Below are positions 1-40,464 of a stretch of DNA of 40,464 bases, one piece after another; position 1 is the stretch's first letter, and each line of letters begins with the position of its first letter. Both the position numbers and the translations under genes were made by a program. The stretch comes from a virus. The stretch lies in the IMG/VR virus record IMGVR_UViG_3300023106_000008, positions 1 through 40,464 of that record, one strand, 5' to 3'. The notes under the pieces were generated by a model. That model was not told the DNA's origin. It saw only the letters and a program-made list of their open reading frames with translations, and searched no databases.

Positions 1-110
1 TGAAAGTTACTATAGTCGATAGAAAAACCTTTTTCTTCTACAATTTCTGCAATTTCAAATAGTGTTTCTTCATCCTTGATGAACAATACCTTGTTTTCAA
101 ATTGTTTCAT
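1..110 (-). CDS. 5' part of the small acidic protein also seen whole at 40208-40447
   Basis: This is the first 36 codons of the 79-residue protein annotated at 40208-40447, cut by the window edge and duplicated by the terminal repeat. The ATG at 108-110 overlaps the TGA of the upstream YopX-like gene (107-109). It is not a separate gene but the same locus after circularisation. Confidence 0.9.
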   Translation of the reverse strand, partial: MKQFENKVLFIKDEETLFEIAEIVEEKGFSIDYSNF

Positions 111-127
111 AGTAATTCTGGGTTTTC
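1..127. repeat. 127-bp direct terminal repeat (left copy)
   Basis: Bases 1-127 are identical to 40338-40464. Genes are continuous across the join: the gene starting at 40447 reappears at 110, and its ATG overlaps the stop of the gene at 107-493 as ATGA. The simplest reading is a circular contig whose ends carry an assembly overlap. 127 is a common largest k-mer in short-read assembly, so the length may be technical rather than a biological terminal redundancy. Confidence 0.97.
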
Positions 128-493
128 GTGAATGTTTCCTACTATTTCGTTTTCAAAAGCAAACAATGGATAATGCTCTTTTCCGACACACCATAAACCA
201 TTGATTTGTTTTACTTCTCCTTTTACTTGTTTCCAGTCTGAAAAATAAAGATGCTCGGATTGGATATTTTGAATTACTATATCTCCTCCATAAATATCTT
301 GTGTGTGTTTGTCTTTAAAACCCGTTAATTGTCCAACTGATTCAGGTTTTACTTCATGATACGAATAGTCATAATCATTTTCTCCTAATTCCATAACCTG
401 TATTTCTGGTATTGGGTTGTAAGAAATTAAGGAACCGTAAACAAAGTAATTAAGTTCTAAATCTAAACCTCTAAATTTAATTTCTCTATTCAT
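107..493 (-). CDS. YopX family protein (128 aa)
   Basis: The N-terminus (NREIKFRGLDL), the central turn QLTGFKDKHTQDIYGGDIV and the C-terminus IVGNIHENPELL are the hallmarks of the YopX family, found in many phages of Firmicutes and Bacteroidetes. The biochemical role is unknown. A second family member lies on the other strand at 3818-4180 with the same two ends (SREIKFRVFDQ and VIGNIHDNPELL). The gene is the last of the left early operon before the circle junction and overlaps the next gene by ATGA. Family call is firm; function is not known. Confidence 0.88.
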   Translation of the reverse strand: MNREIKFRGLDLELNYFVYGSLISYNPIPEIQVMELGENDYDYSYHEVKPESVGQLTGFKDKHTQDIYGGDIVIQNIQSEHLYFSDWKQVKGEVKQINGLWCVGKEHYPLFAFENEIVGNIHENPELL

Positions 494-496
494 AAT

Positions 497-643
497 TCAA
501 TAAATACATTTGTTAGAAAATGGCAAATCAAAAACTTCATCAAACTGATTAATTTCGCTTTGCGTTTCTGTTGGTGTTTCATCATTGATGAACTTTTCAG
601 CAATACTTAAATTGTGCTTATTTGTTATTTCGTGTAGGCTCAT
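497..643 (-). CDS. small hypothetical protein (48 aa)
   Basis: I do not recognise this protein. The open frame can be extended to a TTG at 688, but that would overlap the upstream gene by 44 bases. The ATG at 641-643 follows the upstream TAA by a single base, the usual spacing in this operon, so I take it as the start. The product is hydrophilic and acidic in the middle (INDETPTETQSE). It sits between a possible DNA-binding protein and the YopX-like gene, in the operon driven from the promoter at 1107-1132. Confidence 0.65.
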   Translation of the reverse strand: MSLHEITNKHNLSIAEKFINDETPTETQSEINQFDEVFDLPFSNKCIY

Positions 644-644
644 T

Positions 645-878
645 TTATGTGATTTTAAGAGTTCCTGATATTTCGCATCCGTAATCAAATCCGTGAAATT
701 CTACTGATTTTTCCCCTGTAAGCTTTGCGTATTTGCTTATCATTTCCAGTCCGTTTGCGCGTCTGTAATCACGGCTTAATACGTCTTGTCTTACGTTTGC
801 ATCTTCTGCAAGTTCTTTTCTCTTGCCAAAAGGGTATTTTGAATCTACCCAATTTTGAAATGTTGTTTTTTGTTCCAT
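645..878 (-). CDS. small probable helix-turn-helix DNA-binding protein (77 aa)
   Basis: Residues of about 18-45 (KRKELAEDANVRQDVLSRDYRR) have the spacing and polarity of a Cro/XRE-like helix-turn-helix: a basic first helix, a short turn, then an Arg-rich recognition helix. No other domain fits in 77 residues. It is the second gene after the operator-bearing promoter at 1107-1132, a typical place for a Cro-like autoregulator. The helix-turn-helix call is by eye and the link to that operator is inference. Confidence 0.6.
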   Translation of the reverse strand: MEQKTTFQNWVDSKYPFGKRKELAEDANVRQDVLSRDYRRANGLEMISKYAKLTGEKSVEFHGFDYGCEISGTLKIT

Positions 879-887
879 ATTATTGTT

Positions 888-1070
888 TTATTTTACGTTA
901 TAATTTTGTGAGTTATCTGCTTTTTCGCCTGTTTGTTGAAAGTGGTTAATTTTTTCCATATCTCGCTCCCATTGAATCATAGCATTCCCTTTTGGCGAAA
1001 ATGATATTAATAAAATAATTGATGAAAGAAATAATAAAATTCCAATTGTTGCTTTTAATGACGTTTTCAT
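888..1070 (-). CDS. small single-pass membrane protein (60 aa)
   Basis: The frame opens upstream at a TTG (1109), but that lies inside the promoter. The ATG at 1068-1070 is the likely start and follows a 36-nt leader that is nearly the same as the one before the gene at 31534-31764. Residues 8-26 (ATIGILLFLSSIILLISF) form one membrane segment after a short basic N-terminus, and the rest is hydrophilic. It is the first gene of the left early operon. Function unknown; small early membrane proteins of phages often act on the host envelope or exclude other phages, but nothing here shows that. Confidence 0.7.
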   Translation of the reverse strand: MKTSLKATIGILLFLSSIILLISFSPKGNAMIQWERDMEKINHFQQTGEKADNSQNYNVK

Positions 1071-1106
1071 AATATTATATTTTAATGTTGTTGTTATTAA
1101 CTTGTA

Positions 1107-1132
1107 CAAATATACAACTATTTATTAGTTGT
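1107..1132 (-). promoter_or_regulatory. early promoter with overlapping palindromic operator
   Basis: On the minus strand TATATTTG (1114-1107) matches the flavobacterial -7 element TAnnTTTG. Directly upstream is a perfect inverted repeat, ACAACTA-5 nt-TAGTTGT (1114-1132), which occupies the spacer and shares one base with the -7 box. I see no TTG at the usual -33 distance, so the promoter may need an activator. The position suits a repressor or Cro-like protein controlling the operon 1070 to the circle junction. Confidence 0.7.
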
Positions 1133-1171
1133 GATATTGTAAATATGTTAAAGTTTCAAATTAAAGCAAAC

Positions 1172-1204
1172 AAAAAACCCTAACACTTGTAAATGCTAGG
1201 GTTT
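1172..1204 (-). terminator. intrinsic terminator after the spanin gene
   Basis: AAACCCTA and TAGGGTTT (1175-1182 and 1197-1204) form an 8-bp stem followed on the minus strand by a run of six T. It ends the lysis-region transcript before the early promoter at 1107-1132. Confidence 0.85.
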
Positions 1205-1232
1205 AAGATTAAGATATTTTTGAATTGCTATC

Positions 1233-1712
1233 TTATTTTGATAAGTTTTTCGCTATTTCTGATATAGATATGCTATTTTTATTGATGGTTTTGTACATTA
1301 AAAATAAAGCGATTCCACCTAAAATAGTGATCATTCCGAAACCGTATAAAATCCAGGTTGTGTTGACTTCTTCTTTTTTAACGGAATCCTTTTCCTTGAT
1401 GAATTCCTTAATTTCTCGGTTTTCCTTTTTAAATTCCTCTATAACCGATGCAAAACAATCTATTGATGTTATCTGACCTTGCGTGTTGTAAACGGTCTTT
1501 AAAGTTGTTCCCTGTCTGTTTGTGGTGTATATTGTGGTGTCTTTATAAGTTATTTTGGGAACTATATAAGTTACCGTATCTCCTTTTCGGAAAGTCTTTG
1601 TTTCTATTTGTTCTTTAAATTCGGTGTCTGTTTTTGACTTTGAAGCCTGTTTGTAGATGTCGCAGGATTGAAACATTAAAGCTATTAGGAATATTTTAAA
1701 TTTTGATTTCAT
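1233..1712 (-). CDS. lipoprotein with C-terminal membrane segment, candidate unimolecular spanin (159 aa)
   Basis: Residues 1-16 are a basic then hydrophobic signal ending in a lipobox (LMFQSC, Cys17). The middle is polar, with a charged probable coiled coil (about 88-112, EEFKKENREIKEFIKEKD). A single membrane segment follows (about 119-141, WILYGFGMITILGGIALFLMY) with a short polar tail. A lipoylated N-terminus for the outer membrane plus a C-terminal inner-membrane anchor is the topology of u-spanins such as T1 gp11, which bridge the periplasm and fuse the membranes in the last step of lysis. The gene lies just downstream of the holin and endolysin block, which supports this. Sequence homology is not claimed; an unrelated membrane lipoprotein is the alternative. 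Confidence 0.65.
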   Translation of the reverse strand: MKSKFKIFLIALMFQSCDIYKQASKSKTDTEFKEQIETKTFRKGDTVTYIVPKITYKDTTIYTTNRQGTTLKTVYNTQGQITSIDCFASVIEEFKKENREIKEFIKEKDSVKKEEVNTTWILYGFGMITILGGIALFLMYKTINKNSISISEIAKNLSK

Positions 1713-1816
1713 GAGTGAAAATTTCTATAGTAAGCTACCTTGAATAACTTAACATCGTGTTTGTGTATTTCCGGAAGTCCTATAATATTTACTCCAATAT
1801 TAAAATACAAAGTCAT
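1709..1816 (-). CDS. tiny ORF translationally coupled to the spanin candidate (35 aa)
   Basis: An ATG at 1814-1816 opens 35 codons that end in TGA overlapping the ATG of the lipoprotein gene (ATGA). The 10-base gap to the upstream stop and the exact coupling are typical of real genes in this genome. The peptide has no membrane segment or motif I know, and is basic near its end (KHDVKLFKVAYYRN). It may be a real small protein or a coupling leader for the spanin candidate. Confidence 0.5.
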   Translation of the reverse strand: MTLYFNIGVNIIGLPEIHKHDVKLFKVAYYRNFHS

Positions 1817-1826
1817 AAATATTCTT

Positions 1827-2141
1827 TTAGTTTTTTTCATCAGACAAAATTATATCGGCAAATACAGCCATTATTGAAAATAGATTCGCAAGTTCGTAGG
1901 TTGATTCTGCACCATTAGCTATTAACTTCCCGTCTGACCAAGCTTTATAGCAATAGGCTAAATTATTTTTTACTGTTAATATTTCTATGTCTATACATTC
2001 CTGTTCTCTAAGGTATTTTTTTACATAAGAAACTTGTACAAATTCTGGAATATCATCAAAAATTTGTTTGTATGGAGCAAGTTCTTGCTTGTCTAGCCAA
2101 TTTAAAAAATCTTCCTTTAATTTTGATTTAGGTAAATTCAT
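1827..2141 (-). CDS. hypothetical protein (104 aa)
   Basis: A soluble, acidic protein without a signal peptide or known motif. The N-terminal half is predicted helical by composition (KLKEDFLNWLDKQELAPYK); the C-terminus is hydrophobic (ANLFSIMAVFADIIL) but too short and charged at its end to be a clear membrane span. It is the first gene after the structured leader at 2142-2216 and precedes the coupled small ORF and spanin candidate, so it may be part of a late lysis transcript. I do not recognise the family. Confidence 0.7.
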   Translation of the reverse strand: MNLPKSKLKEDFLNWLDKQELAPYKQIFDDIPEFVQVSYVKKYLREQECIDIEILTVKNNLAYCYKAWSDGKLIANGAESTYELANLFSIMAVFADIILSDEKN

Positions 2142-2216
2142 AAAACATAATTTAAAAATTAATCCCCGCCACTTCGCTACAAAATGACGGGGATAAAAAG
2201 TTTAGTGTAGCGATTG
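2142..2216 (-). ncRNA. structured leader L2 with 5' element complementary to hairpin loop
   Basis: On the minus strand the octamer TCGCTACA (2213-2206) is perfectly complementary to TGTAGCGA (2181-2174) in the 13-nt loop of a hairpin with a 10-bp stem (ATCCCCGTCA with TGGCGGGGAT, 2194-2185 with 2171-2162, one G-U). The hairpin ends 20 nt before the ATG at 2141 and is followed by an A/T stretch with five T. TATATTTA at 2224-2217 resembles a -7 box but is only 3 nt from the octamer, so the real 5' end is less certain here than in the other four leaders. Confidence 0.7.
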
Positions 2217-2225
2217 TAAATATAA

Positions 2226-2254
2226 ACAAAAAAACCCGATGTTGCTATCGGGTT
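2226..2254 (-). terminator. intrinsic terminator after the lysis genes
   Basis: AACCCGAT and ATCGGGTT (2233-2240, 2247-2254) form a perfect 8-bp stem with a 6-nt loop. On the minus strand seven T follow. It separates the endolysin transcript from leader L2. Confidence 0.85.
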
Positions 2255-2311
2255 AATTATTAACTCAAACCATTAAGTTATGAAAAACACATTCAAATAT
2301 ACAAATTATTT

Positions 2312-2377
2312 CTATACAGAAGTGCCTCCTAATTTATTTCCGTGAACTACATCACCGTACCAAGTGTAATTTTTCAT
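2312..2377 (-). CDS. micro-ORF (21 aa)
   Basis: ATG at 2375-2377 opens 21 codons (MKNYTWYGDVVHGNKLGGTSV) ending in TAG. Composition with Trp, two Gly-rich turns and no stop-prone codons is unlike random AT-rich sequence. It lies in the 180-bp gap between the endolysin and the terminator, after a second micro-ORF that starts with the same ATGAAAAAT. Translation is unproven. Confidence 0.35.
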   Translation of the reverse strand: MKNYTWYGDVVHGNKLGGTSV

Positions 2378-2394
2378 TTTATTTGTTTTTTAGT

Positions 2395-2430
2395 TTAACC
2401 TTCCCAAGAGTGACCTTTTTTATTTTTCAT
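2395..2430 (-). CDS. micro-ORF (11 aa)
   Basis: ATG at 2428-2430 opens MKNKKGHSWEG followed by TAA. It shares the ATGAAAAAT start with the 21-codon ORF downstream. Too short to judge by coding statistics; it may be a relic or a leader-type peptide. Confidence 0.25.
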   Translation of the reverse strand: MKNKKGHSWEG

Positions 2431-2440
2431 GTTTTATTTA

Positions 2441-2866
2441 TTATTTTAATTCAAAATGCGCCGGATCAAAAAGAGTTTTAAAATCGCCTCCCCAAGTAAT
2501 TCCAATACCTAAGCATTTTGCAACTGCTTTGATATGTACAGAAATTAATTTAAGCTTTGGAATTACTTGTTTATCCGATAACTGTACTTTTCCATCGTAA
2601 AAAGGAAATAAGTCAACAGCGTGTCCGTAACCGTCTGATTTTGCCTGATGGTTTGACTTCTTTTTTACTCCGTCGGCGTTGGTTACTATTTTGCCCTTAG
2701 CCGTTCTTCCTTGCGCATATAGTGACTGCTGATACTCTATAGTTCTTACTCCTTGAACAATTGTAAAGTCAACAGGACTTTCTTTGATTGCTTCGGTCAT
2801 TAATTTAATCAAATTCGGATGAACTCCTTTTAAAGTATCTAAACTTCTTTGTGAAAATTTATTCAT
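2441..2866 (-). CDS. endolysin, M15-family peptidase (141 aa)
   Basis: The protein cleaves peptide cross-bridges of peptidoglycan during lysis, probably as an L-Ala-D-Glu type endopeptidase. The M15 zinc motifs are visible: SNH (71-73), GHAVDLF (81-87, with Asp85) and the C-terminal DPAHFEL (His137), preceded by a conserved W-GGD (125-128). Length fits the short phage M15 enzymes. Compared with the usual SxHxxGxAxD pattern there is an insertion between the SxH and AVDL parts. There is no signal peptide, so export depends on the holin encoded immediately upstream, 2 bases away. Confidence 0.88.
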   Translation of the reverse strand: MNKFSQRSLDTLKGVHPNLIKLMTEAIKESPVDFTIVQGVRTIEYQQSLYAQGRTAKGKIVTNADGVKKKSNHQAKSDGYGHAVDLFPFYDGKVQLSDKQVIPKLKLISVHIKAVAKCLGIGITWGGDFKTLFDPAHFELK

Positions 2867-2868
2867 AA

Positions 2869-3231
2869 TTATTTACGTTTAAAAAAATTAACTATGCTGT
2901 CCTGCGCAACATTTACCAATGAAGTAAGAAAAATGTCAACGTTAAATTTATAGATGATGAATCCTGCTATATCTTTGCTCAACATAGCAATCAAAGACAA
3001 TACTCCAGGCACATATATTTCTTCGATGTGCTTATAAACTACCGCGCTGAAAGCATAAACTATCCCTACTGCAATTATAATTGAAAGCAGAACATTTATA
3101 TACGATATTTTTTTATTTTCCCTTTGCATTTCTACAGCTATTTTTATACCGACTCCAATAATTGCGGGGACAATTATCTTTGTAAAAAAAGCTAAAAGCT
3201 CATTCGATAGGTTTTGTAGTCTTTCTGGCAT
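2869..3231 (-). CDS. holin (120 aa)
   Basis: Three hydrophobic segments are visible at about 14-32, 45-66 and 73-93, with a basic C-terminal tail (VNFFKRK). Size, topology and position immediately before the M15 endolysin fit a phage holin, which opens the inner membrane to release the endolysin. No family signature beyond that is evident to me. The gene overlaps the upstream membrane-protein gene by 32 bases. Confidence 0.75.
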   Translation of the reverse strand: MPERLQNLSNELLAFFTKIIVPAIIGVGIKIAVEMQRENKKISYINVLLSIIIAVGIVYAFSAVVYKHIEEIYVPGVLSLIAMLSKDIAGFIIYKFNVDIFLTSLVNVAQDSIVNFFKRK

Positions 3232-3532
3232 ATCTAAGGTATGTTATAATTATCAAAATTAAGGCAAAAAAAGCCTCATTTAACCCAAATTTAGTATTAT
3301 CGAAAATTGTTTCATCTAGGAAATTATTTATAGATAAGCATAAAAGTACGAAACTAGCGACATATCTTTTAAAGTTTAACCAAATAAAAACACTTAAAAG
3401 CAAAAAAGCCAATGAATTACCGAAATAATAAATCGGTATTCCCGTTTTTTCTTTGATAATATCCCAAAACAGAAAAGCTATTACCGATACGATAATAGCT
3501 GTCCATAGTATTATTTTGTTTGACTTATCCAC
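3200..3532 (-). CDS. small multi-pass membrane protein of the lysis block (110 aa)
   Basis: Translation appears to start at a GTG (3530-3532), which overlaps the last codons of the 43-aa gene upstream. Four hydrophobic stretches (about 7-24, 33-50, 56-70, 86-102) indicate an integral membrane protein. It overlaps the holin by 32 bases. It could be a second holin, an antiholin or a pinholin-like partner; the sequence does not decide between these. Confidence 0.7.
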   Translation of the reverse strand: MDKSNKIILWTAIIVSVIAFLFWDIIKEKTGIPIYYFGNSLAFLLLSVFIWLNFKRYVASFVLLCLSINNFLDETIFDNTKFGLNEAFFALILIIITYLRYARKTTKPIE

Positions 3533-3656
3533 GGTCTTTAGGTCGTGTTCCGATAAGTTCCAAGCCTACACGCCCTAAGACTTCGTTAGCATCAGCAATA
3601 GCCTTGTCAATTGCTACTTGGTCAATTGGTTCGTCCCCTGTGTTTCCTCCTGCCAT
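3525..3656 (-). CDS. small conserved-looking protein at the head of the lysis operon (43 aa)
   Basis: ATG at 3654-3656 opens 43 codons ending in TAA, overlapping the GTG start of the next gene by 8 bases. The start is preceded by an A/T leader and the promoter at 3681-3713. Codon content is rich in Gly, Asp and Glu (MAGGNTGDEP start, GTRPKDRG end), unlike non-coding DNA here. The protein is soluble, without a signal or membrane segment. Function unknown; as first gene of the lysis transcript it might regulate lysis. Confidence 0.7.
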   Translation of the reverse strand: MAGGNTGDEPIDQVAIDKAIADANEVLGRVGLELIGTRPKDRG

Positions 3657-3680
3657 TTTAAATATTTTTTAGGTTAGGTG

Positions 3681-3713
3681 TAAAAGTAATGAAAATATTT
3701 TATATGTTTGCAA
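3681..3713 (-). promoter_or_regulatory. lysis-operon promoter
   Basis: On the minus strand TTG (3713-3711), a 22-nt spacer and TACTTTTA (3688-3681) fit the flavobacterial promoter pattern with one change in the last -7 base. Its -33 element abuts the -7 box of the plus-strand promoter (3703-3710), so the two face away from each other with overlapping footprints. Confidence 0.6.
3703..3710 (+). promoter_or_regulatory. promoter -7 element of the plus-strand cassette
   Basis: TATGTTTG is a full match to TAnnTTTG. No TTG is found 17-23 nt upstream. Transcription would start near 3717, just before the 5' element of leader L1. Confidence 0.6.
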
Positions 3714-3716
3714 TGT

Positions 3717-3817
3717 AGTTCACGACCTACGGAAAAATATAGCTAACTTTTTTAGCAATTAAAGAACCCTGCATCGTGTCGTGACTTTGCAGGGTTTCTT
3801 TTTTAAATTATTTTATT
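3717..3817 (+). ncRNA. structured leader L1 with terminator-like hairpin
   Basis: TCACGAC (3720-3726), 9 nt after the -7 box, is perfectly complementary to GTCGTGA (3778-3784) in the 14-nt loop of a hairpin. The stem is AACCCTGCA (3765-3773) with TGCAGGGTT (3788-3796), extended by AAAG/CTTT past a bulged T. It is followed by TTTTTT and ends about 18 nt before the ATG at 3818. This could be an attenuated leader or the source of a short RNA. Confidence 0.75.
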
Positions 3818-4180
3818 ATGAGTAGAGAAATTAAATTTAGAGTATTCGATCAGATTACAAAAACTATGAATCCAGTAACTTCAATGTGGGGATTTCCTGA
3901 AATAGAAACGGTATGCGTTCCTTTTGGAGACACAGTAAACACTTTGTTTCATAGTTTCGAGTTAATGCAGTTCACAGGATTAAAAGACAAGAATGGAACT
4001 GAAATTTACGAAGGAGATATATTACACAAGCCAATGCAAAGCGCAGTACCTAAATTTATAATTGAATGGAATGAATCTCAATGTTTGTTCGATGAAATAC
4101 CTAGACATGGAAATGGAAAATCAAAGGCCGATGAATTTACTGTTATAGGAAACATTCACGATAACCCAGAATTATTATGA
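3818..4180 (+). CDS. YopX family protein (120 aa)
   Basis: The ends SREIKFRVFDQ and VIGNIHDNPELL and the central LMQFTGLKDKNGTEIYEGDIL place it in the YopX family. It is a paralogue of the protein at 107-493 but differs much in the middle, so the pair is not a recent duplication. It is the first gene of the only plus-strand operon and is preceded by leader L1. Function of the family is unknown. Confidence 0.9.
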   Translation: MSREIKFRVFDQITKTMNPVTSMWGFPEIETVCVPFGDTVNTLFHSFELMQFTGLKDKNGTEIYEGDILHKPMQSAVPKFIIEWNESQCLFDEIPRHGNGKSKADEFTVIGNIHDNPELL

Positions 4181-4281
4181 AATTCGACAAAAGATATGCC
4201 TACACAGTATTGCTAACAGCTTATTTAATTGCTGTTTTAGTAGTTGGGTTTTTATTAAAATGTAATTTAGAGAAAATATGA
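4177..4281 (+). CDS. tiny single-pass membrane protein (34 aa)
   Basis: ATG at 4177 overlaps the YopX stop (ATGA), and its own TGA overlaps the ATG at 4278 in the same way, so the frame is locked between two coupled genes. Residues 9-28 (YTVLLTAYLIAVLVVGFLL) form one membrane span after a basic start. Function unknown. Confidence 0.72.
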   Translation: MKFDKRYAYTVLLTAYLIAVLVVGFLLKCNLEKI

Positions 4282-4562
4282 AAGCAAAAGAAAAAGCAAA
4301 GGAATTATTAGAAAAATATCAGTCAGAAAAAGTAATTACGTATCAAAGATCTTCTTCAAGTCCGATTGAAGAGTACGAATTAAGCGACTCAGAGGCGAAA
4401 TTTTGCATTAAAATTTTGATAGATGAAATAATTAAAAACAATGAAGAATTAGGTAAAAAAATGTTTTACGAGTTGGGAACAGATTCTTATTCTTCAAGGT
4501 GTTTAAATCAAGACAACTATTTCTTTTGGTTAGAAGTTAAATCAGAAATTGAAAAATTATGA
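4278..4562 (+). CDS. hypothetical phage protein (94 aa)
   Basis: Hydrophilic and probably all helical. The start KAKEKAKELLEKY, the central FCIKILIDEIIKNN and the end FWLEVKSEIEKL follow a pattern I associate with a small protein common in Bacteroidetes phages and prophages, of unknown role. It overlaps both neighbours by four bases, so the cassette is translated as a coupled unit. Confidence 0.78.
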   Translation: MKAKEKAKELLEKYQSEKVITYQRSSSSPIEEYELSDSEAKFCIKILIDEIIKNNEELGKKMFYELGTDSYSSRCLNQDNYFFWLEVKSEIEKL

Positions 4563-4930
4563 AAGCAGAAGAATTAAGAATAGGTAACGTAATTTCTACT
4601 CCTTATGGAGTTGGAAATGTTTATGGAATAAATCACGAATGTGTTCAAATAACGATTTTAGACGATAAAACAGTATTCGATTTTGATTTAGAAGAATGTA
4701 AACCAATACCTTTAACCGAAGAATGGCTTTTAAAGTTTGGTTTTGTAAATAGATATAGCAATGTATGGATGAAAGAAGATAATGAAAGAGAAAACGTATT
4801 TGAATTTGATGATAATAATCTTTATTTTACAGCAGAAGAGGGTGTAAATTATTCAGTAGCCATTAATAATATACATCAATTACAAAATTTTTATTTTGCG
4901 CTAACTGATACAGAACTTACAATTAAATAA
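4559..4930 (+). CDS. hypothetical phage protein (123 aa)
   Basis: The opening KAEELRIGNVISTPYGVGNVYGI and the phrase PIPLTEEWLLKFGF are typical of a widespread small protein of Bacteroidetes phages and prophages. Its role is not known. The N-terminal half looks like a small beta barrel (short alternating strands with Gly turns), the C-terminal half contains HQLQNFYFALTDTEL, also common in that group. Soluble, no signal. Confidence 0.78.
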   Translation: MKAEELRIGNVISTPYGVGNVYGINHECVQITILDDKTVFDFDLEECKPIPLTEEWLLKFGFVNRYSNVWMKEDNERENVFEFDDNNLYFTAEEGVNYSVAINNIHQLQNFYFALTDTELTIK

Positions 4931-4972
4931 ACTAAAACCTTTGAAGTGATATAGGGAACTTCTAAATTAATT

Positions 4973-5335
4973 ATGATTATATTTTTAATATTGATTGCGC
5001 TTACGTCAGCAGGGTTGCTTATAACTTATAAAAGTTATGATTATGACATTATAGGACTTATAATGAGTATGATTTTTGGTTGCTATCTAATAATGCACAC
5101 AATTATGTGGTCAGTTTCTAGCTATGGATATGAGATTTTTATGGTTAAGAGACAGGCTTTTGTTGAAACTTTAAAATATGCTAGGGAAAATAAAAATATG
5201 CTGGAATTAGCTTCAATTACAAAAGATATTTCAGAATGGAATCAAAAACTTTATGAGGCTAAATATGACAATAATGTTTTTTTATTAAAAGACTATATAG
5301 ACGATAGGGTTGAAAGTTTAGAACCAATTAAATAA
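4973..5335 (+). CDS. membrane protein with two N-terminal spans (120 aa)
   Basis: Residues about 1-19 and 27-48 are hydrophobic and form two membrane spans; the remaining 70 residues are polar and charged and probably lie in the cytoplasm. It is the last gene of the plus cassette and is separated from the gene before by 42 bases. It ends at the bidirectional terminator 5337-5371. No family recognised. Confidence 0.72.
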   Translation: MIIFLILIALTSAGLLITYKSYDYDIIGLIMSMIFGCYLIMHTIMWSVSSYGYEIFMVKRQAFVETLKYARENKNMLELASITKDISEWNQKLYEAKYDNNVFLLKDYIDDRVESLEPIK

Positions 5336-5336
5336 A

Positions 5337-5371
5337 AAAAATCCCCTGTCGAATCAACGCAGGGGATTTTT
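5337..5371. terminator. bidirectional terminator between convergent operons
   Basis: AAAAATCCCCTG (5337-5348) and CAGGGGATTTTT (5360-5371) form a 12-bp stem with T-runs on both strands. It serves the plus cassette from the left and the virion block from the right. Confidence 0.9.
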
Positions 5372-5390
5372 CATTTTAAACATATAATGC

Positions 5391-5600
5391 TTAATTCTTC
5401 TTTGACAATTCATTTATAGAATCATCTTTTGTTGCTGAACTTTTAGAACTTCCGAAATAATATCCCAAGACAACGCTCATAAGCGAAAATAAGCCTATCC
5501 TATCTGCGTCATTTACTTTTGTGAAAGTAATTATAGACATTCCTCCAAGAACTACTATAACCGCTATTACAGCCTGTATTTTTATTTCCGGAAACTTCAT
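5391..5600 (-). CDS. small membrane protein at the end of the virion block (69 aa)
   Basis: Two hydrophobic segments (about 9-25, VIAVIVVLGGMSIITF, and 35-48, GLFSLMSVVLGYYFG) are followed by a Ser/Lys-rich polar tail. The size and hairpin topology are holin-like, but a holin candidate already exists in the lysis block. It follows the secreted fiber-like gene after one base and is the last gene before the terminator. Confidence 0.7.
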   Translation of the reverse strand: MKFPEIKIQAVIAVIVVLGGMSIITFTKVNDADRIGLFSLMSVVLGYYFGSSKSSATKDDSINELSKKN

Positions 5601-5601
5601 G

Positions 5602-6471
5602 TCAATAAGTTATTTCAGTTCCTGTCACATAATTAACGCTTGCGGTTCCCGTAGTTGCCGTTCTTATCCTCACTAAAGCATTTGCTGGAATTACGCCCGT
5701 CAATGTTCCTGTCTGCGTATTTGTCAATTGTATGGCTACCGTTACGCCAACACCGCTAGAGTTACCGCTTTGAGAAGGAGTAAGCCACGTTGTACCGCTG
5801 TTTAATGAATATTCTAAATAAGTCGTTGCAGTGGATGTTCCGATTAGCAAAGGATTGGTAACAGTACAGCTTACTGCATAAGATACTATTGCTGGTTTAG
5901 TAGTCGAAATGGTAAAGTTTGAATTTAATACTTTTGAAGTTACAACCGTTACTGTTGGCTGAACTACGGATATAGTAAGATTTGGAGAAGTACCAGTTAT
6001 TACTATTCCATTTCCGGCGGTGTAGTTATTTGCTACAGGAAGAGTTACGCTGTTCCCGTTTGATATGCTTAATAAATTACCCGATAGGGTTAAATTCTGC
6101 AATTCATTGGTTATACTTCCGTCAACTTCAGAAGTCAAGTAATTTGCGCCATTCGTCAATTGGTTATTGTTTGTGGGAATCAAAGGCTTTCCTGCTAAAT
6201 CTGTGTAGTTGCCTGAAGTGGCTACTGTTGAAAGCCCTGTAATTTGATTGGAAGAAAAAGACAATTCTGTTTTCTTTTTGCTATACCATTTTGCATTATA
6301 TTGCCAAAGTGTTCCGATTACAATTGATGAATCAGGTTCAGCATGAACTACTACATAATCAAAGTTATCTGCTTTGAATTTTGTTCTTGCAGTTTGATCC
6401 TCAGTGTAGAACCATTGGGCATTAGAAAATAGTGAAAAAGAAAGCAATAATAAAGTTAAAATTTTTTTCAT
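5602..6471 (-). CDS. fiber-like protein with a Sec signal peptide (289 aa)
   Basis: Residues 1-18 are a textbook signal peptide (MKKILTLLLLSFSLFSNA) with likely cleavage before Gln19. The mature part contains a T4-fiber-like stretch (about 90-125, with NYTDLAGKPL and TNELQNLTLSG) and then a Thr/Ser/Asn-rich beta region (130-289) like those at the tips of tail fibers or in adhesins. It lies after the main fiber gene and its partner. A virion fiber would not need export, so it may be a secreted decoy, an exported surface protein, or a fiber that carries the signal for another reason. Confidence 0.7.
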   Translation of the reverse strand: MKKILTLLLLSFSLFSNAQWFYTEDQTARTKFKADNFDYVVVHAEPDSSIVIGTLWQYNAKWYSKKKTELSFSSNQITGLSTVATSGNYTDLAGKPLIPTNNNQLTNGANYLTSEVDGSITNELQNLTLSGNLLSISNGNSVTLPVANNYTAGNGIVITGTSPNLTISVVQPTVTVVTSKVLNSNFTISTTKPAIVSYAVSCTVTNPLLIGTSTATTYLEYSLNSGTTWLTPSQSGNSSGVGVTVAIQLTNTQTGTLTGVIPANALVRIRTATTGTASVNYVTGTEITY

Positions 6472-6488
6472 TGTGTTTTGGTTTTTAA

Positions 6489-6845
6489 TTATTTGGATTT
6501 TGCCAATATGGCATTGGGTTTAATTTCTTGTATCAATTCTCTGCATTCTTCTCTCAAAGCTTGCCTTTGCGATAATACAAATTCAGGTATTGGAGTTCCT
6601 TCAAAGAAATTCTTTTCTATATAAGGAGAAACCAATCTGCTTATTTTTTCCTTGTATTCTGCATCTATTTTAGATATTTTTTCATTATCTAAAGTTTCTT
6701 TTTCAGAATCTGTAATTTCTATATATTCAGGCGTATTTTCTTTTACCCAATATAAAAAATCACAATATTCTTTAGTCGAATCATCAGGTATTATTTCTAT
6801 ATCATTTAGATATATATTACCGCTAAAAGAACTTATTTTGTACAT
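6489..6845 (-). CDS. possible tail fiber assembly or tip protein (118 aa)
   Basis: Two in-frame starts exist: 6854, which overlaps the fiber stop, and 6845, two bases after it; I prefer 6845 for spacing. The sequence is acidic and helical, with a Glu/Lys-rich middle (about 50-80), and ends in a charged helix (RQALREECRELIQEI). Size and position directly after the fiber gene resemble small tail fiber assembly chaperones, but I see no signature of a known chaperone family. Call by context only. Confidence 0.6.
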   Translation of the reverse strand: MYKISSFSGNIYLNDIEIIPDDSTKEYCDFLYWVKENTPEYIEITDSEKETLDNEKISKIDAEYKEKISRLVSPYIEKNFFEGTPIPEFVLSQRQALREECRELIQEIKPNAILAKSK

Positions 6846-6847
6846 AA

Positions 6848-9280
6848 TTACCATGTTGTTTCTAATTCCACCTTGCTAACAGATACTGTTGTTGCTGTTG
6901 TATTTAGTCTATTTCCTGCGTATATAGACCATGAAACAGAATCTGTTGCCCCCGTAGCCGTAGAAATATTAGTTGTTATTAATCCTGAAACTTGCCTATC
7001 AAATTGATCTAAAACAACTTGACCATTTATTGTTTTTGAAATCATTCTTATTGCAGTATAAGATACTTGTCTTGAATTTGAAAGTGTTGTTAATATCAGT
7101 CTATAAGAGATATCGTCAGTAAATACAGCAGGCCAATCAGATCCAAGTGCTATTTTAGTACAAGTCCCTGTACCGTCATTGTGCATTATCTGCATTTGCG
7201 TATCTCCTGAATCTGCGGCTAATTGCACTACGTTCAAAGAGGTTGATGGTTCTATGTTTCCTTTCGCTCCACCAGCGGCTTTTATTCCTGCGGAAACTGC
7301 ACATCCCGAAGCTCCTGTAAAATTAAAATCAAATATCCATTTGAATCCATAAGTATATGAGGCAAATAGTATTCCGTCACTACCTGTATATATTTCGGCT
7401 GAACTTCCGGCTGTTGTAGTAGATTGTCTTACATTTCTAATTCTAGCAACGTAAGATGAACTGTCAGGCGTTATTTTAGTACCTACATAAATTTCAGGCG
7501 TACCTAACCTAACACCTATTTTTGTCAATGTAGTTTCTCCATAAGATAGCCACATTTGTTTCTTTTTATATTGATCTCCTGCAACTGAATTTACATAAGC
7601 TATTACCGCATCCATATTCGGATAATCTGTAGCAGAGGCGGCAACTGTATTTTTCTTATTAGCTGAATTTTCAGCAACGTAACCAAAATTATGTTCGGTA
7701 ACTACCCAATTAGATGAAGTCTGTCCGGGTGTATTAGATAAAGCTCTAACAACATCGCCAATTCCAACTGATACGCCACCTAAAGTTCCTGCAACTGAAA
7801 TAGTCCACAAATCGCCTTTCAATACAGATCCAGAAGCTCCGCTTCCACCCGTAGCAGGAAACAAATTTGTAGAAGCATCATAATTTCCCCTATCGTCTAA
7901 CAAACCAACTACTAATCCGTCCGCATATGATTTTGCGTTGTTTTCAGCTGTTGTAGCGTAAGATTGAGCGACTGCAGGCGTTGCAACGTTTAAAACAGGA
8001 TTTGAAGGGTCTGAATTATTTACAGCTAAAGGATTTCCTGCAGTTACCGTCTGAACTCCTGATGATCCTGTACCTCCAAACGTTCCTAAAAAATCAAATT
8101 CTAATCCGTATTCCTTTAGTTTAATTACTTGCCCAGGCAACAAGATAAAATCTTCTCCATTGTGAAAATTAAATCCTGAGCCATCGGTTATGATAACATT
8201 TGTTAGTTGGCTGTTTCTTATCGCTAATTCTTTGCCTTTGTAAAGCGAATAGGCTGCTGTAATCAATACGCTGTTTAATCTTGTAACTCCTGACACTAAA
8301 TCTAAAGCGGAATTTATACCATTTAATGGATAATCAGTCAATATTCCATCGCCTGTTGCGTTAACTCCTTGATATTGGTATTCTACCTTATTTACATATT
8401 GCCCGTCTGAAATTGGTATTGTAGGCTCTGAAATTGCATCTTCATAAATATAAACGGTTGTAAGCAATAACTGATCACTATTAGGTATAGGGGCAATTGC
8501 ATTACCGCTACCTGCTGACGGTTCTCCCTGTATTAACGAAAATGTGCCGTCAGATTCTGCTACAATAATATCTACCCTAGAATCTCCTGAATCAGCATCT
8601 TCAATTGTAAAATCGTAGGCTATAGTATTTCCTAGCTGTATTCCGTCAATAATCCAAAGGAATCCCGTAGATACGTTTATTTCATTTCCTATCTTGGTAA
8701 CTGTTCCAAGTTCTAAATACCCATTAGCCGGTATATTATTTTCAGTTGGAAAAGGAACGGCCGACCATCTTTGAATTGTCTGATCACCTTCTGTAATTGT
8801 AACAACTCTTAAAATATGTCCTGAAGGAATGTTTTGAACTGTTTGTAAATTCGTATCTCCAAGATCAGAAAGAAATTCATTATTTGCTATTGTTTTCGAA
8901 TCAAGTACGTTTCCATTGATATAAACTACTTGACCATCTCGACCTGTAAAGCTTGAAAAGGCATCCGCAAGCTGTTTAAACGTATCAGCGCCACCAGATC
9001 CCGGCGTTGTACTAGCGTCGAAAAAACCGACTTCCTTTAGTTTATTGTGCAATGATATTGCCGAAGCGAAAGAAGCAACGCTTCCACCTCCCGTTTCATC
9101 AACATAAGAAACTTCCGAAAAAGGAACATTTGCAAAAAGACGTGCGCCGTTTTCTGACTTAAATGTAAACAATCCGTCAATCTGCGTTCCGCTCCATTTG
9201 CTGTCTGAAATAAAGATCAAATTATCTTTGACTATCTCAAAAACGCCTTCCGCTTTTTTATAAATTATGTATTCTGCCAT
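6848..9280 (-). CDS. tail fiber / receptor-binding protein (810 aa)
   Basis: A long protein rich in Thr, Ser, Gly and Asn, as in phage fibers. The N-terminal 150 residues probably attach it to the tail. The middle (about 405-560) has fiber repeats such as VTAGNPLAVNNSDPSNP, DDRGNYDAS and GDVVRALSNTPG. The last 240 residues start at QMWLSYGETTLT and look like a beta-rich tip that would contact the host surface. It is followed by a possible assembly protein and the secreted fiber-like protein. Family call is from composition and repeats; receptor unknown. Confidence 0.8.
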   Translation of the reverse strand: MAEYIIYKKAEGVFEIVKDNLIFISDSKWSGTQIDGLFTFKSENGARLFANVPFSEVSYVDETGGGSVASFASAISLHNKLKEVGFFDASTTPGSGGADTFKQLADAFSSFTGRDGQVVYINGNVLDSKTIANNEFLSDLGDTNLQTVQNIPSGHILRVVTITEGDQTIQRWSAVPFPTENNIPANGYLELGTVTKIGNEINVSTGFLWIIDGIQLGNTIAYDFTIEDADSGDSRVDIIVAESDGTFSLIQGEPSAGSGNAIAPIPNSDQLLLTTVYIYEDAISEPTIPISDGQYVNKVEYQYQGVNATGDGILTDYPLNGINSALDLVSGVTRLNSVLITAAYSLYKGKELAIRNSQLTNVIITDGSGFNFHNGEDFILLPGQVIKLKEYGLEFDFLGTFGGTGSSGVQTVTAGNPLAVNNSDPSNPVLNVATPAVAQSYATTAENNAKSYADGLVVGLLDDRGNYDASTNLFPATGGSGASGSVLKGDLWTISVAGTLGGVSVGIGDVVRALSNTPGQTSSNWVVTEHNFGYVAENSANKKNTVAASATDYPNMDAVIAYVNSVAGDQYKKKQMWLSYGETTLTKIGVRLGTPEIYVGTKITPDSSSYVARIRNVRQSTTTAGSSAEIYTGSDGILFASYTYGFKWIFDFNFTGASGCAVSAGIKAAGGAKGNIEPSTSLNVVQLAADSGDTQMQIMHNDGTGTCTKIALGSDWPAVFTDDISYRLILTTLSNSRQVSYTAIRMISKTINGQVVLDQFDRQVSGLITTNISTATGATDSVSWSIYAGNRLNTTATTVSVSKVELETTW

Positions 9281-9285
9281 GATTA

Positions 9286-10620
9286 TTAAGAATTAGTTTG
9301 CGCCAAAACGGTTATGCTTGATGAATATCCTACTATCGAATCAGATATATTAAATGTTACAGCCTGTCCTGTTGTTATGTTAATCGTTTTTACTATTCCG
9401 GTTGAATTAGATTCCGTTGTAACTACTGTACCGCTTGGCGTGGTTGTCGTTAATGTCAAAGTCTGTCTTGATCCAATTTCTGTAAAGAAAAGCGTAAATT
9501 TGTATTGTGTTTCAGATACTTTTTCTTGAATCAATCCGAATAATTGATTTCCCGTAAGGATATTTGCCAAGTTTTTAGAATATAATCCCAAACCTTCATG
9601 GAAAAGCCTTAACCTATTGTAATTGCCTGCTGTTACTCCCAAATTAACTACTCTAGGTATATCGATACCGCCAGTATTTGAAACATAAGAACCGCCGTTT
9701 ACGCTTGTCTGAACTGCAACATAGGTAGGCTCGAAGTTTTCAAATCCAAAAAACATATCGTAATTTCCAGGTTCTCCGAAAGTCTTTCTTAAAAAAGTAA
9801 TTTCCATAACAGGAGGGTTTTCAGGAATAGGAGGAACTGGAGGAATCGGAGTAACGTAATTCGGATCGTACACCTCTGATTGGTTAAATGTAAAGCTTAT
9901 ATCCGACTGCACGAAATTTTCTTTTGCTTCTATTCTTGGAATCTCAACAGGCTCAAATATTGAAGCTCTTATAAGATTTAAATAGGTAAACCTGTAATCA
10001 AATGATTCAATTATTTTAGCTAAAATTAATTTGTCAATCACTTCGGTTCGGAATATTTCAAATCGCTGTGATTTTATCGTATTTGTCTGCGTGTTTTTTG
10101 TGGAAACTTCCCAGTACTGCGTGTATTCTTTTGAAATGTCAAAATCGAAATAGTACATGTTCACCTGAACGGACTGCATGCTGTCTGTTGACTTTTCACG
10201 GTAATCGATTCTAGAGGTAAATTCTCCTCCGTCATTGGTAAGCATGAAAGGACTTGTATAAAACGTTTCGCCTATTTCCTGTTTTACTTCCAAATATATC
10301 AACTGCTTACCGAAATCAAAAGGAACGTTTAAAAGCTTCCAAGTAATTTGAGGCAATCCCGTATCAGGGTCTTGGAAGTTATTTTCTACAAAGAAATAAT
10401 CTGCAATATTTGCCAATGTCTCCCCGCAGGTTGATTTTACATTTACTTCGATATAATCTTCTAACTCAATTCCATCATTGCTTTTGGTTGTCTGCATATA
10501 AGGATAGATGTTATTTGGCAATAGCTGAATGCCTCCAAAATCATAATATGAAGTGTCGGGCGATGTTTTTTGGTACATCGCCTTTTCCAAGCTATTTTCC
10601 AACCTTATGAATGCTTCCAA
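9286..10620 (-). CDS. tail tip protein (444 aa)
   Basis: Two regions are joined by a Pro-rich linker at about 255-268 (PIPPVPPIPENPP). The N-terminal part (1-250) has mixed alpha/beta composition with many aromatic residues; the C-terminal part (270-444) looks like two small beta domains of the Ig or fibronectin kind. It lies between the long tail protein upstream (2-base gap) and the fiber (5-base gap), so it most likely connects the tail tip and the fiber. I do not recognise a named family. Confidence 0.7.
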   Translation of the reverse strand: MEAFIRLENSLEKAMYQKTSPDTSYYDFGGIQLLPNNIYPYMQTTKSNDGIELEDYIEVNVKSTCGETLANIADYFFVENNFQDPDTGLPQITWKLLNVPFDFGKQLIYLEVKQEIGETFYTSPFMLTNDGGEFTSRIDYREKSTDSMQSVQVNMYYFDFDISKEYTQYWEVSTKNTQTNTIKSQRFEIFRTEVIDKLILAKIIESFDYRFTYLNLIRASIFEPVEIPRIEAKENFVQSDISFTFNQSEVYDPNYVTPIPPVPPIPENPPVMEITFLRKTFGEPGNYDMFFGFENFEPTYVAVQTSVNGGSYVSNTGGIDIPRVVNLGVTAGNYNRLRLFHEGLGLYSKNLANILTGNQLFGLIQEKVSETQYKFTLFFTEIGSRQTLTLTTTTPSGTVVTTESNSTGIVKTINITTGQAVTFNISDSIVGYSSSITVLAQTNS

Positions 10621-10621
10621 T

Positions 10622-13327
10622 TTATAAGTTATTTAAAGATTGTTCAAGTAAAAATTTGTTTTCAAATAGGCTTCCGTTTACGCTTACCCTGTCATATAAA
10701 GTCTTTGTAAAAAGTAACAATCCTGTTTCGTCAAAGATAAGCAAATATCCGAACTCGTCAATCGTCCAAGACAATTTATCAACAGAAATAAAATCATTTA
10801 TCCTGATTATCCCTGTTTCATTGTCGGAGAATATTTTTAATACTTCAGGCTCATACTTGACTTCCATAGTGCAAGTTAGTAATCCGGTATCGTTCATTCT
10901 GTTTACAAATTCCATTTTAGAAGGATAGCCGCGTGTTACAACTCCATTTGCGTCTATATATCGCACATAGCCTCTTAAATCCCTTACTTTATTTTCTAGA
11001 GCAACATAATCTTCAAATGTCATTGAAAATTCGCATTCATCCTGATATGTTGACAATATAGGATTTTCAGGAATAAAATCAGATCCTTCTACAACGGTAA
11101 CACCTTCATATGTCGTCTTTGCTTCGGGATTGTTTTTATAAAGCGTTTTTTTAATAGGCTGCGTTTTTCTCCATAAATTTGCCGTTGCAAGAAATTGGCT
11201 GAAATAATTTATAATATTTCTCTTTACGGTAAATCTCAAATTTGAAAAATTATTTCCACTTGCTATATTTGATATTTCTGTAAATCCCTGATCAGTCCAG
11301 TTTGTGTATTTTACAGTTTCATTGCTTACATAATACTGAAATTGCGTATCTGATTCCCCGTTAAATGTTGGGTTTGTTCCTGTCAAAGGAGAAAGCTTTA
11401 TCAGATTGCCCGTAACTTCCAAAACATTGTATCTTCCTGCATTTTGACTCCCCGACAATATAGTGAAAACATCGCCTAATGCTATTCCCAAAAGCTTGAA
11501 ACTGAAATTTGAAGTGTTTTTTAATGTTAGAAAACTATCCAAAATGCTATGCTGTAAAAAAGATGTTGTAATAAAGTTTCTTTCTCCTGCCGTCAAAAAT
11601 CGGCAGTCTAAAACAAATTTCTTATCATCGTCCTGCGTTGCAGTCGTATCTGAAATATCATAAGCTTTTACCCTGTTTTCTTCAATTAAAAAAGGATCTC
11701 TAGCTGTCTTAATTTCTATTTCTCTTTTATTTTCAACTTTTTTGTTTGCAAACAAAGTTTCTATTTCTCCATGAACAACATCTATTGTGTTTTCAATTTC
11801 TTTTTCTTTCTGGGACTGATAGGGGTATTTATATTTGAAACTTATTAATTTATATTTTTCGTTGAAATTTCTTTCGTAGCTTTCAAATTGAATGGCTTCG
11901 ATAACACCTGCTTCTATATCTGTATAAAAATCAGGGTAGTTTCCAAAAAATACAGAATCATTTGTCTTTATCTGAAAATCCGCATCTGTTTCTTTTATGA
12001 GGTTCTGTATTTCTTCAAAATTCATATAAAACCCCTTGTCGGTAATACCTCTTAAAAAATTTCCTGTAAACAAAAACTGATCATAAAACTTTGCATTTGC
12101 CATATAATTTGGCGCATCTATTTCCATCCCTGAAACAGATTTGCAAATGTATCTCATAGCGTCATAAAGCCTAATAGCAGGATTAACAGTATTATATGCT
12201 ACTGAAGTTCCAGTAATTGAAATTTTTAGTTTAGTCAACGAAACTATTATCGCATAATAAGCAGGACTTCCTCCAACGGGTCCGTCCATTTCTGCAGAAG
12301 CATTTGGATTAAAATAAATCCAAACCCTCTGGCCGCGTTTAATTAATGGAATCGAAAGTTTTTGCATTTCTGAAGGAAAAGGGTTCGCTGTTCCTATTCC
12401 TGAATTGAAAGGGGTTCTTACATAATTATAACTTTTTGAATATAAATTATAAACAGTAGTTTGCGAACTTTCAATATCAAATCCTACTCGTACCTGTAAA
12501 AATACAGTTCCCGAACCTCTTGTTATTATTGTAGGAGCGGTAGGCGAATTGAAGTTTATGACGTCCTGTCTTGAAAATCCAACTATATCTTTTATGCTTA
12601 TTTCAGCATTTAAAATATCATCCTGAGCTTCCAAAAAAGTAAAATTATCTCCATTGTCTGGAATACCGCCAAGAGAATTTATAAGGTTGTAAGTAGGCGA
12701 AATGAAGGAAAGTGTATCTTTCAAACCTTCCTTAACAACAACCTGCGCGTTGTTTGTTCCTGCTCTAGTCTTAAGATAAGGATCCATAAAGCTTGTGCCT
12801 CTATAGTTTATCCTTGCAAATCCCTGGCTAGCTGTTGAAGTGCTTTCAAATTCGCTTATACCGACAATCGGTTTTGCTTTTATAAGTACATTTTCTACCG
12901 CACAAGGAATTATTGGATTTCCGTCTAAATCTTTATTTGATAGCAAATCTACATTAACATCTCTTCTCCTTTTTAAAAGTATCTGTTTTGATTTCTGAAC
13001 TGCCTTAAAAGTAATTTTTGTCAGTTGATCCGTTATCATGGATGCAAAATCAACATCATAAGTCAGATTATTTCCATTGTAGTCGATTATAAGTTCTACT
13101 TCGGATTCAAATCCATAACGCATAAGGTAAACCTGCATAAGGTCGAAATGATGTTCAGGACGTTGATATATTGAAAAATTAGATTCCCCGCCCGCAAATA
13201 CAACATCACGCCCATATCGGTTATTATCCTGCTCCAAAGAAAACTTTGAGGCATCAAATCCGGTAAGCTCTTGGATTTCTTTCTTTCCTTCGCCCTGCGT
13301 TATGAAATTGAAATAAAATTTTATCAT
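10622..13327 (-). CDS. large tail-tip / tail-associated protein (901 aa)
   Basis: The gene follows the tape measure directly, the usual place of distal tail and tail-hub proteins in siphoviruses. The N-terminal 150 residues contain a segment like phage tail-hub proteins (GFDASKFSLEQDNNRYGRDV, then QVYLMRYGFESEVEL). The rest is mostly beta-rich with few cysteines. Length fits a fused distal-tail and tail-associated protein. No peptidoglycan hydrolase motif is visible. Assigned by order and composition. Confidence 0.72.
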   Translation of the reverse strand: MIKFYFNFITQGEGKKEIQELTGFDASKFSLEQDNNRYGRDVVFAGGESNFSIYQRPEHHFDLMQVYLMRYGFESEVELIIDYNGNNLTYDVDFASMITDQLTKITFKAVQKSKQILLKRRRDVNVDLLSNKDLDGNPIIPCAVENVLIKAKPIVGISEFESTSTASQGFARINYRGTSFMDPYLKTRAGTNNAQVVVKEGLKDTLSFISPTYNLINSLGGIPDNGDNFTFLEAQDDILNAEISIKDIVGFSRQDVINFNSPTAPTIITRGSGTVFLQVRVGFDIESSQTTVYNLYSKSYNYVRTPFNSGIGTANPFPSEMQKLSIPLIKRGQRVWIYFNPNASAEMDGPVGGSPAYYAIIVSLTKLKISITGTSVAYNTVNPAIRLYDAMRYICKSVSGMEIDAPNYMANAKFYDQFLFTGNFLRGITDKGFYMNFEEIQNLIKETDADFQIKTNDSVFFGNYPDFYTDIEAGVIEAIQFESYERNFNEKYKLISFKYKYPYQSQKEKEIENTIDVVHGEIETLFANKKVENKREIEIKTARDPFLIEENRVKAYDISDTTATQDDDKKFVLDCRFLTAGERNFITTSFLQHSILDSFLTLKNTSNFSFKLLGIALGDVFTILSGSQNAGRYNVLEVTGNLIKLSPLTGTNPTFNGESDTQFQYYVSNETVKYTNWTDQGFTEISNIASGNNFSNLRFTVKRNIINYFSQFLATANLWRKTQPIKKTLYKNNPEAKTTYEGVTVVEGSDFIPENPILSTYQDECEFSMTFEDYVALENKVRDLRGYVRYIDANGVVTRGYPSKMEFVNRMNDTGLLTCTMEVKYEPEVLKIFSDNETGIIRINDFISVDKLSWTIDEFGYLLIFDETGLLLFTKTLYDRVSVNGSLFENKFLLEQSLNNL

Positions 13328-13328
13328 T

Positions 13329-16300
13329 TTAATTTTTGAATGTTAATCCTTTTCCTCGAACTTGACTGTTCATCAATTTTACTCTTGAATTTCTTTTGGT
13401 AATCGAGGCTTCAAATCCATTTTTATCAAAGGTAAAATTATTTGTAGATAAATCAGAAAAATATTTACCCATGATTCCGTCCATATCATCTTTGCTTAAT
13501 CCATTAGTTTCTAATTCGATATTAGGCACGCCTCCAAGCATCGCACCGCTGTTTTTCAAGAAGCTGTTGAAATCAGGAAATACTTTAGATCCTTTTTCCA
13601 AATCCACCAATGTATCTGTTTTAGGCGTTACTGAAAAGCCTTTAGACGGCTGATAAACAATTTCATTTTTGCCACCATCACCAACGATTGCCAAACCTCC
13701 TGCGTGGTTGTCTGTTCCTAAAGCGTATTGAGGGACTTGTGTGCTTGATATAATTGCGATTTGTGCCGCTCCTATCACTCCTGCTAATATTGCTCCTGCA
13801 TAATTTGCTTCTGCCAAAAAAGCAACTACTGCTTGGGCTGTGTCGATTATCGCATTAAACAAAGCCGTTTCTTTTTGTGCCTTTGCTTTTCTTCGGTCAA
13901 TCTCTCGTCTTCTTTCTTCGTACTGGCGTTCAATTTCTTCTTTAGCAGTAGCTGAATCTCCTGCAAAGCTTATTGCAAGATCTTTTTCTTTTGACAATCT
14001 TTCATATTGAGCGTCAAATTGCGCTTGCTGTTGTTGGTTTATAAATGCAAAGGCTTCTTGAGCAACCTCAGATATTGCCGTAAATGCAACAGCAAATCTT
14101 TCTTTAGTTGTTTTTGCCCCTTCCCAAAGTTTATCAAATGTAGACTGCATTTTTCCAGTAAGAGGATCTAAAGTCTTATCGAAAAATTTTGTAAGGCTTC
14201 CAAGTCCTGCGTTCTCAAAAAATCCTAAAGAAAAAATTCTTAAATAATCCCTAGTTTCATTTTTCAAAGATTTTGTTCTTTCCTCTAATGCAAGAGCTTT
14301 TTCAGCCTGCCTGTCAAACCATTCATTCGCTAATGGATCTGTTTCGAATTTTAATCCCTCACCTGAAAATTTAGATGCCCATTCTTCAAATTTAGCATAA
14401 TTATCTTTTTTTAATTCAAGAATCCTATTTTCATTTTTATTTACAATTTCATATACTTCTTGATTATATTTTTCCCACGCTATCCTTTGAAGCGTTAAAT
14501 TTCCTTTAGCCAGTCTAATGCTTTCTTTTCTTGCCATGTTTGCAAGGTTTATCTCTTCATTGTATAGGTCTAAAGTCAAATTAAGCCTTTCCGACATATA
14601 TTTCTTATCATCTTCTAATAAGTCTTCAAGGGATCCTTTCTCGGATTCCCTTCTCATTCTATTAAGAAGGTATTGATTTTTTAATTCTTCTTCCCTTGCC
14701 CTTCTTAAAGCTTCAAGCTGTGCTTTTGTCAAAGCAATAGATTCTTTTTCTTTTGGATTAAGATCATCAAGAACTGATTTTATCGCCTTAAGTTTTCCTT
14801 GTCTTATTCCTAGTTGGTAATTGAGACCTTCTATTTCTTTAGCATTTTTATCGTATTCAGAAACTTTACCGAAAAGCTTTTCAATAGGATCTTCACCCAT
14901 ACCTTTAGCTTCAAGTTCTTTTTGCTTTTGGGTAAGGGCATTAAGTTTCTTCATTGTTTCTGTCATAAGGAAAAACTGATCCTCCTGCTCAACTGAAGCG
15001 GCATATCTACGCTGTTCAATATCCTCTATCTCCAATAGATATTGTTTTTGTTCTTCGAATCCTTTCGCTAATCCTTTTTCATTGAAATTATTCAATAGGC
15101 TGTCCCTGCTTTGTGCCAATAGCCTAAATCCGTCTATAGCCCCACCTAATCCCCTTATGAGAGATATAAAGAATTGCGAAACAACACCATTACCGGAATT
15201 TAATTCCCGTATAAATTCACTCCAAGTATTTGAAAGTCTTGATGTTTCTGCATTTAATGTTTCTACTCTTTTTAGATTCTCAACACCATATGCTTTTTCA
15301 AGTTCTTTTGCGAAAGCAGGAAGAACTTCGGCAGCCAAAACTTTTCCGTCTTTCAACATTTTGTTTAGCTGTGTTTCAGTTACCCCCATAGATTTGGCAA
15401 GTATTCCGAATGCACCTGGTAATCTTTCAGCTAACTGTCCTCTTATTTCTTCAGCCTGAACCGTTCCTTTAGATATCATCTGTTGCAAAGCAAGGAATGC
15501 ACCTTGCTGTTGGTCTACAGAAAGACCCATTGCTCCAGACGCTTTAGAAACACTTTCAAAAATATCTTGTATCTGCTGTGCTGTTATGGCACCTGATTCA
15601 ATTGCGTTTTTAGAAGCTGCATAAAATCCAGTATAAGATTTAGTAAGTCCTATTAGTTCGATTCCATATTGTTCTGAAACCCTAGACAAAAAAGCCTGAG
15701 ATTGTGCGGCTGCCTCTGAACTTCCCATTACTTGCTTTAAGGCAAGATCCATTGCCTGCAACTCACGTGTAGTATTGAATATATTTTTTACAAGTGCCGC
15801 TATAGCCGCTACGCCTCCAACAACACCAAAAGCACCAAGTAGATTTCTAATGCCTCCTATGGCTTGTTTTGGGTAATTACCCACGTTCCTATTAAATCTT
15901 CCTACTGCTGAATCAGCCGCTAAAACACGCCTGTTTAAAGCATCAAATTCTCTTTGCGCATTTCTTAATTCCCTGTTGTATTGTCTTTGGGTCTGTTCCG
16001 CTCTCCTGCCTCCTGCTATAAGGTTTTGAAGGTTTCTAGCAGAAATAGCCTGTTGTGCTGATAATCTTTGGTATGCGCCACCTAAAACAGAAACAGAACG
16101 GGCGTATTGATCCGCATTTTGCCTTAAAGTTCTTTGGTTTACTATTTCTTCAGCAGATAGTTGGTTAGCTCTTTCACGAACGGTATTTAATCGCTGATTC
16201 TGTTGGGTAATTTGGTTTAAATTATTAGCATTGTCGCTCGGAAGTCTTGAATTGTTAAGATTCCTGTTTATATTTTTAATCTCATCAGCGACCTTCTTAA

Positions 16301-16376
16301 GGTTTTCGATTAACTCCTGTACCTTTTTATAGGTTTCGCTTGATGCTATTTCAACTAATCCGTCGTTATTTGCCAT
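13329..16376 (-). CDS. tail tape measure protein (1015 aa)
   Basis: It sets tail length and passes into the host during DNA entry. Residues 10-170 are an Asn/Gln/Arg-rich coiled coil. Residues of about 205-370 carry the tape-measure N-terminal domain: LKQVMGSSEAAAQSQAF, then VSKASGAMGLS and GQLAERLPGAFG. More coiled coils follow (560-700), then a hydrophobic stretch at about 845-885 (AVVAFLAEANYAGAILAGVI). By the usual rule of about 0.15 nm per residue the tail would be near 150 nm. The start overlaps the upstream gene by 11 bases. Confidence 0.93.
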   Translation of the reverse strand: MANNDGLVEIASSETYKKVQELIENLKKVADEIKNINRNLNNSRLPSDNANNLNQITQQNQRLNTVRERANQLSAEEIVNQRTLRQNADQYARSVSVLGGAYQRLSAQQAISARNLQNLIAGGRRAEQTQRQYNRELRNAQREFDALNRRVLAADSAVGRFNRNVGNYPKQAIGGIRNLLGAFGVVGGVAAIAALVKNIFNTTRELQAMDLALKQVMGSSEAAAQSQAFLSRVSEQYGIELIGLTKSYTGFYAASKNAIESGAITAQQIQDIFESVSKASGAMGLSVDQQQGAFLALQQMISKGTVQAEEIRGQLAERLPGAFGILAKSMGVTETQLNKMLKDGKVLAAEVLPAFAKELEKAYGVENLKRVETLNAETSRLSNTWSEFIRELNSGNGVVSQFFISLIRGLGGAIDGFRLLAQSRDSLLNNFNEKGLAKGFEEQKQYLLEIEDIEQRRYAASVEQEDQFFLMTETMKKLNALTQKQKELEAKGMGEDPIEKLFGKVSEYDKNAKEIEGLNYQLGIRQGKLKAIKSVLDDLNPKEKESIALTKAQLEALRRAREEELKNQYLLNRMRRESEKGSLEDLLEDDKKYMSERLNLTLDLYNEEINLANMARKESIRLAKGNLTLQRIAWEKYNQEVYEIVNKNENRILELKKDNYAKFEEWASKFSGEGLKFETDPLANEWFDRQAEKALALEERTKSLKNETRDYLRIFSLGFFENAGLGSLTKFFDKTLDPLTGKMQSTFDKLWEGAKTTKERFAVAFTAISEVAQEAFAFINQQQQAQFDAQYERLSKEKDLAISFAGDSATAKEEIERQYEERRREIDRRKAKAQKETALFNAIIDTAQAVVAFLAEANYAGAILAGVIGAAQIAIISSTQVPQYALGTDNHAGGLAIVGDGGKNEIVYQPSKGFSVTPKTDTLVDLEKGSKVFPDFNSFLKNSGAMLGGVPNIELETNGLSKDDMDGIMGKYFSDLSTNNFTFDKNGFEASITKRNSRVKLMNSQVRGKGLTFKN

Positions 16377-16959
16377 TTTTACGCATTGATTTTTTGTTGG
16401 CTTCTGATTTTTGTTTAGCGGACTTTACCGCTTCACGGAAATAAATTAAGGAAACATTATCCGGCAATGGTCTCATAAGAATATTTTCAACGGCTACCAA
16501 GTCAGATTCAAAAGTTCTTTTTATGCTTTCCTGCTTTTTAGGTTCTGAAGCAATAAGCATATTTAATTTGTTTTTCATAATTCCTAAATCAGATTTAAGA
16601 ACTCTATGGCATTCTTCTACAATGTCTTTTTTAATGTCAATTTTTACGCCCAATTCTTTCAATATAGTTGCTAGTTCTTCTTTTTGACTTTCAGAAGTTG
16701 GCGTGTAAAGCAATACCTGCATATTGTCTTTTATTGCTTGGATATTCAGTCTTAAATATTCAGTCTTGCATTGCCTATCCAAATACTGCTTTATTTTAGA
16801 ATTTTCTGAAATCTCAAAATCTTCATCGACAATTTTAGACCACGCCTTTTCTCTTTGTTCGTCATTTTCGCCACCTAACAATGATAAGTCATTAGTTTCA
16901 ATAATCTTGAAGTAAATCTTTGCGGGTATTTCTGCGCTGTCCCAAATAAATGCACTCAT
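16366..16959 (-). CDS. possible tail assembly chaperone (197 aa)
   Basis: A soluble, mostly helical protein between the tail tube and tape measure genes, where siphoviruses carry their tail assembly chaperones. The C-terminal third is highly basic (SAKQKSEANKKSMRKNGK). It overlaps the upstream gene by ATGA and the tape measure by 11 bases. There is no clear frameshift site at its end that would make a longer G-T type product. Call by position only. Confidence 0.6.
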   Translation of the reverse strand: MSAFIWDSAEIPAKIYFKIIETNDLSLLGGENDEQREKAWSKIVDEDFEISENSKIKQYLDRQCKTEYLRLNIQAIKDNMQVLLYTPTSESQKEELATILKELGVKIDIKKDIVEECHRVLKSDLGIMKNKLNMLIASEPKKQESIKRTFESDLVAVENILMRPLPDNVSLIYFREAVKSAKQKSEANKKSMRKNGK

Positions 16960-17393
16960 TGACCTATTTTTTGTTTTATTAATTTTACTAATTCAGGCGC
17001 ATAACGTTCTTTTTGCGCACGTTCAAAAGTTATAATGCTCAGCCCTCTCAAATCTTGACCGTATTTATTAAATAAATCATCTGACTTGCTGTCTGTGCTG
17101 TCGAAAAAATAACGCTTGCTTCTTCTTTCGATAAACAAATTATTTGAAAAAGCACCTGTTAATATTAAATCAACATAACCTCCCGCTAAAGGGTTTAAGC
17201 TGGATTTAAATAAGGAATAAGAATTACTTCTATAAGTGCCTATTTCTGATCCGTTAGGTCTATCGCCCCTTTTTAGTTCCTGAATTTTTTCCTGCTTTAG
17301 AATTGGATCCGATGTTATCAAGATTTCCATTTTTTGCTGTAACTCCTGTTCCGTTATCCTCTGAAGCTTGTTTATCATTTCCTGCGCTGTCAT
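16956..17393 (-). CDS. hypothetical tail-region protein (145 aa)
   Basis: A mixed alpha/beta soluble protein with a helical N-terminus (QEMINKLQRITEQELQQKM) and a central RGDRPNGSEIGTYRS motif. That motif type, with nearby LILTGAFSNNLFI, resembles small phage minor tail or connector proteins, but I cannot name the family. The first 134 bases overlap the gene at 17260-17538 in another frame, an unusually long overlap for this genome. Confidence 0.68.
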   Translation of the reverse strand: MTAQEMINKLQRITEQELQQKMEILITSDPILKQEKIQELKRGDRPNGSEIGTYRSNSYSLFKSSLNPLAGGYVDLILTGAFSNNLFIERRSKRYFFDSTDSKSDDLFNKYGQDLRGLSIITFERAQKERYAPELVKLIKQKIGQ

Positions 17394-17538
17394 AAGGCAC
17401 TTTTTTAAGTAAAACTTTTGCTCTTTCCTCGTCTTTCGGATTTAGCATATTTGATAATTTTTCAATCTGTTTTTCTTTGGTCAAGGTCTTGAAATTTTCA
17501 AATCCCTCTTTGCTGAATGATACGTTGTCGAATTTCAT
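17260..17538 (-). CDS. small tail-region protein with low-complexity tail (92 aa)
   Basis: Residues 1-48 look like a real helical domain (KEGFENFKTLTKEKQIEKL). From about residue 49 to the end the chain is Gly, Ser, Asn and Lys rich (ASEDNGTGVTAKNGN), exactly where it overlaps the next gene, so the tail may be dictated by the overlapping frame. It follows the tail tube gene and a terminator. A short chaperone is possible; function unknown. Confidence 0.62.
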   Translation of the reverse strand: MKFDNVSFSKEGFENFKTLTKEKQIEKLSNMLNPKDEERAKVLLKKVPYDSAGNDKQASEDNGTGVTAKNGNLDNIGSNSKAGKNSGTKKGR

Positions 17539-17553
17539 AGTATGTTGTAATAA

Positions 17554-17582
17554 AAAAGGGCAGGCGATTAACCCACCCTTTT
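17554..17582 (-). terminator. terminator after the tail tube gene
   Basis: On the minus strand AAAAGGG (17582-17576) pairs with CCCTTTT (17560-17554), followed by more T. It lies between the abundant tail tube gene and the next tail genes and may lower their expression relative to the tube. Confidence 0.75.
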
Positions 17583-17605
17583 AGGTTTATAATTTTTGTT
17601 TTTAC

Positions 17606-18547
17606 TTAAGCTCCTGCAATCATTGGTGCTGAAACTCCTTTGTAAAGCTGATTCGTTCCAACCAAAGCAACGTTAACCGGAGGCGTAGCAGTTGAATCAT
17701 AAGTTTCTAAAACATACGTTGCAGCCAATGTTGGTGCAGTCGTAGTGTCAATTGTGTAGTTGCCTGGATTTGCTCCGGCTACAACCGTGTCAATTGCTAA
17801 AACAGTATTGGTTGCTGTGTTTCTGATTCTAAAATTAGTTTCGTCTAACGCTTCAATTCCGAAAATAGTGTTATTTACCGCTGTAACATCTACAACAAAT
17901 CCGTTTGCAACAGAAGCAGTACCTGTGATGTTTACGCCAATAACTCCCATCAATTCAGAATTAATATCTACATTAGTCTGATCAACCGTAAGCAAAGCCA
18001 TTCTTTTGTTGAATTGGTCTTCGTTTGATAATTGGAACTCAACCAATGTTTTAGCCGTTTCATCGCCTACTTGAGGTACGTAAGTGCGTGTGTTTACCAT
18101 TGAAGCGGTCAAGCCAATAAAGCTTAACCCGTCCGCTGATGTTGCGCCTACCAAAGTCCCTGCTGAATCCACAAGCAATACATTGTACTGGTTGAATGAA
18201 TTTTTAGAATAGGCCGCTTTTTGAAATCCAATTCCGTTGTCAAACTCAAAAGAGTATTGAGGCTTTCCGTTTCTAATAACAGACATAACACCGCCGGTAT
18301 ATTCTTTAGTTGTCGGATCAGGCGTGTTGTTCACGAATTCAACGGCGTTTAAAAAAGGTTGCCAAGTATCATCCTGAACAAATCCTACCATCTGCGTGTA
18401 CGTCAGCGTAGCTAATTCTGCGATCGATAATCTCCAACTTTTTGGAACAAGGATAAAAGACTTGAAATCTTTCAATCTTGCCTCACATTCGACAATTCCC
18501 AATCCGAGATTGTCCTTATTGCAATTTACTGCATTGATTAGTGCCAT
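17606..18547 (-). CDS. major tail (tube) protein (313 aa)
   Basis: The position after the connectors and before the tape measure, and the size, fit the tail tube subunit. Residues 1-200 include conserved-looking blocks MVGFVQDDTWQPFLNAVEF and GKPQYSFEFDNGIG. The C-terminal 110 residues are Thr, Val and Ala rich (TGTASVANGFVVDV, DTVVAGANPGNYTID) and look like an added Ig-like beta domain exposed on the tube. Composition is richer in Gly, Ala and Val than neighbours, as in highly expressed structural proteins. Family not named from sequence alone. Confidence 0.75.
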   Translation of the reverse strand: MALINAVNCNKDNLGLGIVECEARLKDFKSFILVPKSWRLSIAELATLTYTQMVGFVQDDTWQPFLNAVEFVNNTPDPTTKEYTGGVMSVIRNGKPQYSFEFDNGIGFQKAAYSKNSFNQYNVLLVDSAGTLVGATSADGLSFIGLTASMVNTRTYVPQVGDETAKTLVEFQLSNEDQFNKRMALLTVDQTNVDINSELMGVIGVNITGTASVANGFVVDVTAVNNTIFGIEALDETNFRIRNTATNTVLAIDTVVAGANPGNYTIDTTTAPTLAATYVLETYDSTATPPVNVALVGTNQLYKGVSAPMIAGA

Positions 18548-18553
18548 AATTTT

Positions 18554-19105
18554 TTAGTATTTAAAATTGCCCAAGCAATTATTTGTTATTTTTAATCCTT
18601 TAAATTCTAATTTCAAAGCATCCCAAATATCTATTGTGAAGTTTTTCTTATCACTTTCATTATTGTTTTCTCCGCCATAGTTTGGGTAAGGTGTCTTTTT
18701 AAATTCATTATCCCAAACAAACATTGGGGATTTTTTGAATAAAGTTTCAATATTTTTAGCCAATGGAAAAAGTATATTTCTATAACTCATCGCCCAACGG
18801 TTTTCATTTAGCAAATCCGTAGCCGTTACCCTTGTAGCTAAAATAAGAACTAAATCAGTTGTCGTATAGTTTTTTCTTGCGTCATCCGAATCAGTATTTG
18901 AAAGCTGATAGATTAATGGATAAAGAGAACTTCCCTGCTCATTGAAAAGCTTTATCTGCTTTATTAAATGCGCTTCATTTCCCCATTTGTAAACAGGCTG
19001 AAAAGCATCTACTGCAGGCGTTGGAGGTTCTTCTATTTCCGGATAACCTCCCAAAGTTGGCAACGTACCGAATGCTTTTGTTAGCTGTTCTTCAACAATG
19101 ATCAT
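18554..19105 (-). CDS. neck or tail-completion protein (183 aa)
   Basis: It lies between the DUF6712-like connector and the tail tube gene, where the tail terminator or head-closure proteins are found. Central features are a Pro-rich stretch (about 25-31, EEPPTPAVD) and helical segments. The phrases PLIYQLSNTDSD and TDLVLILATRV fit a small alpha/beta fold of the tail-terminator kind. Overlaps the upstream gene by ATGA. Assigned by order. Confidence 0.62.
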   Translation of the reverse strand: MIIVEEQLTKAFGTLPTLGGYPEIEEPPTPAVDAFQPVYKWGNEAHLIKQIKLFNEQGSSLYPLIYQLSNTDSDDARKNYTTTDLVLILATRVTATDLLNENRWAMSYRNILFPLAKNIETLFKKSPMFVWDNEFKKTPYPNYGGENNNESDKKNFTIDIWDALKLEFKGLKITNNCLGNFKY

Positions 19106-19758
19106 AAGTTCCAGGCGTTTATAATGGTTTCTCTTTTAAAGAATGACAAATCATAGTCTTCAGGATAAGCAGAAAGAAACTCGTATAGGCTTACTTCATT
19201 AGACTGCCCGTTGCTTCCGTTCCATTGCATACCTATTCCGTTCCAATTTTGAAAGAAATTATAATTTCTCCCGCATAAGTTAGATCCGTTGTACATCTTT
19301 ACAAATGTATTCCAAGCTTCTGACTGTTTTTGGTTAGGTGTCTGCGTTTCGCTGTTTTCAGCGTTTGCAATCTGAATTCCTGTAGCTGTGTATGTTGAAA
19401 AATCCCCGCTTAAGAAATAGAAATAAACGTAATAGGCGATAATGCTTATTTTTTTACTTCCATAACTATATCTAAGTCCATTCCAACGCTTGCCATTTTC
19501 AAGTGTTTTGCCTTCCGTTAAATATTTCCATTTCTGCAAAGCATCCGTTTTCCAAGAACCGTCAGTATTAAACTGCTCTGAAAGCTCTTTATGCTGCTCA
19601 AATCCTAAAGCTGATATTAATAACTTCGCCTCTTTCTCGTCTATTTCCTGTTTAAGTACGTCAGTTTTGTTCGGGTTATTCCCCCCAATGTTTGGCTGAT
19701 TAACCACATTGGGGATGAATACCGATTTATTAAGAAAGTATGAAGTATCTATAATCAT
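19102..19758 (-). CDS. DUF6712-like head-tail connector protein (218 aa)
   Basis: The protein has the layout I associate with the DUF6712 family of Bacteroidetes phage connectors: an early block QEIDEKEAKLLISALGFEQH, a middle W-rich block (KRWNGLRYSYGSKK) and a hydrophobic helix (IIAYYVYFYFLSG). Such proteins act as adaptors between portal and tail. It follows the 79-aa gene with a one-base overlap and sits in the expected order after the capsid. Moderately sure of the family. Confidence 0.72.
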   Translation of the reverse strand: MIIDTSYFLNKSVFIPNVVNQPNIGGNNPNKTDVLKQEIDEKEAKLLISALGFEQHKELSEQFNTDGSWKTDALQKWKYLTEGKTLENGKRWNGLRYSYGSKKISIIAYYVYFYFLSGDFSTYTATGIQIANAENSETQTPNQKQSEAWNTFVKMYNGSNLCGRNYNFFQNWNGIGMQWNGSNGQSNEVSLYEFLSAYPEDYDLSFFKRETIINAWNL

Positions 19759-19997
19759 TATTTAGTTTTTGGCTCTTCGGTCACAACAGTTTCAACTTCT
19801 CTTTGCTCAAGCTTTGCGTCTTTTACTTCGGTTGCTTTCTTGTTTTTAATAAGCCTGTCAGCTTGCAAAACATGAAGCAATCTTGTTTTTTTTGTTGCAT
19901 CGCTATTAAGATAAACTACCTTGTAGTCTTCTTTTTTGTCGAATGTAGCTTTGTCTACTTGTTCTGACTTTCCTTGTTTAATATCAAATATTGGCAT
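19758..19997 (-). CDS. small head-region protein (79 aa)
   Basis: Hydrophilic, Lys and Glu rich, with a short beta-like core (DYKVVYLNSDAT) and a Glu/Thr-rich end. It lies between the capsid and connector genes. It might be a capsid decoration or head-completion factor, but nothing in the sequence proves it. Family not recognised. Confidence 0.68.
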   Translation of the reverse strand: MPIFDIKQGKSEQVDKATFDKKEDYKVVYLNSDATKKTRLLHVLQADRLIKNKKATEVKDAKLEQREVETVVTEEPKTK

Positions 19998-20006
19998 AAC
20001 TTTTAA

Positions 20007-21293
20007 TTAAGGTGTTACTACTGTGATGTCTTCTCTAACCGCGTCAAGGTCTAATACCATCCAAGCAGGTTTTTCGTTGTTTGCAATTCTCAATAGTGAG
20101 AAAACTTCCCCGATAGCTGTTTTCTGATTCTTGATAAATTGATCGTTATAAGTTCCTACTCTGAATATAAAGCTTGAGTGCCATTCACGGTAAACGCTTG
20201 AATCCCCAATCAAAGCCGTACCCTGTGCAATCTTATAAGATGAGAATACTCTCATCCCATTAATCGAGTAAGAACCGTTGTTGTTTACAATGTAAGGCTT
20301 CAATTCTGAACGGCCTTCAGTATCTTGCGTGAACATTGCTGTAAAAATGTCGCTAGGATTCATAATCACGACGTTAGGCGTGAAATACATTCCTTGTATA
20401 ACTGACTGACCGGCAATAACCGCTAAAGCGTTATCTGCTTTTACGAAAGTACCATCAAAAACAGATGACGTGTAAGCAACTGCATTTGTTTGAATAGTTG
20501 CAATGATTCCGTCTTGCCACGCTCTTATAACTTTGTCTTCGAACATTCTGACAATTTCAGCAAAAAGCATTTCGTTATCCATTTCGAATTCTTCTGTCCA
20601 CTCTATACGCCCAGCGTATTTTTTACGAAGAGTTCTATTTCTGATGAAAGTATCAGAAGTCAAAGGCTTAGTTCCTCCCTCTGCAACAACTGCAACTGCT
20701 CCTTCCTCAGTAGCCTGTTCGGTTCTGATTACTTCGCTAGGCACTTTTGCAATCTGTGTGTTTGGAATTACGTCTAGAATAAAGTTTTCCGGATGTCTGA
20801 TAACAGCAATGTCATTTTCAACCAAGAAATTTTCAACTAATGGAAGTCCTACACCTGTACCATTCGTAACGGCTGATGTAGTTGTAAACATTGCGGCGGC
20901 TTTCAAAGCTGTGAATTCCATTCCTGGCAGATCCGTACCGTTTTTAATAGCGTCTACGATTGATTTGTGATTCTCACGAACATACTTTTTTAATTGGAAT
21001 TTTTCTTTTTCTCCAATTAACGTAGTGTTTTGCTTTTCGATTTTTTCCAAAGCTTCAGCTACATTTTTCAATTGCGTTGCAAACGGCACTATTTTACCTT
21101 CCTCGTCTTTTTCGATTGCGCCCATTTGTTCAGCCAAAGCCGCTTTAAATGATGCTGAATAAGATTCGTCTGTATCTGCCTGACGTGCCTTCAAAGCTTC
21201 GTCTAGAGCGTTCAAGAACTTTTCTTGATCCGTCTCGATAGTCGCTCCTGATTTTTTTAGAGCTTCCAATAAACTGATGTTTTTTCCGTTCAT
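20007..21293 (-). CDS. HK97-fold major capsid protein (428 aa)
   Basis: Residues 1-105 are a charged coiled-coil region (LKNVAEALEKIEKQNTTLIG) like the delta domain that acts as internal scaffold and is removed by the protease. From about 115 the HK97 fold follows: TTTSAVTNGTGVGLPLVENF, KYAGRIEWTEEFEMDN, and VVIMNPSDIFTAM. The end (FRVGTYNDQFIKNQKTAIG) matches the usual capsid C-terminal domain. The protease gene is directly upstream (10-base gap), as is normal. Strong call. Confidence 0.92.
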   Translation of the reverse strand: MNGKNISLLEALKKSGATIETDQEKFLNALDEALKARQADTDESYSASFKAALAEQMGAIEKDEEGKIVPFATQLKNVAEALEKIEKQNTTLIGEKEKFQLKKYVRENHKSIVDAIKNGTDLPGMEFTALKAAAMFTTTSAVTNGTGVGLPLVENFLVENDIAVIRHPENFILDVIPNTQIAKVPSEVIRTEQATEEGAVAVVAEGGTKPLTSDTFIRNRTLRKKYAGRIEWTEEFEMDNEMLFAEIVRMFEDKVIRAWQDGIIATIQTNAVAYTSSVFDGTFVKADNALAVIAGQSVIQGMYFTPNVVIMNPSDIFTAMFTQDTEGRSELKPYIVNNNGSYSINGMRVFSSYKIAQGTALIGDSSVYREWHSSFIFRVGTYNDQFIKNQKTAIGEVFSLLRIANNEKPAWMVLDLDAVREDITVVTP

Positions 21294-21303
21294 CTTTTTA
21301 GTT

Positions 21304-22146
21304 TTAAATAAATGTAATTTTGTTTTTTACTTCTGTTTTTGGAGTGGTTTTACCCGGCTCTTCTTTTTGTTCTTCGTTTTCTTCAAGTGATTTCTCGGCT
21401 TGATTTATTTTTATCTGCCCTGTTGAAGAATTGCTTCCAAACACAACCAAACTAGATTCTTTTACGTTCTTAGCTTCTTTTATAATATAATAATAATAAA
21501 TATAATCGTAGTCAGACTTATTGGCTATCATAGGCAAATATTCATCGTAGTTTTTCTTCAAATCTACATCTTCAGGCGCATTGCTGTCCATAGCAAATAA
21601 TACAGTTACGTACTGCATTCTAACGCTTCCTTCTATTGAATCCCCGCTATCTAGCCAGTCTTTTACTGTTTCGTCCTTTACCTTGTCTTTTGCTACCTTG
21701 TAAATAAGAACTTCTGTATCTCCTTCATACGGCTTTCCAATTAATGAAAAAGGAACTTTTGCCGTGAATATCTCAATATGTTCTTTTCTTACTATTACAG
21801 ACTTTATTGATAAATCATGATCTACAACTAAATAGTTTTTGCCCTGTTGTTCTTTTATTGATTTCTTCCAAATACCATCAACGTGCAAATCATCGTGAGA
21901 ATCTAATATCCTTGTAGAATTAACAGCGATGTAGTAATAATTATCATCAATCTTAATTCCCTTTAATTGATCTGTAAACTTCAATAAGTCAAGTGATTTG
22001 CACATTACAGAAATACCTTTGTCGCATGACTTTTGAATAAGAGCTTTTTTAGATTCAATAATGAAATCTTTATTTTCTCTCAATTCTTTAAAAAGTTCCT
22101 CTTTGGTAGAGAAAGTCTTATCTGTAAAATAGTTGCATTTTATCAT
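21304..22146 (-). CDS. HK97-type prohead protease (280 aa)
   Basis: A serine protease that matures the capsid. Visible landmarks are TRILDSHDDLHVDGIW (78-93), the probable catalytic His110 in VVDH, and the serine-bearing DSGDSIEGSVRM (167-178). The C-terminal 60 residues are Glu and Lys rich and may serve as a scaffold. It lies between portal and capsid with a four-base overlap to the small gene upstream. Which of Ser170 and Ser174 is the nucleophile is not certain from sequence alone. Confidence 0.85.
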   Translation of the reverse strand: MIKCNYFTDKTFSTKEELFKELRENKDFIIESKKALIQKSCDKGISVMCKSLDLLKFTDQLKGIKIDDNYYYIAVNSTRILDSHDDLHVDGIWKKSIKEQQGKNYLVVDHDLSIKSVIVRKEHIEIFTAKVPFSLIGKPYEGDTEVLIYKVAKDKVKDETVKDWLDSGDSIEGSVRMQYVTVLFAMDSNAPEDVDLKKNYDEYLPMIANKSDYDYIYYYYIIKEAKNVKESSLVVFGSNSSTGQIKINQAEKSLEENEEQKEEPGKTTPKTEVKNKITFI

Positions 22147-22262
22147 TTCTTAACTTCTTTATTTCCTTCAAGGATTCTTTTTTTTTCTTCCAAAGACTTT
22201 TTTAAACCATCAGGCAAATCTTTTTTCTCCAACATCTTATTAATGTCATTCAGATTATCCAT
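22143..22262 (-). CDS. tiny helical protein between portal and protease (39 aa)
   Basis: ATG at 22260-22262 overlaps the portal stop by 8 bases, and its TGA overlaps the protease ATG (ATGA). The product is charged and helical (KKSLEEKKRILEGNKEVKK), without a membrane span. Tight coupling on both sides makes it a real gene. It may assist head assembly; function unknown. Confidence 0.72.
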   Translation of the reverse strand: MDNLNDINKMLEKKDLPDGLKKSLEEKKRILEGNKEVKK

Positions 22263-23511
22263 TGTATTTTTCTTTTAAATTATTAAAAGCGTTTTTCATA
22301 TCCTGTCCTGCTTCCGTCAATTTTACCAGGTTGTCAATTTCAATAGAATCAGATTCCAAAGATGTTTTCTTATCTTCCTGCAAAGCCTCTACTTTTGAAA
22401 AGTCGGGATAAAACTCTAATTCCTCCGGAAGATAAAAAACCTTGTCTAAATCTTTAGCCTTGTCTTCGCATATTGATTTTACCACATTCTGCCAAAGTCC
22501 TTTTTCTGCATCGTTCTGATTTGTAAAAGTACTGCTTCCTTTTCTAGGAATAAGTTCTTTGTTTACGCCATAAACTCCCGCTATCTTAATTGCATTTTCT
22601 TCTGTTTCTTCGAACGGCTGCAACTCTTGTATAGTTCCCAAAGTTTTAATAAACTGAAGCGGTATTGCTGAAATTCCAATAAAGTTTTTATTTCCAGTTA
22701 TCCCGTTTCTGTTATTAAGGTCGTTCAATATTTCATCCCTGCTTGCAGGATCTAACGCATCCTGTATTGATCCGTTGCTGGACGAAGGTGCTTTGCTTAA
22801 TATTCCTCCGTTGCCGTTCTTTGCATAAACGTTAAATCTTGCCTGATAAACAGCAAGAATATTATTAATGTTTTTTCCAACTCTTGACAATGGCGAAAGT
22901 CCGCATCCATTTTCATCTAATCCAAGAACTGTTCTGTGAAGAATGTATCTTGGCTCAATATCATGCTTTATTAAAAAGAACGTCTTGTAATATTTTATAA
23001 AATCCTTTTTATCTTTCATCAAGAAAGGATTAGAAATCTCTTTTAAAAGAATAGGCTTGGTTACGTTTGGCTTTAATACCCAAATGTTGCTTATGTTGTC
23101 AATAGTCGGGTTTTTAATACTGTCAGGCGTTTTTGTATATATGTAACTGTTACCGTCTGAAAGTTCGCTAAATACCGACTGGTACACGATATCGCTCATC
23201 CTTGATAAAGGATTAGGATTATCAACCAATCTCTTTAAATTTCCTTTTGGCTCGTAATCTTCCTGCGTTTTCTTGTTTCTTATTTTATATTCTATTGAAG
23301 CGGCACGATCTGCAATTGCGTCAATCGGGATGAATATTTCAGCTATGGTACAGGCTAGTTCGTAAGCTTTTGAATTTTCATACTTCGGTATCTCTCCATT
23401 TAATGAATTTACGTACTGATTGAAATACTGCATCCATTGCCCTGAATTGTCCTGTTCGGCAAATCCGGTTACTTGCGTCTTTTTTGATTTAGCAAAAGGA
23501 TTCCAATTCAT
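22255..23511 (-). CDS. HK97-family portal protein (418 aa)
   Basis: It forms the dodecameric DNA gate of the head. Features are the start NWNPFAKSKK, the block IAEIFIPIDAIADRAAS, KRLVDNPNPLS and the central RYILHRTVLGLDENGCGLSPLS loop region, followed by VYGVNKELIPRKGSSTF in the C-terminal half, all as in HK97-type portals. Length is normal. The gene is the first after leader L3 and the promoter at 23612-23646, so portal and all virion genes downstream depend on that leader. Confidence 0.9.
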   Translation of the reverse strand: MNWNPFAKSKKTQVTGFAEQDNSGQWMQYFNQYVNSLNGEIPKYENSKAYELACTIAEIFIPIDAIADRAASIEYKIRNKKTQEDYEPKGNLKRLVDNPNPLSRMSDIVYQSVFSELSDGNSYIYTKTPDSIKNPTIDNISNIWVLKPNVTKPILLKEISNPFLMKDKKDFIKYYKTFFLIKHDIEPRYILHRTVLGLDENGCGLSPLSRVGKNINNILAVYQARFNVYAKNGNGGILSKAPSSSNGSIQDALDPASRDEILNDLNNRNGITGNKNFIGISAIPLQFIKTLGTIQELQPFEETEENAIKIAGVYGVNKELIPRKGSSTFTNQNDAEKGLWQNVVKSICEDKAKDLDKVFYLPEELEFYPDFSKVEALQEDKKTSLESDSIEIDNLVKLTEAGQDMKNAFNNLKEKYNG

Positions 23512-23605
23512 TTAGATTAAACGTAAAAAATCCCTGCCTATGTTTCCATAAGTAGGGATTAAGTTATAATTTCTGTTAAAGGTTCTACGCATCTTCACAT
23601 AGGAT
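23512..23605 (-). ncRNA. structured leader L3 before the portal gene
   Basis: On the minus strand CCTATGT (23603-23597), 8 nt after the -7 box, is perfectly complementary to ACATAGG (23543-23537) inside a terminator-like hairpin. The hairpin has the stem AATCCCT/AGGGATT (23560-23554, 23535-23529), an inner stem with a GAAA tetraloop, and a run of six T. It ends 17 nt before the portal ATG. Pairing of the 5' element with the inner arm would open the upper half of the hairpin. Confidence 0.72.
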
Positions 23606-23611
23606 ATACTG

Positions 23612-23646
23612 CAAATATATGTAAATTTAATTTAGGTTTTACAAAA
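23612..23646 (-). promoter_or_regulatory. promoter of the virion operon
   Basis: On the minus strand TTTTG (23646-23642), a 22-nt spacer and TATATTTG (23619-23612) match the flavobacterial promoter very well. It is the best promoter in the window and drives leader L3, the portal and downstream virion genes. Confidence 0.82.
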
Positions 23647-23877
23647 TGTTTATTTTATTGCATTTCCACTTGTATTTAGTATTTGAATATATTTTGTTGT
23701 TGATTACGTCATTTCTCCATTATAGAGATATTCCTTCATGATTCCAATCAAAATATGATCCTAATGGGCAATATATTATTGTATTTTTCATAATTATTAT
23801 TTTTTAATTGTTTGAATTTTGCAATAAACTATCGCTTATTACCGTGTTTATAATTTAATGCTGTTTGAATATTATAA
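23647..23877 (-). other. gap between large terminase and virion promoter, with one micro-ORF
   Basis: No gene of normal size fits in this 231-bp stretch. It holds a 23-codon minus-strand ORF (23720-23791: MKNTIIYCPLGSYFDWNHEG, then three more residues) that starts with ATGAAAAAT like the micro-ORFs at 2312-2430. The rest is A/T rich without hairpins that I can see. Whether the micro-ORF is translated is unknown. Confidence 0.4.
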
Positions 23878-25179
23878 TTATCCGTAAAGAACTGATTTAT
23901 ATTTTACTTTCAATATCGCCGATGCGCTGCACAACGAATCAATCGCATCTTTTTTATTCTTGTTTTCCTTTTCTCCGTCCTTTACATAGCCTGTCAAATC
24001 CTTTATGAAAGAATGATATTCCGGATTCGACTTATAATTTTCATCAAATATGAAATATTTCTTAACGAATTCAAAATTGCTCAATATCCTTGTTTCTTTA
24101 GGTGCGGTCGATGTGAAAGGCTTTACTTTAGAATGGTTTGAAATATCTTTCTTAAGTAGGTAATAGGCTGCTACGCCTACGCCGTTTACCTCTAAAAATG
24201 TTTCTTCGATAAAGTTTAGCCTAGACTTCATAACTGCTCTTTCAACGGTTACTTCAATACCATCTTTTGAATGTATCACATCTTTAACGAAACAGGCTAA
24301 AACACCCTCTTTCATTGCTACATAGATAAAAGGAATAGAGAACGAATCCCCTCCCTTGTCTGCAGGATCTCCAACAGCAAACTTAAATACTATATCTTCT
24401 TCCGGTATAGAATCAATATTAGCGAATCTTAATTCAGACATAGGCAAAAGAACACCTTCAATATCTGTCTTCCAACCTCCTAAAACAACATTGTTGTATT
24501 CCTGTTCGTTTTCTAACTTAAGCCTTTCGTAATCACGTATGATGTTGTCAGGGATAAATTTTGGATTAACGTCTAAATAGCTTGAATGTATGTACATGAT
24601 ATTGTCAACAATTCCGCAAAATCCGTCTTCAATTTCTTTTTTTTCAAAGAACTCTTGATAAATCCAATGTTCTTTTGTAGTAGGGTTAAGAATCAATATT
24701 GAAATGTTTCTTTTTTCTACTGATCTTATAGAATAGAAAACTTTTTTAAATGTTTCAAAACTTGGTATTTCTTCCGCTTCGTCAACAACAAAACAGTTGA
24801 AACCGGATAAAGATTTTAGATTGGCAGTCTGTCCTTTAGAACCTGTCTTTATTCCCTTGAAAGAAATGAATCCTTTACCGTTGCTTGTTTCTATGCGATA
24901 TTCATTGTCTGTTACTTTCCTCTGATATCCTAGAATCTCAATCTTATCGGAAACTTCTTCTTTGATAGAATCTTTAATAGATGTATTTGTAAACCTGGAA
25001 TAGAGAACTTTCCAATATTGTTCTACTACACCTATAAGACAAAGAACGGCTACATTAAATGATTTTGAAGATGCACGGCCACCTGTTAATATTATAGTAT
25101 CAACTTCAGGATATTGGCTGTCGTTTAGCAATTCGAATAAGGGTTCGAACTTATAAGATATTTCTATCTCATTACTCAT
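23878..25179 (-). CDS. terL: terminase large subunit (433 aa)
   Basis: The packaging motor and nuclease. Walker A is GGRASSKS (33-40), Walker B is FVVDEAEE (130-137), and the coupling motif is LNPTTKEHW (164-172). The RNase-H-like nuclease starts at FAVGDPADKGGDS (268-279, Asp271), and KDAIDSL near the C-terminus carries a further acidic residue. The GGRASSKS type and the length are those of PBSX-like terminases. Overlaps the small subunit by 8 bases. Confidence 0.94.
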   Translation of the reverse strand: MSNEIEISYKFEPLFELLNDSQYPEVDTIILTGGRASSKSFNVAVLCLIGVVEQYWKVLYSRFTNTSIKDSIKEEVSDKIEILGYQRKVTDNEYRIETSNGKGFISFKGIKTGSKGQTANLKSLSGFNCFVVDEAEEIPSFETFKKVFYSIRSVEKRNISILILNPTTKEHWIYQEFFEKKEIEDGFCGIVDNIMYIHSSYLDVNPKFIPDNIIRDYERLKLENEQEYNNVVLGGWKTDIEGVLLPMSELRFANIDSIPEEDIVFKFAVGDPADKGGDSFSIPFIYVAMKEGVLACFVKDVIHSKDGIEVTVERAVMKSRLNFIEETFLEVNGVGVAAYYLLKKDISNHSKVKPFTSTAPKETRILSNFEFVKKYFIFDENYKSNPEYHSFIKDLTGYVKDGEKENKNKKDAIDSLCSASAILKVKYKSVLYG

Positions 25180-25579
25180 TTTCTTTTTTGAATTTCTTGA
25201 AAGATATGGTAGTAGCTGAAGGATTATTAATCTCTCCGCTATGTTCTGTCTTGACGGTATCGTGCCAATTGAAGTTTTTAAGAACGAAAATGTTTCCTGT
25301 GCATTTATCTCCTCCGGCTGTCTGTTTTTCGTGGTAAGCCTCTATTTTAGTAAGAGCCTTTTTTATCGGGTGGGAAAACCCGTCCTTTTTTCCGTAATCA
25401 TAAAGTGTTGATTTATCGGCAAAACCAAGGTGCAAAGAAAGCATTGTCACTAAAGGCGGATCAAAACTTTCTTTGTCTAATGTTTCAAAATAAGAATCGC
25501 AAAGCTCCGAAACCTTTTTATAGTTTTCTTCGTTGCTTTCATATATTGGAGGTCTTCCGCCTAAATTTGGAGTTTCCAT
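25172..25579 (-). CDS. terS: terminase small subunit (135 aa)
   Basis: It recognises phage DNA and loads the large subunit. GGRPPIYES near the N-terminus, the helix-turn-helix-like TMLSLHLGFADKSTLYDY (about 45-62) and HPIKKALTKIEAYHEKQ are typical of phage DNA-packaging small subunits of Bacteroidetes phages. The C-terminus FKKFKKENE is basic. Directly upstream of the large subunit. Confidence 0.88.
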   Translation of the reverse strand: METPNLGGRPPIYESNEENYKKVSELCDSYFETLDKESFDPPLVTMLSLHLGFADKSTLYDYGKKDGFSHPIKKALTKIEAYHEKQTAGGDKCTGNIFVLKNFNWHDTVKTEHSGEINNPSATTISFKKFKKENE

Positions 25580-25836
25580 TATTTACATTGGTATCTATAC
25601 ATATTTCCGTTTCCATCGCTTCTTAAAGCTTTATCCCCTGTGCATTTTGATTCGTCAACGGGTTTATCGTAAAGGAATTGTATGCTGTTGTTATAAACTT
25701 CTTTTCTGCAGTTGCAGGTGTCGTTATCTGAAGAACAGGAGAGAATAAATAATCCGATCACGACAGCTAAAAATAGCCAAAGTGCATTTTTTATTTTTCG
25801 TTCTCTTTTTAGTCTTCTTTGGATAGTGTTATTCAT
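25579..25836 (-). CDS. small putative lipoprotein (85 aa)
   Basis: A basic N-terminus (RRLKRERKIK) is followed by a hydrophobic segment (19-33) and a lipobox-like ILSC (Cys34), then a small domain with Cys41, Cys43, Cys64 and Cys84 that could form disulphides in the periplasm. The long basic stretch before the hydrophobic segment is unusual for a lipoprotein signal, so a membrane-anchored protein is the alternative. Surface lipoproteins of phages sometimes block superinfection; that role is only inference. Confidence 0.65.
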   Translation of the reverse strand: MNNTIQRRLKRERKIKNALWLFLAVVIGLFILSCSSDNDTCNCRKEVYNNSIQFLYDKPVDESKCTGDKALRSDGNGNMYRYQCK

Positions 25837-25850
25837 TTTTGTTTTGGTTT

Positions 25851-26138
25851 TTAAAATTCAAAAGTATCAAAAGCTATTTCTAATAATCCGATTTGTAATA
25901 ACATTTCCTCTTCTTTTTCTGAATATTTATTTACAATTGATTGTATGACGGATTTTTTGAATTGTATTTTTTGTTCTTCTTCGGTCATTTCTGGAAACAA
26001 CATATTGCCATTTTCCTTAAGTTCCACTAAATGCTTTAATTTTTCTCCAATCATTTTGTAATATCCTTCTTCTCCATGATTTTGGATTATAAATGATTTA
26101 GTCTCGTTTTTCAATTCTTCTAATTGTTCAATTTTCAT
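25851..26138 (-). CDS. hypothetical protein (95 aa)
   Basis: Translation most likely starts at the ATG at 26136-26138; a TTG six bases upstream extends the frame by two codons. The protein is acidic and helical with charged repeats (QLEELKNETK, EKLKHLVELKEN). It has no known motif. It lies between the double terminator region at 26145-26359 and the lipoprotein gene, so its promoter is unclear. Confidence 0.68.
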   Translation of the reverse strand: MKIEQLEELKNETKSFIIQNHGEEGYYKMIGEKLKHLVELKENGNMLFPEMTEEEQKIQFKKSVIQSIVNKYSEKEEEMLLQIGLLEIAFDTFEF

Positions 26139-26177
26139 AAGCAAATATAGTTAATTATTTTTAATTTAATGTAATAC

Positions 26178-26198
26178 AAAAAAGCGGGAACGACCCCG
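26178..26198 (-). terminator. short terminator-like hairpin
   Basis: On the minus strand CGGG-GTCGTT-CCCG (26198-26185) is followed by C and a run of six T. The stem is only 4 bp of pure GC. Together with the hairpin at 26306-26340 it frames about 110 bp without a gene. Confidence 0.55.
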
Positions 26199-26305
26199 AT
26201 TTGATGATCGTAAAATTCATACCGGATTTAAAAATTGTTTTAACTTCTCGGTGGGTGTTTGGCTGTTGTTTACATGATTTCTATTTTTTATTTACTTTCT
26301 TTTAC

Positions 26306-26340
26306 CCAAAAACCCCGCTTATATGAGCAGGGTGTTTGGT
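26306..26340. terminator. terminator after the 375-aa gene
   Basis: ACCCCGCT and AGCAGGGT (26312-26319, 26326-26333) form an 8-bp stem with one G-U on the minus strand, with T-runs on both sides. The 214-bp gap 26146-26359 holds this hairpin, the one at 26178-26198, a repeated CCAAACACCC and only a 19-codon ORF. Confidence 0.75.
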
Positions 26341-26359
26341 TTTTATTTATTTTAAGTTA

Positions 26360-27487
26360 CTATTCGTTTTTAAGTGTTATTGGTTCGGTGCATAGTTTGA
26401 AACATTCCTTTAATAAATCATCTGAAAAATCTCCCACTTCAAAACCATTTTCATTTAATTTCTTAACACAAACACCTGTAAAAACTACTTGGTTTTCTCT
26501 TTTATGTTTTTGTGTAATCATTGTTTCATTTTCTGATTCGACAAACTGCCCTGACTTGCTCCAATCAATTTCAGTTTCTTGTTTTTTACCGAAACGTTCT
26601 CTGTATTCTTGGATTGAGATTACTTTTTTATTTTTAACAATTTCATAAACTCCAAATTTTTCATGTTCATTAATTAAAAAATATTCATTTGGAAATTCGA
26701 AACACATTGAAAACTTATTACCTATTGATTCTCCACACGCCTTAGCAATTTCAGCGCATTCGTTAGCTTGTCTTTGTGATGTTACTTTTACTTGAACTTC
26801 TCGTATTGAAAGCGGTTTTTGGGATTCATCTAGCATTTTTTCAACAGGTGTTAAATCATCTTCTTTCAATACCCATTTTTTGAACTGATCGAAAGTTATT
26901 TCGGTATAACCTTCTGGAATTTTAAATTCTAATGCTGATTTATCTGAACAAACATATCCTTTATCTGTGGTGAAAAGCGTTGTTGGTTTTTTTAAAGTAT
27001 TAAACCAATCATTAATAACTAATGCTGTTTTATAATCTCTGCATACACACCACTTTTCAGGCAGTTCTTCCAACTCTTTTGTAGGCAAGTCGAATTTTAA
27101 AGGCTCTCCTTTTAGTGCGAGTGAAATCATATCTTTTTTTATTTTTAAAGATTCTTTTGGCGTAATTTCAGAAAGTAATTTTTCTAATAATTCGATAGGA
27201 TTTTCATTCTTACGTTCTTCTTCCAAATTGTCCAATCTCTTCAAAACATCTTTTTTGAATGAATTATTCAGAATGTCTTTTGCTTTGTGGATGGTAAATC
27301 TCTTTTCTGAATGCCCTTTTCTTGTAGTCCAAACTTTATCATAAGGAAAAAATAATAATCCATTACTTTGTTGTTTTTCAAAATTAATCCATGCTAAGTT
27401 TTCTTTTGAACCAAACATTTCAATAATCGAATCCCATTGGTTCTGCGTCTTACACCAAATGGCGTCTTTTTCTGTTAGTTTTTTCAT
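26360..27487 (-). CDS. hypothetical early protein (375 aa)
   Basis: A large soluble protein of mixed composition. It has charged helical parts (about 85-130), a Cys-containing block (EKWCVCRDYKTALVINDWF, about 143-161) and the phrase EITFDQFKKWVL (about 196-207), a motif I have seen repeated in small Bacteroidetes phage proteins. The second half repeats the same theme (VISIQEYRERFG). It seems built of two or more related small modules. Function unknown; it closes the early block before the terminator. Confidence 0.72.
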   Translation of the reverse strand: MKKLTEKDAIWCKTQNQWDSIIEMFGSKENLAWINFEKQQSNGLLFFPYDKVWTTRKGHSEKRFTIHKAKDILNNSFKKDVLKRLDNLEEERKNENPIELLEKLLSEITPKESLKIKKDMISLALKGEPLKFDLPTKELEELPEKWCVCRDYKTALVINDWFNTLKKPTTLFTTDKGYVCSDKSALEFKIPEGYTEITFDQFKKWVLKEDDLTPVEKMLDESQKPLSIREVQVKVTSQRQANECAEIAKACGESIGNKFSMCFEFPNEYFLINEHEKFGVYEIVKNKKVISIQEYRERFGKKQETEIDWSKSGQFVESENETMITQKHKRENQVVFTGVCVKKLNENGFEVGDFSDDLLKECFKLCTEPITLKNE

Positions 27488-27493
27488 TTTGTT

Positions 27494-27790
27494 TTATTTT
27501 TGTGAAACTATTTTTGTGTGCTTAAATCTAAAATCATGTAAATAAAGTTCTTGATTTATTCCAACAGCATAATAAAAGCCTTTTTCATTCCATTTTACTA
27601 TATAAGTTGGAGTGTGTTTTCTGTTAAAAATATCTTCTTCAGTCCATTCTGGGAAGTTTTTTTTATAAAAATCAAAACTGAAGAAATCATCAAAATTGTC
27701 AGATGTTAATATATTCCCTTCCTTTATTTCAACTCCATCGAAATCTACTGGTTTTTCAATCCCTTTACCTCCTTTAAAGTAAATTTCCAT
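27494..27790 (-). CDS. hypothetical protein (98 aa)
   Basis: Starts with EIYFKGGKGIEKPVDFDGVEIKEG and contains YIVKWNEKGFYYAVG, a beta-rich pattern that resembles the core of YopX-like proteins (an in-out strand pair with a WNE turn). I do not claim membership. Small, soluble and tightly spaced with its neighbours (3 and 6 bases). Confidence 0.7.
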   Translation of the reverse strand: MEIYFKGGKGIEKPVDFDGVEIKEGNILTSDNFDDFFSFDFYKKNFPEWTEEDIFNRKHTPTYIVKWNEKGFYYAVGINQELYLHDFRFKHTKIVSQK

Positions 27791-27793
27791 AAT

Positions 27794-28288
27794 CTATCCA
27801 TTTATAGTTTTAACTGCGTTTTCTGTGAGGGTTAATTTCATATGTACCAAATCTTCAATTGTTTTATAATCATTAACCCTAAGCCATTTATTCTTTTCAT
27901 TTACAAAAACATAATTTTCGTTGTTTGTAATAACACTATAAGATATTTTATCATGCTCAATATCTCCTAACTCAAACCCTTCAAATAAAACATTTGATTT
28001 TGCTTTGTTGTATTCAATCGCTTTTTCAAGTGATTTATCCATCAATAAATTACCAGTTGGATAATTATCGATTAAGCCTAAATTGTGAGGTTCTTCCAAA
28101 GGCAGTTCATTTTCATCACACGGCACGAATTGCGAAAGCTTTAAAGGCTGTGATAGGAATTTAGCGTAGTTTCTGATTCGCTCAATTGAAAGTAATTCTT
28201 GATTGATAAATTTTTTTTCATCGGAACTTACGCTTTGTTTTTGCTCCAATACGTAATCCAAAAGCGGAATTAGTTTTTGTGTTTTCAT
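27794..28288 (-). CDS. hypothetical protein (164 aa)
   Basis: A soluble protein with a helical N-terminal half (EQKQSVSSDEKKFINQELL) and a C-terminal half of short strands (ISYSVITNNENYVFVNEKN). The segment PLKLSQFVPCDENELPLEEP looks like a linker. No signal peptide or known domain. It begins 2 bases after the gene before it and is part of the small early gene array. Confidence 0.7.
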   Translation of the reverse strand: MKTQKLIPLLDYVLEQKQSVSSDEKKFINQELLSIERIRNYAKFLSQPLKLSQFVPCDENELPLEEPHNLGLIDNYPTGNLLMDKSLEKAIEYNKAKSNVLFEGFELGDIEHDKISYSVITNNENYVFVNEKNKWLRVNDYKTIEDLVHMKLTLTENAVKTING

Positions 28289-28290
28289 AA

Positions 28291-28482
28291 CTATTTAATT
28301 TGGTCAAGTGGATAAGCGTTTAGTATTGATTTTTTGTCGTAATCTCTTCCCTCAATTACCTGTTTCAATGCTTCTGTTACGTGCATCTTGGCGAATTCGA
28401 TAATTATTTCTGAAGTATTACAAATTGTACCGAAGTAATCAATTTTTTTATTCTCTTTTATAAATTCTTCTGCTGTTTTCAT
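28291..28482 (-). CDS. hypothetical protein (63 aa)
   Basis: The start KTAEEFIKENK and the middle EFAKMHVTEALKQVIEG belong to a small helical protein type frequently seen in Flavobacterium and Bacteroides phages, where a variable part sits between two such helices. Role unknown. The gene lies between tightly spaced small genes of the early array. Confidence 0.72.
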   Translation of the reverse strand: MKTAEEFIKENKKIDYFGTICNTSEIIIEFAKMHVTEALKQVIEGRDYDKKSILNAYPLDQIK

Positions 28483-28499
28483 TTTTTTAGTTTAAGTGG

Positions 28500-28730
28500 T
28501 TAAATTTCATTTGAATTTATAGATAATACAGATGTCATCTTATAATTTAATCCAAAAAATAAATTGTTTGATTTTTCAAGTCTTGTAGAAAACGTCTGTC
28601 CTAATGAGTTTTTGAAAATAAAATAATCATTTGTATTAAAATAATTATTATTCCTGTGTTTTAGTTTTCTAACATTTTTAATTTTATCTAAATATATTTG
28701 TTCTTGCTGTTTTTCGCTAACCCATGCCAT
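28500..28730 (-). CDS. hypothetical protein (76 aa)
   Basis: Soluble, rich in Asn and Lys, with an N-terminal helix (SEKQQEQIYLDKIKNVRKL) and a C-terminal set of strands. No motif recognised. Its ATG follows by one base the TAA at 28732-28734 that ends the downstream extension of the neighbouring gene, which suggests that this extension was until recently the true end of that gene. Confidence 0.65.
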   Translation of the reverse strand: MAWVSEKQQEQIYLDKIKNVRKLKHRNNNYFNTNDYFIFKNSLGQTFSTRLEKSNNLFFGLNYKMTSVLSINSNEI

Positions 28731-28731
28731 T

Positions 28732-28842
28732 TTACTTTTGTTTTAAAATTATAAGTTTTCCTTTGATTAGTTTTGATTCGTAGGATTGCCATTGTTTGTG
28801 TTCTATATCATCTAATATATAAACGTCTTCATCTGTAAAATT
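28732..28842 (-). pseudogene. 36-codon in-frame extension after the stop of the 124-aa gene
   Basis: After the TAA at 28843-28845 the same frame stays open for 36 codons (NFTDEDVYILDDIEHKQW onward) to a TAA one base before the next ATG. The composition is like real protein, and the spacing to the next gene is typical of this operon. It looks like the severed C-terminus of the gene at 28843-29217, either by a nonsense change or to be reached by readthrough. There is no start codon of its own. Confidence 0.6.
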
Positions 28843-29217
28843 TTATTTTCCCATAGGATTTTTGAAATACAATCCATTAGACTGCAATAGGCTTCGGAAA
28901 CTTTCGTTTTTATCAAAAGTGTTTCCTGAAGGCAAATCCGTATATGTTCTAAATCTATGCATACCATTAATAAATACAGTATCATTTTTTAAATAAGGCT
29001 CAACATCGAAAGATACCTCAGTATCTGTAACTTCGCCTAGAATTTCGAAATCAAAAGGAATTAATTTTGCGTCATAAAATGAATTTCCTTGTATAAGCCA
29101 TTCCAAAGAAAATCCCGTTTCTTCGTCATCGTGTTCTTTTAAATCAAATTTTTTGATTCTAATTGCATCTTTCGGTACTTCCACCGCAATAAGATTTGTT
29201 GGGGTTAGGGTTTTCAT
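28843..29217 (-). CDS. hypothetical protein, probably truncated by a stop (124 aa)
   Basis: A soluble protein with strands in the middle (FSLEWLIQGNSFYDAKLIPFD in part) and phrases such as AVEVPKDAIRIKKFD and FINGMHRFRTYTDLPSG that look like a conserved small beta protein. The C-terminus SNGLYFKNPMGK ends in TAA, but the frame continues for 36 good codons (28732-28842), so the intact protein would be about 160 residues. The gene overlaps its upstream neighbour by ATGA. Function unknown. Confidence 0.72.
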   Translation of the reverse strand: MKTLTPTNLIAVEVPKDAIRIKKFDLKEHDDEETGFSLEWLIQGNSFYDAKLIPFDFEILGEVTDTEVSFDVEPYLKNDTVFINGMHRFRTYTDLPSGNTFDKNESFRSLLQSNGLYFKNPMGK

Positions 29218-29399
29218 ATGACTTGGTTTTTAATGGATTTTAGTATTCGATGCAAATCTTTTAAGTTCCATTCTATAAAGTCACGCAAAGCAAAATTTGC
29301 CAACATTCCATACGGAAGATAAATTTGATTAGAACATTGTTTTTTTATTATTTCAAGTTCATCAATTTTATCTTCAATTAGTTCCTTTGTGCTTCTCAT
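29214..29399 (-). CDS. hypothetical helical protein (61 aa)
   Basis: Charged and helical (KELIEDKIDELEIIKKQC), with a short middle (YLPYGMLANFALRDFIEW). The start overlaps the 47-aa gene upstream by 26 bases and the stop overlaps the next gene by ATGA. No family recognised. Confidence 0.65.
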   Translation of the reverse strand: MRSTKELIEDKIDELEIIKKQCSNQIYLPYGMLANFALRDFIEWNLKDLHRILKSIKNQVI

Positions 29400-29517
29400 T
29401 TTCTCTGTTTTTTAAAAATAAACTATACTCTGTGCATTTTTTTAATTGATTAGAATCCATCCCTTTAAATGCGTTTGGATGTGAAATAAAATGGTCATAG
29501 TATTTTGGTTTTTTCAT
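29374..29517 (-). CDS. small hypothetical protein (47 aa)
   Basis: ATG at 29515-29517 opens 47 codons with a plausible protein composition (KKPKYYDHFISHPNAFKG, then LKKCTEYSLFL). It overlaps the next gene by 26 bases. It lies in what would otherwise be a 200-bp gap. Real coding is likely, function unknown. Confidence 0.6.
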   Translation of the reverse strand: MKKPKYYDHFISHPNAFKGMDSNQLKKCTEYSLFLKNRENEKHKGTN

Positions 29518-29599
29518 AATTAATTATTTTTTAGTTATTCTGTTGCTGACTAAATTAAAAGTATTTGCGCAAAAATTAGATTGAGTTTCGAATAATTCA

Positions 29600-29854
29600 T
29601 CAGGAAGTACTGCTTCTTTTAATAATCGTTACATTTTTATTTTCCAATTTCGCCAATTGATTCTGAAGCTGTATTAACTTCTTTTCTTTGCGTTGTTCAG
29701 CGTCTTTTATTGCTGCGGATTCTGTATGGAAAAAATCCCCCTCAAAATAATATACTTTAGTTTTTAAATCTCTCGATGTTACTGAATTTAAAATCTTTAC
29801 GTCGCACAACAAAATACCTCTTGTCAATGCGTACTTGGTTACGTAGACTTTCAT
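29600..29854 (-). CDS. hypothetical protein with LENKNVT C-terminus (84 aa)
   Basis: The N-terminal half is beta-like (VYVTKYALTRGILLCDVKI, then KVYYFEGDFFHTE). The C-terminal third is a charged helix with NQLAKLENKNVTIIKRS. Nearly the same end (NQIEKLENKNVTTIKEV) closes the protein at 30941-31225, and both have a beta core of the same length before it, so the two are probably distant paralogues. Function unknown. Confidence 0.7.
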   Translation of the reverse strand: MKVYVTKYALTRGILLCDVKILNSVTSRDLKTKVYYFEGDFFHTESAAIKDAEQRKEKKLIQLQNQLAKLENKNVTIIKRSSTS

Positions 29855-30027
29855 AAGTTAATTATTTTTAATCTAGTTATTAAATATGCTTTATTTGAAT
29901 CAACTATATTTTCTCTTTCATACTTTCGCAATGCTTCTAATTTTTCAGAAACTCCAATTTGAAGAAGCAGAATAGGTTTGCCATTTATATTTTTTGCCCA
30001 TAATTCTAATAAATATGTATAACTCAT
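29851..30027 (-). CDS. small hypothetical protein (58 aa)
   Basis: ATG at 30025-30027 opens 58 codons whose TGA overlaps the next ATG (ATGA). A first helix (YTYLLELWAKNINGKPILLL) is followed by a charged helix (SEKLEALRKYEREN). No family recognised. Coupling to the gene downstream supports it. Confidence 0.65.
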   Translation of the reverse strand: MSYTYLLELWAKNINGKPILLLQIGVSEKLEALRKYERENIVDSNKAYLITRLKIINL

Positions 30028-30029
30028 AA

Positions 30030-30245
30030 CTACTCTTTTTTAGATTTTAAACACTCCTTTTCAACATTTTCTAAAGCTTGGTTCTGAATCCTTTTAATCA
30101 ATTCTGATTCAGTTTCGCCTGGTTTCAAATGATACTTCTCTACAATTGGTTTTATTTCTTCCATTGTTTGCAATTCAAAATCAGAATTAACATTAACATT
30201 AATCCTTTTCATTTTACCATCCGGAAATAATTTTCTTCTACCCAT
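30030..30245 (-). CDS. small basic protein, possible DNA-binding (71 aa)
   Basis: Starts GRRKLFPDGKMKRINVNVNSDFE, where a basic end and the strand KRINVNVN followed by a helix (about 22-35) have the order of a ribbon-helix-helix domain. The C-terminal half is a helix with alternating charges. A hairpin (30260-30279) lies just upstream of its start. DNA binding is only suggested. Confidence 0.6.
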   Translation of the reverse strand: MGRRKLFPDGKMKRINVNVNSDFELQTMEEIKPIVEKYHLKPGETESELIKRIQNQALENVEKECLKSKKE

Positions 30246-30259
30246 TTTATATTTAATTT

Positions 30260-30279
30260 GCCCCGAACTTAATCGGGGC
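30260..30279. other. GC-rich hairpin in the 42-bp gap before the 71-aa gene
   Basis: GCCCCGA (30260-30266) and TCGGGGC (30273-30279) form a perfect 7-bp stem with a 6-nt loop. There is no T-run on either side, so it is not a typical terminator. It ends 14 nt before the ATG at 30245. No complementary 5' element was found, unlike the five leaders. Confidence 0.6.
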
Positions 30280-30287
30280 GTTAATAA

Positions 30288-30473
30288 TTACTTTTTTAAT
30301 TGTTTTTCGGCAAGCTCTACCGATTCTAAAATTTCTACCGCCGACCTGTATCCGTAAACCTGTGCCGGTTCGCCTTTCAATTTAAGCGTAACGGTTTTTT
30401 TGTTGAATCTGATAGTTTCTACTGCATTGCTTGCTGTAAGCAGTCTCAATGCGTTAAATGCGTCTTGTAACAT
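30288..30473 (-). CDS. small hypothetical protein (61 aa)
   Basis: A short alpha/beta protein: helix (LQDAFNALRLLTASNAVET), strand pair (IRFNKKTVTLKLKGEPAQV) and a final helix (VEILESVELAEKQLKK). Its base composition is less A/T rich than neighbours, which may mean it came from elsewhere. The 75-bp gap upstream (30474-30548) holds a 24-bp relic similar to part of the gene at 31295-31534. Function unknown. Confidence 0.68.
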   Translation of the reverse strand: MLQDAFNALRLLTASNAVETIRFNKKTVTLKLKGEPAQVYGYRSAVEILESVELAEKQLKK

Positions 30474-30548
30474 AATTTTTGGTTTGATGTATTGCCTACT
30501 CTATTCAGTTTTCGGCTTACCTGTTTTATTATTATGTTGCTGATTTAA

Positions 30549-30938
30549 TTAATACACTTTTTCTTTTCTTAAAACAATTTCTCTTTCTGTTTTATACCAA
30601 TTACAATTAAATCCTTGTTTTTCAAGAAATTCAATTATATAGTCCATTGATACAAATCCTCTTTTAAATATAAATTTGTGGTCAAAAGCAAAAACCACTC
30701 CTTGTCCGTCAATATTAGCATTATCTTGAAACCCTTTTGCAACAAAATAATCCGTGGTAAGATCTATTATTTCAGATATATTTACATCTTTTTTCTGACC
30801 TGAATAATAAATAGAAACTTCATCATAAGTACCATGAATGTTTATGAAAGGGATAAATTGAACTTCATCTACATTCATTGGGACTTCATCTAAATAATGA
30901 TCTAAAACAGATTGGTATAATTTCATATATTTACTCAT
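30549..30938 (-). CDS. hypothetical protein (129 aa)
   Basis: A soluble protein with an N-terminal helix (YMKLYQSVLDHYLDEVP), strands in the middle (VSIYYSGQKKDVNISE) and a C-terminal alpha/beta part ending VLRKEKVY. It has two clear halves but no domain I can name. The start is 2 bases after the gene upstream. Confidence 0.7.
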   Translation of the reverse strand: MSKYMKLYQSVLDHYLDEVPMNVDEVQFIPFINIHGTYDEVSIYYSGQKKDVNISEIIDLTTDYFVAKGFQDNANIDGQGVVFAFDHKFIFKRGFVSMDYIIEFLEKQGFNCNWYKTEREIVLRKEKVY

Positions 30939-30940
30939 AA

Positions 30941-31225
30941 CTAAACTTCTTTAATTGTTGTTACATTTTTATTTTCTAACTTTTCAATTTGGTTTCGCAA
31001 TGGATTATTAATTATTTGTAAATATTTAGCCGAAAAATAACCGCTGAAACCTTCAAGGAAAACAACTTCCGATTTGTCCCGTGCTAAAAAGCTATCAGTT
31101 TCACAAGTCCAAATTTTACCTTTATAAATTGGCAATGTAGATTCATGACAGGTGTGCATCACAACCTTATCGTTTCTTTTAAATAATTTAGTTTTATTTT
31201 TTTGTATTTCTTCGTCTGATGTCAT
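30941..31225 (-). CDS. hypothetical protein with LENKNVT C-terminus (94 aa)
   Basis: The core (about 20-70) has the layout of a small barrel: DKVVMHTCHESTLPIYKGKIW, then SEVVFLEGFSGYFSAKYLQI. It ends in QIEKLENKNVTTIKEV, nearly identical to the end of the protein at 29600-29854. Cys28 and Cys40 are the only cysteines. Function unknown. Confidence 0.7.
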   Translation of the reverse strand: MTSDEEIQKNKTKLFKRNDKVVMHTCHESTLPIYKGKIWTCETDSFLARDKSEVVFLEGFSGYFSAKYLQIINNPLRNQIEKLENKNVTTIKEV

Positions 31226-31294
31226 AACTACTCTTTTTTAGATTGTTAATTGATTTAAATTAGTTTCCCGCCCTCAATTCTATTGTATTAAACA

Positions 31295-31534
31295 TTAATT
31301 TACTGGAATGGAAAATGTTTTTATTTTTCTACTGTATTCAGTTTTCGAATTCCCTGTTTTTGTTTCAAATCTTGGTTTAAGCAATCCTCCAACATAATAA
31401 GATTTAAAAAAATCAGATAACGGGGATTTTGTAATATTAAAGCAATTAATAGCGTCTATTCTGTTTTTAAATTTTCCGCTTGAAATGTGCATCCATCCCG
31501 AATGCACTTTCTTATATAATTGAAATCTATCCAT
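31295..31534 (-). CDS. hypothetical protein with KTGNSKTEYSRK end (79 aa)
   Basis: A small soluble protein with a beta-rich first half (DRFQLYKKVHSGWMHISSG) and a basic C-terminus with KTGNSKTEYSRKIK. A related coding relic (frame TGKPKTE then stop) lies at 30501-30523, so the C-terminal motif occurs twice nearby. The gene starts right at the stop of the one upstream (one-base overlap). Confidence 0.66.
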   Translation of the reverse strand: MDRFQLYKKVHSGWMHISSGKFKNRIDAINCFNITKSPLSDFFKSYYVGGLLKPRFETKTGNSKTEYSRKIKTFSIPVN

Positions 31535-31764
31535 TAGGAAGGCATTATTAATTCTTTTCTATATCCAAGATTTTTAATGCTTACGTACTTTTCGTAAACT
31601 TTTTCAAAGCTAAATTTTGGAACTATTTTTTTTACCGATGAAGGCAATTGCAAATAAGTTCTTAATTCCCTTGAAACTTCATTGAAAAATATATTCTCTG
31701 TAGATTCTAATTTTTTCAATCCTTTTCTAGTAGCGGGTAAATTTTTAAATTCTTGAAGTGTCAT
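31534..31764 (-). CDS. small early protein behind a duplicated promoter leader (76 aa)
   Basis: The frame opens at 31812, but that lies in the promoter; the ATG at 31762-31764 is preceded by a 34-nt leader almost the same as that of the gene at 888-1070. The protein is basic and helical (TLQEFKNLPATRKGLKKLES, then FSFEKVYEKYVSIKN). The ATRKGLKKL stretch could be a short DNA-contacting segment, but this is weak. First gene of its transcript. Confidence 0.66.
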   Translation of the reverse strand: MTLQEFKNLPATRKGLKKLESTENIFFNEVSRELRTYLQLPSSVKKIVPKFSFEKVYEKYVSIKNLGYRKELIMPS

Positions 31765-31798
31765 AATATTGTGTTTTAATGTTGTTGTTATCTGTGTA

Positions 31799-31857
31799 CA
31801 AATATACATCATTTAAATTAATAACACATCAATTAAAATAATTATTTTTGATGTGTT
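31799..31857 (-). promoter_or_regulatory. early promoter with palindromic operator (second copy of the module)
   Basis: On the minus strand TTG (31832-31830), 23 nt and TATATTTG (31806-31799) fit the flavobacterial consensus. A perfect 10-bp inverted repeat, TTGATGTGTT/AACACATCAA class, spans 31823-31832 and 31848-31857 with a 15-bp loop and covers the -33 element. The operator sequence differs from that at 1114-1132, although -7 box and leader match. Confidence 0.75.
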
Positions 31858-31879
31858 TTAAAACTTTAACATTTACAAA

Positions 31880-31907
31880 TAAAAAAACCTAGCTGTTACG
31901 CTAGGTT
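31880..31907 (-). terminator. intrinsic terminator upstream of the second early promoter
   Basis: AACCTAGC (31886-31893) and GCTAGGTT (31900-31907) form a perfect 8-bp stem with a run of seven T on the minus strand. The stem includes the stop codon of the 61-aa gene at 31906-32091. Confidence 0.88.
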
Positions 31908-32091
31908 AGAATAATGTTAATTGCTCTGGAATCTGCCATTTTGCCAAACCTGTTTTGATATTTATTAAATCTTCAAAAACATTATCAGTACACCAATGAC
32001 CGCATTTGAAATAAGCGCTTCCATTTTTACCGAAATGAGACAGTATAAAAACTTGAGTTGATACAGGATATTTATATTTACCTAATTCCAT
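31906..32091 (-). CDS. small hypothetical protein (61 aa)
   Basis: A compact protein with one Cys/His pair (KCGHWCTDN, Cys29, His31, Cys33), which might bind a metal but lacks a second knuckle. The rest is beta-like (YPVSTQVFILSHFG). The TAA is part of a terminator stem, so this is the last gene of the methyltransferase transcript. Overlaps the 52-aa gene upstream by 14 bases. Confidence 0.66.
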   Translation of the reverse strand: MELGKYKYPVSTQVFILSHFGKNGSAYFKCGHWCTDNVFEDLINIKTGLAKWQIPEQLTLF

Positions 32092-32236
32092 AATTAAACC
32101 AATTTATTATATTTTCAAATTCTTTAATCTCAATATCGTATTTGTCTGTCTTCTCTACTGAACGCTTTACTTTTAAATTGTTTAGTTTAGTTTGGGTTTC
32201 GGATATTGTAGTTATAGGTAGTTTTTGTTTTGACAT
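32078..32236 (-). CDS. small hypothetical protein (52 aa)
   Basis: ATG at 32234-32236 directly follows the methyltransferase TAA, and the stop overlaps the next gene. The product is basic and polar (SKQKLPITTISETQTKLNN, then KRSVEKTDKYDIEIKEFE). No motif. Coding is supported by tight packing on both sides. Confidence 0.66.
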   Translation of the reverse strand: MSKQKLPITTISETQTKLNNLKVKRSVEKTDKYDIEIKEFENIINWFNYGIR

Positions 32237-33076
32237 TTATGAAAATAAAGTTGCATTGCTTTTTTCAATAAGTGTTTTTGCAAATCCAAATTCCTCAATA
32301 TCGCTTAATTTTTGAAATTCTTCATCAATCCAATGTGAAGCCAGTTTATGAAAAGGTTTTTTAATTTCAAAACCAAAACATTTTCTTTTTAATTCTTGGC
32401 CGGCAATTAAAGTGCTTCCACTTCCTGCACACGGATCAATAACTACATCTCCTTCATCTGTAAAAATAGATATTAATGTTTTCAATAATTCTACTGGTTT
32501 TTGAGTTGGGTGTATTTTTTCACTTATATTATCCCTTGGCCAATCAATACAGTTAAATATCATTTTGCCTTTATTTCTAAATTTAGGCAGTTTATCACGA
32601 TAAAGTATTAATCCATATTCGCAATTACCTACTACTTTCATATTTGCCTTTAGGACTTGTGCAGAAAAATTCTTTCTAAAAACAAGATTTATATAATTAT
32701 TTAATCCGTATTTTTTAGCTAATTCTATCAAATACATTTGTTGATCAAAAGCACAAAATATAATCATACATGGCGCATCACTTTTTTGTCTTGCCTCTCC
32801 ATCAACTTTTATTTTTTTTGTTTCAGGTCTTAACATTGTACTGCAAAAGTGCATAAATTCTGCTGGTCTAAAATCTTCATCTGTATCAAAAAAACTTTTT
32901 CCTGCCAAATCACTTTCTCCATTTGAATTGTCCCCGTCTTTATACCATGCAGGATTTGAAGCATAGGCGTTATTTCCAAGATTATAAGGAATATCAGCTA
33001 TTATAAGCTGTGCTTTTGGAATAGCATACGTTTTAAAGTTCTGAAAGTGATTGTTAAATATTTGTGCTTTTTTCAT
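32237..33076 (-). CDS. DNA methyltransferase, beta class N6-adenine/N4-cytosine type (279 aa)
   Basis: Catalytic motif IV is DIPY (28-31) and the AdoMet motif is DPCAGSGST (214-222), preceded by HPTQKPVELL (189-198). Motif IV before motif I is the order of the beta class (PF01555 type). The first Asp-Ile-Pro-Tyr replaces the usual DPPY/SPPY, which is a known variant. The frame could start 11 codons upstream, but the ATG at 33074-33076 lies right after leader L5 and gives a normal N-terminus. No cognate nuclease is nearby; it may protect phage DNA from host restriction. Target site unknown. Confidence 0.9.
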   Translation of the reverse strand: MKKAQIFNNHFQNFKTYAIPKAQLIIADIPYNLGNNAYASNPAWYKDGDNSNGESDLAGKSFFDTDEDFRPAEFMHFCSTMLRPETKKIKVDGEARQKSDAPCMIIFCAFDQQMYLIELAKKYGLNNYINLVFRKNFSAQVLKANMKVVGNCEYGLILYRDKLPKFRNKGKMIFNCIDWPRDNISEKIHPTQKPVELLKTLISIFTDEGDVVIDPCAGSGSTLIAGQELKRKCFGFEIKKPFHKLASHWIDEEFQKLSDIEEFGFAKTLIEKSNATLFS

Positions 33077-33156
33077 AATACAAAAATTCCCTCCCCTGCT
33101 TACCGCCAAGTAAAAGCAAAGAAAGGAATTAAGTTAATTTTTAAATCTTGGCGGAT
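33077..33156 (-). ncRNA. structured leader L5 before the methyltransferase gene
   Basis: On the minus strand CCGCCAAG (33154-33147) is perfectly complementary to CTTGGCGG (33110-33103) in the 12-nt loop of a 17-bp hairpin (33130-33114 with 33101-33085, with G-U pairs), the strongest stem of the five leaders. A T-stretch (TTTTTG) follows and the ATG is 8 nt from the stem. The hairpin would be either a terminator or a structure that covers the start region. Confidence 0.78.
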
Positions 33157-33162
33157 TTTGTG

Positions 33163-33170
33163 TAAATGTA
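33163..33170 (-). promoter_or_regulatory. -7-like element before leader L5
   Basis: TACATTTA on the minus strand differs from TAnnTTTG in the last base and lies 8 nt before the 5' octamer of leader L5, the same distance as in L1, L3 and L4. No TTG was found at -33. Weak on its own; supported by the spacing. Confidence 0.45.
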
Positions 33171-33177
33171 ATAAATT

Positions 33178-33840
33178 CTAATTGTAAATTCCTAAAGTTT
33201 CATTGAATTTTTTACGTAATTCTAAACGTTCTTTTGTTGTGAATTCTCTATTTTGAAGATCTAGCCATTTAACAATACTTATAGCGATTGATATTTTTTC
33301 CTTGTATTCGTGTATATGAAGTTTCAAAGTAGGATATTTGGAAACAATTTCAAACTTAACATACTCCCAATATTCTTTTCCGTATCGTTCAATAAGTCCT
33401 AAATCGTATTTGTGTATGTTTCCGCCCTTTTCGCAGTTGCAGTTATAATCTTGCATATGCAAGTTGTCTAAGTTGAACCTGATTGCTCCATTCGATTGTA
33501 CCGTATGGTAATGACCTGCTTGCGGTGTTGTAATTCCATTGCAAGATATACAACCTGCATTTTTATCAATTAAGCAGCATATTTTGTTTATGTATCTTTC
33601 AAGGTCTTTTTTAAGTTCCGGAATTCCTTTGATGTTTTCTTTGATACTTTTTTTCTGTTCTTTCCATTCCGATTTAGATTTTTTCTCTTTATCCGATTTT
33701 ACTTTCTCCATTGCTTTTTTAATCAAAATATTCTTTGCTTCTGTTCCTGCTTTTTTGCATTCAGGAGTAGATTCGCAAAATCTGTAATTAAATATTTTTT
33801 GGTCGAATTTCTTACGGCAGAATTTACAATTTGCTATCAT
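33178..33840 (-). CDS. ninG: NinG-like recombination protein (220 aa)
   Basis: NinG (Rap) of lambda-like phages is a branched-DNA endonuclease that assists recombination. The zinc-ribbon start CKFCRKKFDQKIFNYRFC (5-22) and the core CCLIDKNAGCISCNG (92-106), AGHYHTVQSNGAIRFNLDNLHMQ (115 onward) match the family. A basic helical linker lies between. It acts with the Erf protein encoded upstream in the same block. Good match; catalytic residues not mapped here. Confidence 0.88.
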   Translation of the reverse strand: MIANCKFCRKKFDQKIFNYRFCESTPECKKAGTEAKNILIKKAMEKVKSDKEKKSKSEWKEQKKSIKENIKGIPELKKDLERYINKICCLIDKNAGCISCNGITTPQAGHYHTVQSNGAIRFNLDNLHMQDYNCNCEKGGNIHKYDLGLIERYGKEYWEYVKFEIVSKYPTLKLHIHEYKEKISIAISIVKWLDLQNREFTTKERLELRKKFNETLGIYN

Positions 33841-33849
33841 ATTTTTTAT

Positions 33850-34059
33850 TTAAGAATGCCAACGTGAAAACTCTATACTTCTAACTTTATAAACTTCTTT
33901 TGCTAATTTTTCAATTTCTTCTTTTGTTTCATATTTTCTATCTTTTATAGCTTTTACAAATTTATAAAACAGTTCATCTTCATATGTGTGTGCCATTTCA
34001 TCATCATTTTTTACTGTTTCAATTGTTGATATTTTTTCTTTAATTTGTTCTAGTTTCAT
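33850..34059 (-). CDS. hypothetical helical protein (69 aa)
   Basis: A charged helical protein (EQIKEKISTIETVKNDDE) ending in RSIEFSRWHS. The layout DELFYKFVKAIKDRKYETKE in the second half is of a kind often seen in small Bacteroidetes phage proteins. Function unknown. It lies between NinG and another small gene. Confidence 0.7.
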   Translation of the reverse strand: MKLEQIKEKISTIETVKNDDEMAHTYEDELFYKFVKAIKDRKYETKEEIEKLAKEVYKVRSIEFSRWHS

Positions 34060-34103
34060 AATACTATTTTTAAAAATTAGGATTGCTTTTGTTGTTTACT
34101 TTT

Positions 34104-34295
34104 TTATAAATATTTAGATAATTTGTCTAAAATATAATTTGCATAAACAGACATTTTTTTATTAATTCCTCTTAAAGCTATTGCCATTTCATATCTTCCA
34201 ACAACAATAGGTGGTTGTTTATATATCTTTGGATTTTTATAATAATCAATTATAACCATTCTTTCATAAAAATCGAATAATATTTTATTTTTCAT
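34104..34295 (-). CDS. small hypothetical protein (63 aa)
   Basis: A basic protein with a high Tyr and Ile content (FYERMVIIDYYKNPKIYKQP, then YANYILDKLSKYL). No known motif. It is 5 bases from the DnaA-domain gene upstream and may be co-translated with it. Confidence 0.66.
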   Translation of the reverse strand: MKNKILFDFYERMVIIDYYKNPKIYKQPPIVVGRYEMAIALRGINKKMSVYANYILDKLSKYL

Positions 34296-34300
34296 AATTT

Positions 34301-34663
34301 CTAAATAAATGAGTTAGTATAGTTTTCTGTCATTTTCAATAAGTCGATGCTTTCCGGAATTAGCTTATTGCATTCGAATAGCTTTGAAATAATTTCTTCT
34401 ATCTCTTTTTTCAATATCGGATAAATTGTCATTTCAATTTTGATCTTATTTCTTCCGTGAAGATATCTAGAGTGTTCACGGTTTACCGTTTCGCTTATCT
34501 TCTCATTTGTTAGTTCCGTAAATTCCCCGCAAAGGTAAAAGTAAACGTGTCTTGCCTTAGCTATATTTTTATTTCTTAAACTGCTTTTTATAAGCTTTTC
34601 TTCAATATCAAAATAACTGCATACAGTATCTAATATTTTAGTTGTTGGTACATTAGGTTTCAT
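34301..34663 (-). CDS. stand-alone DnaA domain IV-like protein (120 aa)
   Basis: Residues of about 32-72 (KARHVYFYLCGEFTELTNEKISE then REHSRYLHGRNKI) match the DNA-binding domain IV of DnaA, whose signature is DHSTVxxA; here EHSRYLHG. The AAA+ ATPase part is absent, so it can only bind DnaA-box-like DNA. It overlaps the XRE regulator gene by 11 bases. It might recruit host DnaA or mark the phage origin; this is inference. Confidence 0.82.
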   Translation of the reverse strand: MKPNVPTTKILDTVCSYFDIEEKLIKSSLRNKNIAKARHVYFYLCGEFTELTNEKISETVNREHSRYLHGRNKIKIEMTIYPILKKEIEEIISKLFECNKLIPESIDLLKMTENYTNSFI

Positions 34664-34889
34664 CTTTTATAATTTTAATTTCATATCCGATTGCTTCGGC
34701 TATCATCAAGAAAGTTAGTGCGCTGGGTTCTGAAGATTTTCTGTTTATGAATCGCCACACATTTGGAGCCGTAATGCCTGATTTTTTAGCTATTTCAGTA
34801 TTGCATATTTTGTTTTTAAGCATGAATCTTTTCATTTTCAATATTTCGTAATTTAAACGAATTGATGCTTTTTGTTTTTCAGGACTCAT
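34653..34889 (-). CDS. XRE-family helix-turn-helix regulator (78 aa)
   Basis: The helix-turn-helix is clear at about 29-52 (TEIAKKSGITAPNVWRFINR), followed by PSALTFLMIAEAIGYEIKII, a typical XRE end. It is a single-domain protein without a dimerisation or protease-sensitive part. It overlaps the neighbours by 4 and 11 bases, so it is expressed together with replication genes. Target unknown; candidate for the palindromes at 1114-1132 and 31823-31857. Confidence 0.85.
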   Translation of the reverse strand: MSPEKQKASIRLNYEILKMKRFMLKNKICNTEIAKKSGITAPNVWRFINRKSSEPSALTFLMIAEAIGYEIKIIKDET

Positions 34890-35605
34890 TTTATCTTGGT
34901 TCTTTTTTGTTTTAAATAATCTAAGTATGGTTTCATTTCTTCTTTTGAAGTCCAGTCTAAAATTGTATCTTCTAACATTTGCCTATCCATATTCTCGCAC
35001 ATTTTATCAATTTCAGCCTTTGCCTTATCTTCTTTTTCCTTTTGCGCTTTTTGTCTTCTAATTTTAGCGTAATACTGCTCTACTGCATTATCTGAATTTT
35101 TAGAATTTATTTCGGATATTTCTTTTTTCTTTTGCCTTTCAAATTCCTCATATTTTTTTTCTAAATATTCTGGAAACCATTTTGTCATTACGTTTTGACC
35201 ATCCAACTTATAATCTTTTCCATCTCCTAAAATTCCCTGACGAACCATTTTAAGCATTAAAACAACATCTTCAATAGTTTCGTAAGGATATTTTTCTACA
35301 ATATCAGAAGCTAATAATGCTGATTGTTCTCCTGTTAGCTTTTTACCAACATTGAAGTTAGTATTGAATCTGTTTAATAAATAGCAAATAGCAGTTATAA
35401 TTCCAAAATCTCCAATATGCCTTTCAAGTTTTGAAAGTTTTGTACCATCAATTGCATTTGAAACTGAAATATTTTTTTCTATAACAACTAATTTTGAATC
35501 ATTGCGTTCTACCAAGCAACTTAGCAACTGCACTGTAAGATTGTTCTGCAAGTTCATCAGTTGTTGGGGTTGTATTTCCACTTTTATAATTTCCTGATTT
35601 TCCAT
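34886..35605 (-). CDS. DUF6633-like replication-associated protein (239 aa)
   Basis: The blocks LSKLERHIGDFGIITAICYLLNRFN, LTGEQSALLASDIVEKYPYETIED (in part) and GILGDGKDYKLDGQNVM are what I associate with the DUF6633 family of Bacteroidetes phages. The C-terminal third is a very charged helix (RRQKAQKEKEDKAKAEID). It lies after the DUF6291-like gene with an unusually long overlap (107 bases). A role in replication, such as helicase loading, is a guess from context. Confidence 0.7.
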   Translation of the reverse strand: MENQEIIKVEIQPQQLMNLQNNLTVQLLSCLVERNDSKLVVIEKNISVSNAIDGTKLSKLERHIGDFGIITAICYLLNRFNTNFNVGKKLTGEQSALLASDIVEKYPYETIEDVVLMLKMVRQGILGDGKDYKLDGQNVMTKWFPEYLEKKYEEFERQKKKEISEINSKNSDNAVEQYYAKIRRQKAQKEKEDKAKAEIDKMCENMDRQMLEDTILDWTSKEEMKPYLDYLKQKRTKIK

Positions 35606-36347
35606 TTTCTTGTGATTTTAATAATAATTGCTGAAATTTTTCTCTCAATTTGCTGGTTGATAAAATATTTGATTTCCAAAATTCCCCCTCAACACTTCCT
35701 AAATATTTGTAAACCAAAGTCAATTGTTCTTTTGTAACTCCATCACTAGACATCATTAGTCGAATTGGTGTAACGTAATTTTTGTAAGTGGCTTTTTCTT
35801 GATTCGCCGCTGGTGCGTTTTTTTCTTTTAGATTTTTAATGAAAAGCTTTTGATAGGCTAAAGCAATTTCAAAATATTGAATCTCATTAATTTCTAAGTC
35901 TGAAATTTTAATTTCAGATAAAAGACTTTTTTTTGTTTCTTTTTTTAAAAGAATATCATTAACACTTACATTATCATTTACACTAACACTTACATTAACA
36001 CTATCAGTTGGATTTGTTGGCACTTGTTCAACACTTTCAACACTTGTTGAATTTGTTGCGTTTGTTGCGTTTTGTTCTTGTGATTTTAAAGCTCTAAGTT
36101 CCGCAGATTTTTTACCAGCATCACTTCTTTTTATCTTAACTTCCTCAAACTTAACTAAATCCCTTTTTAAAGATAATTCAATAGGTTTCCAAGCTGTAAG
36201 TATTAGCCTATCAGTTAAAATTGGTTTAAGGTCGTTAACATACTCTAATAAATGATTAAAAAGTATTCCTTTTTCTTCATTTGTTAGATGTTCAATGCTT
36301 TGCAACATATCGGAGTAAAGCACAAATGATTTTTTACCTTCTGCCAT
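35499..36347 (-). CDS. DUF6291-like replication protein (282 aa)
   Basis: The N-terminal 90 residues fit DUF6291: KSFVLYSDMLQSIEHLTNEE, then LFNHLLEYVNDLKPI and AWKPIELSLKRDLVKFEE. A Ser/Asn/Val-rich linker (about 95-135, SVNVSVSVNDNVSVN) contains a short repeat. The C-terminal domain (about 145-250) is helical, as in phage replication initiators or helicase loaders. The last 107 bases overlap the next gene in another frame. Function by analogy. Confidence 0.78.
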   Translation of the reverse strand: MAEGKKSFVLYSDMLQSIEHLTNEEKGILFNHLLEYVNDLKPILTDRLILTAWKPIELSLKRDLVKFEEVKIKRSDAGKKSAELRALKSQEQNATNATNSTSVESVEQVPTNPTDSVNVSVSVNDNVSVNDILLKKETKKSLLSEIKISDLEINEIQYFEIALAYQKLFIKNLKEKNAPAANQEKATYKNYVTPIRLMMSSDGVTKEQLTLVYKYLGSVEGEFWKSNILSTSKLREKFQQLLLKSQENGKSGNYKSGNTTPTTDELAEQSYSAVAKLLGRTQ

Positions 36348-36349
36348 AA

Positions 36350-36682
36350 TTATTGATTTAATTCATCATAGGCATCAATCATATCGTAAATATTAGAATA
36401 CACAATATCGTAAGATGGCTCAAATCCATCTGGAATCCATCTTTCTCCGTTCTCTAATATTTGCAATGTCAAGAATCCGGCGCATTCTTTTGAATTTTCT
36501 CCAGCATACATTTCTCCTGATTCTGATTCTTCGTCTAATTCTGTAGTTTTATGACAAGGAAAAGTATTATATGGATTTTGAGCGTGGTAAGCTAATTCTT
36601 CGCCTCTTTCAGGCGTCAAATAAGGCTTTACATCATTCCTGTAAGGACAATGTTTACAAGGTTTTTTACAAAAGTAAATCAT
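36350..36682 (-). CDS. DUF6283-like cysteine protein (110 aa)
   Basis: The N-terminal CKKPCKHCPYRNDVKPYL (Cys5, 9, 12) and the later FPCHKT (Cys43, His44) and KECAGFL (Cys66) fit the DUF6283 family of small phage proteins, and could bind zinc or an Fe-S cluster. The C-terminal part is acidic. First gene after leader L4. Role unknown. Confidence 0.75.
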   Translation of the reverse strand: MIYFCKKPCKHCPYRNDVKPYLTPERGEELAYHAQNPYNTFPCHKTTELDEESESGEMYAGENSKECAGFLTLQILENGERWIPDGFEPSYDIVYSNIYDMIDAYDELNQ

Positions 36683-36780
36683 AATATTTAAAAAAGAGAA
36701 AAGCCTCTAGGAGCTACTACACATCCTAAAGGCTTTCTCGGTTAGTCGTTAGACTAAATATCTTAAGCAAGTAGTAGATT
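36683..36780 (-). ncRNA. structured leader L4 with terminator-like hairpin
   Basis: On the minus strand CTACTAC (36777-36771), 9 nt after the -7 box, is perfectly complementary to GTAGTAG (36720-36714) in the 11-nt loop of a hairpin. The stem is 36739-36724 with 36712-36696 (16 bp with a bulge and one mismatch) and is followed by TTTTTT. A second small hairpin, TTAGTC/GACTAA class, lies between (36742-36757). The ATG is 13 nt after the stem. Confidence 0.78.
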
Positions 36781-36786
36781 GCTGAA

Positions 36787-36816
36787 CAAAAATACGATAA
36801 TATTTGAAATACACAA
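36787..36816 (-). promoter_or_regulatory. promoter of leader L4
   Basis: On the minus strand TTG (36816-36814), a 19-nt spacer and TATTTTTG (36794-36787) fully match the flavobacterial consensus. It starts right after the stop codon of the gene at 36817-37014. Confidence 0.78.
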
Positions 36817-37014
36817 TCAAATCATGTAATTTAATTTGCTTTCGACAATTTCAAATTTATATTTTTTGAAAACAATTGAATCTATTATACAGTGAACTTT
36901 ATGGCGCGACACTCCTGTTTTTTTTTGTATTTCAATTACGGTGTTTTCTTTTCCTGATAAATAGCAATCTGTTACCAAAACTATTTCTTCGTGGGTTAAA
37001 GTTGATACTGCCAT
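36817..37014 (-). CDS. small helix-turn-helix protein (65 aa)
   Basis: Residues about 25-48 (TVIEIQKKTGVSRHKVHCIID) form a helix-turn-helix with the typical Gly-Val-Ser turn. The N-terminal THEEIVLVTDCYLSG is a helix. It is a single-domain DNA-binding protein, probably regulatory. It ends at the promoter of leader L4 and starts on the stop of the next gene upstream. Confidence 0.76.
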   Translation of the reverse strand: MAVSTLTHEEIVLVTDCYLSGKENTVIEIQKKTGVSRHKVHCIIDSIVFKKYKFEIVESKLNYMI

Positions 37015-37274
37015 TACTCAATATGGTTAATTGCATTCTGTACTTCTGACGAGCTTAAGTTTGCGTTTACAGCATCTTCGATAAGCTTGTTTTTCTTCGA
37101 TGTAAGAGATTCATTTAGAACCCTGCGAAGATTATTAAGCACTTGTACTTTTTCTAGGTCAGATAAGATATATTCTGTTTCTGAATTCAAGACAACAAAA
37201 AGCTCTAAAGTTCTTCTGTTTACTTTCTGTTCCGATGTTGGTACAGGAAATAAATATTTTAGTAGTTTTTTCAT
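37014..37274 (-). CDS. hypothetical protein (86 aa)
   Basis: Basic N-terminus (KKLLKYLFPVPTSEQKVNRR), then two helices with charged faces (LEKVQVLNNLRRVLNESL, IEDAVNANLSSSEVQNA). No known motif. Possibly helical and dimeric. It is 2 bases from its upstream neighbour and overlaps the next gene by one base. Confidence 0.7.
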   Translation of the reverse strand: MKKLLKYLFPVPTSEQKVNRRTLELFVVLNSETEYILSDLEKVQVLNNLRRVLNESLTSKKNKLIEDAVNANLSSSEVQNAINHIE

Positions 37275-37276
37275 AT

Positions 37277-37513
37277 TTATGAATTAAAATTATCGCTAAA
37301 GTATGATTCTCCCGTAAAAGGTGAATTAAATCCGGAATCGTGAGCATCAATAATCTGCTGTTTTTCTTTTTCTAAAAATGATTCCGCATTTTCAATACAT
37401 CCGTCAATTGTTTCGGTAATTGTATTTTCTAAATCAGAATCACATTTTTTATCTAAAACCATTTGTCTTATTTTATACAAATCTTCGATATGTAATTGCA
37501 TTGCTGTTTTCAT
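37277..37513 (-). CDS. hypothetical protein (78 aa)
   Basis: An acidic protein with a long helix (CIENAESFLEKEKQQIIDAH) and an ending FNSPFTGESYFSDNFNS. The ATG overlaps the stop of the interrupted gene upstream (37510-37875), so translation may be coupled to it; the internal stop in that gene would weaken such coupling. Function unknown. Confidence 0.7.
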   Translation of the reverse strand: MKTAMQLHIEDLYKIRQMVLDKKCDSDLENTITETIDGCIENAESFLEKEKQQIIDAHDSGFNSPFTGESYFSDNFNS

Positions 37514-37875
37514 TGTTCAAATAAATTAAGTGATTGTTCTTGTTTTCTGTTTTGTTGCTGCTTAAGCCGGAAATTAAGAGATATATAAGTTCTCATTAAA
37601 CGGCCGTGAGCTACTTTCTCCTTTGCCATTGTAGTTCCGTGAGGAAAAATAATTTTTTCTGTTATAAGCTTTTTAAATACCGCGCCAAATATTTTAGGTT
37701 CGCGGGGCGGTAAATTTCATGATTCGTAAAAATCCCTTTTAAATTCTTCTGAGCTGAATTCTTTAAATTGTTTTTCTACCCAATTCCTGGCGAAACACAA
37801 AGCTGTTTCATAATATCCTATGTCCCCATTCTTAACGCTTTCAATTGCTTCTTCTTTTGTTTGTGTCTTTTTCAT
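37510..37875 (-). pseudogene. 121-codon gene interrupted by an in-frame TGA
   Basis: The frame opens at ATG 37873-37875, 2 bases after the upstream stop, and its final TGA overlaps the next ATG (ATGA), so both ends are placed exactly. Codon 53 is TGA (37717-37719). The N-terminal part (KKTQTKEEAIESVKNGD to FKRDFYES) and the C-terminal part (NLPPREPKIFGAVFKKLITE, then FPHGTT) are both good protein. Related Bacteroidetes phage proteins, as I recall them, have Gly where the TGA stands, so GGA to TGA is a likely change. Readthrough or a sequencing error are the alternatives. Confidence 0.78.
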
Positions 37876-37877
37876 CT

Positions 37878-38291
37878 CTAAAAATATTGGGTTACATTTT
37901 CAATAATATCATCACGATCAAAATTAAAACACCTAACTATCGTATCGACAACTCGGTTATAAAGCTCTGAAAATTCGATTTCATCCATATTTGAAAAAGA
38001 AATGCTTTTCGCCTCTTTTATTTCTTCTCCGTGGATTCCGTATCTGATTTCGTAAAAACCTGATTCAATAATCAAATCTTTTCTCAAATATTCCAAGTTA
38101 TTATACTGTTCCTGATTTTGGTAAAGCATATTTACCAATGCAAAAAACTTTTTATGAAATTTGTAATTTCTAGGTTTGGAATACTTAAAAACAAAAGGCT
38201 CGTTTAAAGCGATCTTTTTTGCATTTTCATAGTCACTATCATATGCGGGTTTAAAAACACCTGATAAAGTCTTTATTAGAGTAATTTCCAT
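37878..38291 (-). CDS. DUF1367-like protein (137 aa)
   Basis: The pattern KIALNEPFVFKYSKPRNYKFHKKFFALVN (in part), then NLEYLRKDLIIESGF and SISFSNMDEIEFSELYNRVVD, is that of the phage family DUF1367, found near recombination and replication genes. Its function has not been settled. The start overlaps the zinc-finger gene by one base. Confidence 0.84.
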   Translation of the reverse strand: MEITLIKTLSGVFKPAYDSDYENAKKIALNEPFVFKYSKPRNYKFHKKFFALVNMLYQNQEQYNNLEYLRKDLIIESGFYEIRYGIHGEEIKEAKSISFSNMDEIEFSELYNRVVDTIVRCFNFDRDDIIENVTQYF

Positions 38292-38701
38292 TATACTAAT
38301 TCATTGTAAGTTAATATTGACCAAGCGAAAACTTTTTTACAGGTTACTTCCGAAAACATTCCGATATGCGTATATTTATCAGGTATTTGTAAAAATTCTG
38401 CTAGCTGTTCATAAGCAGAATCACGATCAATTTTTTTATCTTTCCAAAGCATATCAAATTTATCGTGTGCTTTCTTTTTCCAATTCCTTAGTTCCTTGTT
38501 TGCCAATCTGCCTAATGTTTCTCCATTTTCGTGAGTTCCTACATAGCTGTCACAGTTAGGGAAATTAACACAGCAAATAATGCTTCTTCCTTTATATTCC
38601 TTTCCGTAAATTTCGGTTTCAGTTGTTATTCTAGTTCCTGATTTACAGTAAGTGCATATTTTAGCGTTTATAACATCTAATTGATAAGGTGTTAGTTCCA
38701 T
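38291..38701 (-). CDS. zinc-finger protein, DUF3268-like (136 aa)
   Basis: An N-terminal Cys pair CTYC (16-19) and a second set ICCVNFPNC (42-50) form a likely zinc ribbon. The next part SYVGTHENGETLGRLANKELRNW and the KKIDRDSAYEQLAEFL helix match the DUF3268 zinc-finger family, common in phages. It overlaps both neighbours by one base. Probably binds nucleic acid. Confidence 0.82.
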   Translation of the reverse strand: MELTPYQLDVINAKICTYCKSGTRITTETEIYGKEYKGRSIICCVNFPNCDSYVGTHENGETLGRLANKELRNWKKKAHDKFDMLWKDKKIDRDSAYEQLAEFLQIPDKYTHIGMFSEVTCKKVFAWSILTYNELV

Positions 38702-39147
38702 TAGAAAGTAATTGTAACGGAACTTTTTCTTGGAGTAGTAGAAACCTTTGGAACTTCGTTTCCGTAAGTATCTAAAACTTCCTGCTTTTGAGCAAGCTTA
38801 ATAAGTTCCTGTCTTGCCTTTAGGTCTTTTTCCAATTGCACATAAATTGGATCTTCGGAATAGTTTATGGTATTTCCACCATTAAAAGGAGTAAAAGTAA
38901 CACCGAAGCATTCTGTTTTTTCTTGCGGCAAGTGTTTTCTCAATTCCGAATCAGCTGAATTGATAACTTCTTTAAGCCTTGCCAAATTAGCCATTACTTG
39001 AAGCTTGTCGGTTTCTCCACTCTCTAAAAGATTATCAATCATTTTTTTTCCTGTTGCAATAGCTTCTTTTTTTGTAAAGTCTTGAGCGTATAGGTTTGAT
39101 AATTCGCCCGCTCTTAATTGCAAAAATTGTTCTGAATTTGCTCCCAT
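38701..39147 (-). CDS. hypothetical recombination-region protein (148 aa)
   Basis: The N-terminal 75 residues are helical (KKEAIATGKKMIDNLLESGE, VMANLARLKEVINSADSEL), and the C-terminal half has TFTPFNGGNTINYSEDPIYVQLEKDL followed by a charged helix. Position next to the Erf protein and this layout suggest an accessory recombination or nuclease-inhibiting protein, but I do not know the family. Starts 2 bases after the Erf stop. Confidence 0.72.
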   Translation of the reverse strand: MGANSEQFLQLRAGELSNLYAQDFTKKEAIATGKKMIDNLLESGETDKLQVMANLARLKEVINSADSELRKHLPQEKTECFGVTFTPFNGGNTINYSEDPIYVQLEKDLKARQELIKLAQKQEVLDTYGNEVPKVSTTPRKSSVTITF

Positions 39148-39149
39148 TT

Positions 39150-39692
39150 TTATTGATTTAATATTGATAATTGGTTTTCTAATTCTAAAATCTGTTCTGT
39201 TGTAGCGATAAGCCTTTTTTCAGTAATTGCTTTCAAAGTTGCTGAAATGCCTTTTTCATCTGCTCCAAGTGCTTTATTAAAGTTTTCTGAAGTAAGTATT
39301 GGTGTTTCTTTTTTCGGCTGTTGTATAGCTTTGTTTCCGTCATCATCTTCTGCGCCAACTCCGCAAATAGATTGCAACCCGTAACGTCTTGCATAAGTTA
39401 TTCCACTACCTTGTGCCTGTGCATCGTTGGGTTTTGAAAATAATATTTCTGTAAATCCTTCTAACCTTTCTCCGCTTTCGTGAAGCAAAACAGTATTAAC
39501 AAAACTCTTTCCTTCGATAAAAACAGTTGGCTGAAGTATTGCTATTCCGTTATTGTGTAAAGCTTCTAAAACAGCCTCTAAAACGCTATTCAAGTCAGCA
39601 TATTTTGATTTAAAAAAAGGGTTTGAATTACCTTTCTTTGGAGTTCTCATTTCTGATTGTGCTTTTATAAATGCTTTTGCTATTTCTGACAT
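39150..39692 (-). CDS. erf: Erf-family single-strand annealing protein (180 aa)
   Basis: The protein binds and anneals single-stranded DNA in phage recombination. The Erf signature is clear: KAFIKAQSEMRTPKKGNSNP, FKSKYADLNSVLEAVLEALH and SGITYARRYGLQSICGVGAE (about 96-118). The end is a helical tail. It works with NinG (33178-33840) and the annealing-linked genes between. Typical length for a short Erf. Confidence 0.93.
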   Translation of the reverse strand: MSEIAKAFIKAQSEMRTPKKGNSNPFFKSKYADLNSVLEAVLEALHNNGIAILQPTVFIEGKSFVNTVLLHESGERLEGFTEILFSKPNDAQAQGSGITYARRYGLQSICGVGAEDDDGNKAIQQPKKETPILTSENFNKALGADEKGISATLKAITEKRLIATTEQILELENQLSILNQ

Positions 39693-39694
39693 AA

Positions 39695-39958
39695 CTATAT
39701 TTTATTTAATTTATGGTTAAAAAGTTCTCTTAATCTGATGTATTCCGATGTATCTTCAAATCCTTTAGGACAAGATAAGTAAATGTTATTTTCGTGATAA
39801 ACCCTCTGCATATTTGCATTTATCTGCTTCAGTTCCTTAATTGACATCCTTAAGTCTTGGATTTCTTTTTGATCGTCGGTAAGTTCGATTACTTCGATTT
39901 CGTTTGCCGGATGATTAGGGTTTTCTACCCCTAATTCTGAATTGTCGTAATTTGTCAT
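39695..39958 (-). CDS. hypothetical coiled-coil protein (87 aa)
   Basis: Residues about 28-55 (TDDQKEIQDLRMSIKELKQI) form a short coiled coil; the N-terminus is acidic and the C-terminus has YIRLRELFNHKLN. No known motif. Its start overlaps the next gene upstream by ATGA and it precedes the Erf gene by 2 bases. Confidence 0.7.
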   Translation of the reverse strand: MTNYDNSELGVENPNHPANEIEVIELTDDQKEIQDLRMSIKELKQINANMQRVYHENNIYLSCPKGFEDTSEYIRLRELFNHKLNKI

Positions 39959-40203
39959 GATTTTTTTATTGAAATTTCAATATCGTTTAATTTTATATCA
40001 GTTCTAGTAACTTCATGAATTCCATCGTCTTTCCAATAAAATCCATTATCATAAATGCTTATTTTCTGTTTTTTAAATTCAGGGTGAAGTTCTTTATAAT
40101 TTAGTATTACTGACTTGAAATCTTTAAGAAATCTATCTACATTTTCCTCGGTACAATTGTCAAAGATATCTTGTATTGAATTTATTTTTATATGGCCTTC
40201 CAT
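39955..40203 (-). CDS. hypothetical protein (82 aa)
   Basis: Soluble; a helical N-terminal half (IQDIFDNCTEENVDRFLKD) and strands in the second half (ISIYDNGFYWKDDGIHEV). No motif known to me. It follows the 79-aa gene after 4 bases and is coupled to the coiled-coil gene by ATGA. Confidence 0.7.
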   Translation of the reverse strand: MEGHIKINSIQDIFDNCTEENVDRFLKDFKSVILNYKELHPEFKKQKISIYDNGFYWKDDGIHEVTRTDIKLNDIEISIKKS

Positions 40204-40207
40204 AATT

Positions 40208-40447
40208 TTACTGTTTTAAAAGTTCTTTGAATTGTTCTAGTGTTATTTCTTGGTCTTCTTCATATTTGAAACCTAAAAAGAAATCTTGGTGTATTTCAAA
40301 ATATTGAAAATAATTTATATCAATTAGTTCTGAAAAATGAAAGTTACTATAGTCGATAGAAAAACCTTTTTCTTCTACAATTTCTGCAATTTCAAATAGT
40401 GTTTCTTCATCCTTGATGAACAATACCTTGTTTTCAAATTGTTTCAT
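40208..40447 (-). CDS. small acidic protein spanning the circle junction (79 aa)
   Basis: An acidic, aromatic protein (DEETLFEIAEIVEEKGFS, then IHQDFFLGFKYEEDQE) without a known motif. The first 36 codons lie in the terminal repeat and so also appear at 1-110. After circularisation its ATG overlaps the YopX-like stop (107-109), which makes it part of the left early operon and links that operon to the replication block. Confidence 0.75.
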   Translation of the reverse strand: MKQFENKVLFIKDEETLFEIAEIVEEKGFSIDYSNFHFSELIDINYFQYFEIHQDFFLGFKYEEDQEITLEQFKELLKQ

Positions 40448-40464
40448 AGTAATTCTGGGTTTTC
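40338..40464. repeat. 127-bp direct terminal repeat (right copy)
   Basis: Identical to 1-127. It contains the start of the 79-aa gene and the last 17 bases of the YopX-like gene. Confidence 0.97.

Follow-up and report, generated by a model that had tools for sequence, protein, structure and literature searches.

A putative attenuator leader of flavobacterial phages in which the 5' hairpin is predicted to pair with the terminator loop

Why should a promoter be followed by a terminator-like hairpin that ends only a few bases before the start codon of the gene behind it? The question is raised by a minus-strand element of the window, by which we mean the whole 40,464-base virus record that was analysed (33% G+C), whose nearest annotated relatives, judged by the terminase, are phages of Olleya, Nonlabens, Leeuwenhoekiella, Cellulophaga and Tenacibaculum. 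The element is flanked by a 65-aa gene (36817-37014) on one side and a 110-aa DUF6283-like gene on the other. As is set out below, we think it somewhat more probable than all other readings taken together that the element is a cis-acting transcription-attenuator leader, the 5' hairpin of which kisses the loop of its own terminator.

Layout of the leader

A preliminary description of this DNA had named a promoter TTG-N19-TATTTTTG, the heptamers CTACTAC and GTAGTAG, a TTAGTC/GACTAA stem, a 16-bp hairpin, six U and a gap of 13 nt before the gene. Direct reading placed the promoter at 36816-36787 and the heptamers at 36777-36771 and 36720-36714 on the minus strand, folding returned the small stem and the 16-bp hairpin as described, and U6 at 36695-36690 with an ATG at 36682 accounts for the gap (U6 plus 7 bases). 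Two properties went beyond that description. CTACTAC is closed by a GCAA/UUGC stem into a 5' hairpin that starts where transcription is expected to begin, and it is the exact reverse complement of GTAGTAG, with which it covaries between relatives. The parts are as follows.

36787-36816, minus strand: promoter TTG-N19-TATTTTTG, by motif match; in nearly all relatives a TAnnTTTG box precedes the 5' hairpin by 4-8 nt
36767-36782, minus strand: 5' hairpin GCAA(UCUACUAC)UUGC, by folding; stem invariant in 24 aligned members
36771-36777, minus strand: 5' loop heptamer CUACUAC, partner of 36714-36720, by covariation in 24 sequences
36761-36766, minus strand: linker UUAAGA, by alignment; conserved in part of class 1
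36742-36757, minus strand: second hairpin UUAGUC-UAAC-GACUAA, by folding; two-sided changes in 4 of 6 pairs
36696-36739, minus strand: terminator-like hairpin of 16 bp with loop UGUGUAGUAGC, by folding; two-sided changes in 11 of 16 pairs
36714-36720, minus strand: terminator-loop heptamer GUAGUAG, by sequence and pair counts
36690-36695, minus strand: U tract (U6) 3' of the terminator-like hairpin, by sequence
36350-36682, minus strand: downstream gene, 110 aa, resembling DUF6283 (PF19800) with 26.4 bits, just under the 27-bit cut-off

The promoter, which we take to be of the Bacteroidetes primary-sigma type, is one of eight matches to TTG-N17-21-TAnnTTTG on the two strands of the window, and the 5' hairpin starts 4 bases after it, approximately where transcription is expected to start (about 36782). 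The 16-bp stem contains one bulged U; a GC-containing stem followed by a U tract is the structure of an intrinsic terminator, and a simple terminator scan was without this site because its loop limit is 8 nt. Folding of the leader gave a minimum free energy of -31.8 kcal/mol (z = -4.4), and none of 200 shuffles was as good. From promoter to U tract, the predicted RNA would be about 92 nt long. The leader thus combines a promoter box, a complement of at least 7 bp between the 5' loop and the terminator loop, and an ATG soon after, which is how we define the set of kissing terminators. It was also considered as part of the DUF6283 gene family, and this was rejected; the leader is not tied to the family, since DUF6283 relatives in the viruses L002-L004 lack it.

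Covariation of the two loops

A pattern with both heptamers retrieved about 18 true relatives from viral contigs, with promoter, hairpins and start codon as marks. The terminator-loop pattern alone returned the same structured set from viral contigs, always with the matching 5' loop, and no other sequence with that hairpin. Bias towards the heptamer letters was removed in two loop-blind scans, in which the 5' loop was left free (GCAA-N8-UUGC) and which gave at least 126 distinct matches. Among the matches listed, an exact 7-nt complement of the terminator loop was present in all 22 class-1 matches with promoter box and terminator hairpin as well as in viral contig L379, whose terminator was overlooked by the script, and a complement of at least 6 nt was present in 3 of the about 80-103 with neither promoter box nor terminator. 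The 5' loop of class 1 occurs as CUACUAC, CCAUCAC, CCACUAC and CUCUCAC.

Across 24 aligned members, every cell of the seven loop-loop positions was paired (100%). Both partners had changed in 24 cells and one partner alone in none, and the covariation score was reached by none of 500 shuffles; when the partner was slid as a control, 11-53% of cells were paired. The second hairpin and the terminator stem likewise covary, and the order of promoter, 5' hairpin, terminator and ATG is conserved. The loop-loop duplexes are predicted at -7 to -13 kcal/mol. Pairing of the 5' loop with the terminator loop is strongly supported. Single 7-mer matches do arise by chance, at about 0.001 per leader (0.0013 between shuffled loops of the same letters), but the systematic two-sided covariation in several classes refutes the view that the match is accidental, or that an ordinary terminator stands beside an unrelated promoter, and we give that view practically no credence.

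Recoded leaders in the window and in other phages

At least three further sites in the window show this layout in different letters, which the preliminary description had not noted.

3703-3803, plus strand: second leader, class 1, with promoter, GUAG(UUCACGAC)CUAC, a hairpin and a terminator with GUCGUGA in its loop (33.7 bits, E 1.7e-4)
33092-33171, minus strand: third leader, CCGCCAAG / CUUGGCGG, upstream of an N6/N4 DNA methyltransferase gene (32237-33109)
2160-2216, minus strand: fourth leader, CGCUACA / UGUAGCG, upstream of a 104-aa ORF (1827-2141)
23530-23610, minus strand: possible fifth leader, CCUAUGU / ACAUAGG, upstream of the portal gene 22255-23511, read by eye

The second leader precedes a YopX gene (3818-4180). 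The true start of the methyltransferase gene is probably the ATG directly after the hairpin of the third, and the code (pair of loop sequences) of the fourth is also present in viral contigs L275 and L403. The candidate fifth leader (about 23603-23537) is weaker, as alternative folds exist and the site was not found by the automatic scans.

A second class was found in the related phages of viral contigs L006 and L007, where GUUGG(CUCAUCAC...)CCAAC is combined with the terminator loop GUGAUGAG. Here the leader begins 2 nt after the promoter box, and the upstream gene and promoter are shared, the promoter base for base. When 36787-36816 of the window is set against about 3200-3230 of L006, identity through the promoter ends 2 nt past the -7 box, approximately at the expected transcription start, and leader and operon are swapped; leaders may be recombination borders of phage modules. 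In a loop-blind search for class 2, 8-9 pairs were kept at all 14 loci (with one G-U in 3 of the 14) in at least five versions of the code. A small gene family (MAKFELKF...) lies behind a class-1 leader in L275 (5611-5973) and behind a class-2 leader in L006 (3232-3620), with an unusually long hairpin-to-gene gap of about 50-70 nt.

Phage contigs were further subjected to a general, fold-based scan for a promoter box, a 7-mer complement inside a hairpin loop and a T tract, with the complement without reversal as control; it replaced an earlier promoter-based scan, which had missed the mumin and Harreka leaders described below. It gave 83 real and 17 control matches, a ratio that is no unbiased estimate because the contigs were partly chosen for the motif. 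In eleven cultured phages not chosen for the motif, the 7-mer scan gave 5 matches against 1-3 in controls, a small excess. The general scan also yielded further classes, such as GUAG(AGUCGUCG)CUAC / CGACGAC upstream of NUMOD4 endonucleases, and it picked up the second, third and fourth leaders of the window (at 3711 on the plus strand, and at 33171 and 2216 on the minus strand). At least four classes that are unrelated in sequence have the layout in common.

Among cultured phages, Flavobacterium phage mumin6-1 has two leaders, the first upstream of an endonuclease gene and the second heading the replication operon. The latter locus has homologues in 40-odd records of phages that infect strains LMO6 and LMO9, with three codes: GUGGAACG/CGUUCCAC in mumin, GUGAGACG/CGUCUCAC in filifjonk and GUGAGAAG/CUUCUCAC in morran. 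Leaders upstream of replication genes were also seen in the podovirus elemo (GUGGAGG/CCUCCAC) and in Olleya phage Harreka_1 (GUGGUGG/CCACCAC), and phage 11b has CGGGCAGG/CCUGCCCG. The 5' loop is pyrimidine-rich in class 1 and purine-rich in the cultured phages; it is thus the pairing that is kept, not the letters. As the leaders are present in cultured virulent phages whose hosts are grown in the laboratory, they are directly testable. No convincing leader was found in the cultured phages P12024L, Arctus_1, phi12:1, 6H and B124-14, nor in the scanned parts of phi13:1, phi12:3, phi3ST:2 and Larrie. Two weak sub-threshold Rfam matches near cultured-phage leaders were judged unrelated.

In the bacterial genomes sampled the leader was not recovered. 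The class-1 covariance model gave 7 weak matches in 299 genomes of one flavobacterial family, all without loop complementarity, and pattern scans of 397 genomes of the same family gave 0 matches each for the class-1 frame and the class-3 code. In bacterial genomes the terminator-loop pattern matched in unstructured places only, and a DNA similarity search with the leader against phage records returned chance pieces only.

The genes behind class-1 and class-2 leaders encode ResIII helicases, NUMOD4/HNH and GIY-YIG endonucleases, C5 and N4/N6 methyltransferases, AAA_25 ATPases, HTH_36 and BT4734-like replication proteins, DUF6291, YopX and small proteins without assignment. In 24 of the 25 class-1 leaders with a readable gene, the ATG follows the hairpin after 13-24 nt. 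Given that a promoter needs more than 30 bp and the gap is shorter, the gene can be expressed only by transcription past the hairpin, and the near-constant distance speaks for action of the leader in cis on that gene.

Possible modes of action

In the preliminary description, the arrangement was held to make sense only if termination is conditional or if the product is a short RNA. The conserved order, the gap of 13-24 nt and the fact that no promoter fits into this gap agree with that proposal; termination in the cell and its regulation, together with the direction of the pairing effect and the trigger, are parts that we infer. What is established from the sequences comprises the promoter motif, the 5' hairpin, the terminator-like hairpin, the loop-loop complementarity and the fixed site before the ATG. 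In the attenuator that we favour, transcription from a strong promoter would begin at the 5' hairpin, and attenuation in the leader would set how much of it enters the gene behind. Once the terminator loop emerges, seven of its bases would kiss the loop of the 5' hairpin, giving a compact RNA of about 92 nt with its 3' end at the U tract, and the gene 13 nt beyond the hairpin would be made only by read-through, regulated or leaky. The kissed fold might speed closure of the terminator, so that the default would be OFF, and its disturbance would lead to read-through at the right stage of infection. Such a disturbance might come from a factor of phage or host origin that binds RNA or acts in antitermination, or from the state of the polymerase during elongation.

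With one base to spare in the 8-nt loop and three on the 5' side of the 11-nt loop opposite, the geometry allows both stems to stay closed; kissing is therefore expected to make the terminated form more stable instead of opening the terminator. As kissing is possible without opening of the terminator stem, the pairing need not affect termination and could instead serve RNA stability or protein binding. Several class-1 U tracts are interrupted (e.g. UUUUGUCAUUUUU), so that termination may be weak.

Interrupted U tracts, and a structure that starts at the expected 5' end, would also suit an element that stabilises the mRNA or acts in translation: the kissing hairpins would then guard or shape its 5' end, and the U tract would not work as a terminator. 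However, the last stem, which is long, perfect and terminator-like, has a U-rich tract behind it in essentially all members, and this makes such an element improbable. We regard it as equally improbable that the RNA of about 92 nt is an end product which acts on other targets, the downstream gene being incidental: promoter and terminator do set both of its ends and the fold is compact and conserved, but a free RNA has no need of a near-constant short distance to the start codon of many unrelated genes. In class 1, the conserved linker UUAAGA, together with a terminator, recalls the expression platforms of riboswitches. Sensing of a ligand with the kissing as tertiary contact nevertheless appears very improbable, since the sequence-unrelated classes have only the pairing layout in common, the controlled genes (nucleases, methyltransferases, helicases, replication proteins) form no pathway, and the Rfam 15 covariance models gave no match to the window leader at the gathering threshold or at E<=1, even with lax filters.

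An action in trans, in which the terminated RNA with its two loops would bind through a private code to copies, still being transcribed, of the leader from which it came, is doubtful, though several observations would suit it. The same code was never seen twice in a genome examined, including L008 and L042 with two class-1 leaders each, sibling phages of the same hosts differ in code at one locus, and replication genes stand behind many leaders. The models for such a system are plasmid-control RNAs and the P4/P1 immunity RNAs, and its effect would be a copy-number-like feedback or the exclusion of phages with the same code. On the other side, the code did not diverge significantly more than the other parts of the leader (Fisher p 0.06, 0.18 and 0.89), so that diversifying selection on the code was not supported. 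In addition, with two loops in one RNA, intramolecular pairing should beat pairing in trans, and a scan for TTG-N-TAnnTTTG revealed no separate antisense promoter over the window leader. The LMO6/LMO9 phages are virulent (PMC7077304), and lysogen immunity is therefore inapplicable to them. Still more doubtful is the extension of this idea to a coded RNA-control system across flavobacterial phages, in which each operon would begin with an RNA that terminates itself and bears an individual loop-loop address, and the freed RNAs would act in trans on any nascent leader with a matching address; if true, it would mean feedback for each gene and competition or exclusion between phages with a common address.

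The attenuator reading was also compared with known systems. Attenuators and riboswitch platforms such as pfl/ZTP and crcB likewise have a leader RNA, an intrinsic terminator near the gene and a tertiary contact near the terminator, whereas here the apical loop of the terminator pairs through 7-9 freely varying bp with a hairpin at the extreme 5' end, there is no evident ligand pocket, and the leaders occur, as far as searched, in phages only. Antisense attenuation in pT181/pIP501 and the RNAI/RNAII pair of ColE1 use kissing loops, in the setting of a terminator before a replication gene and of code variants among relatives, and resemble the leaders in these respects; in contrast to them, one transcript holds both partner loops here, no opposite-strand antisense RNA was found, and no plus-strand TTG-N-TAnnTTTG promoter is present near 36690-36816. 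Like the P4 CI and P1 C4 RNAs, the element is a short phage leader RNA with complementary segments that would control termination, but the phages here are virulent, the complementary parts are hairpin loops, one of them in the terminator, and the c4 antisense RNA model (RF01695) did not match the window leader. Lambda pR'-6S RNA-tR' and the HK022 put RNAs also join a strong promoter, a short RNA and a terminator before genes that depend on read-through; structure and kissing differ, and no Q-type gene or put-like sequence was identified here. Type III toxin-antitoxin systems (ToxIN) have the same order of promoter, structured RNA, terminator and gene, but the leader RNA is without tandem repeats, with one copy per gene, many unrelated genes stand behind it, and no ToxN-type endoribonuclease is among the downstream Pfams (DUF6283, ResIII helicase, NUMOD4/HNH, GIY-YIG, methyltransferases, HTH_36, AAA_25, DUF6291).

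Attenuators, kissing loops and phage leaders, each taken alone, are known kinds. We did not find the combination described, i.e. a freely recoded pairing of 5' hairpin and terminator loop in several unrelated RNA classes, and full-text searches, largely of literature outside the subscription journals, returned no description of such leaders. These leaders of Flavobacterium-type phages, before replication and DNA-modifying genes, look like an undescribed kind of gene switch. Little is known of gene timing in Bacteroidetes phages, in which the leaders are a recurrent RNA layout backed by covariation; to pair the apical loop of a terminator with the 5' end of its own RNA would be an unusual attenuator design, and interchangeable codes would be useful parts for orthogonal transcription control.

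Elsewhere in the window, the Rfam DUF805b RNA (RF02914, 39.4 bits), a Bacteroidetes motif, was matched at 30493-30525 on the minus strand, upstream of a small ORF, which is notable in a phage, and a second, diverged copy lies about 0.8 kb from it at 31329-31360. A block TAAAAAAGAGTAGTTATGA is found at the starts of three adjacent small genes (30022-30042, 30933-30953 and 31220-31240), which gives the impression of a copied translation start region. In the DUF6291 gene, a 12-nt unit is present in three imperfect copies at 35957-36000.
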